A stretch of 64,000 nt of DNA, taken from Pseudomonas sp. BSw22131. GTDB lineage: Bacteria > Pseudomonadota > Gammaproteobacteria > Pseudomonadales > Pseudomonadaceae. Positions 1-64,000 of this stretch are shown in pieces. The translations under genes were made by a program, and so were the position numbers. The first letter of the stretch is position 1. The number at the start of each line of letters is the position of its first letter. Below the pieces are notes generated by a model. That model saw only the letters and a program-made list of their open reading frames with translations, did not search any database and was not told the origin of the DNA. The DNA lies in NCBI RefSeq assembly GCF_026810445.1, contig NZ_CP113949.1:4030001-4094000 (forward strand), given 5' to 3'.

Positions 1-151
1 AAAATATCCCAAGAGGCTCTCATCCCAGCTCCTCGTGGATGTCGAAAAGTGCGGATTGTCCTTCATAACCGCGCACGATCACCAGCCCCGAACGTGCGAC
101 AATCGGCGCCTGTCCATGCGCATCCCTCTCATGCCAACTCTGGAGTCTGTC

Positions 152-559
152 ATGCCCTCCTCAGCACGCCGCCGCGAAATACCCATCACCCTCAATCCGC
201 TGAAACTGCTGCTGTGCATTGCGCTGGGCATCTGGCTGGGATTCATCGCGATTGCGCTGACCGGATGGCTGGTGTTCAAGATGCTCCCGGCTGAACAGAC
301 TCAGGCGCTGAGCAACGCAGCCGCCCAGCTCATAGCGCCGTCGCCGGCCCCGCCCAAAGCAGCAGCCCCGAGCGATAACCCGATGTTTGATCAGTACCGG
401 CAGATCCTGCGCGACAGCGAGCAGCGCCAGGCCCAGGACGGCGAACAGGCCGAGCGGCAGCGGTCCTTCAATGGCCCCAAGTGTCAGTTCTGGATGCAGC
501 AGAACCAGACCGCGCCCAGCGAAAAGAGCCGCGCCAGTGTTTATCAATTCTGCGGTTGA
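152..559 (+). CDS. Small single-pass membrane protein, function unknown
   Basis: A 135-residue protein starting at ATG 152, chosen because a GGAG lies six bases upstream; in-frame ATGs further upstream lack such a site. A basic, proline-containing N-terminus (about residues 1-17) is followed by one hydrophobic helix (about 18-44), then an Ala/Pro-rich linker and a charged, Gln-rich soluble tail with two cysteines near the end (KCQFW and the C-terminal FCG). This suggests an inner-membrane anchor with the tail probably outside the cytoplasm. The next gene starts about 30 bases downstream on the same strand. I recognise it only as a conserved pseudomonad hypothetical and assign no function. Confidence 0.7.
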   Translation: MPSSARRREIPITLNPLKLLLCIALGIWLGFIAIALTGWLVFKMLPAEQTQALSNAAAQLIAPSPAPPKAAAPSDNPMFDQYRQILRDSEQRQAQDGEQAERQRSFNGPKCQFWMQQNQTAPSEKSRASVYQFCG

Positions 560-586
560 TACAGACGAATGAATGAATCGAGCCCC

Positions 587-1069
587 ATGAGCAAGCAGCA
601 GGTTTTGCTACAGATCATCGAGACGCTGAAGGTCGACCTCGATGTCGCCACGCGGGCCGCGCAAACGGCCTACGAAACGGCAACCCATGAAGAAAATATC
701 GCTGAAAACAAATACGACACGCTGGGACTCGAAGCCTCGTATCTGGCGGCGGGTCAAGCGCGACGAGTGGAAGAGATTCGCCAGTCGCTGGTGCGTTATC
801 AGGCGTTCACGCTTGAGCCGCACGATGACCAGCGCGGCATTCAACCGGGTGACCTGATCACTCTGGAATCCGCCAGCGGCCAGCGCCAGCAGCTGTTTCT
901 GGGGCCTGATGCCGCCGGGTTAAAACTGCATCACTGCGACGCCTTGGTCACTGTCATCACCGCGAAGGCGCCGCTTGGCCAAAGCCTGTTGGGCAAGCTC
1001 GACGGCGACGCGGTCGAGATCAACGTCAATGGCGCCCGGCAATCTTTCGAGATCGTGCAAATCCTGTGA
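587..1069 (+). CDS. GreA/GreB-family elongation-factor-like protein
   Basis: A 160-residue protein. The N-terminal half (about 1-75) is helical and charged, as expected for a Gre-type coiled coil, and includes NIAENKYDTLGLEASYLA. The C-terminal half has the GreA/GreB beta-fold pattern: GDLITLESASGQ, then TVITAKAPLGQSLLGK and a closing hydrophobic strand. Gre factors act in the RNA polymerase secondary channel to rescue backtracked complexes. This is a divergent family member, and the acidic residues at the coiled-coil tip are not certain, so cleavage stimulation is not assured. Start 587 (MSKQQ) is preferred over ATG 569 because family members begin near this point. The two short genes around it may be cotranscribed. 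Confidence 0.75.
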   Translation: MSKQQVLLQIIETLKVDLDVATRAAQTAYETATHEENIAENKYDTLGLEASYLAAGQARRVEEIRQSLVRYQAFTLEPHDDQRGIQPGDLITLESASGQRQQLFLGPDAAGLKLHHCDALVTVITAKAPLGQSLLGKLDGDAVEINVNGARQSFEIVQIL

Positions 1070-1191
1070 TCCGTTGATCATTTGCAGGGTTGAAGCGTCA
1101 GACTTTTTATGGGTAAGGTGAGCAGTCGCACACAATCGGTGAACCCGGAAGATGGAGCCGGGAGACAGGACCCATTAAAAGGAGATATTTC

Positions 1192-1398
1192 ATGACGAAC
1201 GTCATCGCTTTCCCTGACGCCCATGAACGTGATCACCTCAAGTCCAGTGACCACCAAGGGTTGAGATACCTGAACAAGAAAGAGCGACTTTTGATCGACA
1301 GACTGCGCCTGACCAGCCATGCAGGGCGCCAGTATGTGTTCGACTACGCAACCATCATGCAGCAGACCAAACCGCTGCACCCTGATCCGGTGGATTGA
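1192..1398 (+). CDS. Small hypothetical protein (68 aa)
   Basis: A 68-residue soluble, charged protein beginning MTNVIAFPDAHERD, with a central basic stretch (LNKKERLLIDRLRL). A strong AAAAGGAGA ribosome-binding site ends about eight bases before the ATG, which supports real translation. No signal peptide or membrane segment is visible. It is followed at once by a REPIN-like repeat. I recognise no family and assign no function. Confidence 0.65.
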   Translation: MTNVIAFPDAHERDHLKSSDHQGLRYLNKKERLLIDRLRLTSHAGRQYVFDYATIMQQTKPLHPDPVD

Positions 1399-1415
1399 AT
1401 AGGTCGACCGCACTC

Positions 1416-1494
1416 TGTGGGAGCCAACTTGTTCGCGAAGCGGCGTATCTGAAACACCTCGCTGGCCGCCTCGCCAATAAGTTGGCCCCTACCG
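1416..1494. repeat. REPIN-like inverted repeat pair
   Basis: Two imperfect inverted copies face each other: TGTGGGAGCCAACTTGTTCG at 1416-1435, and its partner around 1474-1492 (CCAATAAGTTGGCCCCTAC), separated by about 35 bases. This is the organisation of pseudomonad REP doublets (REPINs). It sits between the convergent small gene and the photolyase-like gene, where the folded transcript could also act as a terminator. Confidence 0.6.
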
Positions 1495-1522
1495 AAGAAG
1501 TGTCACGGCGCAAGCGCGGGTA

Positions 1523-3052
1523 TCACAGCGCATCCAGGTTTCCACGCCACGTGGCGGACTGCTCCTGTAACGCGACAACGTCCGCCTCCTCCATCCTGCC
1601 CAGCGTGCGGTAAACCATCCCCAGCCGGTGGTTGGCTTCCAGTTGCTGCTTGTTGCGCAGAAAAAAATCCCAATACAACGCGTTATAAGGGCACGCCCGC
1701 TCGCCAATGCGTAGCTTCTTGTCGTAGTAGCAGCCTTTGCAGTAATCGCTCATCCGGTCGATATAGGCTGCGCTCGATACGTAAGGCTTGGTTGCCAGCA
1801 TGCCACCGTCGGCAAACTGGCTCATGCCCAACGTGTTCGGCAATTCCACCCATTCAAATGCGTCGATATACACACCCAGATACCACTGATGCACCTGAGC
1901 CGGGTCCAGCCCTGCGAGCAGCGCGAAGTTGCCGATCACCATCAGTCGCTGGATGTGATGCGCGTGGGCGTTGTCCAGTGAACTGCCAATCGCGTGAGCC
2001 ATGCAGCGCATCTGAGTCTGGCCATCCCAGAACCACGATGGCAGCGGCAGATCGTGACCAAACGCATTGAGCAAGTCATAGCCCGGCATTTGCGCCCAGT
2101 AGACCCCGCGCACGTATTCGCGCCAGCCCAGAATCTGCCGGATGAAGCCCTCGACGGCAGGCAAGGGCGCCGCGCTTGAGCGATACGCTGCCTGCGCGCG
2201 GTCCACGACCTCACGCGGGCTGAGCATTTTGGTGTTCATCGCAAACGACAGTTGCGAGTGAAACATCCGCCAGGCATGAGCGCTCATCGCGTCCTGAAAA
2301 TCCCCGAAGTGCGGCAAGGCCAGTTCGATGAAGTCTTCAAGTTGCTGTAATGCCTCGTGCCGGTTCAAAGGCCAGGCGAGCTGCTCTGCATCGGGCTTGC
2401 CGAAACTGCCGACGCCGGCCTCGACGATGCTTTGCCACAGCGCCGAGTGGTCGTGACGCGGGCGCATGTCTTCAGGCTCGAACGGGGTGCCGGGCCAGCG
2501 CTTGCGGTTGTCGTGATCGAAGTTCCACTGCCCGCCCGAGGGCTTTTTATGCGCGTCCATCAACACATCGTGGGTGGTGCGCATATGCCGGTAGAAATGC
2601 TCCATCAACCACTGCTTGCGTCCGCTGAATTGCCGGGCAGCGGCGTCGCGAGCGGTGTAGAAGTGCTCGCTGTCGACCATGCGCGACTCAATGGAAAGCT
2701 GCGCACACCAAGTGGCCAGTTGCTGATCCAGGCGATACTCATCCGGCGCCTGATACTCGAAACACGCGGCCTCGTAATGCTCGATGAGCGCGTCGAGGTT
2801 GGCGGGCAAAGACTGGCGGTTATGGACGTCATCGATCCGCAGGTAGCGCACCCGGTGGCCTTGCGTTTTAAGCACCCGCGCCAGATCGCGCATCCCGGCA
2901 AAGATCGCGAGGATTTTCTGCGCGTGATGCAGCACGTAGTCGGTCTCCTGACGGATTTCCATCATCACGTAAATCACGTCCGTGCGCTGCTCTTGAAACC
3001 AGCTGTGACACGGGTTGAGTTGATCGCCGAGTATCAGACGCAGGGTTGTCAT
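1523..3052 (-). CDS. Iron-sulfur cryptochrome/photolyase-like protein
   Basis: A 509-residue member of the deoxyribodipyrimidine photolyase-related (FeS-BCP, CryB/PhrB) family. It opens with LRLILGDQLNPCHSWF, the family's N-terminal hallmark. The iron-sulfur cluster cysteines are visible: one in TQMRCMAH, then C-x2-C followed 13 residues later by a third cysteine (YCKGCYYD ... RACPYN), matching the spacing in characterised (6-4) photolyases of this class. Full length, so probably binds FAD and a 4Fe-4S cluster and repairs (6-4) photoproducts or acts as a blue-light receptor. It is a single gene, divergent from the DUF1003 gene. Confidence 0.9.
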   Translation of the reverse strand: MTTLRLILGDQLNPCHSWFQEQRTDVIYVMMEIRQETDYVLHHAQKILAIFAGMRDLARVLKTQGHRVRYLRIDDVHNRQSLPANLDALIEHYEAACFEYQAPDEYRLDQQLATWCAQLSIESRMVDSEHFYTARDAAARQFSGRKQWLMEHFYRHMRTTHDVLMDAHKKPSGGQWNFDHDNRKRWPGTPFEPEDMRPRHDHSALWQSIVEAGVGSFGKPDAEQLAWPLNRHEALQQLEDFIELALPHFGDFQDAMSAHAWRMFHSQLSFAMNTKMLSPREVVDRAQAAYRSSAAPLPAVEGFIRQILGWREYVRGVYWAQMPGYDLLNAFGHDLPLPSWFWDGQTQMRCMAHAIGSSLDNAHAHHIQRLMVIGNFALLAGLDPAQVHQWYLGVYIDAFEWVELPNTLGMSQFADGGMLATKPYVSSAAYIDRMSDYCKGCYYDKKLRIGERACPYNALYWDFFLRNKQQLEANHRLGMVYRTLGRMEEADVVALQEQSATWRGNLDAL

Positions 3053-3244
3053 GGGTTGATCCGGTCTCTCAAAAAAGCGCGGTTACGACGGGGTCGAACG
3101 CTTGGCCATACGCGCTGGAAAAACTTAGAGCGGGCGCAAACCCAGGCCGTTCAGCGCAGGTTCAGTGGGTCGCGCAACAAGGCCATACAAAGCCACGGAG
3201 GCCGAGCCTATAGTGGCGCATGTCTTTGTCCGCAGGAACTCATC

Positions 3245-3817
3245 ATGCCTAACGCAGCGCCTGACTCTTCAGCTCCCGCGAGCAACACCCCAAAACGCAA
3301 ACCGCTGGTGGATCATCTGCGCTTTCACAAGGGCCATGCGCACCTGGCGCCGACCTTCGGCAATGACGCATTTGCGCTCAAGGCCGAGGCGTTTGCGCGG
3401 TTCTTCGGCACGCCGACATTTCTGGGGGCGCAGACGTTGATTGTGGTGCTGTGGGTGGTGGCTAACGTGACCGGGCTGGTGGCGTTCGACGTGTACCCGT
3501 TCATTCTGCTGAACCTGGCCTTCAGCCTGCAATCGGCTTATGCAGCGCCGCTGATATTACTTGCCCAGACCCGTCAGGCAGCCCGCGACAAGGCCAACGC
3601 CGATGCCGACGCGCAACACCGCGAGGCGCTGGCGGTGGCCAACGACGAACGCCTCGCCCACGCCGCCCAGAACACCGCGCAGATGCTCGAACTGCTTGAG
3701 CAGAACACCCGGCTGACGCAACTGACCAAAGAACTGAGCGAGCGCATTGAAACCCTGACAGCGGACATGCATCAGCATTTTGTGAAAAAGGAAAACCGTC
3801 CTGCCCCGCAGCTTTGA
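3245..3817 (+). CDS. DUF1003 family membrane protein
   Basis: A 190-residue protein. The soluble N-terminus is followed by two close hydrophobic helices (TLIVVLWVVANVTGLVAF and YPFILLNLAFSLQSAYAAP) and a typical DUF1003 sequence with QTRQAARDKANAD. The C-terminal third is a long Ala/Glu/Gln-rich helix, probably a cytoplasmic coiled coil ending about residue 180. Start 3245 follows a GGAACTC stretch; the open frame upstream is antisense to the photolyase-like gene and is not coding. DUF1003 has no established biochemical role. Confidence 0.85.
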   Translation: MPNAAPDSSAPASNTPKRKPLVDHLRFHKGHAHLAPTFGNDAFALKAEAFARFFGTPTFLGAQTLIVVLWVVANVTGLVAFDVYPFILLNLAFSLQSAYAAPLILLAQTRQAARDKANADADAQHREALAVANDERLAHAAQNTAQMLELLEQNTRLTQLTKELSERIETLTADMHQHFVKKENRPAPQL

Positions 3818-3976
3818 GTGCCAATAGATCCCACGCATTGTTGATGAACCCGCTCTGGATTTTTTTGATTCATGCGCTGAGGTCAACTGTCTCTTGCCGG
3901 GCACGCGGTGTTTCCCGACCGAACGAAACGGGATACTGGGCCTCTGATTTCAGACATTCCCCTGATGGAGCATTCA

Positions 3977-4780
3977 ATGACTGTCCCTGCATTCGGCCTC
4001 GGCACGTTCCGCTTGAAAGACCAAGTGGTGATCGACTCGGTGACCAACGGCCTGGAAGTCGGCTATCGCGTTATCGACACCGCACAGATATACGGCAACG
4101 AAGCAGAAGTCGGCAAAGCCATCGCGGCAAGCGGTATACCGCGCGATGAGCTGTTTATCACCACCAAAATCTGGACCGACAACTTTTCCGCTGACAAGCT
4201 CATCCCTAGCCTCAAGGAAAGCCTGGCCAAACTGCAAACCGACCACGTTGACCTGACGCTGATCCATTGGCCGTCGCCCGAAGGCAAGGTGCCGGTGGCG
4301 GAGTTCATGACCGCCCTGCTGGAAGCCAAGAAGCAAGGACTGACGCGCCAGATCGGGGTGTCGAACTTCACCGTTGCCTTGATGAAAGAAGCCATTGCGG
4401 TGGTGGGTGCCGAGAACATCGCTACCAATCAGATCGAGCTGCACCCGTACCTGCAAAACCGCACAGTGGCCGAATTCGCGCAGCAGCACGGCATTCAGAT
4501 CACCTCGTACATGACGCTGGCGTATGGCGAAGTGCTGAAAGACCCGGTGCTGCAAAAAATCGCGCAGACGCACAATGTCAGTGCCGCCCAAGTGACCCTG
4601 GCGTGGGCGATGCAGCTCGGTTATGCGGTCATCCCCTCTTCGACCAAGCGTGAGAATCTGCAAGCCAACCTCAAGGCCGTGGACCTTACCCTCAGCGACG
4701 CCGAGATGGCGCAGATCGCAGCGCTGGAGCGTGGCCATCGCCTGACCAGCCCCGGCAGCCTCGCGCCACAGTGGGACTGA
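3977..4780 (+). CDS. dkgB: 2,5-diketo-D-gluconate reductase B-type aldo/keto reductase
   Basis: A 267-residue NADPH-dependent aldo/keto reductase, closely similar throughout to E. coli DkgB (YafB). It begins [16 protein letters not shown] and has the catalytic Asp/Tyr in DTAQIYGNE, the lysine in FITTKIW, the histidine in LIHWPSP, and the cofactor motif [10 protein letters not shown] near the C-terminus. It reduces small aldehydes and keto-sugars such as methylglyoxal and 2,5-diketogluconate. ATG 3977 has GGAG six bases upstream and matches the family start; the longer frame from 3908 is rejected. Single gene with its own terminator. Confidence 0.93.
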
Positions 4781-4796
4781 TCGGTTAACCCGAAAC

Positions 4797-4830
4797 GGGA
4801 GGTGGAAGCGCTCGCCGCGCCACCTCCCTT
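4797..4830 (+). terminator. Rho-independent terminator after dkgB
   Basis: GGGAGGTGG at 4797-4805 pairs perfectly with CCACCTCCC at 4820-4828, giving a nine-base GC-rich stem 16 bases after the dkgB stop. The following run of T is short (CCCTTTCG), so termination may be moderate. Confidence 0.7.
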
Positions 4831-4900
4831 TCGAGCACTGCTGCGCACAGTAACGATGCGCACGTGCCTTAAATGCTCACCGATATCCCTCTCTGCTTAA

Positions 4901-5032
4901 ATTGGTTCACTTCCTCTCGAACCAATCCTCCGATCCCAGTGAACCAGCCGCTGAACCATTCAGGGATTGGCCCATGCCCGCGTCGCTACCGCCGCCCCCG
5001 CTTCACAACACTCGATTAAACCACCCGAACCA
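4901..5032. promoter_or_regulatory. Candidate operator array for the FadR-type regulator
   Basis: ATTGGTTC at 4901-4908 and GAACCAAT at 4919-4926 form a perfect eight-base inverted repeat with a 10-base spacer. Three further GAACCA half-sites follow in the same orientation at 4941-4946, 4953-4958 and 5027-5032, the last running into CCAATTCCAATTGG. FadR-group GntR regulators typically bind TTGGT/ACCAA-type palindromes, so autoregulation by the following regulator is a reasonable inference. The -10/-35 elements could not be fixed. The rest of the 348-base gap holds the dkgB terminator and nothing else recognised. Confidence 0.45.
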
Positions 5033-5128
5033 ATTCCAATTGGCATCGCTATTGCACCCATCCTCGTGCGGCAATGCGGCGTAACGGCTGCGTTCGCACA
5101 TTCCTTTCAGCTGTCACGAGAAACCACG

Positions 5129-5866
5129 ATGGAAAGGCTCGAGACTGACGCGACTTGCGACAACACCTCAAAACTGGCCCTGGATGCTTTGCGCCAAATG
5201 GTCGCCCAACAAGCGGCTTTCCCCCAGCGAGCGCTGCCCACCGAGCGTGAACTGGCAGTGGATTTCGGCGTGAGCCGGCGAGCGATTCGTCGGGCGCTGT
5301 CGGTGCTGGAAGCCGAAGGGCAGATCTGGCGTCGTCAGGGCAAAGGCACCTTCGTCGGCCCTACGCCGCCCAGCGCGTCCATGAGTTTCGCCAAGTTATC
5401 GAGCCGAACCAATTTCAGTGAAGTCATGGAAGCACGGCTGCATCTGGAGCCTGCGCTGGCGTCATTGGCAGCGGTCAGGGCCAACGGCGAGCAGATGGCA
5501 ATCCTAAGGCGTCTTGCCGAGCGCACCACTCGCCAGCAACACGCCACTGAAATCGACGCCGAGGGTATCGAGCTATGGGACAGCGCGCTGCATCGCGGCA
5601 TCGCCGAAGCGGCAGGCAACCGTCTGATGCTGGACATCTTTGAAATGCTCGACGCCATCCGCCTTGATCCGGCCTGGCGCGACCTGCGCCAGCGCGCACG
5701 CAACACCGACCGCCTGAGCACTTACAGCCACGACCACGACGACATCGTCAACGCCATCGAAAGCCGCGATCCGATCAAGGCCGCAGCCGCCATGCGCGGG
5801 CATTTGCGGGCGCTGCAACAGGCGCTGGACAACGTCATTCATCAGGACCTTGAGGCGAGCCTATGA
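5129..5866 (+). CDS. FadR-type (GntR/FCD) transcriptional regulator
   Basis: A 245-residue regulator. The N-terminal winged helix has the GntR signature ([20 protein letters not shown], then [14 protein letters not shown]). The C-terminal half (about 85-230) is an all-helical FCD ligand domain, including [16 protein letters not shown] and a late [16 protein letters not shown] with histidines that in FCD proteins can hold a metal near the ligand. The stop overlaps the start of the first transporter ATPase by four bases, so it is the first gene of the importer/gamma-glutamyltransferase operon. It probably represses that operon until a peptide or amino-acid signal binds. Start 5129 is chosen over the longer frame because GntR domains begin just after it. 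Confidence 0.88.
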
Positions 5867-6864
5867 ACCCGCAACTTTCCCAACGCCCGGTCCTGAGCGT
5901 CAGCAACCTGACCGTGCGCTTCAAGGGCGCCCCGGCCAACGTGGTCGACGGCGTGTCGTTTTCGGTACAGCCGGGCAAAACCCTGGCCATCGTCGGCGAG
6001 TCCGGCTGTGGCAAAAGCGTGACCTCCATGGCCCTGATGGGCTTGCTGCCGGACACCGCCACGGTTGAGGCCAGCGGCTCCAGCCTGCTGGATGAAACCT
6101 TGCTGGGCATGTCCGATGAACGCCTGCTGAATGTGCGCGGCAACCGCATGGCGATGATTTTCCAGGAGCCCATGACCTCGCTCAATCCGGTGTTCACCAT
6201 CGGTGAGCAGATCGCTGAAAGCGTGATGCGTCATCAGGGCGCCTCCAGCAAAGAGGCTCGCCAGCGCGCCTTGCAGATGCTTGAAAAGGTCCGCGTGCCG
6301 GATGCCGCCCAACGCCTTGATGCCTGCCCGCATGAACTCTCCGGTGGCATGCGTCAGCGCGCGATGATCGCCATGGCACTGGCCAACGACCCCGCGTTGA
6401 TCATTGCTGACGAACCGACCACGGCGCTGGACGTGACGATTCAGGCGCAGATCCTGTCGCTGATCGGCAACCTGCAAGCCGAGACCGGCACGTCGATGAT
6501 CCTCATCACCCACGACCTTGGCGTGGTCGCCGAAGTGGCCGACGAGGTGATGGTGATGTACGCCGGCCAAGTGGTTGAAAGCGGTTCGGTGAAAACCCTG
6601 TTCGACGACCCACAACACCCCTACACCATCGGCCTGATGGGTTCGATGCCGTCCATTGGCCCGCGCGAGGGCCGTCTGGCAACCATCAACGGCCGCGTGC
6701 CGACTCCGGCAGAAATGCCCGAGGGTTGCCGCTTTGCCGGACGCTGTCCGTTCGTCATCGCCGCCTGCCGCGCCGCCCGACCGACGCTGATCGAGGTGTC
6801 GGCCGGACATTTTGCCGCGTGCATTCGCGTCCCTCTGGAGCAGCATCTGGGAGTCAGCGCATGA
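5863..6864 (+). CDS. Peptide ABC importer ATPase (DppD-like)
   Basis: A 333-residue ATPase of the oligopeptide/nickel family. Walker A is GESGCGKS (residues 45-52), the signature LSGGMRQ (159-165) and Walker B LIIADE (179-184), followed by the D-loop TTALD and the switch His in LITHDLG. The C-terminal oligopeptide-family extension carries the cysteine cluster [10 protein letters not shown], which in relatives can hold an iron-sulfur cluster. It overlaps the regulator upstream and the second ATPase downstream by four bases each (ATGA), implying translational coupling. It pairs with the next gene to power the two permeases. Confidence 0.92.
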
Positions 6865-7982
6865 ACCTGCCCGAACGCAACACCGCTGCAACACCGAACA
6901 CGCAAACGCCCATCCTGGAAAGCATCGCGGTCAGCAAACACTTCAGCAGTGAAGCGGGCCTGTTTCAACGAAAGAAGCCGCCAGTACAGGCTGTCAACGA
7001 AGTGTCACTGGCGGTGCGCAAAGGCGAAACCCTGGCGCTGGTGGGAGAATCCGGTTCGGGCAAATCAACCCTCGGCCGGGTGCTGCTGAACCTGCTCAAG
7101 CCCACCGCCGGTGACGTGATTTATGAAGGCCGCAATCTGGCCAATCTCACGCCGGAGAAGCTGCGCCAAGTGCGTCGTGATCTGCAGATCATCTTTCAAG
7201 ACCCGTTCGCCTCGCTGAACCCGCGCATGAGCGTCGAAGCCATCGTCGGCGAGCCCATCTGGCTGCACCGCGACGACAGCCGCAACGCCCGTCAGGACAA
7301 AGTCGCCGAACTGCTGCGCACGGTCGGGCTGGCGCCGGAGCACAGCAGCCGTTATCCCCATGAATTTTCCGGCGGTCAGCGCCAGCGCATCGGTATCGCA
7401 CGCGCACTGGCGTCGGAGCCACGCCTGATCCTGGGGGATGAGCCCGTGTCAGCGCTGGACGTTTCGGTGCAGGCGCAAGTGGTCAACCTGCTGGAAGACC
7501 TCAAGCATCAGTTCGGGCTGACGCTGGTCATTGTTGCCCACGGCCTGGCGGTGATTCGTCACATGAGCGACCGGGTAGCGGTGATGTACCTGGGCGAAAT
7601 CGTCGAGCTGGCGCCGGTCAACGCGCTGTTCGAGACGCCGTTTCATCCCTATACCCAAGCGCTGATGGCGGCAGTGCCGGTGAGCCATCCCGACCTGCGC
7701 CACCCGCGCCCCGTGCTGGGCGGCGACATGCCAAGCCCGAGCAAGCCACCGTCGGGCTGCCGTTTTCACACCCGCTGCCCGCACGTCAAACCCTTGTGTC
7801 GTGACGTGAAACCGGTCTTCGAAACCGTCGAAGCCGAGCGTCAGGTGGCCTGCCACTACTGGCGCGAAATCGCCAACGCCGGGGCGGGCTCGCTGGTAGT
7901 ACCAACGCCCTCGGTCGCCTACACCCAACGCCTGAATCTATTCAAAAGCCATCAAGCCCTATCTCTGGAGAGTCAGCCATGA
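6861..7982 (+). CDS. Peptide ABC importer ATPase (DppF-like)
   Basis: A 373-residue second ATPase, starting at ATG 6861 in an ATGA overlap; a longer in-frame opening from 6726 lies inside the previous gene and is rejected. Walker A GESGSGKST is at residues 62-70. The Q-loop region reads IIFQDPFASLNPRMS, the signature FSGGQRQRIGIARAL and Walker B LILGDEPVSALD. In LVIVAHGLAVI the usual 'THD' of the switch region is 'AHG': the catalytic His is kept but the following Asp is Gly. A C-terminal GCRFHTRCPH extension is present, plus about 45 extra residues. It ends in another four-base overlap with the binding-protein gene. Confidence 0.92.
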   Translation: MNLPERNTAATPNTQTPILESIAVSKHFSSEAGLFQRKKPPVQAVNEVSLAVRKGETLALVGESGSGKSTLGRVLLNLLKPTAGDVIYEGRNLANLTPEKLRQVRRDLQIIFQDPFASLNPRMSVEAIVGEPIWLHRDDSRNARQDKVAELLRTVGLAPEHSSRYPHEFSGGQRQRIGIARALASEPRLILGDEPVSALDVSVQAQVVNLLEDLKHQFGLTLVIVAHGLAVIRHMSDRVAVMYLGEIVELAPVNALFETPFHPYTQALMAAVPVSHPDLRHPRPVLGGDMPSPSKPPSGCRFHTRCPHVKPLCRDVKPVFETVEAERQVACHYWREIANAGAGSLVVPTPSVAYTQRLNLFKSHQALSLESQP

Positions 7983-9478
7983 AGTTCGCCCAACTGATGA
8001 CGGGAACGCTGTTACTGCTCGCTGCGAATGCTGCTTTTGCCGAATCCACACTGCGCATCGGCATCCAGGACGATCCGGACGTGCTCGACCCGCACCGCTC
8101 GCGCACCTACTCCGGCCGTCTGGTCTACACCGCGCTCTGCGACAAGCTGGTGGACATCAACCCACAGCTCAAATACGTGCCGCAGCTGGCCACCGCCTGG
8201 AACTGGAGCGAGGACGGCAAGACGCTGACCATGACACTGCGTGACGGCGTGACCTTTCACGACGGCGAGGTGTTCGACGCCGCTGCCGTGAAGTTCAACC
8301 TGGACCGCGCCCGCACCCTGCCCGACTCGTTGCGCAAAAGTGAGTTGTCTTCGGTGGAAAGCGTTGATGTGATCGATGCCAAGACCGTCGCGATCAAGGT
8401 GAAGCAGCCTGACGCGACGCTGATTTCTCAGCTGTCGGACCGCGCCGGCATGATGCTCGCACCCAAGGCGTCTGCAACCGAAGTGGGCTCGAAGCCGATT
8501 TGCTCAGGGCCTTACAAATTCGTGCAGCGCGTTCAGCAGGATCGCATCGTGCTGGAGCGTTTCGACAACTACTGGAACAAGCAGGCGTACCACTTCGATA
8601 AAGTGATTTTCCTGCCGATTCCGGACACCTCGGTGCGTCTGGCGAACCTGCGTTCGGGCGACCTGGACATCATCGAACGCGTCGCACCCACCGACGTGAA
8701 GACCGCCAAGGCTGACAGCAAATTGCAGGTCTTCAACACGCCGGGGCTGGGCTACATGCAGATGATGTACAACACCAATAATGGCGAGCGCGCCAAGACG
8801 CCGATCGGTCAGGACAAGCGCGTACGCCAGGCGTTCGAGCTGGCCATCGACCGCGACGCGATCAATCAGGTGGTGTTCGAAGGCCTGTTCGCGCCGAGCG
8901 CCCAGCCCTTCCCCACCAGCAGCCCGTATTACGACAAGAGCCTGCCAATCCCTGCGCGCGACGTTGAACGGAGCAAGAAGCTGTTGACCGAAGCCGGGGT
9001 GAAAATGCCCTACGAAGTCGAGCTGAAAGTCGCTAATAACCCCATCGCCCAGCAGGTCGGGCAGATCGTCCAGGCGATGGCCGAGGAAGCCGGCTTCAAG
9101 GTCAATCTGGTCGCCACCGAATACGCCACGCTGCTGAGCGAACAACAGTCGGGCAACTTCCAGATCGGCATGAGCGCCTGGTCGGGCCGTCCTGACCCGG
9201 ACGGCAATATTCATCAGTTCGTGACGTGCAAGGCTGGCCAGAACGACGGCCATTTCTGCGACCCGAAACTGGACGAGCTGCTGAACAAGGCGCGCACCAT
9301 CAATGATGAGACGCAACGTCAGGCGCTGTACTTCGAAGCCCTGCGTCTGATCGCCGTCGATGTGCCGGGCACTTACCTGTACTTCGACCCGCGCATCATT
9401 GCCATGCGCAGCAATATCACCGGTTTTGTACCGAGTCCCGATGGGCTGATCCGCCTGAAGGATGTGGCGTTCAAATGA
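7979..9478 (+). CDS. Periplasmic peptide-binding protein of the ABC importer
   Basis: A 499-residue family-5 solute-binding protein (DppA/OppA/GsiB type). The signal peptide (residues 1-21) ends NAAFA, with mature protein starting ESTLRIGI. The family pattern follows: DDPDVLDPHRSRTYSG, LATAWNWSEDGKTLTMTLR, GVTFHDGEVFDAAAVKFNLD. Full length. It overlaps the second ATPase by four bases. It should present the ligand to the permeases. The ligand is not readable from sequence, but the gamma-glutamyltransferase at the end of the operon suggests gamma-glutamyl compounds such as glutathione or related peptides. Confidence 0.9.
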   Translation: MKFAQLMTGTLLLLAANAAFAESTLRIGIQDDPDVLDPHRSRTYSGRLVYTALCDKLVDINPQLKYVPQLATAWNWSEDGKTLTMTLRDGVTFHDGEVFDAAAVKFNLDRARTLPDSLRKSELSSVESVDVIDAKTVAIKVKQPDATLISQLSDRAGMMLAPKASATEVGSKPICSGPYKFVQRVQQDRIVLERFDNYWNKQAYHFDKVIFLPIPDTSVRLANLRSGDLDIIERVAPTDVKTAKADSKLQVFNTPGLGYMQMMYNTNNGERAKTPIGQDKRVRQAFELAIDRDAINQVVFEGLFAPSAQPFPTSSPYYDKSLPIPARDVERSKKLLTEAGVKMPYEVELKVANNPIAQQVGQIVQAMAEEAGFKVNLVATEYATLLSEQQSGNFQIGMSAWSGRPDPDGNIHQFVTCKAGQNDGHFCDPKLDELLNKARTINDETQRQALYFEALRLIAVDVPGTYLYFDPRIIAMRSNITGFVPSPDGLIRLKDVAFK

Positions 9479-9521
9479 TCTCCCGCCCTGCGGGTAACCG
9501 GTTCGGCTTCGAGGATTGCGC

Positions 9522-10466
9522 ATGCTGATGTTCATTTTCAGACGCTTGCTCAGCGCCATTCCGACGCTGATTCTGGTGTCGCTGTTTGTCTTCACCCTGC
9601 AAAAACTGTTGCCCGGCGACCCGGTGCTGGCCATGGCCGGTGAAGAGCGCGATCCAGCGGTGATGGAGTATCTGCGCGACAAATACCGGCTCAACGATCC
9701 GGTGCCGCTGCAGTACATCCATTGGGTCGGCAACGTGCTGCAAGGTGACTTCGGTACCTCGCTGCGCACCGAGCAGCCAGTCACCACGCTGCTGGCGTCC
9801 AAGCTGCCGGTGACCATTGAGCTGGCGGTCCTGGCGTTGATCATTGCGCTGTTGATCGGCATTCCAACGGGCGTTATTTCTGCGGTGCGCAAAGGCACTG
9901 CGGTGGATTACGGGGCTAACATCTTTGCGCTGTCGGGCATTTCGATTCCGCACTTCTGGCTGGGGATTCTGTTGATCATGATCTTCGCCGTGAAGCTGCA
10001 ATGGCTCCCCGCCTCAGGCTTCGTGCCGCTGAGTGAAGACGTCGGGCAGAACCTCAAAACCCTGATCCTGCCGGCGTTTGTGCTGGGCGCCGGACTGTCC
10101 GGCGTACTGATGCGCCACACCCGTAGCGCGATGCTCGAAGTGCTGCGCGCAGACTATGTGCGTACCGCTCGCGCCAAGGGATTGTTCCCGCGAACGGTGA
10201 TCCTCAAACACGCATTGCGTAACGCACTGATGCCCATCGTCACCCTGACCACGTTGCTGTTTGGCGAATTGCTGGGGGGTGCAGTCCTGACCGAGCAAGT
10301 GTTCAGCATCCCGGGCTTCGGCAAGATGATTGTCGATGCGGTGTTCAACCGCGATTACGCCGTGGTGCAAGGCGTGGTGCTGTGCGTCGCCATCGGCTTT
10401 CTGTTGCTCAACCTTCTGGCGGATGTGTTGTACCGCATGATCAACCCGCGCTTGAGGACGGCCTGA
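9522..10466 (+). CDS. Peptide ABC importer permease (DppB-like)
   Basis: A 314-residue inner-membrane permease of the DppB/GsiC type. It starts with a membrane helix (LMFIFRRLLSAIPTLILVSL), then LQKLLPGDPVLAMAGEE, which is typical of the first permease of peptide importers. Later helices surround the EAA loop DYVRTARAKGL, which contacts the ATPases. ATG 9522 is used; a TTG two codons upstream is possible. The stop shares a base with the start of the second permease. Confidence 0.92.
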   Translation: MLMFIFRRLLSAIPTLILVSLFVFTLQKLLPGDPVLAMAGEERDPAVMEYLRDKYRLNDPVPLQYIHWVGNVLQGDFGTSLRTEQPVTTLLASKLPVTIELAVLALIIALLIGIPTGVISAVRKGTAVDYGANIFALSGISIPHFWLGILLIMIFAVKLQWLPASGFVPLSEDVGQNLKTLILPAFVLGAGLSGVLMRHTRSAMLEVLRADYVRTARAKGLFPRTVILKHALRNALMPIVTLTTLLFGELLGGAVLTEQVFSIPGFGKMIVDAVFNRDYAVVQGVVLCVAIGFLLLNLLADVLYRMINPRLRTA

Positions 10467-11350
10467 TGACTTCCATAGCACCGCTCGCTTCGCGCGCCAC
10501 AGACATTGCCCTGAAGCCCCGCACCCGTTCGCCGTTCGTGCGTAAATTTCTCGCCAACAAAGGCGCTGTGATCGGTTCGGTGGTGTTGCTGGTGTTCATC
10601 CTCGCCGCGCTGCTGGCGCCGTGGATTGCGCCATACGATCCGCTCAAGGCCAACTTCCTGGCGGTACGCAAAGCGCCGTCGATGATGTACTGGCTGGGCA
10701 CTGACGAACTGGGCCGCGATCTGTTTTCCCGTCTGCTGTGGGGCGCGCGCAGTTCATTGCTGGCAGGCGGCGTCTCGGTGGCGATTGCGATGGTCATCGG
10801 CGTACCGCTGGGGCTGATCGCAGGGTATTTCGGCGGCAAGCTGGACGCGGTCATTTCGCGCATCATGGAAGCGTTGTTGTCGTGTCCGTTTCTGGTACTG
10901 GCGATTGCCTTGGGCGCATTTCTCGGCCCCAGCCTGACCAACGCGATGATCGCCATCGGCCTGTCGGCCATGCCGATCTTTTCCCGACTGACACAGGGCC
11001 AGGTCCTGGCAATCCGTCACGAGGATTATCTGGAAGGCGCCCGCGCCATTGGCCTGCCGGACCGCTGGATTATCCTGCGTTACGTGCTGCCCAACGTGAT
11101 GTCGCCGCTGGTGGTACAAGCCACGCTGACCATCGCCTCGGCCATCCTCGCCGAAGCCAGCCTGTCTTTCCTCGGGCTGGGGCAGCAACCGCCCTCGCCG
11201 TCCTGGGGCTCGATGCTCAACACCGCAAAAAACTTCATGGAACAGGCGCCCTGGATGTCGATTGCCCCCGGAGTGGCGATCTATATCACGGTCTTGTGTT
11301 TCAACCTCTTGGGCGACGGCTTGCGCGATGCCCTCGATCCAAAAAGCTGA
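10466..11350 (+). CDS. Peptide ABC importer permease (DppC-like)
   Basis: A 294-residue permease of the DppC/GsiD type. The cytoplasmic N-terminus and first helix (KGAVIGSVVLLVFILAALLA) are followed by WLGTDELGRDLFSRLLWGAR, the hallmark of the second permease, and an EAA loop (DYLEGARAIGLPDRWI). It ends with a helix and the family ending GDGLRDALDPK. The TGATG junction (10464-10468) couples it to the first permease. It completes the transporter. Confidence 0.92.
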   Translation: MTSIAPLASRATDIALKPRTRSPFVRKFLANKGAVIGSVVLLVFILAALLAPWIAPYDPLKANFLAVRKAPSMMYWLGTDELGRDLFSRLLWGARSSLLAGGVSVAIAMVIGVPLGLIAGYFGGKLDAVISRIMEALLSCPFLVLAIALGAFLGPSLTNAMIAIGLSAMPIFSRLTQGQVLAIRHEDYLEGARAIGLPDRWIILRYVLPNVMSPLVVQATLTIASAILAEASLSFLGLGQQPPSPSWGSMLNTAKNFMEQAPWMSIAPGVAIYITVLCFNLLGDGLRDALDPKS

Positions 11351-11383
11351 CCCCCTTCGTTTACTGCCAAAGAGAGCCTATTG

Positions 11384-12979
11384 ATGTTTGACGATCTGGA
11401 TTACAGCCAACCTTATGCGTCCGCCCGCTCGCCGGTGATGGGTAACAACATGGTCGCCTGCTCACAGCCGCTGGCCGCTCAGGCCGGTCTGGACATGCTG
11501 CGCAAAGGCGGTAACGCGGTGGATGCAGCCATTGCTGCGGCCATGGTGCTGACCGTGGTAGAACCGACCGGTTGCGGCATTGGCAGCGACGCATTTGCCA
11601 TCGTATGGGACGGCAAGAAGTTGCAGGGCCTCAACGCCTCGGGCCGCTCGCCTAAAGGCTGGACGCCGGAACACTTTGCCGGTCAGAAAGAAATGCCCCA
11701 GCGCGGCTGGGGCGCCGTGACGGTGCCGGGCGCTGTATCGGCCTGGGTTGCGCTGTCCGAGCGCTACGGCAAGTTGCCATTCGAGACCCTGGCCGAGCCT
11801 GCTATTGGTTATGCGCGCGACGGCTATCAGGTCACACCGATCATCGCCGAGTTGTGGCGCCGTGGCGCTGACCTGCTGAAGGATCAACCCGGTTTTGCCG
11901 AGTGTTTCCTCCCGGGCGGCAAGGCGCCGAAAGCCGGTGAAAAGATTCGTCTGAAGGACCACGCCAATACCCTGGAATCCATCGCGGCGACCAAAGGCGA
12001 GTCGTTCTACAAGGGTGAACTGGCGCAAGCGATCATCGCGCACGCTCACGTCAACGGCAGCGTCATGAGCCTGGACGATCTGGCGAGCCACAGCGTTGAC
12101 TGGATCGACACGTTGTCCGTGCCGTATGCGGGCGCCGTGGTTCACGAGTTGCCACCCAACGGCCAGGGCATCGCCACCCTTTCGGGCCTGACGATGCTTG
12201 AAGCACTGGGGGTGGGCGAGCATCCGGTGGACAGCGTCGAGACGGTTCACCCGGTGCTGGAGGCGATGAAACTCGCCTTGGCCGACCTCGATGAACACGT
12301 CGCCGATCACGAGCATATGCGCCTGCAATCGGCGCACTTGCTGGACCCGGCGTATCTGATGGAGCGCGCCTCGCTGGCCACTGAGATGGCGGCCAATCCT
12401 GGCCACGGCTCGCCCAAGGCAGGCGGCACGGTGTACCTGTCGGCGGCGGACGAGAGCGGCATGATGGTCTCGTTCATTCAGTCCAACTACATGGGTTTCG
12501 GGTCTGGCGTTGTGGTGCCGGGCACGGGAATAAGCCTGCAGAATCGAGGCGCGGGCTTCACCCTGGACCCAAATCACGTCAACACCGTCGCGCCGGGCAA
12601 GCGGCCGTTTCACACGATTATTCCGGGTTTTGTGATGAACGCGGACGGCACGCCGCTGATGTCTTTCGGCTTGATGGGTGGCCCGATGCAGGCACAAGGG
12701 CATTTGCAGATGATGATGCGCATCCTGCGCTACAAGCAAAACCCGCAAGCCGCAGCCGACGCGCCGCGCTGGAGGCTGGAAGCCGGGTTGAAAGTGGCCG
12801 TCGAGCGATCGTTTGATCGACTGGTGGTCGCAGAGCTGCGCGCCAAAGGCCACGACATTGAGGTGGAAGAGCCCAGCGGCGTGTTCGCCTTCGGCGGCGC
12901 GCAGATCATCCAGCGCACCGAGCATGGCTATGTCGGCGGGACGGACCCGAGAAAGGATGGGCTGGTCGCGGCGTATTGA
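11384..12979 (+). CDS. ggt: Gamma-glutamyltransferase family hydrolase, cytosolic form
   Basis: A 531-residue Ntn-hydrolase of the gamma-glutamyltranspeptidase family, which autocleaves before a threonine and moves or hydrolyses gamma-glutamyl groups. The N-terminal region has GGNAVDAAIAAAMVL and PTGCGIGSDAF. The expected nucleophile is Thr349 in GGTVYLSAAD, followed by the glycine-rich substrate region (YMGFGSGVVVPGTG) and the late LMGGPMQAQGH motif. Unlike the periplasmic E. coli enzyme it has no signal peptide: the protein begins MFDDLDYSQPYASARSPVMG. It lies 33 bases after the last permease as the final gene of the operon, so its substrate is probably imported before cleavage. Related acylases (cephalosporin-type) share the fold, so the exact substrate is open. 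Confidence 0.88.
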   Translation: MFDDLDYSQPYASARSPVMGNNMVACSQPLAAQAGLDMLRKGGNAVDAAIAAAMVLTVVEPTGCGIGSDAFAIVWDGKKLQGLNASGRSPKGWTPEHFAGQKEMPQRGWGAVTVPGAVSAWVALSERYGKLPFETLAEPAIGYARDGYQVTPIIAELWRRGADLLKDQPGFAECFLPGGKAPKAGEKIRLKDHANTLESIAATKGESFYKGELAQAIIAHAHVNGSVMSLDDLASHSVDWIDTLSVPYAGAVVHELPPNGQGIATLSGLTMLEALGVGEHPVDSVETVHPVLEAMKLALADLDEHVADHEHMRLQSAHLLDPAYLMERASLATEMAANPGHGSPKAGGTVYLSAADESGMMVSFIQSNYMGFGSGVVVPGTGISLQNRGAGFTLDPNHVNTVAPGKRPFHTIIPGFVMNADGTPLMSFGLMGGPMQAQGHLQMMMRILRYKQNPQAAADAPRWRLEAGLKVAVERSFDRLVVAELRAKGHDIEVEEPSGVFAFGGAQIIQRTEHGYVGGTDPRKDGLVAAY

Positions 12980-13122
12980 GCGTCGCGTCGAGGCTGGCTC
13001 ACTACCCTGAATAGCAGAGCGAACAAGGGGCCGAAGATGATTCGGCCTCCTCGCAAGGCTCACTCGAACAAGGAGTGTGTCACTCGATCCCTACCGGGCT
13101 CACACGGGTGTGGCTCAATAGC

Positions 13123-13252
13123 TGCTGGGCAAAAATCTGTAAGACTCGATATCTGCTGGCACCATGCGTACGACTTAACATCTGCGCGGCACAATGCTTA
13201 CGACTCAACATATGCTGGCCGCACAATCTGTAGGAGCGAATTCATTCGCGAG
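13123..13252 (+). repeat. Degenerate 30-bp tandem array ending in a REP element
   Basis: Four imperfect units start at 13123, 13154, 13183 and 13213, with period 29-31 bases. Each begins TGCTGG or TGCGCGG and contains a CA-AATC/TGC-GTA-GACT core and an AACAT-like end. The last unit runs directly into a REP copy containing GAGCGAATTCATTCGCGA (REP at 13230-13252). The units are adjacent with no spacers. Bases 12980-13122 hold nothing recognised. Confidence 0.6.
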
Positions 13253-13339
13253 AGGCCGGTGTGGCTGGCACTTTTTTTGTTGCGCTAGCCAGTGCGGCTT
13301 GGCCTTTCTGACTCGCTGGTTAATGGGTGTATATCCGTT

Positions 13340-13580
13340 ATCTCGGGGGGCTGCCGGTATTGGTTTCGCTCTTACAGCGAGTCACTTTTTGCAAGAGCCC
13401 AAAAAGTAACCAAAAAGGCCCTGCTCCGATGTCCGGCCCGACTTCGTCGGGTTCCCTCACTCCGGCATTGCTACGGGGACACGCCGCCATCGGCCATCCA
13501 TGGCCGGGGGCGGCTAGCGCGGCATCCATGCCGCGCTGTCCCCTCCACAACGCCTGCGTTCGGCCTACCAAAGTCGCATT
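13340..13580. repeat. Hairpin-rich noncoding element, probably a dispersed Pseudomonas repeat
   Basis: This stretch is a chain of stem-loops: ACTTTTTG/CAAAAAGT (13384-13407), CCCGAC-TTC-GTCGGG near 13438-13452, CGGCCAT/ATGGCCG near 13490-13506, and a perfect ten-base palindrome AGCGCGGCAT-CC-ATGCCGCGCT (13516-13537). Several short frames cross it but none has a ribosome-binding site or recognisable product. Elements with this TTTTTGG-TTACTTTTTGGG content recur between genes in pseudomonads, from general recollection; copy number here cannot be tested. Confidence 0.45.
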
Positions 13581-13592
13581 TTGTGTCGTATT

Positions 13593-13688
13593 CAAAAGCT
13601 CGGTATGACACCAAATCTTTACACCCTTTGCGTATCACTCAAAAGCTCGGCATGGCGCAAAACCTGTAGGAGCGAATTCATTCGCGAG
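13593..13688 (+). repeat. 47-bp duplicated unit ending in a second REP copy
   Basis: CAAAAGCTCGG begins at 13593 and again at 13640. The units match over about 25 bases before diverging, and the second leads straight into a REP copy (13664-13688) identical over 25 bases to the one ending the upstream array, in the same orientation and 436 bases away. The REP core GCGAAT-TC-ATTCGC is itself palindromic. Confidence 0.6.
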
Positions 13689-13774
13689 GCGTCGGGGTTG
13701 ATTCATCGCCAACTATCGCTTAACCCAAAGCCGGGTTCTACAAAGGTCGTGTGGCGTACAGGCAGGCGGAGTGA

Positions 13775-14125
13775 TTACGGGAAAAGCAACGCATACGCGC
13801 CGATCAGGCTCAGCACGATCACGGTCATACCGAGCACCACGACTTCACGCAATGGCGCGGGAATACGTTCCTGGCGCATGCCTTTCGAGCTTTTGCGGTA
13901 GCGGGCGTTCAGGCCGATCTGCACCAGCAGGCTTGCCACCAGTGCGACGATGACCGGCATCAGCGCCCATAAACCAAAGTGCGGAATCCAGCGCAAAAAC
14001 AGCGTGCAACAGATGATCAATGTCATCAGCGTGCGTCGCCATGCCAGCAGCGTGCGCTCCGGCTGCAAGCCCGGATCGTCGTGGCCGATGACGGCCAGGT
14101 GGCGATCCCCTGCGCGACGAATCAC
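13775..14125 (-). CDS. DUF202 family membrane protein
   Basis: A 116-residue protein with the DUF202 start pattern GLQPERTLLAWRRTLM, then three hydrophobic helices and a short basic loop (NARYRKSSKGMRQER) between helices 2 and 3. The start overlaps the stop of the other DUF202 gene (ATGA at 14122-14125), so the two are translated together and probably form a complex. Function of the family is unknown. Confidence 0.85.
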   Translation of the reverse strand: MIRRAGDRHLAVIGHDDPGLQPERTLLAWRRTLMTLIICCTLFLRWIPHFGLWALMPVIVALVASLLVQIGLNARYRKSSKGMRQERIPAPLREVVVLGMTVIVLSLIGAYALLFP

Positions 14126-14526
14126 GACGCGCCGACCGCCAGAAACACAATCAACCCAGCTGCCACCAAGGCCCCGCCCAACGACAGAATCGGTACCAGC
14201 ACCGGTAATGGCAGCGGTTTGCGCTGGCGCATGGCGCGCTCGACCTTCAACCAGCGAACGCAGGCACTGGCGCTCACCAGCATCGCAAGCACCAGCAGCG
14301 TCAAAGCCACCGCCCTGCGTAAATCATGGCTGAACACTTCACCCGTGAAGGCCTCAACCGCAACACCGCCTGCCAGAAACGCCAACGCGGTGCGAATCCA
14401 CGCCAGAAACGTTCGTTCATTGGCCAGGGTAAATCGCGGGTCGGGTTCGCAGCCGGGGCCTAACAACGAAGCACTGACGCGGTCGCGCTCAGGGGCTGCT
14501 GGTTTGGAGGAGTCCGGGGGATTCAT
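14122..14526 (-). CDS. DUF202 family membrane protein (YidH-like)
   Basis: A 134-residue protein with the family motif FTLANERTFLAWIRTALAFL and three membrane helices; a soluble, charged N-terminus of about 30 residues precedes it. It is the first gene of the two-gene DUF202 operon. This pairing of a YidH-like and a YidG-like protein is common in proteobacteria. No biochemical role can be given. Confidence 0.87.
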   Translation of the reverse strand: MNPPDSSKPAAPERDRVSASLLGPGCEPDPRFTLANERTFLAWIRTALAFLAGGVAVEAFTGEVFSHDLRRAVALTLLVLAMLVSASACVRWLKVERAMRQRKPLPLPVLVPILSLGGALVAAGLIVFLAVGAS

Positions 14527-14619
14527 GTCGCACCGTGGTCGGGTAGAGTGCGCAAATCATACCGCCCACGCCCCTGAAAGGCCCGCGCCGGTTACCGTGT
14601 TAAAAAAGAGCCGTCGGCG

Positions 14620-15520
14620 GATGCTATATGAGTGTCGCGTAACCGGTTGCCAGGCCGCCCCGCGACGCCAACTACCACCGGCACCTCCATTGCACAGGGC
14701 GAGTTATTCAACAAATACCTTACCGAGCACTATGAAGTGCACGGCAACCTTCATTTCGATGCTCGATCAAGTCAAGCGCATCTATGGCTACAAACGGCTG
14801 GATACCTACCCACTGGTGGTGCTGGCCGGGCTGTCCGAGTACGAGGCCCTGGCTGAGTGGCGCCAGAGCGCCTGGCGCTCGCTGCTGGTTATCGCCAGCG
14901 CCCTGATTGCCAATCTGCTGTTCGGGCTGCTGTTGTTCCAGCAAATACGCTTTGGACTCAAAGCCGAATCACAACTGCGCATTGCCAGTCATTCACTGGA
15001 AAAACTCGCGCTGGCCGACAGCCTGACCGGACTGGCGAACCGTCGGCATTTCCAGGAGATCCTCACGCTTGAGTTCCCCCAGGGCCATGCGAACCTGCAC
15101 CCGTTGAACCTGATCATGATCGACATCGACTGGTTCAAAAGCTTCAACGATGAGTAAGGTCATGTAGCGGGCGACAACTGCATCGTTGCCGTGGCGGACT
15201 GTTTGCGCAATTGCCTGAACCGCAAGGGCGACCTTGCCGTGCGCTATGGCGGAGAGGAGATGGCGGCGTTTGTGCCCTGCAACGACTCAGCGGGCGCTTT
15301 TGCGCTGGCGGAGAAAATCCGTCTAGCGGTGCTCGCCAGGAACATCGAACACGCGGGCAACCCGATGGGCATCGTCACCATCAGCCTTGGCGTGTACACC
15401 TGTCTGCCCGGCGAGTGCCTGAGCATGGAGACCGTCGTCGAACAGGCTGACACCGCCGTGTACAGCGCCAAACATCAGGGCCGCAACAAGACGGTGATGC
15501 AGCCACTTCAATCGACCTGA
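14620..15520 (+). pseudogene. Decayed membrane-anchored diguanylate cyclase
   Basis: Remnant of a sensor-GGDEF protein. Sensor sequence appears in pieces in different frames (GTSIAQGELFNKYLTEHYE near 14676-14733, then SMLDQVKRIYGYKRLDTYPL from about 14758), showing at least one frameshift near 14735-14755. A membrane helix and the start of the GGDEF domain (LALADSLTGLANRRHF) follow. An in-frame TAA at 15155-15157 replaces the tyrosine expected in FNDEYGH. The rest continues in the same frame (HVAGDNCIVAVADCL, RYGGEEMAAF) to 15520. The active-site motif is GGEEM rather than GGEEF. The N-terminal part and true start are lost or unrecognisable. Confidence 0.82.
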
Positions 15521-15557
15521 CGATGCCGCACGCCTCATTACATCAGGCCATCGATGT

Positions 15558-16484
15558 TCAATCGTAAAACGGCTCGACCGACTCACGACTGCCGACAAAA
15601 AAGCTGTCGGCGACCAGCCTCAATGGCTGCAGGTCGAGGTCGCTGGCCTTGTCGCTGATCAGTTGGTGGAAATGCCGGTACACCGCCGCGTACTCGCCCT
15701 CCTCCGACACCTTTTGCGGTATACCGTCGATGCTCAGCAACGCGCCACCGTTGTCCAGACGCAACGTGCCGTCGGTGCAGCGCACCTCGATGCTCCAGAG
15801 CTCGTCATGGCCATGGTCAAAATCGAACTCGGCACGGATGTTCAACTGACGTGCGTCAGACAGTTTGATGGAGGCTGCAATGGGCGACTGACAGTTACTC
15901 GGCACGCGTAACGCAGCGGACTCGACAAACAGCGTGAGCGGCAAAAGATGGGTCGCAATCGACAGCGCATTGATGCCCGGATCGAAAACGCCCAGGCCAC
16001 CGGGCTGCCAGATCCACGCCTGGCCGGGGTGCCACTTGCGCACGTCTTCTTTCCAGTCGATCTGCACGCGCTCAAGGGTGCGACCGGAGAGCCATTCGCG
16101 GGCGGCTTCAATGCCGGGGGCGTAGCGCGAGTGCCAGGCAAACAGACCGCTGACGCCTTGCTCATGCGCCTGATCAACCAGCGCCATCGCTTCACCCAAC
16201 GTGGCACAGGGCGGCTTTTCCACCAACACATGCTTGCCCGCAGCCAAAGCTTCACGGACCAGGCCGAAGCGCCCTTGCGGCGGCGTGCAAAACGCGATTG
16301 CATCGACCGCCGGGCCGTTTTCGAGCAACTCGCTCAGGGATCGAAAGTTTTCCACCCCGGCGCAAGGCTGCCCTTGAGTGGCGACAGACACCAACTGAAA
16401 AGCGGGATTGGCGAGGATTGCGGGGACGTGTTGGTCTTGGGCGATTTTGCCGTAACCCACCAGACCGAGACGAATTGGCTGCAT
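15558..16484 (-). CDS. gal: D-galactose 1-dehydrogenase (Gfo/Idh/MocA family)
   Basis: A 308-residue NAD(P)-dependent sugar dehydrogenase, closely resembling the Pseudomonas fluorescens galactose dehydrogenase as I remember it. The Rossmann motif is LGLVGYGKIAQDQHV; the family's EKP motif is in GKHVLVEKPPCATLGEAM; and HPGQAWIWQPGGLGVFDPGI lies in the substrate domain. It oxidises galactose to galactonolactone. ATG 16484 has AGGAGT upstream; the longer frame from 16550 is rejected. It lies 115 bases downstream of the DeoR-type regulator on the same strand, suggesting local control. Confidence 0.85.
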   Translation of the reverse strand: MQPIRLGLVGYGKIAQDQHVPAILANPAFQLVSVATQGQPCAGVENFRSLSELLENGPAVDAIAFCTPPQGRFGLVREALAAGKHVLVEKPPCATLGEAMALVDQAHEQGVSGLFAWHSRYAPGIEAAREWLSGRTLERVQIDWKEDVRKWHPGQAWIWQPGGLGVFDPGINALSIATHLLPLTLFVESAALRVPSNCQSPIAASIKLSDARQLNIRAEFDFDHGHDELWSIEVRCTDGTLRLDNGGALLSIDGIPQKVSEEGEYAAVYRHFHQLISDKASDLDLQPLRLVADSFFVGSRESVEPFYD

Positions 16485-16599
16485 CAATGACTCCTGTTTT
16501 TTGTACTTGTCGTGGGGCAGCAAACTAGACGTAATTTGCGCGGCAGACAACGCCGTTGTGCGCGATGCGCGCCGCGACTTCCTGCGTCAGCATGTGGGC

Positions 16600-17406
16600 T
16601 CACGCGCCTTCGCGCTCACGTTTGGGCTCCGGTGCAGCGCCTATGACATTGGCGATCCTGCTGCGAAAAGGGTCCAGCCGCTCACGTGGCGCAGCGGATT
16701 CAACCACCAGCGCTGTAACCTCCTCGCACGACGCCACTTGATAGTGCGCAACGCTCGACAGTTTTTCGTTGGTCACCGCCACCACCACCTGTCCGCTGGC
16801 CTCAACCACCGCTCGCTTGAATGCAGCGTCCTCCAGGCCAAAGGCGGTGACGCCGTGGTCCGGGTCAATGGCGCACGCACCGAGAAAACACAGATCAAAA
16901 TTGAAACGCTGCAATTGCTGCACAGCGCACAAGCCAATGACACCGCCAGCCAATGGGCTGACCTGACCGCCGAGAACAATCACTTCAGCACAGGGCAGTT
17001 TCATCAGCTCCACGGCAATCAACGGTGAGTTGGTGGTGATGGTCAGTTGCAGTTCAGGATTGATCGCACACGCTATAGCCATATTGGTGGACCCGGCGTC
17101 GATGAACAGATGCTGGCCGGCACTGAGTAACGAAGCTGCCGCTTGGCCCAGGCTGTTCTTGCGCGCCGTGTCTTGCCTGACACGCACGGCCATTGGCCCT
17201 TCGGCAGCGGGCAAAACAATCGCGCCGCCATACACGCGCTTGCACAGCCCTGCCGTCGCCAGCGCGCCAAGGTCACGCCTGATGGAGTGCTCGGACACGC
17301 CGAACTCGCTGGCAAGATCTGCAGCGATCACCCGGCCGTGCAAGGCCAGGCGGTCGCTGATCAACTGTTGGCGTTCGCCAGGGAACGCTTCGTGGGAGGG
17401 TGTCAT
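16600..17406 (-). CDS. DeoR-family transcriptional regulator
   Basis: A 268-residue sugar-responsive repressor. The N-terminal HTH reads RQQLISDRLALHGRVIAADL then FGVSEHSIRRDLGALATAGL and YGGAI, typical of DeoR. The C-terminal sugar-phosphate sensor domain contains LFIDAGSTNMAIA, ITTNSPLIAVEL and VIVLGGQVSPLAGG. ATG 17406 (MTPSHE) is preferred; ATG 17433 would add nine residues and neither site is strong. The tail after about residue 245 (RERLDPFRSR) is longer than usual. It likely controls the galactose dehydrogenase downstream and perhaps the divergent SDR across a 220-base gap. Confidence 0.85.
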   Translation of the reverse strand: MTPSHEAFPGERQQLISDRLALHGRVIAADLASEFGVSEHSIRRDLGALATAGLCKRVYGGAIVLPAAEGPMAVRVRQDTARKNSLGQAAASLLSAGQHLFIDAGSTNMAIACAINPELQLTITTNSPLIAVELMKLPCAEVIVLGGQVSPLAGGVIGLCAVQQLQRFNFDLCFLGACAIDPDHGVTAFGLEDAAFKRAVVEASGQVVVAVTNEKLSSVAHYQVASCEEVTALVVESAAPRERLDPFRSRIANVIGAAPEPKREREGA

Positions 17407-17626
17407 GGCATTGAAACCTACATAATCGAGCATTGACGATCACAAACGAGCATCAATATGCCGATGAAGAGTCGAATCGTCAAATCCGGAATGTCGAAGT
17501 CCAGGTGAGCGCGGTTGGGACGCTGTTGCAGCGAATCGCACGACTTGATGTCAACAACCTGGCTTCAGCGCGGTCTACCCCACTCGTTCCCCATCATGAT
17601 CACTCACCATCAAGGAGCATTCCGAC

Positions 17627-18421
17627 ATGAACATTGATCTGACCGGCAAAACAGCATTGGTCACCGGCTCCACCCTCGGCATTGGCTATGCCATCGCCAA
17701 AGGCCTGGCCGAAGCAGGCGCAGATGTGATCGTCAATGGTCGCAAGCAGGACGCTGTCGATGCGGCGGTTTCAAAGATTAAAAAAGAAGTGTCAGGCGCA
17801 AAAGTACGCGGCGTTGCTACCGACGTGGGCAGCGCCCCGGGATGCAAGGCGTTGGTAGCGGCAGTCCCCCAGGTCGATATCCTGATCAACAACGTCGGTA
17901 TCTACGGACCACAGGATTTTTTCGACACGCCGGACGAGGTCTGGCAGCAGTTCTTCGACGTCAACGTGATGTCCGGCATTCGCCTGTCCCGCGCTTATGC
18001 GCAGGACATGGCCAAGCGCGGCTGGGGGCGGATTGTGTTTATTTCGTCGGAGTCGGCGCTCAACATCCCGGCCGACATGATCCACTACGGCTTCACCAAG
18101 ACCTCCAACCTCTCTGTTTCCCGCGGTCTGGCCAAGCGGATGGCAGGCACGGGTGTCACGGTCAATGCCGTGCTGCCCGGCCCGACGCTTTCGGAAGGTG
18201 TGGCTGAGATGCTCAAGGAAGAAGTGAAGAAGAGTGGTAAATCGCTGGAAGACGCCGCTGCCGATTTCGTCATGGCGCACCGGCCAAGCTCGATCATTCA
18301 GCGTGCAGCGAGTATTGAGGAGGTTGCAAACATGGTGGTGTATGTGTCGTCCCGGCAAGCCTCTGCCACCACAGGCGCAGCGTTGCGGGTGGACGGCGGC
18401 GTGGTCGACACCATCGCGTGA
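17627..18421 (+). CDS. Short-chain dehydrogenase/reductase
   Basis: A 264-residue classical SDR. The cofactor motif is TGSTLGIG (about residues 14-21), the structural motif NNVG, the catalytic serine in FISSESALN and YGFTK as the YxxxK pair. It ends with the usual DGG near the C-terminus (RVDGGVVDTIA). Start 17627 has AAGGAG about ten bases upstream. Substrate is not readable from sequence; the neighbouring galactose dehydrogenase and DeoR regulator make a sugar or polyol possible, but that is inference. Confidence 0.88.
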   Translation: MNIDLTGKTALVTGSTLGIGYAIAKGLAEAGADVIVNGRKQDAVDAAVSKIKKEVSGAKVRGVATDVGSAPGCKALVAAVPQVDILINNVGIYGPQDFFDTPDEVWQQFFDVNVMSGIRLSRAYAQDMAKRGWGRIVFISSESALNIPADMIHYGFTKTSNLSVSRGLAKRMAGTGVTVNAVLPGPTLSEGVAEMLKEEVKKSGKSLEDAAADFVMAHRPSSIIQRAASIEEVANMVVYVSSRQASATTGAALRVDGGVVDTIA

Positions 18422-18437
18422 AACAATCTTCAACCCG

Positions 18438-18460
18438 GAGGCGCCGTAGTCAGGCGCCTC
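18438..18460. terminator. Stem-loop between convergent genes
   Basis: GAGGCGCC (18438-18445) and GGCGCCTC (18453-18460) form a perfect eight-base stem with a seven-base loop, between the SDR and the convergent exported protein. No T-run follows on either strand, so it may be a weak or shared terminator. Confidence 0.5.
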
Positions 18461-18473
18461 ACGTGTTCACGCC

Positions 18474-19142
18474 TCAGTTTTTGGCGATCTGCGCCACTTC
18501 ACCCGACGTCACCAGAGCCTTGAGCGATGCATCGAACTGCTTCAGGGCATTCACTTGCAGTACGCGCTGCTGGTCGATCTGTGCAGCGATTTCTGGCGCG
18601 GCTTTGTCGTGTACCCACACCGACGACAGCTCTTTGCCGCCGTAGCCTTCGGCCTTGCCGATGTACTGCAGGTTGGTGTCGTAGAACTTCGCCACAAAAC
18701 GCGCTTCAACCGCGGTATTGCGCTGGGTGACGAGGCGGTTGTAAGTGTCGAGCATCACCACCACGTCAGGATGAGCCTGCATCACTGCGTCCAGACTGTC
18801 ATACACCGTAACCGACGCAAACTGCTTCTCCAGAGAACCCTTGAGCCAGTCAACGGCCAGTTTCGGATCGGAGCTGTTGACGAATGCCTGACGGATTCGG
18901 GAGTCCAGTGCGTCGTTTTTCACGCCCTTGAGGGCAACCGAGTGATAGCGTTCCAGATACTCGATGTTGCTGACGGTATTTTCGCTGTAGATCACACCCA
19001 CTGACTGGTTGGCTTGCAGGCCCATGGCGCTGTCGGCAACAGGCATGAGATGACAGGCTTGAGCGTCTGCGGCGTAGACCGATGTGGTGGCGACAGCTGC
19101 AGTGAATACGGCGACAAGAGCCAGCAGCACAGAAATTCTCAT
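18474..19142 (-). CDS. Exported protein of unknown function
   Basis: A 222-residue protein with a clear Sec signal peptide (MRISVLLALVAVFTAAVATTSVYA, cleavage near residue 24). The mature part is soluble, with alternating strands and helices; it contains VGVIYSENTVSNIEYLERYH, VTVYDSLDAVMQAHPDVVVM and a helical C-terminus. Such spacing is seen in pseudomonad periplasmic proteins sometimes labelled 'ATPase' without support; no nucleotide-binding motif is present. It appears to be a single gene, and function is unknown. Confidence 0.78.
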   Translation of the reverse strand: MRISVLLALVAVFTAAVATTSVYAADAQACHLMPVADSAMGLQANQSVGVIYSENTVSNIEYLERYHSVALKGVKNDALDSRIRQAFVNSSDPKLAVDWLKGSLEKQFASVTVYDSLDAVMQAHPDVVVMLDTYNRLVTQRNTAVEARFVAKFYDTNLQYIGKAEGYGGKELSSVWVHDKAAPEIAAQIDQQRVLQVNALKQFDASLKALVTSGEVAQIAKN

Positions 19143-19305
19143 CGCGTATCTCCTTGGGTAAACGCTGTTCGGTATTGGGCCATCCTCCTCTTTTGCCGGG
19201 AAAACAAAACTCGCGATTTTTGATGGTGACTATCAACTAAACGAATAGTGACGAACGCTTTGTTTCCAGGGTGTCCGCTGTTCTGAAATTCATTCCCGCC
19301 AACGC

Positions 19306-20196
19306 TCAAAACTCTCCGTATTCAGCCCGCATGCGACCGTTGCGTTTGACTTGATACAGCAGGCGGTCGACTTTTTCGACGAAAGACAGCGCGCCGGCAT
19401 CCTCCGCAGGAACCGTGGTGCCCACACCCAGGCTAAGGGTCAGAAGCGGTGAGACGTCGGATTTTTCGTGCACGATTTGCTGTTGACGCACCCGTTGCAT
19501 GCACTTCTCCGCCACCAGCCGAGCCTTGTCGAGAGGTGTTTCCGGGAGCAGCCAGACAAACTCTTCGACACTGATCCGCGCAATGAAATCGCGTGGTTTG
19601 TTGGCCGCTTGCGACAAGGTCTTGGCGACAATGTGCAGGGCTTCGTCGCCTTTGATGTGACCGTATTGGTCGTTGTACTGCTTGAAAAAGTCGATGTCGA
19701 TGATGATCAGCGAAAGCGGCAGTTGCGTGCCTTGCGCGTGTGCCCACTCGCGCTCGAGTACGGTGTCGAAGATGCGCCGGTTGGCGATGCCGGTTAGACC
19801 ATCCTGAAAAGAATATTCCTCAAGCTGTTTTTGCAGGCGGCTGAGGTGTTCTTCGGTCTTCTTGCGTTCGCTGATGTCGAACATGAAACCCACCAGCGAC
19901 TCGACTTCACCGTTCTAGCGCACCACATGCACCACGTCCCGAATCCACACGTAGTCGCCGTCTTTGGTCAACGGTCGATAGTCAGCCTCGTGATCAACAC
20001 CCGCCTTGGGCTGCGATACGCAGAAATCGACGACGTACGCCTGATCGTCGGGGTGCATGCGCGAAACCCAGTCGTCGATACCAATCCAGCTATGCGGTGT
20101 CCAGCCCAGCAACGTCTCTATTTGCGGGCCGATATAGCTGAAGGTCAGGGTCTGCCAGTCGATCCGACACGGAATCGCTTTGGTGGACTCAAACAA
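19306..20196 (-). pseudogene. PAS-GGDEF diguanylate cyclase disrupted by an in-frame amber codon
   Basis: The PAS part (20196 down to 19918) reads FTYIGPQ-like FSYIGPQIETLLGWTPHSWIG and ends VWIRDVVHVVR, where TAG at 19915-19917 stops it. The same frame continues as NGEVESLVGFMFDISERKK, so one base change accounts for the stop. The GGDEF domain follows (SFQDGLTGIANRRIF, FFKQYNDQYGH), but its active-site motif is RISVEEF instead of the usual GGEEF, so catalysis is doubtful even without the stop. Upstream of 20196 the frame is closed by a TGA and no clear start or ribosome-binding site is seen, so the N-terminus is probably lost too. The 165 bases before the permease hold nothing recognised. 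Confidence 0.8.
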
Positions 20197-20361
20197 GGTT
20201 TTATGACATCGCTGTCAGTGCCAGGCGGCAGGCATGCTTCGCTCATGATCGACCCTGTTCAAGGATGGAAAGTGCGAAGCAGCATGTTGCCGCACAGGCC
20301 CTGACGCAAGCGACAAATGCCGCTGGACAGACGCGGTTTTACCCGCTCGGCGGATAGGCGT

Positions 20362-21639
20362 TTATTGCATCAGCGGGTACACCAGCGCCGAGATCGCCAC
20401 CAGACCGACCACCACCACAAACACATTCGACAGCTTGCCAGCGTACTGACGCATGGCTGGGACTTTGTGGATGGCGTACATCGGCATGAGGAACAACAGC
20501 GCTGCAATCACCGGGCCGCCCAGGGTTTCGATCATGCCGAGAATGCTCGGGTTGAGCGTCGCCACCAGCCAGCAAACCACCAGCATGAACCCTGCAGTCA
20601 GACGATCCAGCACTCGCGGCGAAGGCCGACGGCCTGTTTTTACAACCAGCCCCTTGAGGCCTTCGCTCGCACCGATGTAATGGCCCAGAAAGGACTTGGT
20701 GATTGCCACGAAGGCAATCAGCGGCGCGGCAAACGCGATGGTGGGGTTGCTGAAATGATTGGCCAGATACGACAGGATCGACAGGTTTTGCGATTTCGCT
20801 TCGGCCAGTTGCTCAGGCGACAGCGTCAGCACGCAACTGAACACAAAGAACAGCACCATCACCACCATCAACCCATGCGCGCGGGCGAGGATTTGCGAAC
20901 TACGCTGCTCAGCGTGTTCTGCGTAGTGGCGCTTCTGATCGACGGCAAAGGCCGAGATGATCGGTGAGTGGTTGAAAGAGAAGACCATCACCGGGATCGC
21001 CAGCCACAAGGTGTGCAGCAACGCCGAAGGCTCAGGCAATGTGGTCGCGGTGGAGAGAATTCCGCCCGTCCAGTGCGGCACCAGAAACACCGCCAGAAAC
21101 AACAACGCGACGATAAACGGATAAACCATCAGGCTCATGGCCTTGACGATGATCCGCTCGCCGCAGCGCACCACGGCGAGCAATCCCAGAATCAGCAAAA
21201 ATGCCAGCAATGCACGCGGCGGAGGCTGAACGTGCATCTGATGCTCAAGGAAACTGGTAACCGTATTGGTCAGCGCCACGCTGTAGATCAGCAGGATGGG
21301 GAACACGGCAAAGAAATACAGCAGCGTGATCAGCGCCCCGGCACCCTTGCCGAAATGCTGCTCGACGACTTCGGTGATGTCGGCACCGTCGCGCCCCGAC
21401 AGCACAAATCGGGTCAGGCCGCGGTGCGCGTAAAACGTCATCGGGAATGCCAGCAACGCCAGGATCACCAAAGGCCAGAAGCCGCCGATGCCTGCATTGA
21501 TCGGCAGGAACAGGGTACCCGCACCGATGGCGGTGCCAAACAGACCGAGCATCCAGGTCGTGTCGTTGCGGTTCCATGAATCGACGCTCGCGGGTGCGGT
21601 GTCGAAGCGTTCTTCGACGCTATTGGCCTGATCATTCAT
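20362..21639 (-). CDS. HAAAP-family amino-acid permease (SdaC/serine transporter type)
   Basis: A 425-residue inner-membrane protein with about eleven hydrophobic helices. The N-terminal family motif is FGTAIGAGTLFLPINAG, and later VFSFNHSPIISAF resembles the conserved region of serine/threonine proton symporters. ATG 21639 has GGAG a few bases upstream; the extra residues up to 21795 are not used. Substrate is probably serine or another hydroxy- or aromatic amino acid. It is divergent from the RND adaptor gene. Confidence 0.86.
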   Translation of the reverse strand: MNDQANSVEERFDTAPASVDSWNRNDTTWMLGLFGTAIGAGTLFLPINAGIGGFWPLVILALLAFPMTFYAHRGLTRFVLSGRDGADITEVVEQHFGKGAGALITLLYFFAVFPILLIYSVALTNTVTSFLEHQMHVQPPPRALLAFLLILGLLAVVRCGERIIVKAMSLMVYPFIVALLFLAVFLVPHWTGGILSTATTLPEPSALLHTLWLAIPVMVFSFNHSPIISAFAVDQKRHYAEHAEQRSSQILARAHGLMVVMVLFFVFSCVLTLSPEQLAEAKSQNLSILSYLANHFSNPTIAFAAPLIAFVAITKSFLGHYIGASEGLKGLVVKTGRRPSPRVLDRLTAGFMLVVCWLVATLNPSILGMIETLGGPVIAALLFLMPMYAIHKVPAMRQYAGKLSNVFVVVVGLVAISALVYPLMQ

Positions 21640-22002
21640 CCGGTCGATGTCTCCGTTGCCGGTGATAGCTACATGGTCAAAAGCGCGTCGAAAAACATGG
21701 CAGTCGGCGCCCCTGACCGGTTCTCTACAGGGAAAGGGGCGCGATTGTCCGGGATTAGGGAAAAGAATCAAAGGCTTGTCTGACAAGATGAGCATTTACA
21801 GACCAATCCGACAGCGATGCAGGGAGCGTGCTCACGCGTGTAGCAAGCAGATTCTTTTCTGGCGCGCGGTCACTGTTGGCCCGCTACCTAAGTACTGGCC
21901 CAACATTTGCTCACCAGCAGCGTCGCTGATAAATAAATAGCCTAACTACACGCGCATGGATGTGTACGATTGGGATCATTTCTTGTTTCTTCAGGTTTGC
22001 GA
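21640..22002. other. 363-base gap between the divergent permease and RND genes
   Basis: This gap must hold the promoters of both flanking genes. An A/T-rich patch (AAATAAATAG near 21932-21941) lies about 60 bases before the adaptor start and is a plausible promoter region. No gene, clear operator palindrome or terminator was recognised. Confidence 0.4.
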
Positions 22003-23151
22003 ATGCCTTCTTCCCGGTTTTTACGCATTGCCATCGTCGCCGTATTCGCCCTGTTCAGTGTGCTGAGTGGGTGCGAAAAACCGCAACCTGCAGCCATTAT
22101 CGAACAACCGATACGAGTCGATGTGGTGACTGCGGTGCGCTCCAGTAAGGCGCCGACTACTGTCTTGACCGGGCGTCTGGAGGCATACCGCACTGCGGAA
22201 ATTCGTGCGCGAGTGGCTGGCATCGTCGAGAAACGCACGTACACCGAGGGCTCGGAGGTCAAAGCCGGTGCGCTGCTGTTCCTGATCGACCCTGCTCCCC
22301 TCAAGGCGAGCCTTGCCGCCGCCGAAGCAGAACTCGCCCAGGCCGGCGCCACGGCGGATGCCGCGAGCGACGTCGCCCAGCGCTCCAGACAGTTGCGCGA
22401 TTACGATTCGATCAGTGTTCAGCAGTACCGCAAAGATCTGTTTCTGGAAAAACAACTTCGCGCCGCCGAGCAACTGGCCGCTGCCAAAGTGCGCAGCGCC
22501 CGGTTGCAGCTCGATTACGCGAGCGTGACCTCGCCCATTACCGGGCGCGCTCGACGCGCGATGATCACCGAAGGCGCAATGGTGGGCCAGGATGAAGGCA
22601 CCAAACTCACCACCGTCGAACAGATCGACCCGATCTACGTGAATTTTTCCCAGCCGGCGACCGAGTTTCTGGCGCTGCGCAAAGCCACCGTCACGCAGGA
22701 AAAAAACAGCGAACCGATGCCGGTCAATGTGCGCCTGGGCGACGGATCACTGTACGGCACGCCGGGCAAGCTGCTGTTTTCCGACACCGCCGTTGACCCG
22801 CAAACCGACACCGTCGCCATGCGCGCGCTGTTCAGCAACCCCGATCATCTGTTGCTGCCCGGCATGTACGTGCAGGTGGAGTTTCAGCGGCCAGAAGCCC
22901 AAACGGCTGTTCTGATCCCGCAGCACGGCCTGACCCGCACGCGCACCGGCGCCTTCGTCATGCTCGAGGTCAATGGCCACGCCCGGCAGGTCGCGGTGAC
23001 CGCCGACACCCTGGAAGGCAAGCAATGGCGCGTCACCTCCGGACTCACGGGCGGCGAGCGGGTAATTCTGGATGGCGGTGCCCTGAGTGACGGACAAGCA
23101 GTGCAAGCGAAGTCTTTGACGAGCAACAGCAGTGTGGCAGAGCGCCAATAA
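22003..23151 (+). CDS. RND efflux periplasmic adaptor (membrane fusion) lipoprotein
   Basis: A 382-residue adaptor of the AcrA/MexA family. The signal ends in a lipobox (FSVLSGC, lipidated Cys about residue 21). The beta-barrel/lipoyl start reads VLTGRLEAYRTAEIRARVAG, then an alpha hairpin (about 85-145), the second lipoyl half (YASVTSPITGRARRAMITEG) and the barrel and membrane-proximal domains. It links the pump to an outer-membrane channel. ATG 22003 gives the signal peptide; the extension to 21970 is rejected. The pump gene follows nine bases later. Confidence 0.92.
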   Translation: MPSSRFLRIAIVAVFALFSVLSGCEKPQPAAIIEQPIRVDVVTAVRSSKAPTTVLTGRLEAYRTAEIRARVAGIVEKRTYTEGSEVKAGALLFLIDPAPLKASLAAAEAELAQAGATADAASDVAQRSRQLRDYDSISVQQYRKDLFLEKQLRAAEQLAAAKVRSARLQLDYASVTSPITGRARRAMITEGAMVGQDEGTKLTTVEQIDPIYVNFSQPATEFLALRKATVTQEKNSEPMPVNVRLGDGSLYGTPGKLLFSDTAVDPQTDTVAMRALFSNPDHLLLPGMYVQVEFQRPEAQTAVLIPQHGLTRTRTGAFVMLEVNGHARQVAVTADTLEGKQWRVTSGLTGGERVILDGGALSDGQAVQAKSLTSNSSVAERQ

Positions 23152-23159
23152 GGAAATTC

Positions 23160-26100
23160 ATGTCCACCTTCTTCATAGATCGCCCGGTCATGGCCTGGGT
23201 GATCGCGATCTTTATTGTGCTCAGTGGCGGTTTTGCCGCTTCCCGGTTATCGGTCGAGCAATACCCAAACGTGGCGCCGCCCAGGGTCACGATCTCCGCC
23301 AGTTATCCCGGCGCTTCGCCGGAGGTTGCCGAGAGAACCGTCACTTCAGTCATCGAGCGCGAACTCAACGGTATTCCCGGGCTGCTCTATTTCAACTCCA
23401 CCAGCTCTGAAGGGCTGGTGGAGCTGAGCCTGTATTTTGAAACCGGCACCAACACCAAACTGGCGGCAGTGGAGGTGCAAAACCGCATTCGACGGGTGGA
23501 GGAGCGGCTGCCGGAAAGCGTGCGTCGCCAGGGCATTGGCGTTGAGCAGAGCGGGGAAAACCAGTTGTTGTTCGTCACGCTCACCGCCGACAACCCCAGC
23601 GTTGACGACATCCAGCTGGGCGATTACGCCACCAGCATCGTGCGTCCGGCACTGTTGCGGGTGCATGGAGTGGGTCAGGTGGAGGTCTACAGTCCGGAAT
23701 ACGCCATGCGTATCTGGCCTGATGTTCACAGGCTGACAGCTACCGGCATCACCACCACCGAACTGATCTCTGCGATCAGCCTGCAAAACCAGAGGATCAC
23801 GCTGGGCGCCATCGGGGCATCGCCCTCGCCTGCGGGCACCGCGATTACCGCGCCGCTGACCGTACAGGAAGAGCTCGACACGCCCGGCGCTTTTGGCGCG
23901 ATCGCCCTGCGCGTCAACAACGACGGCTCGGCGTTGCGCGTGGCCGATGTAGCCCGAGTCGAACTCGGTGGCAACAATTACGCCTACCCGGCGTTCGTCA
24001 ATGGCCGCTATGCAGGTGCAATCTCAATCAAGCTGGCGTCCGGCGCCAACGCATTGAGCACCACCGAGGCAGTGAAAAAAACCATGGAGGCGCTGGCTGC
24101 TCAGTTCCCGCCTGGCATGCACTACCAGACCGCGTTCGATACCTCGGTGTTCGTCAAGCTTTCGATCATCAAGGTCGGTTACACACTGATCGAAGCCATG
24201 GTGCTGGTGTTTCTGGTGATGTGGCTATTTCTCGGCAGTTGGCGCGCCACGCTGATTCCCGGGCTGGTGGTGCCAATTGCGCTGGCAGGCACCTGTGGCG
24301 TGATGTGGATGCTGGGATTTTCGCTGAACGTGCTGACGATGTTCGGCATGGTCCTGGCCATCGGCATTCTGGTGGACGATGCAATCGTGGTAGTGGAGAA
24401 CGTCGAGCGCATCATGCGCGAAGAAGGGCTGCCACCTCGTCAGGCGACTCTCAAAGCGATGGGCCAGATCAGCGGTGCGATTATTGCCATTACGCTTGTG
24501 CTCACCGCTGTGTTCATTCCCATGGCCCTGTTTCAGGGTGCTGTGGAACAAATCTATCGGCAATTTCCCGTGGCCCTTGCGGTGCCGATGGTGCTTTCGG
24601 CATTTCTCGCCCTGAGCTTCACCCCGGCGCTCTGCGCCACGTTGCTCAAACCGGTCGGACATAAACGCTCGGTGGGTCGTCTCGCACGCCTGAGCCCTGC
24701 CCTCGCGCGCTTTTACGCCCACACCCTGACCGGTTTCTTACGTCGGCCGGTTCGGTTTCTGCTGTTGTACCTTGCGTTGTTTGCAGCGATGGCGCTGCTC
24801 ATGGCGCGGCTGCCCGGTGCTTTTCTACCCAGTGAAGACAAGGGCGGTTTCGCCACCGTAATCATGCTGCCCACCGGATCGACCCAAGCCGATACCCGGG
24901 AGGTGCTGGATGAAGTGCAAGCCTTCCTCAAAACCGATTCGAACATCGCCAGCCTGTTCGCCATGCAGGGTTTCAGTTATTTCGGTGATGGCCAGAACGC
25001 GGGCATGATCTGGCCAACCCTGATCGACTGGGGCCTGCGAAAACAGCCCGACCAGCAGCTGGACGCCATTCTGGCGCGGGTCAACGAGCATTTCGAACAC
25101 GGCACCTCGCGTCATCCAAAAGCCCAGGTCAAGGCAATCAATACGCCGCCCCTGCCGTCGATGGGGCGCATCGAGGGCATTGACCTGCGCCTCCAGGACC
25201 GAAGCGGACTGGGGCATGACGCGTTGATCGACGCCAAAAATCAACTGCTCGCACTGGCCGCCAAAGACCCTGCCTTGGTCAATATGTCGTTTTCGGGGCA
25301 GGACGACGCGCCGCAATTGCGGGTATCGATTGATCGCCTGAAGGCCCAGAGCATGGGTGTGTCGTTAAGCGAGATCAATCAGACCATGGCCACCTTGTAC
25401 GGCTCGGATTACCTCGGGGACTTCATCTACAACAATCAGGTGCGGCGGATTATCGTTCAGGCCGAAGGCAAGGACCGCCAGCAGCCAGAGAGCCTGCTTC
25501 AAGCGCAGGTCCGTAACAAAGCCGGAGGGATGGTGCCGCTGAGCGCTTTCGTGAGCATGCGCTGGACCGTCGACGCGCTGGAAATCGAGCACTTCAACGG
25601 GTTTGCGGCTCTGCAAATCGGCGGTGCACCGGCCAAGGGTTACAGCACAAGACAGGCGATGGACGCCTTGACGCGTCTGGTCGATGAACTACCAGGCGGG
25701 TTCGGTCTGGAATGGTCGGGGCAGTCGTATCAGGAGCGAGTGTCGAGCAATCAGATGCCGATGCTGTTTGGCGTGTCGATTCTGGTGATCTTCTTCTGTC
25801 TGGCCGCCCTGTACGAAAGCTGGTCGATCCCGATGGCGGTGATTCTTGCGATCCCGCTAGGCGCCATCGGCGCGTTGCTGGCAACCACATTGCGCGGCAT
25901 GCCGGACGATCTTTACTTCAAGGTCGGGCTGATCACAGTGATCGGGCTGTCGGCAAAAAACGCGATTCTGATCATTGAGGTTGCCGAAACCCTGCACCGG
26001 CAGGGTGCGTCAGTGTTGCACGCAGCACTTGAAGCCGCGCGCATGCGCCTGCGCCCTATCGTCATGACATCGCTGGCCTTCATCTTTGGGGTACTGCCGT

Positions 26101-26279
26101 TGATGCTGGCGACCGGCCCTGGCTCTGCCAGCCAGCGGGCCATCGGTACCAGCGTGTTCGGCGGTATGCTGAGTGCGACCATCCTCACGCTGTTTTTCGT
26201 ACCGCTGCTTTACGGACTGGTCATGCGTTTACGCCGACCCAAGCGGCTTGCCGAGCCATCACCCGACATCCGCGCCTAG
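23160..26279 (+). CDS. RND multidrug efflux pump, inner-membrane transporter
   Basis: A 1039-residue HAE1-type RND transporter with two repeats of six helices and large periplasmic loops. It starts MSTFFIDRPVMAWVIAIF as in AcrB/MexF relatives. The proton-relay acidic pair is in GILVDDAIVVVENVERI (helix 4), and the second-half motif is GLSAKNAILIIEVAE with the relay lysine. Length and motifs are normal, so the pump is probably functional. No outer-membrane factor gene follows: the convergent neighbour is the broken two-component system, so it must use a channel encoded elsewhere. Drug range cannot be read from sequence. Confidence 0.93.
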   Translation: MSTFFIDRPVMAWVIAIFIVLSGGFAASRLSVEQYPNVAPPRVTISASYPGASPEVAERTVTSVIERELNGIPGLLYFNSTSSEGLVELSLYFETGTNTKLAAVEVQNRIRRVEERLPESVRRQGIGVEQSGENQLLFVTLTADNPSVDDIQLGDYATSIVRPALLRVHGVGQVEVYSPEYAMRIWPDVHRLTATGITTTELISAISLQNQRITLGAIGASPSPAGTAITAPLTVQEELDTPGAFGAIALRVNNDGSALRVADVARVELGGNNYAYPAFVNGRYAGAISIKLASGANALSTTEAVKKTMEALAAQFPPGMHYQTAFDTSVFVKLSIIKVGYTLIEAMVLVFLVMWLFLGSWRATLIPGLVVPIALAGTCGVMWMLGFSLNVLTMFGMVLAIGILVDDAIVVVENVERIMREEGLPPRQATLKAMGQISGAIIAITLVLTAVFIPMALFQGAVEQIYRQFPVALAVPMVLSAFLALSFTPALCATLLKPVGHKRSVGRLARLSPALARFYAHTLTGFLRRPVRFLLLYLALFAAMALLMARLPGAFLPSEDKGGFATVIMLPTGSTQADTREVLDEVQAFLKTDSNIASLFAMQGFSYFGDGQNAGMIWPTLIDWGLRKQPDQQLDAILARVNEHFEHGTSRHPKAQVKAINTPPLPSMGRIEGIDLRLQDRSGLGHDALIDAKNQLLALAAKDPALVNMSFSGQDDAPQLRVSIDRLKAQSMGVSLSEINQTMATLYGSDYLGDFIYNNQVRRIIVQAEGKDRQQPESLLQAQVRNKAGGMVPLSAFVSMRWTVDALEIEHFNGFAALQIGGAPAKGYSTRQAMDALTRLVDELPGGFGLEWSGQSYQERVSSNQMPMLFGVSILVIFFCLAALYESWSIPMAVILAIPLGAIGALLATTLRGMPDDLYFKVGLITVIGLSAKNAILIIEVAETLHRQGASVLHAALEAARMRLRPIVMTSLAFIFGVLPLMLATGPGSASQRAIGTSVFGGMLSATILTLFFVPLLYGLVMRLRRPKRLAEPSPDIRA

Positions 26280-26293
26280 CGGCAGCCCGGCAA

Positions 26294-27004
26294 TCAGACA
26301 CCGAGCGGGGTTGTAGCACTGCCCCGAAGCGGCATCTGCAACTCGACCCGCAAGCCATCAGGTCGGCTGTCAAAACGCAGCGAACACCCGCAACGCTGGA
26401 CAATCGCCTGCACGATGGCCAGCCCCAGCCCGGCGCCGGGGCTTTTGCCGTTGCGCCAGAAGCGCTGAGTGAGTTTGTCCAGATCGGTCTCAGGAATACC
26501 GGGGCCGTGGTCACGCACGCAAAAATGCGCCTGGCCGCCCTGAGTCTGGAGGGTGAGCTCCACGCGGGTGTCGGCCGGGGCGTGCCGCAAGGCGTTGTCC
26601 AGCAGATTGCGCAACGCGGCGATGGCCAACACCGCAGGCATTTCCAGGGAGGCCGAAGACACTGACGGCGAAACGCTCAATACGATGCGCGCTTCGTCGC
26701 CATGAGCAGCGTCCTGAATGGCCAGCCGGGCAACCTGGTGGGCATCGCACTGAACACCGTCGTCGAACGACAAGCTGCCCTCGACCCTGGCCAGCAGCAG
26801 TAACTGTTCAAGTGTTCGGTGGAGGCGGTCAGCGCCCGCTTCTGCTTGGGCAAGCGCCTTGTCTCGGGCAGCGCCGTCAGTCATCTGGGCCACTTGCAGG
26901 TGGGTCTTGATCGCCGTCAACGGACTGCGCAGCTCATGGGCGGCATCGCCGGTCAACCGACGCTCGCGGTCAATGGTCTGAGCAATACGCTGAAACAGCT
27001 GGGG
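26294..27004 (-). pseudogene. Histidine kinase C-terminal half, sensor part deleted
   Basis: Only the catalytic half of a QseC-like kinase survives. It begins abruptly with QLFQRIAQTIDRERRLTG and keeps the H-box (GDAAHELRSPLTAIK), the N-box (ALRNLLDNALRHAP), the G1 motif (VRDHGPGIPE) and the G2 motif (GAGLGLAI). The membrane helices and periplasmic sensor (normally about 230 residues) are missing. The sequence joins the response-regulator remnant at about 27001-27003 in a different reading frame. A TTG at 26956 could start a short soluble fragment, but no ribosome-binding site is evident. Confidence 0.85.
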
Positions 27005-27410
27005 GGTCGTAGGTCAGGCAACCGTGGGTGATGACGTTGACGCTACGCCCGGCCATTCGCCGGATCAGCGTGTGCAACCGCGCGCTGAGTTCACGCAGGT
27101 CGAAAGGTTTGAGCAGATAGTCATCCGCGCCTGCCTGCAAGCCATCGACCCGGTCAGACACGGTATCGCGAGCGGTAAGAATCAATACCGGCAGATCGGT
27201 GCCTTGGTGACGCAATTGCCTGAGCAGCTTGAGGCCGTCTTCGTCCGGGAGACCGAGGTCCAGCACCATCACATCGAAGTGCGCCGCCGACAACATAACG
27301 CGTGCAGCGGAGGCAGTGGCGACCCGATCCAGTGTCAGGCCTTGCGCTTCCAGGCCTGCAACAATACCGCTAGCAATCAGATCGTCGTCTTCGCAGAGCA
27401 ATACGTGCAT
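27003..27410 (-). pseudogene. Response regulator reduced to its receiver domain
   Basis: An OmpR-type (QseB-like) regulator beginning MHVLLCEDDDLIASG. The receiver is complete: acidic pair EDD, phospho-Asp in VMVLDLGLPDEDG, Thr/Ser in VLILTARD and Lys in YLLKPFDLRE. After HGCLTYDP, where the DNA-binding winged helix should begin, the frame runs into the kinase remnant out of frame and ends at a stop at 26970 after nine foreign residues. It therefore lacks DNA-binding ability. ATG 27422 is an alternative start. Its position beside the RND genes suggests it once regulated the pump. Confidence 0.85.
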
Positions 27411-27603
27411 GGTCGGGCTCACAAAAATAGCTATTCAAACGTGGACGGATTAAGGCGCGATTATGCCATCGCCCCCCTGCTAAAAAGGCGGCCAAGCAAC
27501 TGACCGATGGCGATTTAGCCCGAAAAGTGGATACTGCATCCGTTTCTCATCCATCTGAGAATGTCGATCACCATCCCAAGAGCCATGTCGGGAGGCTCCT
27601 TTA

Positions 27604-28167
27604 ATGCGTTACGCCGAAGATCACAAAGCCCAAACTCATCAGCGCATCCTTCACGAAGCGGCTGCTCGCTTCAGAAAAGACGGCATTGGGGCGACTGGCT
27701 TGCAGCCTTTGATGAAGGCGCTGGGCCTGACTCACGGGGGTTTTTATGCCCACTTCAAATCCAAAGACGATCTGGTAGAAAAGGCGCTGCGCTGCGCGGT
27801 GGACCAGGTGATGGAGTCAAGCACGCAGAAATTGAGCGACGAACCTTCTGCGACCGCCTTCATTAATCTCTACCTGTCCAGCGCACACCGTGACGCCCCT
27901 GCTGAAGGCTGCCCACTGCCGACCATGGCGGCAGAGCTCGGCCAGCGTGGACAGCCCAGCGACACCACGGATGAGCTGATCCAGCGAATGCTGGCCAGGC
28001 TCGAGTCCGGACTGCCCGACGAGTACAACCGCGACAAAGGCCTGATGATTATGTCGGCGATGGTCGGGGCCTTGGTACTGTCTCGCAGTGTGCAGGACCC
28101 GAAGCTGGCTAACCGCATTCTCGACACGACACGGACGCAGCTCAACGAACATATCGAAAAAGCCTGA
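27604..28167 (+). CDS. TetR-family transcriptional regulator
   Basis: A 187-residue repressor with the TetR HTH at residues about 12-55 (HQRILHEAAARFRKDGIG, then LTHGGFYAHFKSKDDLV). The C-terminal ligand domain contains AEGCPLPTMAAELGQ, a pattern of the NemR/AcrR-like subgroup that often controls electrophile or efflux genes. It starts just after GGGAGGCTCCTTTA. Its own target is unclear: it is separated from the broken two-component system by about 180 bases and is convergent with fabF, so self-regulation or control of the divergent remnant is possible. Confidence 0.88.
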   Translation: MRYAEDHKAQTHQRILHEAAARFRKDGIGATGLQPLMKALGLTHGGFYAHFKSKDDLVEKALRCAVDQVMESSTQKLSDEPSATAFINLYLSSAHRDAPAEGCPLPTMAAELGQRGQPSDTTDELIQRMLARLESGLPDEYNRDKGLMIMSAMVGALVLSRSVQDPKLANRILDTTRTQLNEHIEKA

Positions 28168-28168
28168 C

Positions 28169-28198
28169 GCGTTTTCCTCATCGACGATGAGGAAACGC
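28169..28198. terminator. Bidirectional terminator-like hairpin
   Basis: GCGTTTTCCTCATCG (28169-28183) pairs with CGATGAGGAAACGC (28185-28198) with one bulged T. It lies two bases after the TetR stop and 11 bases before the fabF stop on the other strand, so it probably ends both transcripts. Confidence 0.7.
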
Positions 28199-28208
28199 AA
28201 TCATTGGC

Positions 28209-29483
28209 TCAGGCGTGCCAGCGTCGGAATAACACGCTTGCATTGACCCCACCAAACCCGAAACCGTTGGACAAGGCGTACTCGATAGCCATCGGGCGCG
28301 CTTTGCCATGCACGATGTCGATGCCTTTAGCCGCTTCGTCCGGGGTTTCGAAGTTCAGGGTTTTGGGCGCGATCTGGTCGCGGATGGCCAGCGCGGTAAA
28401 GATCGCCTCAATGCCGCCCGCCGCGCCCAACAGGTGACCCGTGGCGGATTTGGTCGACGTCACGGCCACACCATTCTGATCGCCAAATACGGCCTTGATC
28501 GCCGCCATCTCGCCTTTGTCACCCACTGGGGTCGACGTGGCGTGGGCGTTGACGTGCTGGACATCGGCGGCCTTGATCCCTGCCTGGCGAATGGCTATTT
28601 GCATGGCACGGCGTGCGCCGCTACCGTCTTCCGGTCCTGCCGTCAGATGGTATGCATCGGCGCTTGTGCCGTAGCCGACCAGCTCGACAATCGGCACCGC
28701 GCCCCTTGCGAGCGCATGCTCAAGGGTTTCGATCACCATGATGCCGGCGCCCTCGCCCATCACAAAGCCATCACGATCCTGATCGAACGGACGCGAAGCA
28801 CGCTCAGGCGTGTCGTTGAAATCGCTGGACAGTGCACGCGCCGCCGCAAACCCTCCCAACGCCACACGATCAATCGACGCCTCGGCGCCGCCACAGATGG
28901 CTATGTCTGCTTCGCCGCATCGAATCATCCGAGCGGCATCCCCAATCGCCTGAACCCCTGCTGCGCAGGCCGTCACCGGGGCACCGAGCGGGCCTTTGAA
29001 ACCATGTTGAATTGACACATGACCTGCGGCGAGATTGACCAGAAATGAGGGAATGGTGAACGGTGAAAGGCGACGCGGGCCGCGAGTATCGGTGGTGCGA
29101 ACGGCATCAGCGATGGATACAAATCCGCCAACCCCGGAACCGATAATGGTCGCAGTGCGCTCGCGCTTCTCATCAGTGTCAGCCACCCAGCCAGACTGCG
29201 CCACGGCCTCCTTGGCAGCAGCCAGTGCGAACAAGATGAAACGGTCCATCTTCTTCTGCTCTTTTGGCGGCGCAGCGGCGTCAGCATCGAAGCCCGCTTC
29301 GGGATCGTCAACCAGTAAAGGCACAGGGCCACCCACTTTGCCCGGCAAGTCAGCCACCACCTCATCGGGTAACCGGACGATGCCGGACCGCCCCTCGAGC
29401 AAACGCCGCCAGACAGGCTCGACGCCGCTTCCCAGGGGCGTTACAAGGCCCATGCCGGTGACCACAATTCGACGCTCGCTCAT
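28209..29483 (-). CDS. fabF: 3-oxoacyl-ACP synthase II
   Basis: A 424-residue thiolase-fold condensing enzyme that elongates acyl-ACP with malonyl-ACP. The catalytic Cys is in PVTACAAGVQAIGDA, and the two catalytic His residues are in NAHATSTPVGDKGE and SATGHLLGAAGG. It begins ERRIVVTGMGLVTPLGSG. ATG 29483 has AAGGAA just upstream. It is not next to fabG or acpP as the main fabF usually is, so this is probably a second FabF-type enzyme, either a housekeeping paralogue or one for a specialised acyl chain. Confidence 0.9.
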   Translation of the reverse strand: MSERRIVVTGMGLVTPLGSGVEPVWRRLLEGRSGIVRLPDEVVADLPGKVGGPVPLLVDDPEAGFDADAAAPPKEQKKMDRFILFALAAAKEAVAQSGWVADTDEKRERTATIIGSGVGGFVSIADAVRTTDTRGPRRLSPFTIPSFLVNLAAGHVSIQHGFKGPLGAPVTACAAGVQAIGDAARMIRCGEADIAICGGAEASIDRVALGGFAAARALSSDFNDTPERASRPFDQDRDGFVMGEGAGIMVIETLEHALARGAVPIVELVGYGTSADAYHLTAGPEDGSGARRAMQIAIRQAGIKAADVQHVNAHATSTPVGDKGEMAAIKAVFGDQNGVAVTSTKSATGHLLGAAGGIEAIFTALAIRDQIAPKTLNFETPDEAAKGIDIVHGKARPMAIEYALSNGFGFGGVNASVLFRRWHA

Positions 29484-29644
29484 GCCATTTCCTTTTTCTC
29501 TGCTAATCGGACGCAACAGGCCGCGCCAACGTGGAAAGTTATCTTACGCGTATAATTTGCAATTCATATGACGACTGACATTCGCGATATTAACAGCACT
29601 CAAGGCCCATTCAGGGATTAGACGGGCAGCTCAGTACAACAGGC

Positions 29645-29672
29645 AAAAAAAAGACCGATCAAATGATCGGTC
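29645..29672 (-). terminator. Rho-independent terminator for the ComEA-like gene
   Basis: On the minus strand, GACCGATCA/TGATCGGTC form a perfect nine-base stem (29653-29672) followed by eight T residues (29652-29645), about 20 bases after the stop codon of the ComEA-like gene. A textbook intrinsic terminator. Confidence 0.9.
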
Positions 29673-29690
29673 TCCTTGAGAGAGGCAGTT

Positions 29691-30017
29691 TTACTCGATG
29701 GCGAGTTTGTCGCGGTTCTTGTCGAGGATTGCCTTGCCAATCCCTTTCACTTCGATCAGCTCATCCACCGACGTGAACGACCCGTTCTCATCACGGTAAG
29801 CGACGATGGCAATGGCTTTGCCTGCGCCGATTCCGGACAGTTCTTTTTGCAGGGTCTGTGCGTCTGCGGTGTTGAGGTTAACCTTGGCGCCTTGCTCGGC
29901 CGGCTGCATGACAACCTCAGGATTGGCAGGAACCATAGCCGCTGGCGCAGCGGTTGCCAAAACCGAAAAGCTGGTGAGAAAAGCGAACGCGAGGGCGCAA
30001 AGAGGGGAAGTACGCAT
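29691..30017 (-). CDS. ComEA-like helix-hairpin-helix DNA-binding protein
   Basis: A 108-residue exported protein. A signal peptide (about residues 1-23, ending VLATAAPA) precedes a linker and one ComEA-type HhH domain: VNLNTADAQTLQKEL, then GIGAGKAIAIVAYR and IEVKGIGKAILDKN. Such proteins bind DNA in the periplasm and pull it in during transformation. ATG 30017 follows TGGAG and gives the signal peptide; the longer frame from 30056 is rejected. Confidence 0.88.
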   Translation of the reverse strand: MRTSPLCALAFAFLTSFSVLATAAPAAMVPANPEVVMQPAEQGAKVNLNTADAQTLQKELSGIGAGKAIAIVAYRDENGSFTSVDELIEVKGIGKAILDKNRDKLAIE

Positions 30018-30131
30018 TGATAACGCTCCATGACATCGATTGGGTTTAAGCAGCATTCCTGAGCTGCTTTAACACCCTAGCTCAACGTCTCGGAGCGTCA
30101 ACGGCGTGGGTGGTCACTGAATATTTCCCGG

Positions 30132-30186
30132 TGCCTGATGCCTGGATCCAAGCCTGTAATCAGGCAGTGAAGCGGGGCATATGCCC
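30132..30186. repeat. Two stem-loops downstream of wbpM
   Basis: TGCCTGAT (30132-30139) pairs with ATCAGGCA (30159-30166), and GGGCATATGCCC (30175-30186) is a perfect palindrome. Both lie just after the wbpM stop on the minus strand, with no T-run. They may stabilise or end the wbpV-wbpL-wbpM transcript. Confidence 0.45.
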
Positions 30187-30201
30187 GGCACGCGTTAATC
30201 G

Positions 30202-32196
30202 TTACGGTTCGTGACGGCGCTGCTGGTAAATCCAGTCGACTATGTCGCCATCGGGCGAATAACCGCTGACCGTTTCCCGGAGTATCTGCCGGACCAGCGT
30301 GTAATCATCGTCTTCGACCGCCTGCAGAAGTGCGGAAAGACGTGACCTGAAGACGTCCCACGTCAGGTAATCTTCATGCGCGCTCATTATCATCGGGTGA
30401 CTGGTGGCGGCAACGTTGTCACCAATCAGCAGTTCCTCGTAAAGCTTCTCTCCAGGACGCAGACCGGTGAACTCGATAGCGATGTCGCCTTGTGGATTCT
30501 TCGCGGATCGAATGCTCAGCCCCGACAGATGCACCATTTTCTCAGCAAGCTCAATGATCCTGACTGGCTCGCCCATATCCAGCACGAACACATCACCGCC
30601 CTGCCCCATGGAGCCCGCCTGAATAACCAGCTGTGCCGCCTCGGGAATGGTCATGAAGTAACGGGTGATCTTGGGGTGGGTCACCGTCAGCGGCCCACCC
30701 GATTTGATCTGCTTGTGAAACAACGGAATGACCGAGCCGGATGAGCCCAGCACATTGCCGAAGCGCACCATGATAAACCGCGTCTTGTTCACTTGATGCA
30801 CGTTGGACCGGTCGCCGAACATCACCGGCGCCGCTTCCCTGCTCAACGCTTGCAGGGTCAGTTCCGCAAGACGCTTGGTGCTGCCCATCACGTTGGTCGG
30901 CCTGACCGCTTTGTCCGTAGAGATCAGAACGAAGTTGGCAACGCCCGCCTGCAAAGCGGCCTGGGCGGTGTTCAAGGTGCCAATGACGTTGTTCATCACA
31001 CCTTCGGCAATGTTGTGTTCGACCATCGGGACATGCTTGTAGGCGGCTGCGTGATACACGGTATTGACCCGCCATGTCTTCATCACGTCCAGCAATTTGG
31101 AGTGATTACGTACTGAACCGAGAATCGGCAAGAGCCGCACGCTCAGCGACTCACGCTCGATACGCTCTTCAAGTTCGGACAGGATCGTATAGAGATTGAA
31201 CTCACCGTGATCCAGCAACAGAAGGGTGGTTGGCTTTAGCAGAAGAATCTGCCTGCACAGCTCCGAGCCGATTGAGCCCCCCGCGCCAGTCACAAGAACG
31301 CACTGATCCTTGATGCAATGCTCCAGCAAATCCTCTTGGGCTGGCACGGAATCGCGTCCGAGCAGGTCGGCAATATCCACCTCTTGCAAGTCGTCGACCT
31401 TGACCCGACCGGCAGCCAGGTCAGTGAAGTTCGGCACACTGCGCACATGCAGCGGGAAGCCCTCCAGAAGCCCCAGAATCTCACGACGTCTGGTCCGCGC
31501 AGAGGAAGGAATCGCCAACAGGATTTCCTGAGCGCCGGTAGCCTCAATCATCTGCTGGATGTGCTTGGGCTTGTAGACGAGCAGTCCGGAAATGACGCGA
31601 TTGGAGATGGAGTCGTCATCGTCAATGAACGCAACCGGGCGCATGGCCCGGCCCATTCGCAGTGCCGCGACCAATTGATTACCCGCAGCACCAGCGCCAT
31701 AGATCGCGACTTTGGGAAGACCGTCATCGCGGCTGGTAAAAGGCATGTGCTGCGCGGCGGAAAACCAGTCGCCCAGAAAATATTGGCGCATCGCCAGCCG
31801 GAGCCCGCCGATCATCACCAGGCTCAACCACCAGTAATTGAACATCACCGACCGGGGAACGACGTGCTGGTGGTTGCTGTAGAGATAAACGACGACGCCA
31901 AGGATCAGCGCCGAAAGACTGACCGCCTTGATAATAGCGACCAGTGCGTCATTGCCAAAATAGCGCATGACCGCGCGGTACATGCCAAAGCGAATAAACA
32001 GCGGAATGGCAATCACAGGAGCGCTTGCGAAAAGCCATGTATGAATTTCAAGCGGATTGATGAGATCGTCGATCCCGAGACGCACCACGAAAGCCATCCA
32101 CAACGCGAACCAGACAAGCACGACATCGGTCGCGACCTGAATTACCCGTTTCTGCCTGCGTGGCAATGCCACCAGGAAAGCGCGTAATTTATTCAT
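30202..32196 (-). CDS. wbpM: UDP-GlcNAc 4,6-dehydratase, membrane-anchored
   Basis: A 664-residue nucleotide-sugar dehydratase of the WbpM/CapD family, matching the usual length (about 665). Four N-terminal membrane helices (residues about 15-130) precede a first Rossmann unit (YGAGAAGNQLVAALRMG) and the catalytic domain with VTGAGGSIGSELCRQI. The active site is the WbpM-type SMK triad: a serine strand (FVLISTDKAVRP) followed by NVMGSTKR, where Met replaces Tyr of YxxxK. It makes UDP-4-keto-6-deoxy sugars for O-antigen. ATG 32196 chosen. It is the last gene of the wbpV-wbpL-wbpM set. Confidence 0.92.
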   Translation of the reverse strand: MNKLRAFLVALPRRQKRVIQVATDVVLVWFALWMAFVVRLGIDDLINPLEIHTWLFASAPVIAIPLFIRFGMYRAVMRYFGNDALVAIIKAVSLSALILGVVVYLYSNHQHVVPRSVMFNYWWLSLVMIGGLRLAMRQYFLGDWFSAAQHMPFTSRDDGLPKVAIYGAGAAGNQLVAALRMGRAMRPVAFIDDDDSISNRVISGLLVYKPKHIQQMIEATGAQEILLAIPSSARTRRREILGLLEGFPLHVRSVPNFTDLAAGRVKVDDLQEVDIADLLGRDSVPAQEDLLEHCIKDQCVLVTGAGGSIGSELCRQILLLKPTTLLLLDHGEFNLYTILSELEERIERESLSVRLLPILGSVRNHSKLLDVMKTWRVNTVYHAAAYKHVPMVEHNIAEGVMNNVIGTLNTAQAALQAGVANFVLISTDKAVRPTNVMGSTKRLAELTLQALSREAAPVMFGDRSNVHQVNKTRFIMVRFGNVLGSSGSVIPLFHKQIKSGGPLTVTHPKITRYFMTIPEAAQLVIQAGSMGQGGDVFVLDMGEPVRIIELAEKMVHLSGLSIRSAKNPQGDIAIEFTGLRPGEKLYEELLIGDNVAATSHPMIMSAHEDYLTWDVFRSRLSALLQAVEDDDYTLVRQILRETVSGYSPDGDIVDWIYQQRRHEP

Positions 32197-32309
32197 GATT
32201 CCGTCAACCACCTGCTCAAACTCCTATCGACTAGACCCCCATACAACCCTACTCCGTGGGGGAGGTGAATATGCTGCTTTTATTCATCGCGACGAGTGAC
32301 GTGTGCTGA

Positions 32310-33326
32310 TCACTTTAACTCCAGCTCGCCTGCCCGAAATCTCAGGGCCAGAAACACCAGAGGGGCGTAGGCAACGAATATACCAATAATTGCGTTGAAG
32401 CCGAACACGACAACACTGAACGCGATAGGCATCAGCCAAAAAAGGTTGATCGCCCCCACCGCAGCCGTTACGCGCAAGTGGCTGTTGTAAAGACGCGAAG
32501 CGAATTGATATGCGTGACTACGGTGGGCTTCATGGACCTTATCGCCCCGTACCCCCCGGCGAATCAATGTGACTGTAGCGTCAACCACGAAAACGCCCAG
32601 TAAAATAAGCCACGCATAAAAGAGCGATGAGGATGTCCAGGCAGCTTGCAGCGACAACAATCCGAGGGTGACGCCAAGAAAGCCACTCCCGGCATCGCCC
32701 ATGAATATCCGCGCTGGCGGGAAATTCCAAAAGAGAAACCCTGCCACCGCGGCAGCCAGTGTGAGCGGCATCCACATCAGCTCGGTATGGCCAGTGATCG
32801 CATACAGCAGTGCCGCCCCACCGCAAGCACACAAAGCCTGAACGCTGGCAATGCCATCAATCCCGTCCATGAAGTTGTACAGGTTAAGCATCCAGACAAG
32901 GTAAAAAGCAGCAATGATGCTGCCCACCAACCCAGCTTCAAGCGTGAAGCCCGCCAGGCTCAACGGCGCAAGCCCCCCGATCCAGAACAAACCCCAGGCA
33001 GCGGCAGTGAAGTGGCCTAGCAAGCGCCAGCGTGCGGCAATGTGGTTATGATCGTCGATGAAACCGATACCGGCGATCAGCAACCCTGCACCGGTCATTG
33101 CCATGAACATCGAAGTATCCAGAACACCTGCCCAGAGCATCAGCACCATGGCCAATAGATGGCTGATCACGATGGCAACACCGCCACCACGGGGCGTGGG
33201 GACCGAATGCGAACTTCTGGCGTTGGGGATATCCATGAGGCTTTTGTGCAACGCGTAACGTCTCAGGCAATAGGTCAGCGAGAACGAAACGAACACCCCC
33301 ATGAACATCAAACCGGCGTAGTTCAT
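32310..33326 (-). CDS. wbpL: Undecaprenyl-phosphate sugar-1-phosphate transferase
   Basis: A 338-residue polytopic membrane enzyme (about ten helices) of the WecA/MraY superfamily. Motifs include the catalytic acidic pair in GIGFIDDHNH, NLYNFMDGIDGIAS and FPPARIFMGDAGSGF. It transfers a UDP-sugar phosphate onto undecaprenyl phosphate, the first step of O-antigen assembly; in P. aeruginosa WbpL uses FucNAc or QuiNAc. It starts in the last codons of wbpV (ATGA, 33323-33326). A 113-base gap separates it from wbpM. Confidence 0.9.
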   Translation of the reverse strand: MNYAGLMFMGVFVSFSLTYCLRRYALHKSLMDIPNARSSHSVPTPRGGGVAIVISHLLAMVLMLWAGVLDTSMFMAMTGAGLLIAGIGFIDDHNHIAARWRLLGHFTAAAWGLFWIGGLAPLSLAGFTLEAGLVGSIIAAFYLVWMLNLYNFMDGIDGIASVQALCACGGAALLYAITGHTELMWMPLTLAAAVAGFLFWNFPPARIFMGDAGSGFLGVTLGLLSLQAAWTSSSLFYAWLILLGVFVVDATVTLIRRGVRGDKVHEAHRSHAYQFASRLYNSHLRVTAAVGAINLFWLMPIAFSVVVFGFNAIIGIFVAYAPLVFLALRFRAGELELK

Positions 33327-34288
33327 TTCTTTTCCATCTTCATAAAATGGTCGACTGTGCGCTTGAGCCCTTCGTCGAGCGAAACCGGCGGCAACCAATT
33401 CAACAGTTGTTTTGTTTTGCTGATATCGACCTGCAGTGACCCCAGCACCCGCCTCGCCGAAGAGTTACGACCCACCAGCTTGGCGAATCTGAAAATCAAG
33501 TGATCAGGAAACGGCACCAACCAGGTTTTCGAGCGCAGTAATAGAACGAGTCGACGCGCAAGCTCCTTGGTTGATACGTCTTGGTCGTCGCTTACCAGGA
33601 ATATTTGATTTGCCGCCGCACGATGGTCTGCGCATACCCGAATCAGGTCTACCAGATTATCCAGACTCACGAGACTGCGGGCGTTGTTTACAGCACCCAG
33701 AGGCACCGGAAGACCTCTGCGCAAGATACGCATCAGTTGTTGAAAGTTCGCTCTGACACCAGGACCGTAAACCAGAACAGGCCGGATAATGACGACCTCC
33801 ATTTGACTTGAAGCGGCCATTTCCATCAGCCCCTGCTCCGCTTCGTACTTTGAAAGGCCGTAGGGGTCACAAGGCGCGCAAGGCTCATCCGCTAAAAACG
33901 GCCTGCCCGGTAGAGTGGATTCTCCGTTGACCTTAATGGAGCTGATGAAAATGAATCGTCTGACGCCAGCCTTCGCAGCCTGCGTGGCCAGATTCAGGGT
34001 ACCGGCTGTGTTCACTTCCCGAAACAGCGCCATAGGATCATCAACGTGTTCGTGCATCACATGCACTCGTGCGGCCGTGTGTATGACTACATCGACGTCG
34101 AGCGCATTACCCCAGTCAGTCCGGGCATCAATATTACCCACCACGAATGTTGGAACTGATGGTGCACAGTCAACCTGTCTGGCGCGTACAGCGGCCGTTA
34201 ACTGATAATCGTTGGAGCCGCTCAAAGTACCCACCAGCGCACGCCCCAAAAAACCCGAGGCACCTGTAATCAGTATTTTTGTTGGCAT
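33323..34288 (-). CDS. wbpV: NAD-dependent nucleotide-sugar epimerase/reductase
   Basis: A 321-residue extended SDR. NAD motif ILITGASGFLGRALV, catalytic serine in FIFISSIKVNGE and YxxxK in YGLSKYEAE. Its place before wbpL and wbpM matches the P. aeruginosa O6 order wbpV-wbpL-wbpM, where WbpV acts after WbpM to make UDP-D-QuiNAc. Gene naming rests on this order and family resemblance. The start has only a weak ribosome-binding site. Confidence 0.82.
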   Translation of the reverse strand: MPTKILITGASGFLGRALVGTLSGSNDYQLTAAVRARQVDCAPSVPTFVVGNIDARTDWGNALDVDVVIHTAARVHVMHEHVDDPMALFREVNTAGTLNLATQAAKAGVRRFIFISSIKVNGESTLPGRPFLADEPCAPCDPYGLSKYEAEQGLMEMAASSQMEVVIIRPVLVYGPGVRANFQQLMRILRRGLPVPLGAVNNARSLVSLDNLVDLIRVCADHRAAANQIFLVSDDQDVSTKELARRLVLLLRSKTWLVPFPDHLIFRFAKLVGRNSSARRVLGSLQVDISKTKQLLNWLPPVSLDEGLKRTVDHFMKMEKK

Positions 34289-34598
34289 GACATGACCACA
34301 GAGAACGTAAATGGAAGGCTGGAAGGAAAAACAACGGGGAGCATCTTTGAATGGATCGACTCAGCCAGTTTCGTTGCGCAACTGCACTGACAGATCGAGA
34401 GCTGGCTCAAGCGAATCGATTAACGTGTCTTGGAAGGCGATGCACAAAACGCGGCGCAGACTAGCTGCACAATCCTGGCAGATCAACCCACAACGATTCA
34501 GAAATATTTCGGAATAAAGCAGCAAATCAGTGCACTTGCGCTGAACACAGATGACGGCCCGGCATGCACCGGGTTCCACAGAGCGCGCGGTCAGCTGA
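34289..34598. other. 310-base gap without a recognisable gene
   Basis: Short frames on both strands here have no ribosome-binding site, family motif or plausible product. This is where pseudomonads usually have wzz and further O-antigen genes. It presumably carries the wbpV promoter, which I could not locate. Confidence 0.55.
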
Positions 34599-34838
34599 TC
34601 AGGCAGCCCGAGCAGACTTTGGCTTCTTACGCAGACGACCGATAAAGGCCAGCATTGGCCCAATCATCATCCCGACCAGCAACGACAGTATCATCGGTAC
34701 CGCTACAGAAATTTGCGGTGCAGCCCAGCCGAAAAAAACCAAGGAAACAGACTGCTGATTTTCCAGCGTGAACACTACCGTTACCAATGCAATCAGCAAG
34801 ACGATTACGAAAAAAATGAGGCGTTTCAGGTTTCGCAT
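34599..34838 (-). CDS. LapA-domain (DUF1049) membrane protein
   Basis: A 79-residue protein with two membrane helices (LIFFVIVLLIALVTVVFTL and VPMILSLLVGMMIGPMLAFI), joined by the typical LENQQSVSLVFFGW loop, and a basic C-terminus. In E. coli LapA works in LPS assembly control. ATG 34838 has GGAG upstream. It follows ihfB after 19 bases and is likely cotranscribed. This is not the large adhesin also called LapA in pseudomonads. Confidence 0.88.
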   Translation of the reverse strand: MRNLKRLIFFVIVLLIALVTVVFTLENQQSVSLVFFGWAAPQISVAVPMILSLLVGMMIGPMLAFIGRLRKKPKSARAA

Positions 34839-34857
34839 TTGCAACTCCTCTAACTGG

Positions 34858-35157
34858 CTATTGGAGGCCTTCCTCCTCCTCTTCGTTCACGCGATCACGT
34901 AATTCTTTTCCCGGCTTGAAGTGAGGTACGAATTTGCCGTCGAGGCTGACGGATTGTCCAGTCTTAGGATTGCGACCAACGCGTGGCGCGCGGTAATGCA
35001 AAGAGAAGCTGCCAAACCCCCGAATTTCAATCCGGTCGCCAGTTGCGAGACACTGAGACATTTGCTCAAGCATCGTCTTGATAGCCAACTCGACATCCTT
35101 GGATGAGAGCAGCCCCTGATGGGTGACAATTCGTTCGATCAACTCCGACTTCGTCAT
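34858..35157 (-). CDS. ihfB: Integration host factor, beta subunit
   Basis: A 99-residue nucleoid protein that bends DNA as a heterodimer with IHF-alpha. The start [10 protein letters not shown], core [21 protein letters not shown] (arm region with the intercalating proline in GRNPKTG) and late [12 protein letters not shown] are typical. Length is a few residues above most homologues owing to a Glu-rich tail (NEEEEEG). It lies downstream of rpsA, as usual, but after the rpsA terminator; a 235-base gap upstream could hold its own promoter. Confidence 0.96.
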
Positions 35158-35392
35158 ATTTTTCCCTTCTTTTTCAAGCAGCTAGGAAAAGCGGTCCGAA
35201 GGTTTTAGCATGGCTGGATGAATTTGAACAGCCTGTTTCCAGAGTTAAATGCGTGATGACATCGGGCCTGGCGCCATTACCCTGATCAGGTACTGGCGGA
35301 CCCCAACCCTGGCAGTCGAGAAATTGCGGAGATGGCCGTTCGGTAAGTGCTCATAAGACCGTTGCTGCGATATCCCATGAGATGACAGGCAC

Positions 35393-35416
35393 AAAAAAGG
35401 GCGACCTAAGTCGCCC
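35393..35416 (-). terminator. Rho-independent terminator after rpsA
   Basis: GGGCGAC/GTCGCCC (35399-35416) forms a perfect seven-base stem with a CTTA-type loop, followed on the minus strand by six T residues (35398-35393), 22 bases after the rpsA stop. A run of T also flanks the other side. Confidence 0.9.
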
Positions 35417-35438
35417 TTTTTGCATGGTTAAGCTGAAC

Positions 35439-37130
35439 TTAGTTCTGCTTTTCCATTTGTGCGCGCAACAGGTCACCAAGAGTGGTAGGACCAGTGTTTT
35501 CAGCAGTTTCAGGCTTGCTACGCAGGCTCTGAATTGCTTCTTTCTCGTCTTCAACGTCTTTCGACTTGATCGACAAGCTGATTACGCGGCTCTTGCGGTC
35601 AACGCTGATGATCTTAGCTTCGATCTCTTCGCCTTCTTTCAGAACGTTACGCGCGTCTTCTACGCGGTCACGGCTGATTTCAGAGGCCTTGAGGGTCGCT
35701 TCGATGTCGTCGGCCAGGGTGATGATGGCGCCTTTGGCGTCAACTTCTTTAACGATACCGCGGACGATTGCGCCTTTGTCATTGACAGTGACGTACTCGG
35801 AGAACGGATCGCTTTCCAGTTGCTTGATACCCAGCGAGATGCGCTCACGCTCTGGATCAACCGACAGGATGACGGTGTCAAGCTCGTCGCCCTTCTTGAA
35901 GCGACGTACGGCTTCTTCGCCCACTTCGTTCCAGGAGATATCGGACAAGTGAACCAGGCCGTCGATTCCGCCGTCCAGACCAATGAAGATACCGAAATCG
36001 GTGATCGACTTGATGGTGCCGGAGATCTTATCGCCCTTGTTGAACTGACCAGAGAAATCTTCCCATGGGTTAGATTTGCACTGCTTGATGCCGAGGGAGA
36101 TACGACGACGCTCTTCGTCGATGTCCAGAACCATAACTTCCACTTCGTCGCCAACCTGAACGACTTTCGAAGGGTGGATGTTTTTGTTGGTCCAGTCCAT
36201 TTCGGAAACGTGCACCAGACCTTCCACGCCTTCTTCCAGCTCTGCGAAGCAGCCGTAGTCGGTCAGGTTGGTAACACGCGCAGTTACGCGAGTGCCTTCT
36301 GGGTAACGTGCCTTGATAGCAACCCATGGGTCTTCGCCCAGTTGCTTCAGACCCAGGGAAACACGATTGCGCTCGCGATCGTATTTCAGAACCTTAACGT
36401 CGATCTCATCGCCAACATTGACGATTTCCGATGGATGCTTGATCCGCTTCCAGGCCATGTCGGTGATGTGCAGCAAGCCATCGACGCCACCCAGATCGAC
36501 GAATGCGCCGTAATCGGTGAGGTTTTTGACGATACCTTTGACCTGTTGGCCTTCCTGCAAGGATTCCAGCAGAGCTTCGCGCTCAGCGCTGTTCTCGGCT
36601 TCCAGGACGCTACGGCGGGAAACGACAACGTTGTTGCGCTTCTGGTCGAGTTTGATGACCTTGAACTCGAGCTCTTTGCCTTCCAGGTGAGTCGTGTCAC
36701 GCACAGGGCGCACGTCAACCAAAGAACCAGGCAGGAACGCACGGATGCCGTTAACGTCGACAGTGAAGCCGCCTTTAACCTTACCGTTGATAACGCCCTT
36801 GACCACTTCTTCAGCAGCGAAAGCTGCTTCCAGAACGATCCAGCACTCAGCACGCTTGGCTTTTTCGCGGGACAGTTTGGTCTCGCCAAAGCCGTCTTCG
36901 ACCGCGTCAAGAGCAACATGAACTTCGTCGCCGATCTTGATGGTCAGCTCGCCAGCGTCGTTGTGGAACTGCTCCAGCGGGATGAGGCCTTCAGATTTCA
37001 GACCGGCATGAACCGTTACCCAACCAGCCTGGTAATCGATATCAACGATGATAGCGGTGATGATCGAACCGGCCTGCAGGTTAAGGGTCTTTAGGCTTTC
37101 TTCGAAAAGTTCAGCAAAGCTTTCGCTCAT
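35439..37130 (-). CDS. rpsA: 30S ribosomal protein S1
   Basis: A 563-residue RNA-binding protein with six S1 repeats, the later ones nearly identical in layout (for example [20 protein letters not shown] and [20 protein letters not shown]). It helps mRNAs dock on the 30S subunit. It starts [13 protein letters not shown] at 37130, preceded by AGGAATTAAA. The 121-base gap after cmk is the leader in which S1 normally autoregulates. A full-length open frame on the opposite strand is a compositional shadow. Confidence 0.97.
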
Positions 37131-37251
37131 TTTAATTCCTGTTGATAAGGGCGAAGAATACGCCCATCTGCCACATCCCAGTCGACGTGGGTTTCGTTCA
37201 TATGAAGAAAAGCCTGCGGGACTATGACTGGTCTCCCGCATGGCTTTCTGG

Positions 37252-37941
37252 TCATCCGGCGATGTCGCGAAGTGCGACTTCACTCAAGATGCGTTCCAAC
37301 ACCTGCTCGATAGATAATTCAGTGGAATCCAGCTGTATAGCGTCATGCGCTGGCTTGAGCGGGGCTACCGCTCGCTGGGTGTCACGTTCGTCACGTGCAC
37401 ATATCTCACTTAGCAGACTCGACAGACTAACATCATCACCTTTGGCCTTCAACTGCAAGTAACGACGTCGGGCTCGCTCCTCGGCGCTGGCGGTCAGAAA
37501 CACCTTCAGCGGCGCGGCAGGAAATACCACTGTGCCCATGTCGCGCCCATCGGCGATAAGGCCTGGAAACTCTTGGAAAGCCCGCTGACGCTGAAGCAAT
37601 GCTTCGCGCACCGCAGGCAACGACGCCACCTGCGAAGCACCGCTTCCGACCTGCTCATTGCGGATGGCGAGCGTGACATCCTCGCCCTCTAGAATGATGC
37701 GCTGCCCGTGATCGTCGGTAGCCGCTTCGAACTGCACGTCCAGATGAGCGGCCAACAGTTTCAGCGCCTCTTCGTTAGTCAGATCAACTCCATGGTTGCG
37801 CGCCGCGAATGCCAGTAAACGATAGAGCGCACCGGAATCAAGCAGACACCACCCCAGACGCTTGGCCAGCATACCGGCCACTGTGCCCTTCCCTGAACCG
37901 CTTGGTCCGTCGATCGTAATGACCGGAGCTTGAGCTTTCAC
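37252..37941 (-). CDS. cmk: Cytidylate kinase
   Basis: A 229-residue kinase that phosphorylates CMP/dCMP. P-loop [18 protein letters not shown], substrate site [11 protein letters not shown] and the lid region [21 protein letters not shown] start 37941 lies in a GTGA overlap with the tyrA/aroA stop and follows GAGGGG; the longer frame is rejected. The usual position between aroA and rpsA. Confidence 0.95.
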
Positions 37942-39542
37942 GATTGCCCCTCTTGCGCTACACGAATACCCACCTGAGCACAAAGCGCCAGGAAATGGGG
38001 GAATGAAGTTGCGAGACCGGCACAGTCGCTGATACGGATAGGTGCCGTTGCTCGCAACGATGCAATGCTTAATGCCATGGCGACGCGGTGATCACCATGC
38101 GCGTGGACTTCACCGCCACCGAGCGTGCCGCCCTCAATAATGACGCCGTCCACTGTAGACTCGATTTTCACACCCAGTACCGCAAGCGCATCGCAGATCG
38201 CCTGAATGCGCAAGGACTGCCTGACCTGCGCTGCTTGGGCGCCATGCAATACCGTACGTCCCTGAGCACTGGCCGCTGCAACGAACAGCACCGGAAATTC
38301 ATCCATCGCACGGGGCACGAGCGCCTCGGGAATCTCGATACCACTCAACGGCGCATACCTTACGCGCAAGTCAGCTACCGGCTGCTCACCGACTTCTCGC
38401 TGATTTTCGAGCGTGATGTCAGCACCCATCAGACGCAGGAAGTCGATCACACCAACCAGCGCAGCATCCAGCAACACCTGCTCCAGGCGCAACACCGAGC
38501 CGACGCTGATGCAGGCACCCACCAGGTAAGCCACCACGCAGGCGATGTCGTCACTGACATGAATCCGGCCGTTGACCTCACCACCGGCACGCGTCAGCAG
38601 CACAGAGGTATCAGCCGTTGATTTCCAGGTGCCGGCACGACGCGCGAGGATTTCACCGAAATGTTCGCGAGCTGTACGTGCGCGAGTAAAGACCCCCATC
38701 AGTTGTTGGCCGTCGCCTGCATCAACAGCGTCGCGCAGTGCATCCAGGTCAGTGCGAAAAGTGTCCAGGGTGCGCAATACCGCCTCGCGATTGGCGAGAA
38801 AGATATCGTGCCACATCACTGGATCGCTGCCTGCAATACGGGTGAAATCACGAAAACCGCCCGCCGCATAGCGGAAAATTTCCAGGTTTTCATTACGTTT
38901 GGCCAACGAGTCCACCAGTCCGAAGGCCAGCAAGTGCGGCAGGTGGCTGGTTGCGGCCAGCACCTCGTCGTGGCGTTCGACTTGCATGTGCTCGACGTCA
39001 GCGCCCAACACAGTCCAGAGGCGGTCAACCACGGCCAGCGCGGCTGGATCAGTGTCGGCAAGCGGCGTAAGAATTACCTTGTGGCGACGAAACAACTGCG
39101 CGTTGGAAGCCTCCACCCCGCTTTGCTCGGAACCGGCAATCGGATGCCCCGGCACGAAACGTGGCGGCATCGCCCCAAAGGCTTCACGCGCGGCACGCAC
39201 CACATTGCCTTTGGCGCTACCGACATCAGTCAGCACCGCATCGCCCAGATCCAGCGTGGCAAGCACTGCCAACAGTTTTTCCATCGCGAGGATAGGCACT
39301 GCCAGTTGAATCACATCGGCGCCGACACATGCTGCGGCGAGGGTGTCTTCACAGCGATCGACCACGCCCAACTCGACTGCAAGCTTGCGCGACTCAGGAT
39401 CAAGATCGACGCCCACCACCTCACGGCACAGGCCACTTTCGCGCAGGCCCTTGGCGAAAGAGCCGCCAATCAAACCCAGGCCAACGACCACCAGGCGACC
39501 CACCAAAGGCGGTCGCATTTGCGCAGAATTAACATCAATCAC
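37938..39542 (-). CDS. tyrA: Prephenate dehydrogenase fused to a domain-deleted EPSP synthase
   Basis: A 534-residue fusion where about 745 is normal in pseudomonads. Residues 1-302 are an intact prephenate dehydrogenase ([16 protein letters not shown], catalytic His in [11 protein letters not shown]). Residues 315-534 are EPSP synthase sequence, but after the first strand ([10 protein letters not shown], about 320-329) it jumps to the part corresponding to E. coli AroA about residue 240 ([15 protein letters not shown]). About 210 residues are missing, including the GDKSISHR and LGNSGT regions. In the remaining domain the KESDR motif reads RQSLR (Glu and Asp lost), though DEFP (D414) and GDHR (R486) remain. 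No stop or frameshift occurs. TyrA activity is expected, AroA activity is not. GTG start overlaps hisC (GTGA); ATG at codon 9 is an alternative. Confidence 0.92.
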
Positions 39543-40648
39543 GCGCCCAGAACCTTGCTCAGTGCTTGAAGGAAAAGGCTGTTTTCAGAAGGCAGGCCGA
39601 TGCTCACGCGCAGGTGGTTCGGCATACCGTAACCACCGATCGGCCGAACGATGACGCCTTCGCGAAGCAACCCGTCGTAAACGGACGCAGCTTCACGGCC
39701 GAGATCTACCGCCAGGAAATTGGCTTTGGAAGGCACCCAGCTCAAACCCAACGACTGCAGACCGTCTTGCAATTGCTGCATACCGGCTTCATTCAGGTGG
39801 CGGCTTTCGGAGACATAATCGACGTCATCGAGCGCGGCCGTTGCCGCTGCCAACGCGAAGCTGTTGACGTTGAACGGCTGACGCACGCGATTGAGCACGT
39901 CCGCAACGACCGGCGACGATAACCCGTAACCCACACGCAGTGAGGCGAGGCCATAGGCTTTGGAAAACGTTCGGGAAACCAGAAGATTGGGATACTCAGC
40001 CAGAAAATTAAGGCCGTCAGGCAAGTCCGCACCTTCGGCGTACTCGATGTAAGCCTCGTCCAGCACCACCAACACGTCTTTGGGCACATCGGTCAGAAAA
40101 TCCTCCAACGCCTGAGGACCAAACCAGGTGCCCGTCGGATTGTTCGGATTAGCGATGAAGACCACGCGGGTATTTTGGTCGATGCCCGCAAGCATGGCAG
40201 GCAAGTCGTGCCCCCATTCCCTGGCGGGCGCAACGCGGGCATCGGCACCTAATGCCTGCGTGACAATCGGGTAGATCGCAAACGCGTGTTCGCTGAACAC
40301 CGCATTCAAGCCGGGGGCCAGATAGGCACGTGCGACAATCTCCAGGATATCGTTTGACCCGTTGCCCAGCGTGACCTGATTGACCTCGACACCACAACGC
40401 TCGGCAAGACGCATTTTCAAATCAAAGCCGTTGCCATCGGGATACCGTGTCAGCCCGGCCAACGCTGCGCTGATTGCCGCCAACGCCCTGGGACTGGCGC
40501 CGAGCGGGTTTTCATTGCTGGCCAGTTTGATGATATGCGCTGGATCAAGGCCCAACTCGCGCGCCAGTTCGTCCACCGGTTTTCCGGGAACGTAAGGCGA
40601 TAGTTTTTGCACGCCGGGCCGGGCCAGCGCGAGGAAGTCGCCACTCAT
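39539..40648 (-). CDS. hisC: Histidinol-phosphate/aromatic aminotransferase
   Basis: A 369-residue PLP-dependent class-I aminotransferase. Features are IIKLASNENPLGASP, FIANPNNPTGTW, LDEAYIEY and the PLP lysine in SRTFSKAYGLASLRVGYG. In the pseudomonad supraoperon this copy (hisC2/hisHb) acts with histidinol phosphate and aromatic keto acids. ATG 40648 preceded by GAGGTAAG. Its stop overlaps the tyrA start. Confidence 0.93.
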   Translation of the reverse strand: MSGDFLALARPGVQKLSPYVPGKPVDELARELGLDPAHIIKLASNENPLGASPRALAAISAALAGLTRYPDGNGFDLKMRLAERCGVEVNQVTLGNGSNDILEIVARAYLAPGLNAVFSEHAFAIYPIVTQALGADARVAPAREWGHDLPAMLAGIDQNTRVVFIANPNNPTGTWFGPQALEDFLTDVPKDVLVVLDEAYIEYAEGADLPDGLNFLAEYPNLLVSRTFSKAYGLASLRVGYGLSSPVVADVLNRVRQPFNVNSFALAAATAALDDVDYVSESRHLNEAGMQQLQDGLQSLGLSWVPSKANFLAVDLGREAASVYDGLLREGVIVRPIGGYGMPNHLRVSIGLPSENSLFLQALSKVLGA

Positions 40649-40663
40649 CACTTGCTTACCTCG

Positions 40664-41758
40664 TCAGAGAACAGCTTTCGGGTAGGAGCCCAGCACTTTG
40701 AGTGCTACTGCTTCCTGACTGATCCGCTCCAGCACCGCCTTGATCAATGGGTCGCGGTGGTGGCCGACGAAATCGATAAAGAACACGTAGGTCCATTTAC
40801 CGCTGCGCGAAGGCCGGGTCTCGATACGGGTCAGGTCGATTCCGTTCTCATGGAAAGGCACAAGCAACTCATGCAGAGCGCCCGGCTTGTTGCTCATCGA
40901 AACGATGATCGAGGTTTTATCGTCGCCAGTCGGCGGGACTTCCTGGCTGCCAATTATCAGGAAGCGCGTGGAGTTGTCCGGCCGGTCCTCGATCTTCTCG
41001 GCAATGCGGGTCAGGCCGTACAGACCTGCAGCCATGTCGCCGGCAATGGCGGCAGAGTTCCACTCACCCTTGACGCGTTTGGCAGCTTCGGCATTGCTGG
41101 CAACAGCGACGCGCTCCACGTTCGGATAATGTGCGTCGAGCCACTTGCGGCATTGCGCCAGTGACTGAGCGTGGGAATAGATTCGGCTGATGCTGTCAGT
41201 CTTTGTATTTTCACCCACCAGCAAATGGTGGTGAATACGCAACTCGACTTCGCCACAGATGACCATATCGTGTTCAAGAAAACTGTCGAGGGTATGGTTG
41301 ACTGCACCTTCGGTTGAGTTTTCCACAGGGACGACGCCGAAGTTGACCGCACCAGCGGCCACTTCACGGAAGACCTCGTCGATGGCGGCCATCGGCAAAC
41401 TGATCACAGCGTGACCGAAATGCTTCATCGCTGCGGCCTGGGTAAACGTACCTTCAGGGCCGAGGTAAGCCACTTTCAGCGGCTGCTCAAGCGCCAGGCA
41501 CGACGACATGATTTCGCGAAACAGACGCGCCATGTCTTCGTTGCTCAATGGACCGCGGTTGCGTTCCATCACGCGCTTGAGCACCTGCGCTTCACGCTCT
41601 GGACGATAGAACACCGGCACTTCGCCTTCGGCAAGGGTCGACATCTTTACCCTTGCCACTTCCTGCGCGCAGCGCGCACGTTCGCTGATCAGTTCCAGGA
41701 CTTTCTCGTCGAGGCTGTCGATACGCAGGCGCAGTGCCTTGAGTTCTTGTTCAGACAT
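40664..41758 (-). CDS. pheA: Chorismate mutase-prephenate dehydratase (P-protein)
   Basis: A 364-residue bifunctional enzyme of phenylalanine synthesis. Chorismate mutase at 1-90 (LRLRIDSLDEKVLELISERA), prephenate dehydratase at about 93-270 (YLGPEGTFTQAA; VPVENSTEGAVNHTLD; Thr-Arg-Phe in NSTRFLIIG) and a C-terminal ACT domain (KPGALHELLVPF; TRIETRPS) for feedback by phenylalanine. Start and the serC stop overlap by one base (TAATG). Confidence 0.96.
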   Translation of the reverse strand: MSEQELKALRLRIDSLDEKVLELISERARCAQEVARVKMSTLAEGEVPVFYRPEREAQVLKRVMERNRGPLSNEDMARLFREIMSSCLALEQPLKVAYLGPEGTFTQAAAMKHFGHAVISLPMAAIDEVFREVAAGAVNFGVVPVENSTEGAVNHTLDSFLEHDMVICGEVELRIHHHLLVGENTKTDSISRIYSHAQSLAQCRKWLDAHYPNVERVAVASNAEAAKRVKGEWNSAAIAGDMAAGLYGLTRIAEKIEDRPDNSTRFLIIGSQEVPPTGDDKTSIIVSMSNKPGALHELLVPFHENGIDLTRIETRPSRSGKWTYVFFIDFVGHHRDPLIKAVLERISQEAVALKVLGSYPKAVL

Positions 41759-42843
41759 TAACCGTGCTCCTTCTCGAACTCTGCCATGTACGCAACCAGC
41801 GCGTTGACCGCAACCAGATCGATGGCGTTGTAAATAGAGGCGCGCATGCCGCCCACAGAGCGGTGACCCTTGAGGTTGAGCAGGCCGCGCTCATCAGCGC
41901 CCGCCAGGAACGGTTTGTCCAGACGGTCGTCCGCCAGACGGAACGGCACGTTCATCCACGAGCGGTCGGAAAGATTGATCGGGTTGCTGTAAAGGCCGCT
42001 GGCATCGATAAAGTCATACAGCGTGCGCTGCTTGATTTCGTTGCGCCTGGCGACTTCTTCGACGCCGCCCTGCTCTTTCAGCCACTCGAACACCAACCCG
42101 GACAAATACCAGGCCAGCGTCGGCGGCGTGTTGTACATGGAGCTGTTGTCGGCAGCGACTTTGTAGTTAAGCATCGTCGGGCACAACGAACGCGCACGAC
42201 CCAACAGGTCTTCGCGGATTATCGCAACCACGATGCCGCTTGGACCGATGTTTTTCTGCGCGCCAGCGAAGATCATGCCAAAACGCGAAACATCCACCGG
42301 CCGCGACAAGATGTCCGAAGACATGTCAGCCACCAAAGGTACATCGCCCGTCTCCGGAATCCAGTTGAATTCGAGGCCGCCGATCGTTTCGTTGGGCACG
42401 TAATGAACGTAGGAAGCGTCCTTTGACAGCTTCCACTCGTTCTGGCCAGGAATCGCGAAATAGTCGTACGGCTTTGCACTTGCGGCGACATTGATGTGAC
42501 CGTATCGCGATGCCTCTTCGATTGCCTTCTGCGACCAGATGCCAGTGTCGATGTAATCGGCAGTGCCGCCTTCCGGCAACAGGTTCAGCGGCACCTGGGC
42601 GAACTGCTGGCTGGCGCCGCCCTGCAGAAACAGCACTTTGTAGTTCGAGGGAATGGATAGAAGGTCGCGCAGGTCTTGCTCGGCCTTGTTGGCAATGGAA
42701 ACGAACTCATCACTGCGGTGGCTCATTTCCATGACCGACAGACCTTTGCCGTGCCAATCGAGGAGTTCCGCCTGGGCGCGCAGCAGAACAGCTTCAGGAA
42801 GCGCGGCAGGGCCGGCGCAGAAGTTAAAGGCTCGCTTGCTCAT
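41758..42843 (-). CDS. serC: Phosphoserine aminotransferase
   Basis: A 361-residue PLP enzyme making 3-phosphoserine (and acting in pyridoxal phosphate synthesis). Motifs are FNFCAGPAALPEAVL, LFLQGGASQQFAQVPLNLL and the PLP lysine in FAGAQKNIGPSG. ATG 42843 (MSKRAF) is used; the upstream extension crosses the gyrA-serC hairpin. It lies 72 bases after gyrA, first of the biosynthetic part of the supraoperon. Confidence 0.96.
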   Translation of the reverse strand: MSKRAFNFCAGPAALPEAVLLRAQAELLDWHGKGLSVMEMSHRSDEFVSIANKAEQDLRDLLSIPSNYKVLFLQGGASQQFAQVPLNLLPEGGTADYIDTGIWSQKAIEEASRYGHINVAASAKPYDYFAIPGQNEWKLSKDASYVHYVPNETIGGLEFNWIPETGDVPLVADMSSDILSRPVDVSRFGMIFAGAQKNIGPSGIVVAIIREDLLGRARSLCPTMLNYKVAADNSSMYNTPPTLAWYLSGLVFEWLKEQGGVEEVARRNEIKQRTLYDFIDASGLYSNPINLSDRSWMNVPFRLADDRLDKPFLAGADERGLLNLKGHRSVGGMRASIYNAIDLVAVNALVAYMAEFEKEHG

Positions 42844-42883
42844 ATCCACTCTCGTCATGCAATTCGTTGAATTCTTTACCAGC

Positions 42884-42907
42884 AGAGGGGCTGTTGGCAG
42901 CCCCTCT
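42884..42907 (-). terminator. Stem-loop between gyrA and serC
   Basis: AGAGGGGCTG (42884-42893) and CAGCCCCTCT (42898-42907) form a perfect ten-base stem with a four-base loop, eight bases after the gyrA stop. On the minus strand no T-run follows, so it may attenuate or protect the transcript rather than stop it fully. Confidence 0.6.
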
Positions 42908-42915
42908 TTCACACG

Positions 42916-45720
42916 TCAGTCCCTGGGCTCATCTTCGCCTGAGACTGAGTCAGCTTGCATATCCGCGCCGGACTCGTCAGCGTCGCCGCCCTCGAGGACT
43001 TCGCCTTCTACGACTTCGCCGTCGATTTCCTCACCTTCAAGCTCTTCGCCTTCCACTTCCGAAGGCTCCTGAACGCGCTCGAGACCGACCAGCTTCTCGT
43101 CCTTCGCCAGCTTGATCAACGTGACACCCTGCGTGTTTCGACCCAGGCTGGATACCTCGTCAACACGGGTACGAACCAGTGTGCCCTGGTCGGAAATCAA
43201 CATGATTTCCTCGCCGTTCTGCACCTGGACCGCGCCGACCAGTCGGCCGTTACGGTCGTTGCTGACCATGGCGATTACGCCCTGACCGCCACGCTTGTAC
43301 TCAGGGAACTCGGAGATCGCGGTGCGCTTACCGAAGCCGCGTTCGGACGCCGTGAGGATTTCACTGCCTTCTTCAGGGATCAGCATGGAGATCAGTTTCT
43401 GACCTTCCTGCAGACGCATCCCGCGTACACCGCGGGCCGTACGGCCCATGGCGCGAACGTCGGATTCCTTGAAGCGAGTCACTTTGCCGCCGTCGGAGAA
43501 CAACATGATTTCCTGTTCGCCGTCAGTAATGGCGGCCGAAATCAGAATGTCGCCTTCGTCCAGCTCCAGCGCGATCAAACCGACGCTGCGCTGACGGCTG
43601 AACGCCACCAGCGGCGTCTTCTTGACCGTACCGTTGGCCGTGGACATGAAGATGAACGGAGCCTTCTTCTTGTCTGCAGCCTTGATGCGCGCCTTGCGAT
43701 CTTCTTCGGTTTCGTTGTCCGCTTCGATCACATCGGCGTCGTCGACTTCGCCTTCAACAGCGTCGCCTTCTTCCTCGTCAGCCCGCTTGCGCATGGCCTC
43801 AAGGTCCACCGGCAGCATGGTGGTGATGTATTCGCCTTCGCTCAGTGGCAACAGGTTGACCAGCGGACGACCACGGGCAGCGCGGGAGGCTTCCGGAATC
43901 TCGTAGGTCTTGAGCCAGTAGACCTTGCCCTTGCTTGAAAACATAAGCAGCGTGGTGTGGCTGTTGGCAACCAGCAGGTGAGCGATGTAGTCCTCATCCT
44001 TGATGCCGGTGGCCGATTTACCTTTACCGCCACGACGCTGTGCCTGATAGACCGCCAAAGGCTGAGTCTTGGCATAGCCGCTGTGGGAAATGGTAACGAC
44101 GCGCTCTTCTTCGGTGATCAGGTCGCCGAGGGTCAGGTCCAGGCGCGCATCGAGAATCTCGGTGCGGCGCACATCGCCGTATTCGGCACGGATCAGTTCC
44201 AGCTCTTCGCGGATGATTTCCATCAAACGCACGGCACTGTTGAGGATGCGCAGCAACTCGCCGATCTGGATCAGGATTTCCTGATACTCGGTGAGCAGCT
44301 TTTCGTGTTCCAGGCCCGTCAAACGGTGCAGGCGCAACTCCAGGATCGCCTGCGCCTGTTCTGGCGACAGGAAATACTTGCCGTCACGCAGGCCGTACTG
44401 TGGATCAAGGTTGTCCGGACGGGATGATTCAGCGCCAGCGCGCTCAACCATGTCCATCACGGCACTCGATTCCCACCCTGTGGTGATCAGGCCTTCTTTG
44501 GCTTCTGCCGGCGTCGGCGAGGCTTTGATCAGGGCGATGACCGGGTCGATGTTCGACAGCGCAACCGCTTGACCTTCAAGAATGTGGCCGCGCTCGCGTG
44601 CCTTGCGCAGCTCGAATACGGTGCGGCGGGTGACGACTTCACGACGGTGACGAATGAAAGCTTCCAGCAGATCCTTGAGGTTCAGGATGCGCGGACGGCC
44701 ATCGATCAGGGCAACGATGTTGATCCCGAACACGCTTTGCAGCTGGGTCTGGGCGTAGAGATTGTTGAGCACCACTTCCGGCACTTCGCCACGGCGCAGC
44801 TCGATCACGACGCGCATACCGTCTTTGTCGGATTCGTCACGCAGCTCGGTAATGCCTTCGAGCTTCTTATCTTTAACCAGCTCGGCGATCTTCTCGATCA
44901 GACGGGCCTTGTTGAGCTGGTACGGCAGTTCGCTGATAACGATCTGCTGGCGGCCACCGACCTTGTCGATGTCTTCGACAAAGGAGCGCGCGCGCATGTA
45001 AATGCGGCCACGACCGGTGCGGTAGGCTTCGACGATACCAGCGCGACCATTGATGATCGCGGCGGTAGGGAAATCGGGGCCAGGGATGTACTGCATCAAC
45101 TCATCAATGGTCAACTCGGGGTTGTCGATGAGTGCCAGGCAGCCGTCAATGACTTCGCCCAGGTTGTGCGGCGGTATGTTGGTGGCCATGCCGACCGCGA
45201 TACCGCTGGAACCGTTGACCAGCAACGTCGGGATGCGCGTCGGCATCACAGCCGGGATCATCTCGGTGCCATCGTAGTTCGGCACCCAGTCCACGGTTTC
45301 CTTGTGAAGGTCAGCCAGCAGCTCGTGGGCCAGCTTGGTCATACGCACTTCGGTGTATCGCATCGCCGCGGCGTTGTCGCCATCGACCGAACCGAAATTG
45401 CCCTGGCCGTCTACCAGCAGGTAACGCATCGAGAACGGTTGTGCCATACGAACGATGGTGTCGTAGACAGCCGTGTCGCCGTGGGGGTGATACTTACCGA
45501 TTACGTCACCGACCACACGAGCGGATTTCTTGTACGGCTTGTTCCAGTCGTTGTTCAGCTCGCTCATCGCGAACAGTACACGCCGGTGCACGGGCTTCAA
45601 GCCATCGCGCGCATCCGGCAGAGCTCGTCCGACGATGACGCTCATCGCGTAGTCAAGGTAGGACTGCTTGAGCTCGTCTTCGATATTGACCGGGAGGATT
45701 TCTTTGGCCAGTTCGCCCAT
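42916..45720 (-). CDS. gyrA: DNA gyrase subunit A
   Basis: A 934-residue type II topoisomerase subunit. The quinolone region is wild-type ([16 protein letters not shown]: Thr83 and Asp87 in P. aeruginosa numbering). The DNA-cleaving tyrosine is in [11 protein letters not shown]. The C-terminal beta-pinwheel has repeated motifs and the GyrA box [12 protein letters not shown]. Two acidic inserts typical of Pseudomonas are present: one about residue 650 ([14 protein letters not shown]) and a Glu/Asp-rich tail. ATG 45720 chosen; it reads into serC. Confidence 0.97.
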
Positions 45721-45850
45721 GAAGCCTGATTCCTTTTTCTGGTGAAACTTCGTCACATCCATGCGGGACGAACGAAGCTCGCCGCTGCCGGCTTTTGCCT
45801 GACAGCGACTTACGACAAATCAGCGAGTTATGCCATGGATTTGCGCAGTA

Positions 45851-45874
45851 AAGAGGGCTGTATTTAGCCCTCTT
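45851..45874 (-). terminator. Terminator of mtnA, in the gyrA upstream region
   Basis: AAGAGGGCT (45851-45859) and AGCCCTCTT (45866-45874) form a perfect nine-base stem. On the minus strand it is followed by TTTAC and lies about 150 bases after the mtnA stop and 130 before gyrA. The remaining gap (45721-45850 and 45875-46023) presumably contains the gyrA promoter, not identified. Confidence 0.75.
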
Positions 45875-46023
45875 GGAAAGCGCCGGATGTTACCACAATC
45901 GCCGTCAGGCACGAAGCCTTTGAAAGCGCTGAATATGGGCCATTTCGTCAATAGACGCCTGAGAAGCGCCTACAGGGGCCGATAGCGATCGCGCGCTTAC
46001 CGACAACGATGAAACCGGCACGG

Positions 46024-47100
46024 TCAATGCAAGCGTTTTCGGCACATCAATTGGGTCATCTTGGCGGTGTCCGGACGCTCGACGATGCCCTTCTCGGTCA
46101 CGATTACATCGATGAGATCAGCGGGTGTTACGTCGAACACCGGATTAAACGCATCGACATCAGCACCAACGCGCTGGCCACCCATTTCCAGCAACTCGCG
46201 TCCGTCACGCTCCTCGATGGGAATGTCGTCCCCGCTGGCCAACGCCATGTCGATGGTGGAGCTGGGCGCGACCACCATGAAACGCACGCCATGATGCATG
46301 GCGGCGACGGCCAGTTGATAGGTGCCGATCTTGTTTGCCACGTCGCCATTGGCGGTGATGCGGTCGGCGCCAACGATGACCCAGGTAATGCCTTTGGTCT
46401 TCATCAGGTGGGCGGCAGCGGAGTCTGCGTTGAGCGTCACCGGGATGCCTTCGTTGACCAGCTCCCATGCCGTCAAACGCGAGCCTTGCAGCCACGGCCG
46501 GGTTTCGTCGGCGTAAACACGTTCGATCATGCCTTCTATATGTGCAGCACGGATCACTCCCAGTGCCGTGCCGAAGCCACCGGTGGCCAGCGCGCCCGTA
46601 TTGCAATGCGTCAATACGGTTTGCAGGTTGCCCTGGTGCTTGCGAATCAGGTCTGCGCCCAACTGGGCCATGGTGAGGTTAGCCTCGCGGTCGCTGAGAT
46701 GGATGGCGACAGCTTCGGCTTCCATGGCCGGACGCGGGTCTTGTTGATCCTTTAGCCGTTGCAGGCGTTCTCGCATGCAGTTCAGCGCCCAGAACAGGTT
46801 GACCGCCGTAGGCCGGGAGCTGGCCAACAGTTCGAAATCCTGCTCAAGCGCTGTGCGCCAGTCTGCACCCGCTGCGAAGCGGGCAGACACCGCCAGCACC
46901 ATGCCGTACGCGGCGCTGATCCCGATGGCCGGGGCGCCGCGCACTACCATCGAGCGGATGGCTTCTGCAACGCCTTCGGCCGTGGTGTACGCCAACCAGG
47001 TTTCTTCGAAGGGCAGAACCCGCTGATCCAGCAGATACAAGGTGCCGTCCCGCCAATCGATGGCCTTCACCTTCTCCGCAGCCAATAGTCGATCGCGCAT
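46024..47100 (-). CDS. mtnA: S-methyl-5-thioribose-1-phosphate isomerase
   Basis: A 358-residue enzyme of methionine salvage that turns MTR-1-phosphate into MTRu-1-phosphate. The eIF2B-like motifs are [14 protein letters not shown], the catalytic Cys in [13 protein letters not shown] and the Asp in [20 protein letters not shown] 47100 (MRDRLL) matches the family; the longer frame is rejected. Divergent from the MTA deaminase gene across a 187-base promoter gap. Confidence 0.95.
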
Positions 47101-47287
47101 TGCACACCCCACATGATGATTTGAAAAACCAAACGCCAGACACCGCAACCTGCGCGCTGCTGCCAGGCAGTCAACCGTATAGGCAAATCGCCAGCAGCTA
47201 AAAAAGCGGCCGATTATAGCGAGCCGACCGCGAAGACGCTCGGGTATACTTCAGCGTCCCCGTATCAAGTCACTGGATACCCCCGCC

Positions 47288-48625
47288 ATGCCGGATCCCG
47301 CTGCCCCGCTCGACCTCTTGCTCCTGCCCGCCTGGCTGGTGCCGGTCGAACCCGCAGGCGTTGTGCTCAAGGAGCATGCGCTGGGCATCCGTAACGGCGT
47401 TATCGCGTATATCGGTCCGCGCGCAGATGCCCTGAGGCTCAACGCCACAGAGGTTCGCGAACTGCCGGGCATGCTGATCAGCCCGGGATTGATCAACGCT
47501 CACGGGCATGCGGCCATGACGCTGTTTCGCGGCCTGGCGGATGATCTGCCACTGATGAACTGGCTTGAGAACCACATCTGGCCCGCTGAAGCCAAATGGG
47601 TCGACGAGGCATTTGTCAGTGACGGCACGGATCTGGCGATCGCGGAACAGCTCAAGGGCGGCATCACCTGCTTCTCCGACATGTATTTCTTTCCAAAAAT
47701 CGCATGCGACCGCGTCCACAACAGTGGCATTCGCGCACAGATTACGGTGCCGGTGCTCGACTTCCCGATACCCGGCGCGCGTGATGCCGACGAGTCGCTG
47801 CACATCGGCGTCGAATTGTTCAACGACCTGGCTCATCACCCGCGTATCAAAATCGCCCTTGGCCCACACGCACCGTATACCGTCGGCGACGACAATCTGG
47901 AGAAAATCCGGGTCATCGCCGACGAGCTGGACGCGATGATTCACATGCATGTGCACGAGACCGCATTCGAAGTGCATCAGGCGGTCGAGCAAACCGGGGA
48001 GCGGCCGCTGGCCCGCTTGAACCGCCTGGGCCTGCTAGGTCCAAGATTCCAGGCGGTTCACATGACCCAGATCAACGATGATGACATGGCGCTGCTGGTG
48101 GAAAGCAACTCCAGCGTGATCCATTGCCCGGAATCGAACCTGAAACTCGCCAGCGGATTCTGTCCGGTCGAACGCTTGTGGCAGGCTGGCGTCAACGTGG
48201 CCATCGGCACCGATGGCGCCGCCAGCAATAATGATCTGGACTTGCTGGGCGAAACCCGCACCGCAGCATTACTGGCCAAAGCCGTGGCGGGTTCTGCCAC
48301 CGCACTGGACGCTCATCGCGCGCTGCGCATGGCAACATTGAACGGTGCGCGGGCAATGGGGATCGAAGCTGAAACGGGCTCGCTGGAGCTGGGTAAGGCC
48401 GCCGACATTGTCGCGTTCGATCTGTCGGGGCTGGCTCAACAGCCAATCTACGACCCGGTTTCACAGCTGATCTACGCCACTGGCCGCGACTGCGTGAGCC
48501 ACGTGTGGGTGGCTGGCAAGCAATTGCTGCACGACAAGCGTCTGACCCGGATGGACGAACACGCGCTGACCGAAACCGCCAAGGCCTGGGGCCGACGCAT
48601 AGCCGGTCAGCCAGAACTCAATTAG
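47288..48625 (+). CDS. mtaD: 5'-methylthioadenosine (S-adenosylhomocysteine) deaminase
   Basis: A 445-residue amidohydrolase of the TRZ/ATZ type. Zinc ligands and active site: [14 protein letters not shown] (HxH), [17 protein letters not shown] and [12 protein letters not shown]. In P. aeruginosa the equivalent gene, next to mtnA and ubiG, deaminates MTA to methylthioinosine in salvage, so the same role is inferred. First of a four-gene block with ubiG, mupP and yciK. Confidence 0.9.
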
Positions 48626-48688
48626 TGCCGTTTCGGCCCAAGTGTCGAAACCGGACAATCGCCTTTCAAGATTCAAGAGGGATCACCC

Positions 48689-49387
48689 ATGAGCAACGTC
48701 GACCACGCCGAAATCGCAAAATTCGAAGCCCTGGCCCATCGCTGGTGGGACCGCAACAGCGAATTCAAGCCGCTGCACGATATCAATCCATTGCGCGTCA
48801 ACTGGATCGACGAGCGAGTCAATCTGGCTGGCAAGAAGGTGCTGGATGTCGGCTGCGGTGGCGGAATTCTAAGCGAGGCAATGGCCTTGCGCGGTGCGAC
48901 GGTGATGGGGATCGACATGGGCGAGGCGCCGCTGGCCGTCGCGCAGTTGCACCAGCTCGAATCCGGCGTCAGCGTGGAATACCGTCAGATCACAGCTGAA
49001 GCGCTGGCCGAGGAAATGCCCGAGCAGTTCGACGTCGTCACGTGCCTTGAGATGCTCGAACACGTGCCCGATCCTTCGTCGGTGATCCGCGCTTGCTACA
49101 AGATGGTAAAGCCAGGCGGCCAAGTATTTTTCTCCACCATCAACCGCAACCCGAAAGCGTATCTGTTCGCCATTATCGGCGCCGAATACATCATGAACCT
49201 GTTGCCACGCGGCACTCATGACTTCAAGAAATTCATCCGCCCGTCAGAGCTCGGCGCCTGGAGCCGCAGCGCCGGCCTCAACGTCAAGGACATCATCGGC
49301 CTGACGTACAATCCGCTGACCAAGCATTACAAGCTGGCTTCTGATGTTGACGTCAACTACATGGTCCAGACGTTGCGGGAGGCCTGA
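48689..49387 (+). CDS. ubiG: Ubiquinone biosynthesis O-methyltransferase
   Basis: A 232-residue SAM-dependent enzyme performing both O-methylations of ubiquinone synthesis. SAM motif [16 protein letters not shown], then [10 protein letters not shown] and [19 protein letters not shown]-like start: [20 protein letters not shown], typical of UbiG. A GAGGG lies 8 bases before the ATG. Confidence 0.96.
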
Positions 49388-49390
49388 TTC

Positions 49391-50062
49391 ATGCACCTGA
49401 GAGCCGTTCTTTTCGACATGGACGGCACGCTGCTCGACACCGCGCCGGACTTTATTGCCATCTGTCAGGCGATGCTGGCCGAGCGCGGTCTTGCGCCAGT
49501 CGCCGACAAACTGATCCGGGACGAAGTTTCCGGCGGGGCGAAAGCCATGGTCTCGGCGGCGTTCGCGCTCTCTCCCACCGCGCCAGAATTCGAAGCTCTG
49601 CGCCTGGAATTTCTGGAGCGCTATCAAAAAGACTGTGCAGTCCATAGCAAGCTGTTCGACGGCATGGCCGAGTTGCTGGCCGACATTGAAAGCGCCAGGC
49701 TGATCTGGGGCGTGGTGACCAACAAACCGGTGCGCTTTGCCCAGCCAATAATGGAGCAGTTGGGGTTGGCGCAGCGCTCGGCAGTGCTGATCTGCCCCGA
49801 TCACGTGACAAAGAGCAAGCCTGATCCGGAGCCCCTGATCCTGGCCTGCAAGATGCTCGACCTGGATCCGGGCAGCGTGTTGTTTGTCGGCGATGACCTG
49901 CGGGACATCGAATCGGGTCGTGACGCCGGTACCAAAACGGCCGCCGTGCGCTACGGCTATATCCATCCGCACGACAACCCCGATCACTGGGGTGCCGACG
50001 TGGTGGTCGATCACCCGCTGGAACTGCGCAAGGTCCTCCACAGCGCGATATCCGGGCGCTGA
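49391..50062 (+). CDS. mupP: N-acetylmuramic acid 6-phosphate phosphatase
   Basis: A 223-residue HAD phosphatase. Nucleophile and acid in [13 protein letters not shown], Thr in VVTNKP, Lys in KSKPDPEP, acidic pair in VGDDLRDIE. Often labelled phosphoglycolate phosphatase (gph), but the gene directly after ubiG and before yciK in pseudomonads is MupP, which makes MurNAc in peptidoglycan recycling and supports fosfomycin tolerance. Three bases after ubiG. Confidence 0.88.
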
Positions 50063-50096
50063 TCAGCCCTTCGAAGCATTTACATGAGGTATCTCG

Positions 50097-50840
50097 ATGT
50101 TCAACTATTCAGCACGTCCCGACCTGCTCAGGGGCCGGGTCATTCTGGTCACTGGCGCTGGCCGTGGCATTGGTGCCGCAGCTGCAACTACCTACGCGGC
50201 GCATGGCGCTACCGTGCTGCTGCTGGGCAAGACCGAAGCCAATCTGACACAGGTCTACGACGCGATCGAGGCAGCGGGTCACCCCAAGCCTGCGGTCATT
50301 CCGTTCAATCTCGAAACTGCCCTGCCCCATCAATACGATGAACTGGCCGCCATGATTGAAAGCGAATTCGGGCACCTTGACGGGTTGCTGCACAATGCCT
50401 CGATCATCGGGCCGCGCACGCCGCTCGAACAACTCTCAGGCGAGCACTTCATGCAGGTCATGCACATCAACGTCAACGCGACGTTCATGCTGACGTCGGC
50501 CCTGCTGCCACTGCTCAAACGCTCCAGCAATGCCTCGGTGGTGTTTACGTCCAGCAGCGTCGGGCGCAAAGGACGGGCGTATTGGGGCGCGTACGGCGTG
50601 TCCAAATTTGCCACAGAGGGTTTGATGCAAACCCTCGCTGATGAACTGGACAGCGTGGCGCCGGTTCGCGCCAACAGCATCAATCCGGGCGCGACCCGAA
50701 CCAGCATGCGCGCTCAGGCCTATCCAGCGGAGAACCCCCTGAACAACCCGACGCCCGAGGAAATCATGCCGGTTTACCTCTACCTGATGGGCCCTGACAG
50801 CAGCGAAGTAAACGGACAAGCGTTCGATGCCCAGCAGTGA
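50097..50840 (+). CDS. yciK: YciK-family short-chain dehydrogenase
   Basis: A 247-residue SDR. TGAGRGIGAAAATTYA cofactor site, LHNAS replacing NNAG, catalytic VFTSSSVGRKGRAYWGAYGVSK (Ser and YGVSK shown here as separate motifs in one segment). C-terminal NPGATRTSMRAQAYP. Conserved after mupP, substrate unknown. Confidence 0.9.
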   Translation: MFNYSARPDLLRGRVILVTGAGRGIGAAAATTYAAHGATVLLLGKTEANLTQVYDAIEAAGHPKPAVIPFNLETALPHQYDELAAMIESEFGHLDGLLHNASIIGPRTPLEQLSGEHFMQVMHINVNATFMLTSALLPLLKRSSNASVVFTSSSVGRKGRAYWGAYGVSKFATEGLMQTLADELDSVAPVRANSINPGATRTSMRAQAYPAENPLNNPTPEEIMPVYLYLMGPDSSEVNGQAFDAQQ

Positions 50841-50986
50841 ATCTCATTTGAATACAGGGCCATGACCCCGCTTTCCTGGCGGTGCATCTGGCTCGATATT
50901 CTAATAGCGATGGACGGTCTGAACGCGATGGCAACTCTCTGCTCTAAGACATCCAAGCCAGCAGCGATGCACAGAGGAGAGAAAAC

Positions 50987-51913
50987 TTGAGTTTTCCTAC
51001 CCGCACCAACGCAATTGATTTTGACAGTGCCAAGTTGCAACGACTTGGTTTCGTACCGCCGCTGAATGCGGCGAATGAACCTGTCGATGTCGAAGAACTG
51101 CGGCGTCAACTGGGTCTCCAACTGCAAACCAGCCTCGAAGCCGAGAAAATCCTTGGGCTGTTCTTTCGTAGCGTTCAGCGGCTCGTTCCCTTCAGTGCTC
51201 TGCAGTTCAAACACAAGAAAACTGACCTGCGTCTGGAGCTGGGCACACGCGCCAGGCACCGTGCCAGCTACGACATGAGCCTGCAAGGCGAGCACATGGG
51301 CGAAGTGCTGTTCCAGCGCGACGAGAGGTTCACCGACGATGAGCTTTCTCAGCTGGAATCTTTCCTGGCGTGCCTGCTGCACCCCATGCGCAACGCGCTG
51401 ATGTACCGCGCGGCGATGTTGAGCGCACTGCGTGACCCGTTGACCGGTGCGGGCAATCGTGTGGCCATGGACCAGACCCTGGCCCGCGAGGCCGAAATTG
51501 CCCGACGTGAGAAACGTCCGCTGTCGGTGCTGATGCTCGACATCGACCACTTCAAGGGCATCAACGATACCTACGGACATGCGACCGGCGACCAAGTGCT
51601 CAGAGCCGTTGCAAACGACCTAAAGGCCCGGATGCGTAACATTGATCAGGTGTTCAGGTTTGGCGGCGAGGAGTTTTTGATCGTGCTCTCGAACACCGGT
51701 CGTGAGCCCGCCGCGTTAGTAGGCGAACGCCTGCGTTACGCGGCACTGCAACTCAACTATCCGGTTGAGGGAAACCCTTTGGCGCTCACCGTCAGCATCG
51801 GGTGCTCGACCCTGCTGCCGGGGGAATCCACCGACAGCCTGATATGTCGTGCGGATGCGGCGCTGTATGTGGCCAAGCGCCAAGGGCGCAATCGACTTGA
51901 AGTAGCCTGCTAG
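50987..51913 (+). CDS. Diguanylate cyclase (GGDEF)
   Basis: A 308-residue soluble protein. The N-terminal half (about 30-140) resembles a small GAF-like sensor (QTSLEAEKILGLFFRSVQRL). The GGDEF domain (about 145-305) has RDPLTGAGNR, DIDHFKGINDTYGH, active site RFGGEEFLIVL and an inhibitory RNID (RxxD) five residues before it. It makes c-di-GMP with product feedback. The start is TTG 50987, supported by GAGGAGAG six bases upstream. Convergent with the diiron-type gene after four bases. Confidence 0.88.
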   Translation: MSFPTRTNAIDFDSAKLQRLGFVPPLNAANEPVDVEELRRQLGLQLQTSLEAEKILGLFFRSVQRLVPFSALQFKHKKTDLRLELGTRARHRASYDMSLQGEHMGEVLFQRDERFTDDELSQLESFLACLLHPMRNALMYRAAMLSALRDPLTGAGNRVAMDQTLAREAEIARREKRPLSVLMLDIDHFKGINDTYGHATGDQVLRAVANDLKARMRNIDQVFRFGGEEFLIVLSNTGREPAALVGERLRYAALQLNYPVEGNPLALTVSIGCSTLLPGESTDSLICRADAALYVAKRQGRNRLEVAC

Positions 51914-51917
51914 AGCG

Positions 51918-52718
51918 CTACTCCACCAGCGCGACCCGCCGTTCGCGTATCGGCGTGTTCATCTCCTCCTGCGGGTGCTCAAGCGCCATGCAGCTTTCGA
52001 GAAACAGATGCATGTACTCATAGCTCTTGCAGATCGCCTTTCTGAGGTCGGTCTGTAGCTGCTCACCTGGATTATTGCCTGCCAGGGTGCAGATGATTTC
52101 CAGCGCTTCCCAAGGATGAGAGTCATCGTATTGCGCGTGCATTTTCAGCCACTTCATGGCGCGCTTTCGCTGCTCGGCAGGGAAGAAATCGGCATAGGTG
52201 TCTTGCGAACAGACTACCGCTGACCACTCCCCCGTCGCCCCTTCAATGGCGTAGTTGGTCGCCGCGATTGCCACCACCAACGACTCAGAGGTGCAGGCGT
52301 GCCAGCACCAGTGACTCAGCGCATGAAGCTCCGGGGATACGCGTTGTGCCTGCAGGTCTTCGAGAGTGACCCCGTGGGCCGCACTCCAGTTAACCCAGTA
52401 ATCGGCATGATTGAGCTCGACCCGAATATTGCGCATCAGCCAGCGACGCGCCATGTCTTCACCCGGATGCCGCGCAAAACGGGTCTTGGTCAAGTTGTGC
52501 GCCATGTAGACCGCAAACTGTTCCACCACCGGCCAACCGCCCACCAGATAGTGGCGCATGGTCTTGGAGCTCAGTGTTCCATCTCGCATACGTTGATAAA
52601 GCTCATGCCCTACCACCCTGGACTTCGCGCCACTGCAATCTTCAATCAATTGCTGTGCCCAGGCGGGGTAACTGCTGGCATCCATCAGCGGACCGGTTCT
52701 AATGAACATATCGATCAC
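51918..52718 (-). CDS. TenA/PqqC-like haem-oxygenase-fold protein
   Basis: A 266-residue helical protein of the haem-oxygenase-like superfamily, usually labelled TenA or iron-containing redox enzyme. Candidate metal ligands: Glu/His in RVELNHADYW, Glu in YAIEGATGEW and a HxxxDxxH motif (HAQYDDSH), a pattern seen in diiron oxidases of this fold. It lacks the TenA thiaminase cysteine pattern as far as I can see. GTG 52718 is chosen because AAGGAG lies seven bases upstream; ATG 52709 is too far from it. Substrate unknown. Confidence 0.72.
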   Translation of the reverse strand: MIDMFIRTGPLMDASSYPAWAQQLIEDCSGAKSRVVGHELYQRMRDGTLSSKTMRHYLVGGWPVVEQFAVYMAHNLTKTRFARHPGEDMARRWLMRNIRVELNHADYWVNWSAAHGVTLEDLQAQRVSPELHALSHWCWHACTSESLVVAIAATNYAIEGATGEWSAVVCSQDTYADFFPAEQRKRAMKWLKMHAQYDDSHPWEALEIICTLAGNNPGEQLQTDLRKAICKSYEYMHLFLESCMALEHPQEEMNTPIRERRVALVE

Positions 52719-52756
52719 TGTTTAGCTCCTTATGATATGTGACGCATCGGTTTCAT

Positions 52757-55222
52757 TCAGCGGAATGTCCCGGGGGCGCTGAACAACTTTGGGGGCTGCC
52801 TCGCGGGCCGTGCATGCAGACGTTCGCAGGTGAATAATTGCGGTCGCTCAATAACGTACCCCTGAGCGTAATCCACACCGATTTCCAATAACGCCTGCTC
52901 AATCTGCGGGCTTTCGACGAACTCGGCGATCGTCTTTTTGCCCATGACATGACCGATATGGTTGATCACTTCCACCATCGCCCGATTGATCGGATCGTCG
53001 AGCATGTCCTTTACAAAACTGCCATCAATTTTCAAAAAGTCCACAGGCAAATGCTTCAAGTAGGCAAATGAGGACATGCCTGCGCAGAAATCATCCAGAG
53101 AAAACCGACATCCCAGACCTTTCAGTTCGTTGATAAACCGGATGGCACTGCCGAGATTGGCGATGGCACTGGTTTCGGTAATCTCGAAACAGATGAGCTC
53201 GGGCGGGATGGCATAAAGCTGAAATTGCTGGCGCAAATACTCGAGAAACGCATCGTCGCCAATGCTGCTCCCGGACAAGTTGATGGCGCATACGGCCAGC
53301 GGTCCTTGCCGATGCTCGTCACTGAGGCAATCGGAGATGATCTTGAAGACGTTCTGCACGACCCACCGATCCAGCGTGGTCATCATTCCGTAACGCTCGG
53401 CAGCAGGGATAAAGCTGTCCGGCAGAATCATCCGGCCTGACTCATCACGCAGGCGCAGCAGAATCTCGACGTGCCCGTTATGAGTGTCAGCGTTGCAACC
53501 CAGCGCGGCGATTTCCTGGGAGTACAGACAGAAACGGTTCTCTTCAAGCGCCATGTGCAGGCGCTGGATCCACACCATTTCGCCGAACCGGGTGGACAGA
53601 TCCGAATCATCATCATGGTAAACCTGAACCCGGTTGCGACCCTTCTCCTTGGCCATATAGCACGCCATGTCGGCCGAGCGCAGCGATGCCTCAAGAGTGG
53701 TAGGAGCACTGGAAATATGCACCAGGCCGATACTGACAGTGGTCACGAACGGCCGGCCCTTCCAGATGAAGTGCAAGCCCTCAACGGTTTGTCGCAGGCC
53801 CTCGGCGATCCTTTCCGCTGCGTCCGCCGAGCAGTGCTCAAGCAGAATGCCGAACTCGTCTCCACCGAGCCGTGCCAGCGTGTCGCCCTCCCGGATGCCT
53901 TGTTGCAGCAAGGCGCAGATGTGACGCAGCAGCTCGTCCCCGGCAGCATGGCCGTTGGTGTCGTTGACGAGTTTGAATTGATCCAGATCCAGAAACAGCA
54001 GCGCATGATTGCCCGGCTGATGCGACCGGCTCGCCAGCGCCAGCTCCAGGCGGTACTCGAACTCCCTTCGATTGGCCAGCCCGGTCAAGGCGTCGTGGGT
54101 CGCCTGCCACGACAGATTGGCGATGTACTGGCTCTCCTGCGTCATGTCGTGCAGCACCAGCACGGTGCCACTGACTTGACCCTCGGTGCGGATGGGCGAG
54201 CCGGTCAACGTCACCGACACAGTGCTGCCATCCAGCCGCTGGATCAGTTTCGAGTGCTCACTGCCGCCTTGGAGCGTGCCACTCAGAATACGCTCGATCA
54301 GCGTCGAGCTGTCTTTGTGATCGTTTTCGTCCAGCAGGTTGAACAGCGCGGCCAGTGGCAGGCCTGCCGCTTGCTCGGTCTTCCAGTGAGTCAGTTGCTC
54401 GGCGGCGGGGTTCATGTAGGCAATCGAGCCTTCGACATTGGTGGTGATTACACCGTCGCCGATGGACTCAAGGGTAATCTGCGCCCGCTCCTTCTCGGCC
54501 TGCAAGGCGCTAGCGAATGCGTGCCGCTGCTCGAGCAGTTTGTGAGTGCGCAGCAAGGCCAGAATGATCAGGCACAGGGCGGTAGCAAGGTTGGTGACCA
54601 AGAGGATTCGCAGGATTACCCGCGAGCCCTCTCCCAGGGCGTTGCTGAACGCCATGGCCGCGGGGGTGACGCTTTCATTGATCTGGTTGATTTGCGCACG
54701 CCAGCTCAGCAGATCACTGTCGGTCGCGCTGCCATCGGTAACGCTCGCGTGGATCTGCCGCGCCAGGTCATCGAGCTGCAGGAGATATTCGTCGCCGATT
54801 TTCCAAAGGTCGATGGCCTTTTCCAGGTAACTGAAATGCCTGAAATGGAGATACAGCCAGATAATGCTTTCAGCATCGTCAGGATCGTTACCACCTTGAA
54901 GAATCCCGGCGTGGGCACCCTCGATGTCAGGCACAGGCTGATCCAGCGCAACACGCAGATTGTGGCCGCCCTGAGGGATGATGATCGCTTGCTGATACTT
55001 GAGGTAGTTAAGTTCGTCGCGACTGTTCGCATAGAGGTTGAGGTAATAAATCGCGTCCTTCTGGCCTTTGGACCAGAGGCTTTCACCGCCCACGTAACTG
55101 CGCACAGCGGACATCATGTACAGGCTCACCCCGCCCAGTAGTGCCTGCAATAGCACAACCGCTATAAATGGCCACACAATACCCAGAAGACGGGGCTTCT
55201 CGAGAATCCGCTTTTGCTTCAT
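52757..55222 (-). CDS. Membrane PAS-GGDEF-EAL c-di-GMP signalling protein
   Basis: An 821-residue protein: membrane helix (about 13-35), periplasmic sensor to about 205, second helix, PAS (about 245-365, GDGVITTNVEGSIAYMNPAAE), GGDEF (LARLGGDEFGILLE, with REGD inhibitory site) and EAL (about 565-800). EAL motif reads EILLRL, keeping ExLxR; ITETSAI, KIDGSFV, AEFVES and QGYVIERPQ are kept, with SLDDFCAGMSSF (Cys where Gly is frequent). Both catalytic domains look intact, so it could make or break c-di-GMP. A 284-base gap upstream holds nothing recognised. Confidence 0.9.
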   Translation of the reverse strand: MKQKRILEKPRLLGIVWPFIAVVLLQALLGGVSLYMMSAVRSYVGGESLWSKGQKDAIYYLNLYANSRDELNYLKYQQAIIIPQGGHNLRVALDQPVPDIEGAHAGILQGGNDPDDAESIIWLYLHFRHFSYLEKAIDLWKIGDEYLLQLDDLARQIHASVTDGSATDSDLLSWRAQINQINESVTPAAMAFSNALGEGSRVILRILLVTNLATALCLIILALLRTHKLLEQRHAFASALQAEKERAQITLESIGDGVITTNVEGSIAYMNPAAEQLTHWKTEQAAGLPLAALFNLLDENDHKDSSTLIERILSGTLQGGSEHSKLIQRLDGSTVSVTLTGSPIRTEGQVSGTVLVLHDMTQESQYIANLSWQATHDALTGLANRREFEYRLELALASRSHQPGNHALLFLDLDQFKLVNDTNGHAAGDELLRHICALLQQGIREGDTLARLGGDEFGILLEHCSADAAERIAEGLRQTVEGLHFIWKGRPFVTTVSIGLVHISSAPTTLEASLRSADMACYMAKEKGRNRVQVYHDDDSDLSTRFGEMVWIQRLHMALEENRFCLYSQEIAALGCNADTHNGHVEILLRLRDESGRMILPDSFIPAAERYGMMTTLDRWVVQNVFKIISDCLSDEHRQGPLAVCAINLSGSSIGDDAFLEYLRQQFQLYAIPPELICFEITETSAIANLGSAIRFINELKGLGCRFSLDDFCAGMSSFAYLKHLPVDFLKIDGSFVKDMLDDPINRAMVEVINHIGHVMGKKTIAEFVESPQIEQALLEIGVDYAQGYVIERPQLFTCERLHARPARQPPKLFSAPGTFR

Positions 55223-55506
55223 GGGGTCCCTTTCATCAGCACTGCCAGATCATTCTCCCTGCTCAGGCACTCCATTTTGAGCCTGAGGGGAACCGGCTAA
55301 TTTCCACAATGCAGCGAGGGCTCGTCACGTGGGGAACACAACCACGGCCTTACCTGTTGATCCGTCGGATGTTGCTTACAAGGATGTACTCCTGGCACTT
55401 GGAAGTGACCGTTTGGGGGTGAATTTCAAGCATAGTTCAAGAATTAACGGGTTCCAATGGCACTCCGCCATTTAAGCCGCCCATCCTCAATAACCGAAAA
55501 GCAGTA

Positions 55507-57327
55507 TCAAACTCCCTGCAAATGACCATAAAGACGCGCGTAAAGCCCTCCATCTGCAATCAACTGCTGATGGCCGCCGTCTTCTGCGACGCTGCCTGCG
55601 TCGAACACCAACACCCGATCAGCCTGCTTCACGGCCGACAGGCGGTGGGCAATGATCAAAGTGGTTCGCCCTTCCAGAAACTGTGCCAGCGCCTGATGGA
55701 GGTTGTATTCCGTGGCGGCGTCCAGTGCCGAAGTGGCTTCGTCGAGAATGACGACCTTGGGGTCGGAGAGCACCATTCGCGCGATTGCCAACCGCTGGCG
55801 TTGTCCGCCAGACAACCGCACACCGGAACGCCCGACCACGCTGTCCAGCCCCGCGGGCAGTTCGCGAATGGTCATGTCCAGTTGAGCGATTTCCAGCGCC
55901 CGCCAACACGCCTCGTCACTGCGCTCACGGCCCATGGTCAGGTTGGCGCGCACGGTATCGTTGAACAAGGCGGGATGTTGCAACACCACTGCAACGTTCT
56001 CACGAACGGTTTCCAGGCCTATTTCTTGAAGGGTGGCGCCGCCGTAGCGGATGCTGCCCGATTCGGCGGTGTACAGGCCCAGCAGGAGTTGCACCAGCGT
56101 GCTCTTGCCGCCGCCGCTGGCGCCCACGATTGCAACCTTCTCTCCCGGGGCAATCGACAGGTTCAACTGATCGAGTATCGGCTCGTCCCCATACCCGAAG
56201 CGCAAATTGCGCACATCAATCCCTACTGTCGACTGAGCCGTAAACGGATCGACGCCACCGGGGTACTGCGGCTCGTTGGCCCGCGACAGCAATTCATTGA
56301 TGCGGGTCAGCGCGCCGCCTGCAGCATAAAACGCGTACTGCAGATTAAGCAGCTGCTCGACCGGCCCGATCATAAACCACAGGTAACTGAACACGGCGAG
56401 CATGTGGCCGATAGACAGGTCCGAAAACAGCACAGTGAGCATGGCTGCGGCGCGGAAGATGTCGATGCCAAACTGGAACAGCAGACCACTTGCACGATTG
56501 GACGCGTCGCTTTTCCACTGAGACGCGACGGCAAAGTCACGTACTTCCTGCGCCCGTAAGCCCAGTCTTCCAAGGAAATAACCCTGCCGATTGCCTGCCC
56601 GAACTTCCTGAATGGCATCCAGGGTTTCAGTCAGTGCCTGGGTAAAGCGCGATGTGCTGTCGTTTTCGAGCTTCTTGAGGTTTTTAACGCGTTTGCCTAA
56701 TTGCACTGTGGAGAAGATCACCAGCGGATTGAACAGCAGGATCAGCAATGCCAGCTGCCAGTGCATCCACAGCAAAATCGCCGAGGTACCGGCCAGCGTC
56801 AGTACGGCCACCAGAAACTTGCTCAGGGTTTCACCGACGAATTTGTCCACCGTATCGAGATCGGTCACCAGATGTGCTGTCACGGTCCCGCTACCCAGAC
56901 TTTCGTATTCACCCAGAGAGATACGCTCGAGACGCTCGATCAGCCGCACGCGAATGCGGTAGACGATGTCCTTGGCAAGGCGTGCAAACAGCCGCGCCTG
57001 AACAACGTTGAACACCAGCGCAGCCAGGCGCAGGGTCAAGGTGACGAGCAGCATCAAGCCTATGTAGCCCACCGCCTTTTGCAGGCTGTCGGGTAACAGA
57101 TGATTCATGAACTTCAGTGCACGGTCGCCTTGACCAAGCAACACTTCGTCCACCAGCAACGGTAGTAACAGAGGAATCGGTACCGAGCACAGCACTGCAA
57201 GCGCGGCCACGCCGTTGGCGATCCACAGGGACTTCTTGTGGTGCAGTGCAAGGCGGCGGATTTCGGCCCAGCTCAGATGATCGACACTGCGTGAAGGTTG
57301 CGGCTCGATGGCGTCCGGCATTTTCAT
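55507..57327 (-). CDS. ABC exporter (MsbA-like fused permease-ATPase)
   Basis: A 606-residue half-transporter. Six membrane helices (about 35-320), then the ATPase: Walker A GASGGGKST, Q-loop VVLQHPALFNDTV, signature RLSGGQRQRLAIARM, Walker B KVVILDEATSALD and switch His in LIIAHRLS. It acts as a homodimer; substrate unclear (lipid, drug or peptide). ATG 57327 is five bases after the DsbA-like stop, so the two are cotranscribed; the longer frame from 57402 overlaps that gene and is rejected. Confidence 0.9.
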   Translation of the reverse strand: MKMPDAIEPQPSRSVDHLSWAEIRRLALHHKKSLWIANGVAALAVLCSVPIPLLLPLLVDEVLLGQGDRALKFMNHLLPDSLQKAVGYIGLMLLVTLTLRLAALVFNVVQARLFARLAKDIVYRIRVRLIERLERISLGEYESLGSGTVTAHLVTDLDTVDKFVGETLSKFLVAVLTLAGTSAILLWMHWQLALLILLFNPLVIFSTVQLGKRVKNLKKLENDSTSRFTQALTETLDAIQEVRAGNRQGYFLGRLGLRAQEVRDFAVASQWKSDASNRASGLLFQFGIDIFRAAAMLTVLFSDLSIGHMLAVFSYLWFMIGPVEQLLNLQYAFYAAGGALTRINELLSRANEPQYPGGVDPFTAQSTVGIDVRNLRFGYGDEPILDQLNLSIAPGEKVAIVGASGGGKSTLVQLLLGLYTAESGSIRYGGATLQEIGLETVRENVAVVLQHPALFNDTVRANLTMGRERSDEACWRALEIAQLDMTIRELPAGLDSVVGRSGVRLSGGQRQRLAIARMVLSDPKVVILDEATSALDAATEYNLHQALAQFLEGRTTLIIAHRLSAVKQADRVLVFDAGSVAEDGGHQQLIADGGLYARLYGHLQGV

Positions 57328-57331
57328 CGGA

Positions 57332-57967
57332 TCAGGCACTGGCTGCACGCTCCAGCCAGCGATCAAGCAGCGGCGCCAATTCTTCCACCGGCTGATAGCC
57401 ATTAGTCAGTAGCGCGAGCTGTCCTTTACGCTCGGCGAGCAAGGTGGGAAACCCGGCGATGCCCAGGTCCTGGACCCAGCTAAAGTCCGAGGCAGTGGCG
57501 GCTATTTGCTCTGGATTGTCGAATGCTTCGGCGAAGACGATTCGCGGCAAACCTGCCTTCTCGGCAAGCTCGGCCAATACTGATCCTCGGGTCACATCGC
57601 GCCCTTCCAGGTAAAAGGCCTGCTGAATTTCCTTCACCAGTTTCCAGGCGATATCAGGATCGAGGCTGCGGGCTGCAACGACGGCGCGGCAGGCGGGCTC
57701 GGTGTCGTACACAAAACCCTCGGGCAGCGCGTCTTCAAAGCGAAAGGACTGACCGGTGGTGTCTTTGACTGCCTGCCAGTGCTCGAGAATGTAGCGTTTC
57801 GTGCCAGGCTCCAGCGCAGCCCCGCTGCCGGTACGCAGCCCGCCCACAACCAGGTGCAGCGGGAGCCCGGCCGCCCTCGCCTGCTCGACCAATGCATCGG
57901 CAACCGGCGCAAAACCCCAGCACCAGGAACACATCGGGTCCATCACATAGAGCAGGCGGGCGGGCAT
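57332..57967 (-). CDS. DsbA-family (FrnE-like) thioredoxin-fold protein
   Basis: A 211-residue cytoplasmic protein (no signal peptide) with the CxxC site in YVMDPMCSWCWGF, an inserted helical domain and the cis-proline region GIAGFPTLLAE. Likely a thiol oxidoreductase or disulfide isomerase. It follows trhO by three bases and precedes the ABC exporter by four. Confidence 0.88.
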   Translation of the reverse strand: MPARLLYVMDPMCSWCWGFAPVADALVEQARAAGLPLHLVVGGLRTGSGAALEPGTKRYILEHWQAVKDTTGQSFRFEDALPEGFVYDTEPACRAVVAARSLDPDIAWKLVKEIQQAFYLEGRDVTRGSVLAELAEKAGLPRIVFAEAFDNPEQIAATASDFSWVQDLGIAGFPTLLAERKGQLALLTNGYQPVEELAPLLDRWLERAASA

Positions 57968-57970
57968 GAT

Positions 57971-58945
57971 TCAAGCCTCGTTGGAAGGGGTTTCGTTCTT
58001 GGACTCAGCGTCCGGCAAGCGATAGTTACGACCAATAGGATGCGGCTGGTTGCGCGCTTTCGCCAGTTCGATCTGCTTTTGTCGGTCAACGGCGCTGCGG
58101 CGGGTTTTCTCACTCAGCTTGTCCCAGCAGTGCGGGCAGCTGACGCCGGGCGTGTAATGCTCACTGGCACGGTCTTGCGCGCTGATCGGCGTGCGGCAGG
58201 CGTGACATTGATCGTAGTCGCCTTCGGTCAGGTCATGACGCACGGTGACCCGGTTGTCGAAGACGAAGCAGTCGCCGCGCCAGCGGGTTTCTTCCTGCGG
58301 CACTTGCTCCAGATATTTGAGGATGCCGCCCTTGAGGTGATACACCTCTTCAAACCCCTCGCCCAGCATATAGCTGGAAGCTTTTTCACAGCGAATGCCG
58401 CCGGTGCAGAACATCGCCACCTTCTTGTGTTTCGAGGGGTCGAAGTGGGCTTTGATGTAATCCGGGAACTCACGGAAACTGGTGGTCTTGGGGTCAATGG
58501 CACCCTCGAACGTGCCGATGGACACCTCGTAGTCATTGCGGGTGTCGATCAACAGAACTTCAGGGTCCGAAATGAGGGCATTCCAGTCAGTTGGCTCCAC
58601 ATAGGTGCCGACCTTTTTGTTCGGGTCAACACCCTCAACGCCAAGGGTCACGATCTCTTTTTTGAGCTTGACCTTGGTGCGGTAGAACGGCTGATCCTCG
58701 CAATAGGATTCCTTGTGATCGATATCGACCATGCGCGGGTCTTTTTTCAACCAGGCCATAAGCCCGTCGATGCCTTCGCGGCTACCGGAAACCGTGCCGT
58801 TGATGCCTTCATCAGCGATCAGCAAGGTGCCTTTGATACCGTTGTCGACCATGGCCTGGAGCAGCGGCTCTCGCAATGCGACGTAATCACTGAGGGTGAC
58901 GAATTTGTACAACGCCGCGACGACGATGGGGGCGGTTTGAGTCAT
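57971..58945 (-). CDS. trhO: tRNA uridine(34) hydroxylase, rhodanese-type
   Basis: A 324-residue YceA/TrhO protein that hydroxylates U34 of tRNA to ho5U using prephenate-independent oxygen. N-terminal domain ([14 protein letters not shown]), rhodanese domain ([10 protein letters not shown]; catalytic Cys in [13 protein letters not shown]) and a C-terminal cysteine cluster ([20 protein letters not shown]) that may bind zinc. First of the trhO-dsbA-like-exporter set. Confidence 0.93.
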
Positions 58946-59095
58946 GTTGCGTCTCCAGGTGGTGACCCTCGCAAAGGGCCTACCGGATGAGTGATTCGGG
59001 AATAAACGTGCCCTAGCGGCAACGCGGCGCGGATTCTAGCAAAAACGAAGGGGATTCAGACAGGCGGGTGATCAGCGCAATAGATCGCAAGCGGC

Positions 59096-59187
59096 TGCAG
59101 GAGCGCACTTGCCCGCAATAGCGTCGGTACGTTCGATAGATTTACATCGAAAGATCCGACCCCTTCACGGGCAACCGCACTCCTACA
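59096..59187. repeat. REPIN-like inverted repeat pair
   Basis: TGCAGGAGCGCACTTGCCCG (59096-59115) and an inverted partner (CGGGCAACCGCACTCCTACA at 59168-59187) face each other around about 50 bases. Organisation matches the one at 1416 with different core sequence. It lies downstream of bolA and upstream of trhO on the same strand. Confidence 0.65.
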
Positions 59188-59200
59188 CAATCACCACTCG

Positions 59201-59497
59201 TTACGCATGCCCGCCCGCGCAGGTTGGGGACGTCGGCACGATGCCGGCTTCCGACCACTCCTGCGGGGTGTAAGTATGCAGCGCCAAGGCATGGAACTCG
59301 CCCATGAGGCCGCCCAAAAGGCCATAGACCTTCTGGTGCCGCTTCACGAGGTTGAGCCCTGCAAACTGGTCACTGACCAGAATCGCCTTGTAGTGAGTTT
59401 CATCACCACGGCTGTGCATGTGGCTTTCATTCAGCACCTCAAGGTGCTGCGGCTGAAAGACCGACAGCGCAGATTCGATTCGCTGTTGCATGCTCAT
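59201..59497 (-). CDS. bolA: BolA family protein
   Basis: A 98-residue protein with the BolA/KH-like fold: EVLNESHMHSRGDETHYKAI, then the FAGLNLVKRHQKVYGLL region with the conserved His for iron-sulfur binding with monothiol glutaredoxin, and HALALHTYTPQEW. It influences morphology and stress response. ATG 59497 used; 59491 also possible. It follows the DUF2059 gene by 15 bases. Confidence 0.93.
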   Translation of the reverse strand: MSMQQRIESALSVFQPQHLEVLNESHMHSRGDETHYKAILVSDQFAGLNLVKRHQKVYGLLGGLMGEFHALALHTYTPQEWSEAGIVPTSPTCAGGHA

Positions 59498-59512
59498 GGA
59501 GGACTTCGCTAC

Positions 59513-60046
59513 TTATGGCTTTTTGGCAGGAGCAGGCACTGCGGCAGGTTTGCCAGCAGGCGCCAGTTCAGTGGTCATGTCAGCCAGCAGCTTGTTGACA
59601 ACAGGCACAGCGCTTTCGAGCTTGCTCTGGGTCAGTTGGGCCGATTGCTGAGTCAGCTCAGGCATTTTGGTCAGCACTTTCTTGCCCAGTGGCGACTCGT
59701 AGAATGCCACCAGATCCTTCAACTCTTTCTCAGTGAAGTTGGAGGTGTAGAGCTTGACCATGTCCGGTTGCAGCTTGTTCCAGCCAATGGCTTGGTCCAG
59801 CGCAGCGTTGGCCTTGGCCTGGTAGGTTTCCAGGGTCGCTTGCTTGGAGGCAGGCGCCTTGGTTTCGGCAAAGCGCTGAGCGAACATTTGCTGCACTTGC
59901 ATGTAGACCGGCGTGCCCAACTTGTCGGCGTGAGCCAGTTTGAGGAACGTCATAGCGCTGGCTTCATGGCTGGCGGTATCGGCGAGAACCTGGCCGCTGG
60001 CACATACCAGCGCAACCGCAGCACAGATGGCACGAATACGGGTCAT
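59513..60046 (-). CDS. DUF2059 family exported protein
   Basis: A 177-residue protein with signal peptide (cleavage about residue 22, GQVLA-DTAS), a helical DUF2059 domain including YTSNFTEKELKDLVAFY and ESPLGKKVLTKMPEL, and a Pro/Ala tail. Periplasmic, unknown function. Divergent from fumC across 248 bases, which hold promoters and a small GAACCC/GGGTTC hairpin (60237-60252) in the fumC leader. Confidence 0.88.
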   Translation of the reverse strand: MTRIRAICAAVALVCASGQVLADTASHEASAMTFLKLAHADKLGTPVYMQVQQMFAQRFAETKAPASKQATLETYQAKANAALDQAIGWNKLQPDMVKLYTSNFTEKELKDLVAFYESPLGKKVLTKMPELTQQSAQLTQSKLESAVPVVNKLLADMTTELAPAGKPAAVPAPAKKP

Positions 60047-60294
60047 CGAGTTTCCTTTCTAGCTTACGAGGCAGAACCCCAAGACCGGTTATTCTGCGCC
60101 CCTTTTTGCATTGCGCTCAACCCCCGACCCTACGAGCGGTTAAATCGCCTGTCGATCCAGCCCTGTTTTTGCACCCCTTCAGACACGGTTTTGACGCACT
60201 ATGTCGGCGCGCATTCTTTTCAAGTAAACCTGCGGGGAACCCGCTTGGGTTCTCAGGGCCTAAATCTCGCAATCGACCTTAAGGAGAGAGACCA

Positions 60295-61689
60295 GTGAGC
60301 CGTACCGAAACCGACAGCATAGGTCCGATCGAAGTCCCGGAAGACGCTTACTGGGGCGCACAGACCCAACGTTCGTTGATCAATTTTGCAATTGGTCAGG
60401 AACACATGCCACTGCCACTGCTGCATGCACTGGCACTGATCAAGAAGGCCGCGGCGCGCGTCAACGACCGTAACGGAGATCTGCCTGCGGACATCGCCCG
60501 CCTTATTGAGCAATCGGCTGATGAGGTGCTGGGCAACAAGCTCGACGACCAGTTCCCACTCGTAGTCTGGCAGACCGGCAGTGGCACACAGAGCAACATG
60601 AACGTCAATGAAGTGATCGCCGGACGGGCCAACGAGCTTGCAGGCAAAGGCCGCGGCGGCAAGAGCCCGGTCCACCCCAACGACCATGTCAATCGCTCGC
60701 AAAGCTCCAACGACTGCTTCCCCACAGCCATGCATATCGCCGTGGCCCAAGCGATCAAAGACCAACTGCTGCCCGCCGTCACCGAGCTGTCGGCAGGCAT
60801 CGCTGAACAATCCTCGCGCCACATGAGGCTGGTCAAAACCGGCCGCACGCACATGATGGACGCGACGCCGATCACCTTCGGCCAGGAATTGTCCGCCTAC
60901 GTCGCGCAACTGGACTACGCCGAAAAAGCCATCCGTAACGCACTCCCCGCCGTTTACGAGCTGGCCCAAGGCGGCACGGCTGTCGGCACGGGGCTGAATT
61001 CACCTCACGGTTTTGCTGAAGCCATTGCTGCGGAACTCGCCGCGCTGTCCGGGTTGCCATTTGTAACGGCACCCAACAAATTCGCCGCCCTCGCCGGGCA
61101 TGAACCGCTGACGGCGATGTCAGGTGCGCTGAAAACCCTTGCCGTGACGCTGATGAAAATCGCCAACGACCTGCGCCTGCTGGGATCAGGCCCTCGGGCA
61201 GGCTTGGCCGAGGTCAGGCTTCCGGCCAACGAGCCGGGCAGTTCTATCATGCCGGGCAAGGTCAACCCGACTCAGTGTGAAGCGTTGTCGATGCTTGCGT
61301 GCCAGGTGATGGGCAACGACGTGACCATCGGTATTGCGGCAAGTCAGGGACACCTGCAACTGAACGTCTACAAACCGGTGCTCATTCACAACATTCTGCA
61401 ATCGATCCGCCTGCTGGGCGACGGCTGCAGAAACTTCAATGAGCACTGCATCGCTGGCATGGAGCCGGATGCAGGCAAAATGGCCGAGCACCTGGAGCAA
61501 GGCCTGATGCTGGTCACCGCGCTTAACCCGCACATCGGTTACGACAAGTCTGCCCTCATTGCAAAAAAGGCTTACAGCGAAGGCCTGACGCTGCGTGAAG
61601 CGGCTCTGGCTTTGGGCTTTTTGACTGATGAGGAGTTCGACACCTGGGTCCGTCCCGAGAAGATGCTAGAGGCCGGAAGCAATGGTTGA
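60295..61689 (+). CDS. fumC: Fumarate hydratase class II
   Basis: A 464-residue iron-independent fumarase of the TCA cycle. Signatures: [27 protein letters not shown], catalytic region [11 protein letters not shown] and [16 protein letters not shown] start 60295 follows AAGGAGAGAG. The stop overlaps the next gene by eight bases. Confidence 0.96.
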
Positions 61690-62296
61690 TCCGATCAGTG
61701 GCGCCACCCCACTGGAAGGGTACGGCAAGCGCATCCTGATGATTTTCGGCACGCCGAAAAGCGTCAGCCTCTGCCACGCATTGGGCGAAGCGTACGCCCA
61801 GGGCGCGCGCAGCGAGGGGCATGTGGTGCGCATGCTCAAACTTGACGAAATGGAGTTCGACCCGGTGCTGCACGGCGGATACGACTCAAGCCAAACGCTG
61901 GAGCATGATTTGTTGCAGGCACAGCGCGAGATTCACTGGGCCGAGCATTTGGTGTTTGTTTATCCGGTCTGGTGGGGCGGCTTGCCAAGCCTGCTCAGCG
62001 GTTTCTTTGACCGGGTGTTAATGCCAGGCTTTGCGTTCAAAACCCATGGCCGCAAACACCCCTCCAACGAATTGCTGCGCGGCCGGACCGCCGAGCTACT
62101 CGTGACCATGGACACGCCGCGTCGCTACTTCCGCTGGATCTACGGCGCCCCGGCACATCGGCAGATGACCCGCACCATTCTTGAGTTTTGCGGGATCAAA
62201 ACCAAGCGCCTCACCGAATTTGCCCCGGTGCGCACCTCAACAGAAGAACAGCGCCAGCAATGGATCCGGCTTGCGGAATCGCTGGGTAAAAAGTGA
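61682..62296 (+). CDS. NAD(P)H-dependent flavodoxin-fold oxidoreductase
   Basis: A 204-residue quinone-reductase-like flavoprotein (MdaB/KefF group). [19 protein letters not shown] forms the flavin phosphate region; [19 protein letters not shown] and [12 protein letters not shown] are characteristic. It overlaps fumC by eight bases, so probably the second gene of that operon. Confidence 0.88.
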
Positions 62297-62448
62297 GGTT
62301 CACCGCAGGCGCAGGCCTTGCTATTGGTTAGTCACAGCGATTCCTGCGAATTCGGTTTGTCAGGTAAGGCAGGCTGTCCGGGTTCAGGGCGAATGCGCAG
62401 CCCATCGCGTCCTCGCGTTGCGCGCGCGCCTACATTGATTACGTCCCG

Positions 62449-63411
62449 TCAGACCCGTGCCGCCATCCGCGCTTTTCTCGCTTTCATCCCGGCGATCAAT
62501 GAGGGCCCCAGCGCGGTCAACGCGGACCCCGCCACCACCATAACCGCTCCGCCGTAGCCCAACGCGTTTATCTCCTCAGCCTTCACATAATCGGGCCACA
62601 GCCAAGCGGCGACCGCCACCGACGCAAAGGTCACCAGCGGCGTCAACGCAAGGGTGGCGCTAACCCGCGATGCTTCCCAATGCGCCAGCGCCTCGGCAAA
62701 CGCGCCGTACGCCACCAGTGTGTTCAGACAACACGCCAGCAGCAGCCAGCCTTGCAAGGTCGAGAGTTGCAGCGCTTGCGCGGGATGCGCCCAAGGCGAA
62801 ACCAGCAATGCACAAAACAGGTAGATCACCATCATCACCTGCAAGGAATTCCACACCGTCAGCAGCTGCTTCTGACTCAAGCCGTAGAACGTCCACACGG
62901 CAGCAGCGAGAAAGACCGTCAGCACACCCGCCGTGTAATCGCTCAGCGAGGTGAACAGCTCCACCAAACGCTGATTGAAAAACAACGCGAAGCCCGTCAA
63001 CAACACCAGCAGCCCGAGAAACTGCCCCAGACCAAAGCGCTCCTTAAACACGAAGATGCTGCTGATCAGCAGTAAAATCGGGCCCATCTGAATCATCAAT
63101 TGGGTCGTGCCGGGGCTGAGCAAACGCAAGCCGATCAGATAGAGTACGTAATTGCCGACCAGGCCAAGGACAGCCATTGCCACCAGTACTTTGCCCTTGC
63201 GCCCGAGCACTTTGAAGCTGGGCAACTTGCCCACAGAGGCAAGCCATATAAAGAGCAGCGCGCCGGAAACAAAAAGTCGGAACCACGTCACCGTGACCGG
63301 GTCCATCACTAGTAGCACCTGTTTGAGTTTGATGGGCAAAATGCCCCAGAGCAAAGCAGTCAACAGTGCAAGTGACAGGCCGTATAACCAGCGGCCAGAC
63401 GAAATATGCAT
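62449..63411 (-). CDS. DMT-superfamily (EamA) transporter
   Basis: A 320-residue protein with ten membrane helices in two EamA repeats (ALLWGILPIKLKQVLLVMDP; AAAVWTFYGLSQKQLL). Probably a metabolite exporter; substrate unknown. ATG 63411 has AGGAAT upstream. Ends in a basic tail. The 152 bases downstream (62297-62448) hold nothing recognised. Confidence 0.88.
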   Translation of the reverse strand: MHISSGRWLYGLSLALLTALLWGILPIKLKQVLLVMDPVTVTWFRLFVSGALLFIWLASVGKLPSFKVLGRKGKVLVAMAVLGLVGNYVLYLIGLRLLSPGTTQLMIQMGPILLLISSIFVFKERFGLGQFLGLLVLLTGFALFFNQRLVELFTSLSDYTAGVLTVFLAAAVWTFYGLSQKQLLTVWNSLQVMMVIYLFCALLVSPWAHPAQALQLSTLQGWLLLACCLNTLVAYGAFAEALAHWEASRVSATLALTPLVTFASVAVAAWLWPDYVKAEEINALGYGGAVMVVAGSALTALGPSLIAGMKARKARMAARV

Positions 63412-63590
63412 GAAGATTCCTGATAAAAATGACAAGGGCGCCATTCTAGGCCTTGATCTGCCGGCGACACAGCTACAGTTCACCCCGCAGATCAGAGTAA
63501 AGTGCGCGGCGGCCATTTATGCGTAGCAATAATTACAGGCGCAACGACCTGTGCGGACCCACCACACCAGTGCAATTTCCGGGGAAGGTT

Positions 63591-63803
63591 ATGTTAGGCA
63601 AACGTGAACAAGATCCAAGCGCCACGTTGCATTTCCGCGCAGACCGCGTCTCGCTGGTCAACGGCATGTATTTCTTCAGTACCCGTGAAAACACGCTGGA
63701 AGGGCCTTTCCCCAGTCGCGACGAAGCGGCCAGGGAAACCGAGGCCTACATCAAGCGCATGCAAGGCCATAACCCTGAGCAATCCGCCGAACTGAACGGC
63801 TGA
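63591..63803 (+). CDS. DUF6316 family small protein
   Basis: A 70-residue protein (MLGKREQDPSATLHF, GMYFFSTRENTLEGPFPS), conserved among pseudomonads without known function. ATG 63591 with GGGGAAGG just upstream; the longer frame from 63519 is rejected. Confidence 0.8.
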   Translation: MLGKREQDPSATLHFRADRVSLVNGMYFFSTRENTLEGPFPSRDEAARETEAYIKRMQGHNPEQSAELNG

Positions 63804-63835
63804 CCCGGCGGTAGTCGCTGTCTGGAGCGAAGGCT

Positions 63836-64000
63836 TCAACAATGATTGCGTTGAAACGTTTGTTCGCCCATCGCGGCTATCTGCCCTTCGATCAGCGCAT
63901 CGAACGGTGCAAACAATGCGTCAAAGGATGTTTGCGGCTCTAGCGTATGAAGCGCATGGACAATCGCTTCCAGCGTTGACAAGGCATCCGGGCCAGGCGC
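63836..64000 (-). CDS. DTW-domain protein (tRNA aminocarboxypropyltransferase-like), C-terminal end only
   Basis: The last 54 residues of a gene running off the window: LSTLEAIVHALHTLEPQ, then FAPFDALIEGQIAAMG and stop at 63836-63838. The LSTLEA motif and helical tail are typical of DTW proteins (TapT family), which add aminocarboxypropyl groups to tRNA uridine. The family call rests on this C-terminal piece only. Confidence 0.6.
   Translation of the reverse strand, partial: APGPDALSTLEAIVHALHTLEPQTSFDALFAPFDALIEGQIAAMGEQTFQRNHC

Follow-up and report, generated by a model that had tools for sequence, protein, structure and literature searches.

The tyrA-aroA fusion gene of Pseudomonas sp. 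BSw22131 encodes a prephenate dehydrogenase (TyrA) joined to an EPSP synthase half (AroA) that is far too short, which raises the question of what exactly was lost, how often this happened, and why the rest has stayed an open reading frame. The gene lies in the window (the 64,000-nucleotide stretch of the genome analysed here) in the order serC, pheA, hisC, tyrA-aroA, cmk, rpsA, the neighbours being assigned by NCBIfam. A protein recorded for this genome in a database (P0002) starts at residue 9 of the fusion and is 526 aa long. At its 3' end, the TGA stop of the fusion overlaps the GTG start of cmk in the string GTGA (37938-37941). The features of the locus are listed in Table 1.

Table 1. 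Coordinates of the fusion gene, its parts and the following gene in the window
Feature	Position	Strand	Residues or size	Remarks
tyrA-aroA fusion reading frame	37938..39542	(-)	534 aa	No internal stops
TyrA (prephenate dehydrogenase) part	38634..39497	(-)	16-303	Pfam PDH_N and PDH_C
Leftover EPSP synthase domain II	37941..38609	(-)	312-534	
Deletion junction GRIHVSDD	38547..38570	(-)	325-332	First hinge strand and re-entry strand merged; 213 codons gone
Former KESDR catalytic motif, now RQSLR	38208..38222	(-)	441-445	From the alignment
Last 23 codons of the remnant	37941..38009	(-)		Scant or zero synonymous change among clade relatives (codon comparison)
cmk ((d)CMP kinase)	37252..37941	(-)		NCBIfam TIGR00017

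The TyrA part is intact, with Pfam matches to PDH_N (125.3 bits) and PDH_C (99.8 bits) that both exceed the cut-off. On the whole 534-aa fusion, the Pfam EPSP_synthase match is confined to profile positions 221-414 of 417, and the AroA model TIGR01356 matches at positions 210-413 with 142.1 bits, below its curated cut-off of 287.25. PRK14806, the NCBIfam model for the TyrA/AroA fusion (733 positions), matches in two separate stretches with 734.5 bits, short of its cut-off of 902, and by this measure the window fusion lacks a complete two-domain EPSP synthase part. When 30 fusions of the genus were first aligned, 26 had a full-length AroA part and four, the window and three relatives, lacked one and the same block, bounded by GxIRVPGDKSIS on one side and xRIEVPADIS on the other. 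Counted from GRLVV, the window protein has 520 residues, whereas the 24 full-length rows with an unbroken frame have 732-734, and the spacing between the two hinge sites is 213 codons in all 13 full relatives measured. By the usual limits of the EPSP synthase domains, the missing 213 codons correspond to domain I, so that, judged by the alignment, domain I has been removed almost exactly and domain II kept in frame. The preliminary description of this locus had proposed just such a fusion, one domain short yet open, and the reading frame, the Pfam matches, the alignment and the lack of stops all bear it out.

Compared with the full-length Pseudomonas TyrA-AroA proteins (NCBIfam NF011381 / PRK14806, 733 aa), the window fusion shares the locus, the TyrA part and domain II but not domain I. 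In a comparison with PDB sequences, its last 221 residues align in a single stretch to residues 222-432 of Coxiella burnetii EPSP synthase, whose structures (3roi, 3tr1) contain both domains; the window has one domain of the two, with a changed catalytic motif. Single halves of EPSP synthase have been studied as units before, as in the short PDB chains 1p88 (216 residues) and 3ti2 (228 residues). These match the N-terminal half of the standalone AroA, on the domain I side, whereas the window keeps domain II.

Catalytic and substrate-binding residues of EPSP synthase are drawn from both domains, and those of domain I and the hinge are deleted from the window fusion. In the leftover, the equivalents of K340, E341 and D343 are changed, while those of D313, R344, D384, H385 and R386 are kept (labels as in E. 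coli AroA). With the residues of domain I and of the hinge absent, and with the KESDR motif altered, as had been noted at the outset, the leftover should not make EPSP, and the 534-aa fusion is probably devoid of EPSP synthase activity.

The expectation that another aroA must then exist was borne out by the genome search. Pfam EPSP_synthase matches three places in this genome, namely murA, the fusion leftover and a standalone aroA located ~137 kb from the fusion (G000:C1:3929771-3931048). The standalone gene looks complete (426 residues, 330.3 bits against the NCBIfam aroA cut-off of 287.25) and retains the motifs. In a first sample of 149 genomes of the genus, standalone aroA was present in 43, including 12 of 12 without fused domain I as opposed to 31 of the 137 others (Fisher p 1e-7, with kinship ignored). 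A further search covered 29 genomes, namely the 11 other remnant forms, 15 genomes in which TyrA stands alone, two incomplete genomes and one with a damaged domain I match (G080); the standalone gene was found in 27 of these and was missing from the two incomplete ones. In both lineages that carry the remnant (see below), sisters with full-length fusions bear the same lineage of standalone aroA, which indicates that the extra gene predates the cut. Among the five graminis-like sisters, three (G020, G348 and G386) have changes in catalytic columns of their full-length fused copy, some of them mild, such as K to R; in G020 the KESDR motif reads RESGR, and in these three genomes the fused AroA gives the impression of decaying without having been shortened. 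A different case is seen in G235, where the standalone aroA is split in two frames and the full-length fusion retains KESDR unchanged; here redundancy may have been resolved the other way round, or the split may be a sequencing error. Counter to the link with a second aroA, the drafts G034 and G076, whose fusion frames are broken mid-way, have no standalone aroA; the frame breaks in these two and in G377 are likely draft or sequencing errors, and all three genomes were excluded from the counts of fusion states.

We use group labels of our own throughout (syringae group, graminis-like, bohemica-like and fluorescens-like). A search of 398 genomes of the genus with a profile built from four remnant forms identified the fusion without domain I in 12, the window included, with frames of 538-551 codons and no stops in any of the 12. 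Fused domain I, used as a query, matched in 369 of the 398 genomes; the 29 without it comprise the 12 remnants, 15 TyrA-only genomes (open frames of 324-383) and two incomplete genomes, G284 and G366 (86% and 77% complete), which yielded no TyrA and were tallied separately. Nine of these 29 were identified by their absence from the match list. Among 80 named loci, five lack domain I (P. tremae, P. asturiensis, the P. graminis-labelled PDD-13b-3, P. amygdali and P. viridiflava). The window fusion is best matched by two more JGI-sourced proteins, each 534 aa long, namely P0003 with 84% in the leftover and the same junction, and P0004 with 69%; a source annotates them simply as '3-phosphoshikimate 1-carboxyvinyltransferase' or 'prephenate dehydrogenase', which is an annotation trap. 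In 392 relatives from 90 genera, a strict threshold at which distant remnants could score too low recovered the domain-I-less form in six genomes, all of this genus, and the plasmid collection gave no match.

How many deletions lie behind this distribution was addressed with trees of four flanking genes, of TyrA and of domain II. HisC was dropped as a flanking marker because it was not found at the locus in the P. syringae group, G013 and G113 were left out of all three data sets, and the domain II tree omitted rows that had at least 50 gaps in that domain (the TyrA-only rows). In the four-gene tree of 40 rows, the window falls outside the P. syringae group. Holding the 14 remnant rows together as a single clade is rejected by the flanking genes (AU p 3.3e-8), by TyrA (p 0.025) and by domain II (p 0.00048). 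In the domain II tree, the window leftover sits inside a set of ten rows whose other nine members are full-length fusions of bohemica- and graminis-like genomes (support 100), and the 13 leftovers of the P. syringae group form one clade (support 100) that adjoins the full-length fusions of G370 and G018. Since one remnant clade is rejected by all three data sets, these trees indicate that the same 213 codons were lost at least twice, independently. Three deletions would be allowed by the flank trees, where the full-length G370 and G018 fall among the P. syringae-group remnants (94; 96 in the 56-row tree), but the 13-row clade is not rejected (p 0.22) and the leftovers form one clade, so we keep the number at two or more. 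On the 56-row flank tree, the TyrA-only state requires three changes, in ten fluorescens-like genomes, in G023 and G336, and in G146, G343 and G161.

A deletion of this kind was known before: passages of PMC1173090 (BMC Biol 2005 3:13) report that the TyrA-AroF (AroF being AroA) fusion of P. syringae lost ~200 residues and that a standalone gene is present, and they raise the possibility of a future regulatory role for the remnant. The deleted side is given there as N-terminal in two passages and as C-terminal in one. Like the window, the P. syringae fusion lost ~200 N-terminal residues of its AroA part and kept the C-terminal part in frame, with a standalone aroA elsewhere; the trees place the window deletion in another Pseudomonas lineage, as an independent event rather than one shared by descent. 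The same passages report hisC to be missing from the P. syringae locus. In the window, hisC lies between pheA and tyrA, and it was not found in the stretches analysed from the P. syringae group or from G370, G018 and G146. Those passages of the 2005 paper do not deal with selection, with where exactly the domain boundary lies or with the fold, which are added here, and the titles and beginnings of abstracts listed in our literature search, to which subscription papers mostly did not belong, made no mention of a second lineage, or of selection or function in the remnant. The window adds an independent member of the class, together with evidence on selection, fold and distribution.

A repeat at the two hinge sites was considered as the cause of the identical cuts and rejected. 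In 13 relatives, the exact words shared by the two sites are 5-9 nt (mean 5.8), compared with a mean of 4.9 and a 95th percentile of 7 for random sites at the same distance, and in register 12-16 of 30 bases are identical (random mean 8.8, sd 2.9). The hinge sites are thus barely more alike than random, and such similarity would be at best a slight help. For this reason the coincidence of the cuts would be better explained by a filter on survivors, namely that in-frame deletions leaving a whole domain are those that last, than by a repeat.

Under neutral drift the frame would rarely have stayed open. In a simulation starting from a full relative, 0.46 substitutions per site left 179 codons with 3.8 stops on average, and only 36 of 2000 runs had none; this model and the neutral model for hydrophobic retention below assume uniform base changes. 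A conserved antisense frame does not serve as the reason: the longest runs in the first antisense frame range from 106 to 203 codons among the remnants, and three full-length forms have such runs too. The structure prediction that had been proposed as a check gave a confident predicted fold for the leftover with AF2 (pTM 0.46), from a shallow alignment of 30 rows, 22 of them full length. Among the 50 fold matches listed, there were no folds other than EPSP synthase, MurA, TyrA and a designed hydrolase (4n3p). The case as a whole suggests that one domain of EPSP synthase can persist without its partner across a species group.

Comparison of dN/dS with TyrA, also put forward in the preliminary description, reveals that the remnant is constrained. 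In the 13 P. syringae-group rows, Nei-Gojobori dN/dS is 0.175 for the leftover and 0.042 for TyrA, and the same method gives 0.029 for domain II in full-length fluorescens-group rows. A codon model on a coarse grid yields omega of about 0.17 for the leftover and about 0.05 for TyrA in these 13 remnant-bearing relatives; omega of 1 for the leftover is far worse (2dlnL 529), and either subclade alone gives about 0.12. Pairwise values for the window against 15 full relatives are 0.10-0.22 for domain II and 0.02-0.04 for TyrA, at dS of 1.3-2.8, which is near saturation. In the full-length fusions of the graminis-like sisters, omega is 0.08 for domain I and 0.17 for domain II, so the omega of the leftover does not by itself separate a kept role from slow decay. 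The eight catalytic columns of the leftover are on average the most variable and the hydrophobic and glycine columns the least, the equivalents of E341, D384 and R386 being mostly kept across the 13 rows; hydrophobic sites remain hydrophobic above the level of a neutral simulation without stops. In windows of 20 codons, pN/pS is 0.18-0.41 from the junction up to, and excluding, the last window. The leftover is under relaxed but real purifying selection, and this constraint is compatible with upkeep of the fold, with slow decay or with a new function.

The very end of the gene is conserved in a different manner. In the last 23 codons, the fraction of identical-residue codon pairs that differ is 0.00-0.24 in the groups of the window and of P. 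syringae, compared with 0.40-0.48 in the fluorescens group, with one exception of 0.33 in the final three codons of one group. The cichorii-like and graminis-like groups are less telling because synonymous change is low across much of their domain II. There may thus be a nucleotide-level element just before cmk; such a candidate explains the conservation of the very end and not that of the rest of the leftover. No RNA structure was predicted in the 3' block (z 0.55, 0.18 and -0.13), Rfam gave one match near the locus, with E 0.5 and under its gathering score, and a promoter scan returned no sigma-70-type match and three terminator-like sites versus 2.6 expected. The start-stop overlap with cmk occurs in 24 of 24 unbroken full-length rows and in 14 of 14 remnant rows. 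Among the TyrA-only forms, 11 of 15 retain the GTGA string at frames that end in AroA-like last residues (a cmk motif was found behind seven of the 11, the search pattern having missed the other four). In the remaining four the overlap is lost and cmk starts 141-321 bases downstream. Because three lineages lost the whole AroA half and four such genomes lost the overlap, both the fold and the coupling to cmk appear to be dispensable.

These data are best explained, with a probability of roughly 0.6, by redundancy followed by an excision from hinge to hinge that left a folded, catalytically dead tail on prephenate dehydrogenase. A standalone aroA would have been present first, so that the AroA half of the fusion was no longer needed; the loss of 213 codons would then have brought together the two strands that cross from one EPSP synthase domain to the other, taking out domain I and leaving TyrA and domain II in frame. 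The leftover would persist as a folded C-terminal tail whose chemistry is no longer selected, its fold being maintained so that TyrA avoids an unfolded attached chain, perhaps with a modest structural benefit, and selection would also keep the frame running into the overlapping start of cmk. The deletion, its independent origin, the second aroA, the relaxed but real purifying selection and the predicted fold come from the data; that EPSP synthase activity is lost, and why the leftover is retained, we infer.

Alternatively, the leftover could by now serve prephenate dehydrogenase as a regulatory or partner-binding domain that acts, for example, on tyrosine inhibition, the oligomeric state or contact with another enzyme of the pathway. 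Purifying selection with altered constraint in 13 rows, an identical cut fixed in two lineages and the proposal made in print for P. syringae (in the passages of PMC1173090) all speak for this idea; on the other side, several catalytic columns of domain II drift and those residues that belonged to domain I and the hinge are absent, and TyrA does not need the leftover in general, as three lineages have lost it, so we consider such a domain unlikely. That the leftover is a passenger, with nothing needed beyond the open frame and its 3' end (translation of cmk coupled through GTGA, and a cis element in the last 23 codons), would fit the prevalence of the overlap, retained in all full-length and remnant rows and, as the GTGA string, in most TyrA-only genomes, and would fit the near-frozen synonymous sites of the final codons. 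It is quite unlikely, given that amino-acid constraint extends throughout the leftover, that hydrophobic retention exceeds the neutral expectation and that the overlap is gone from four TyrA-only genomes.

The shared length and register of the two deletions would be expected if a single event had moved between the P. syringae group and the window lineage by horizontal transfer or recombination, yet the window leftover groups with full-length bohemica- and graminis-like fusions and a common remnant clade is rejected for domain II, TyrA and flanks alike, which makes a single event very improbable. That the short form is an assembly error, or a recent pseudogene of a single strain, is suggested by the odd length and nothing else and is hardly credible: full-length relatives do exist, but the deletion stands in a genome assembled as a single contig and, with the same junction, in the independent P0003; P0004 is likewise 534 aa long, and none of the 12 remnant frames has a stop. 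Beyond the preferred reading of a folded but dead tail, it is possible, if rather doubtful, that the two separate excisions turned the dead domain II into an accessory domain that tunes the stability, assembly or feedback of prephenate dehydrogenase and is kept for that reason.

The tyrA-aroA locus thus provides a repeated natural experiment on a redundant half of a fused enzyme, with at least two domain-precise excisions and three losses of the whole half in one genus in the presence of a second aroA. It also carries a warning for annotation, as P0003 is labelled an EPSP synthase by a source although that enzyme is probably the product of another gene. The suggestion of an emerging domain made in 2005 becomes testable, and if the leftover does tune prephenate dehydrogenase, it would offer a case from nature, open to dating, in which a catalytic domain that had been discarded gave rise to a regulatory or structural one.
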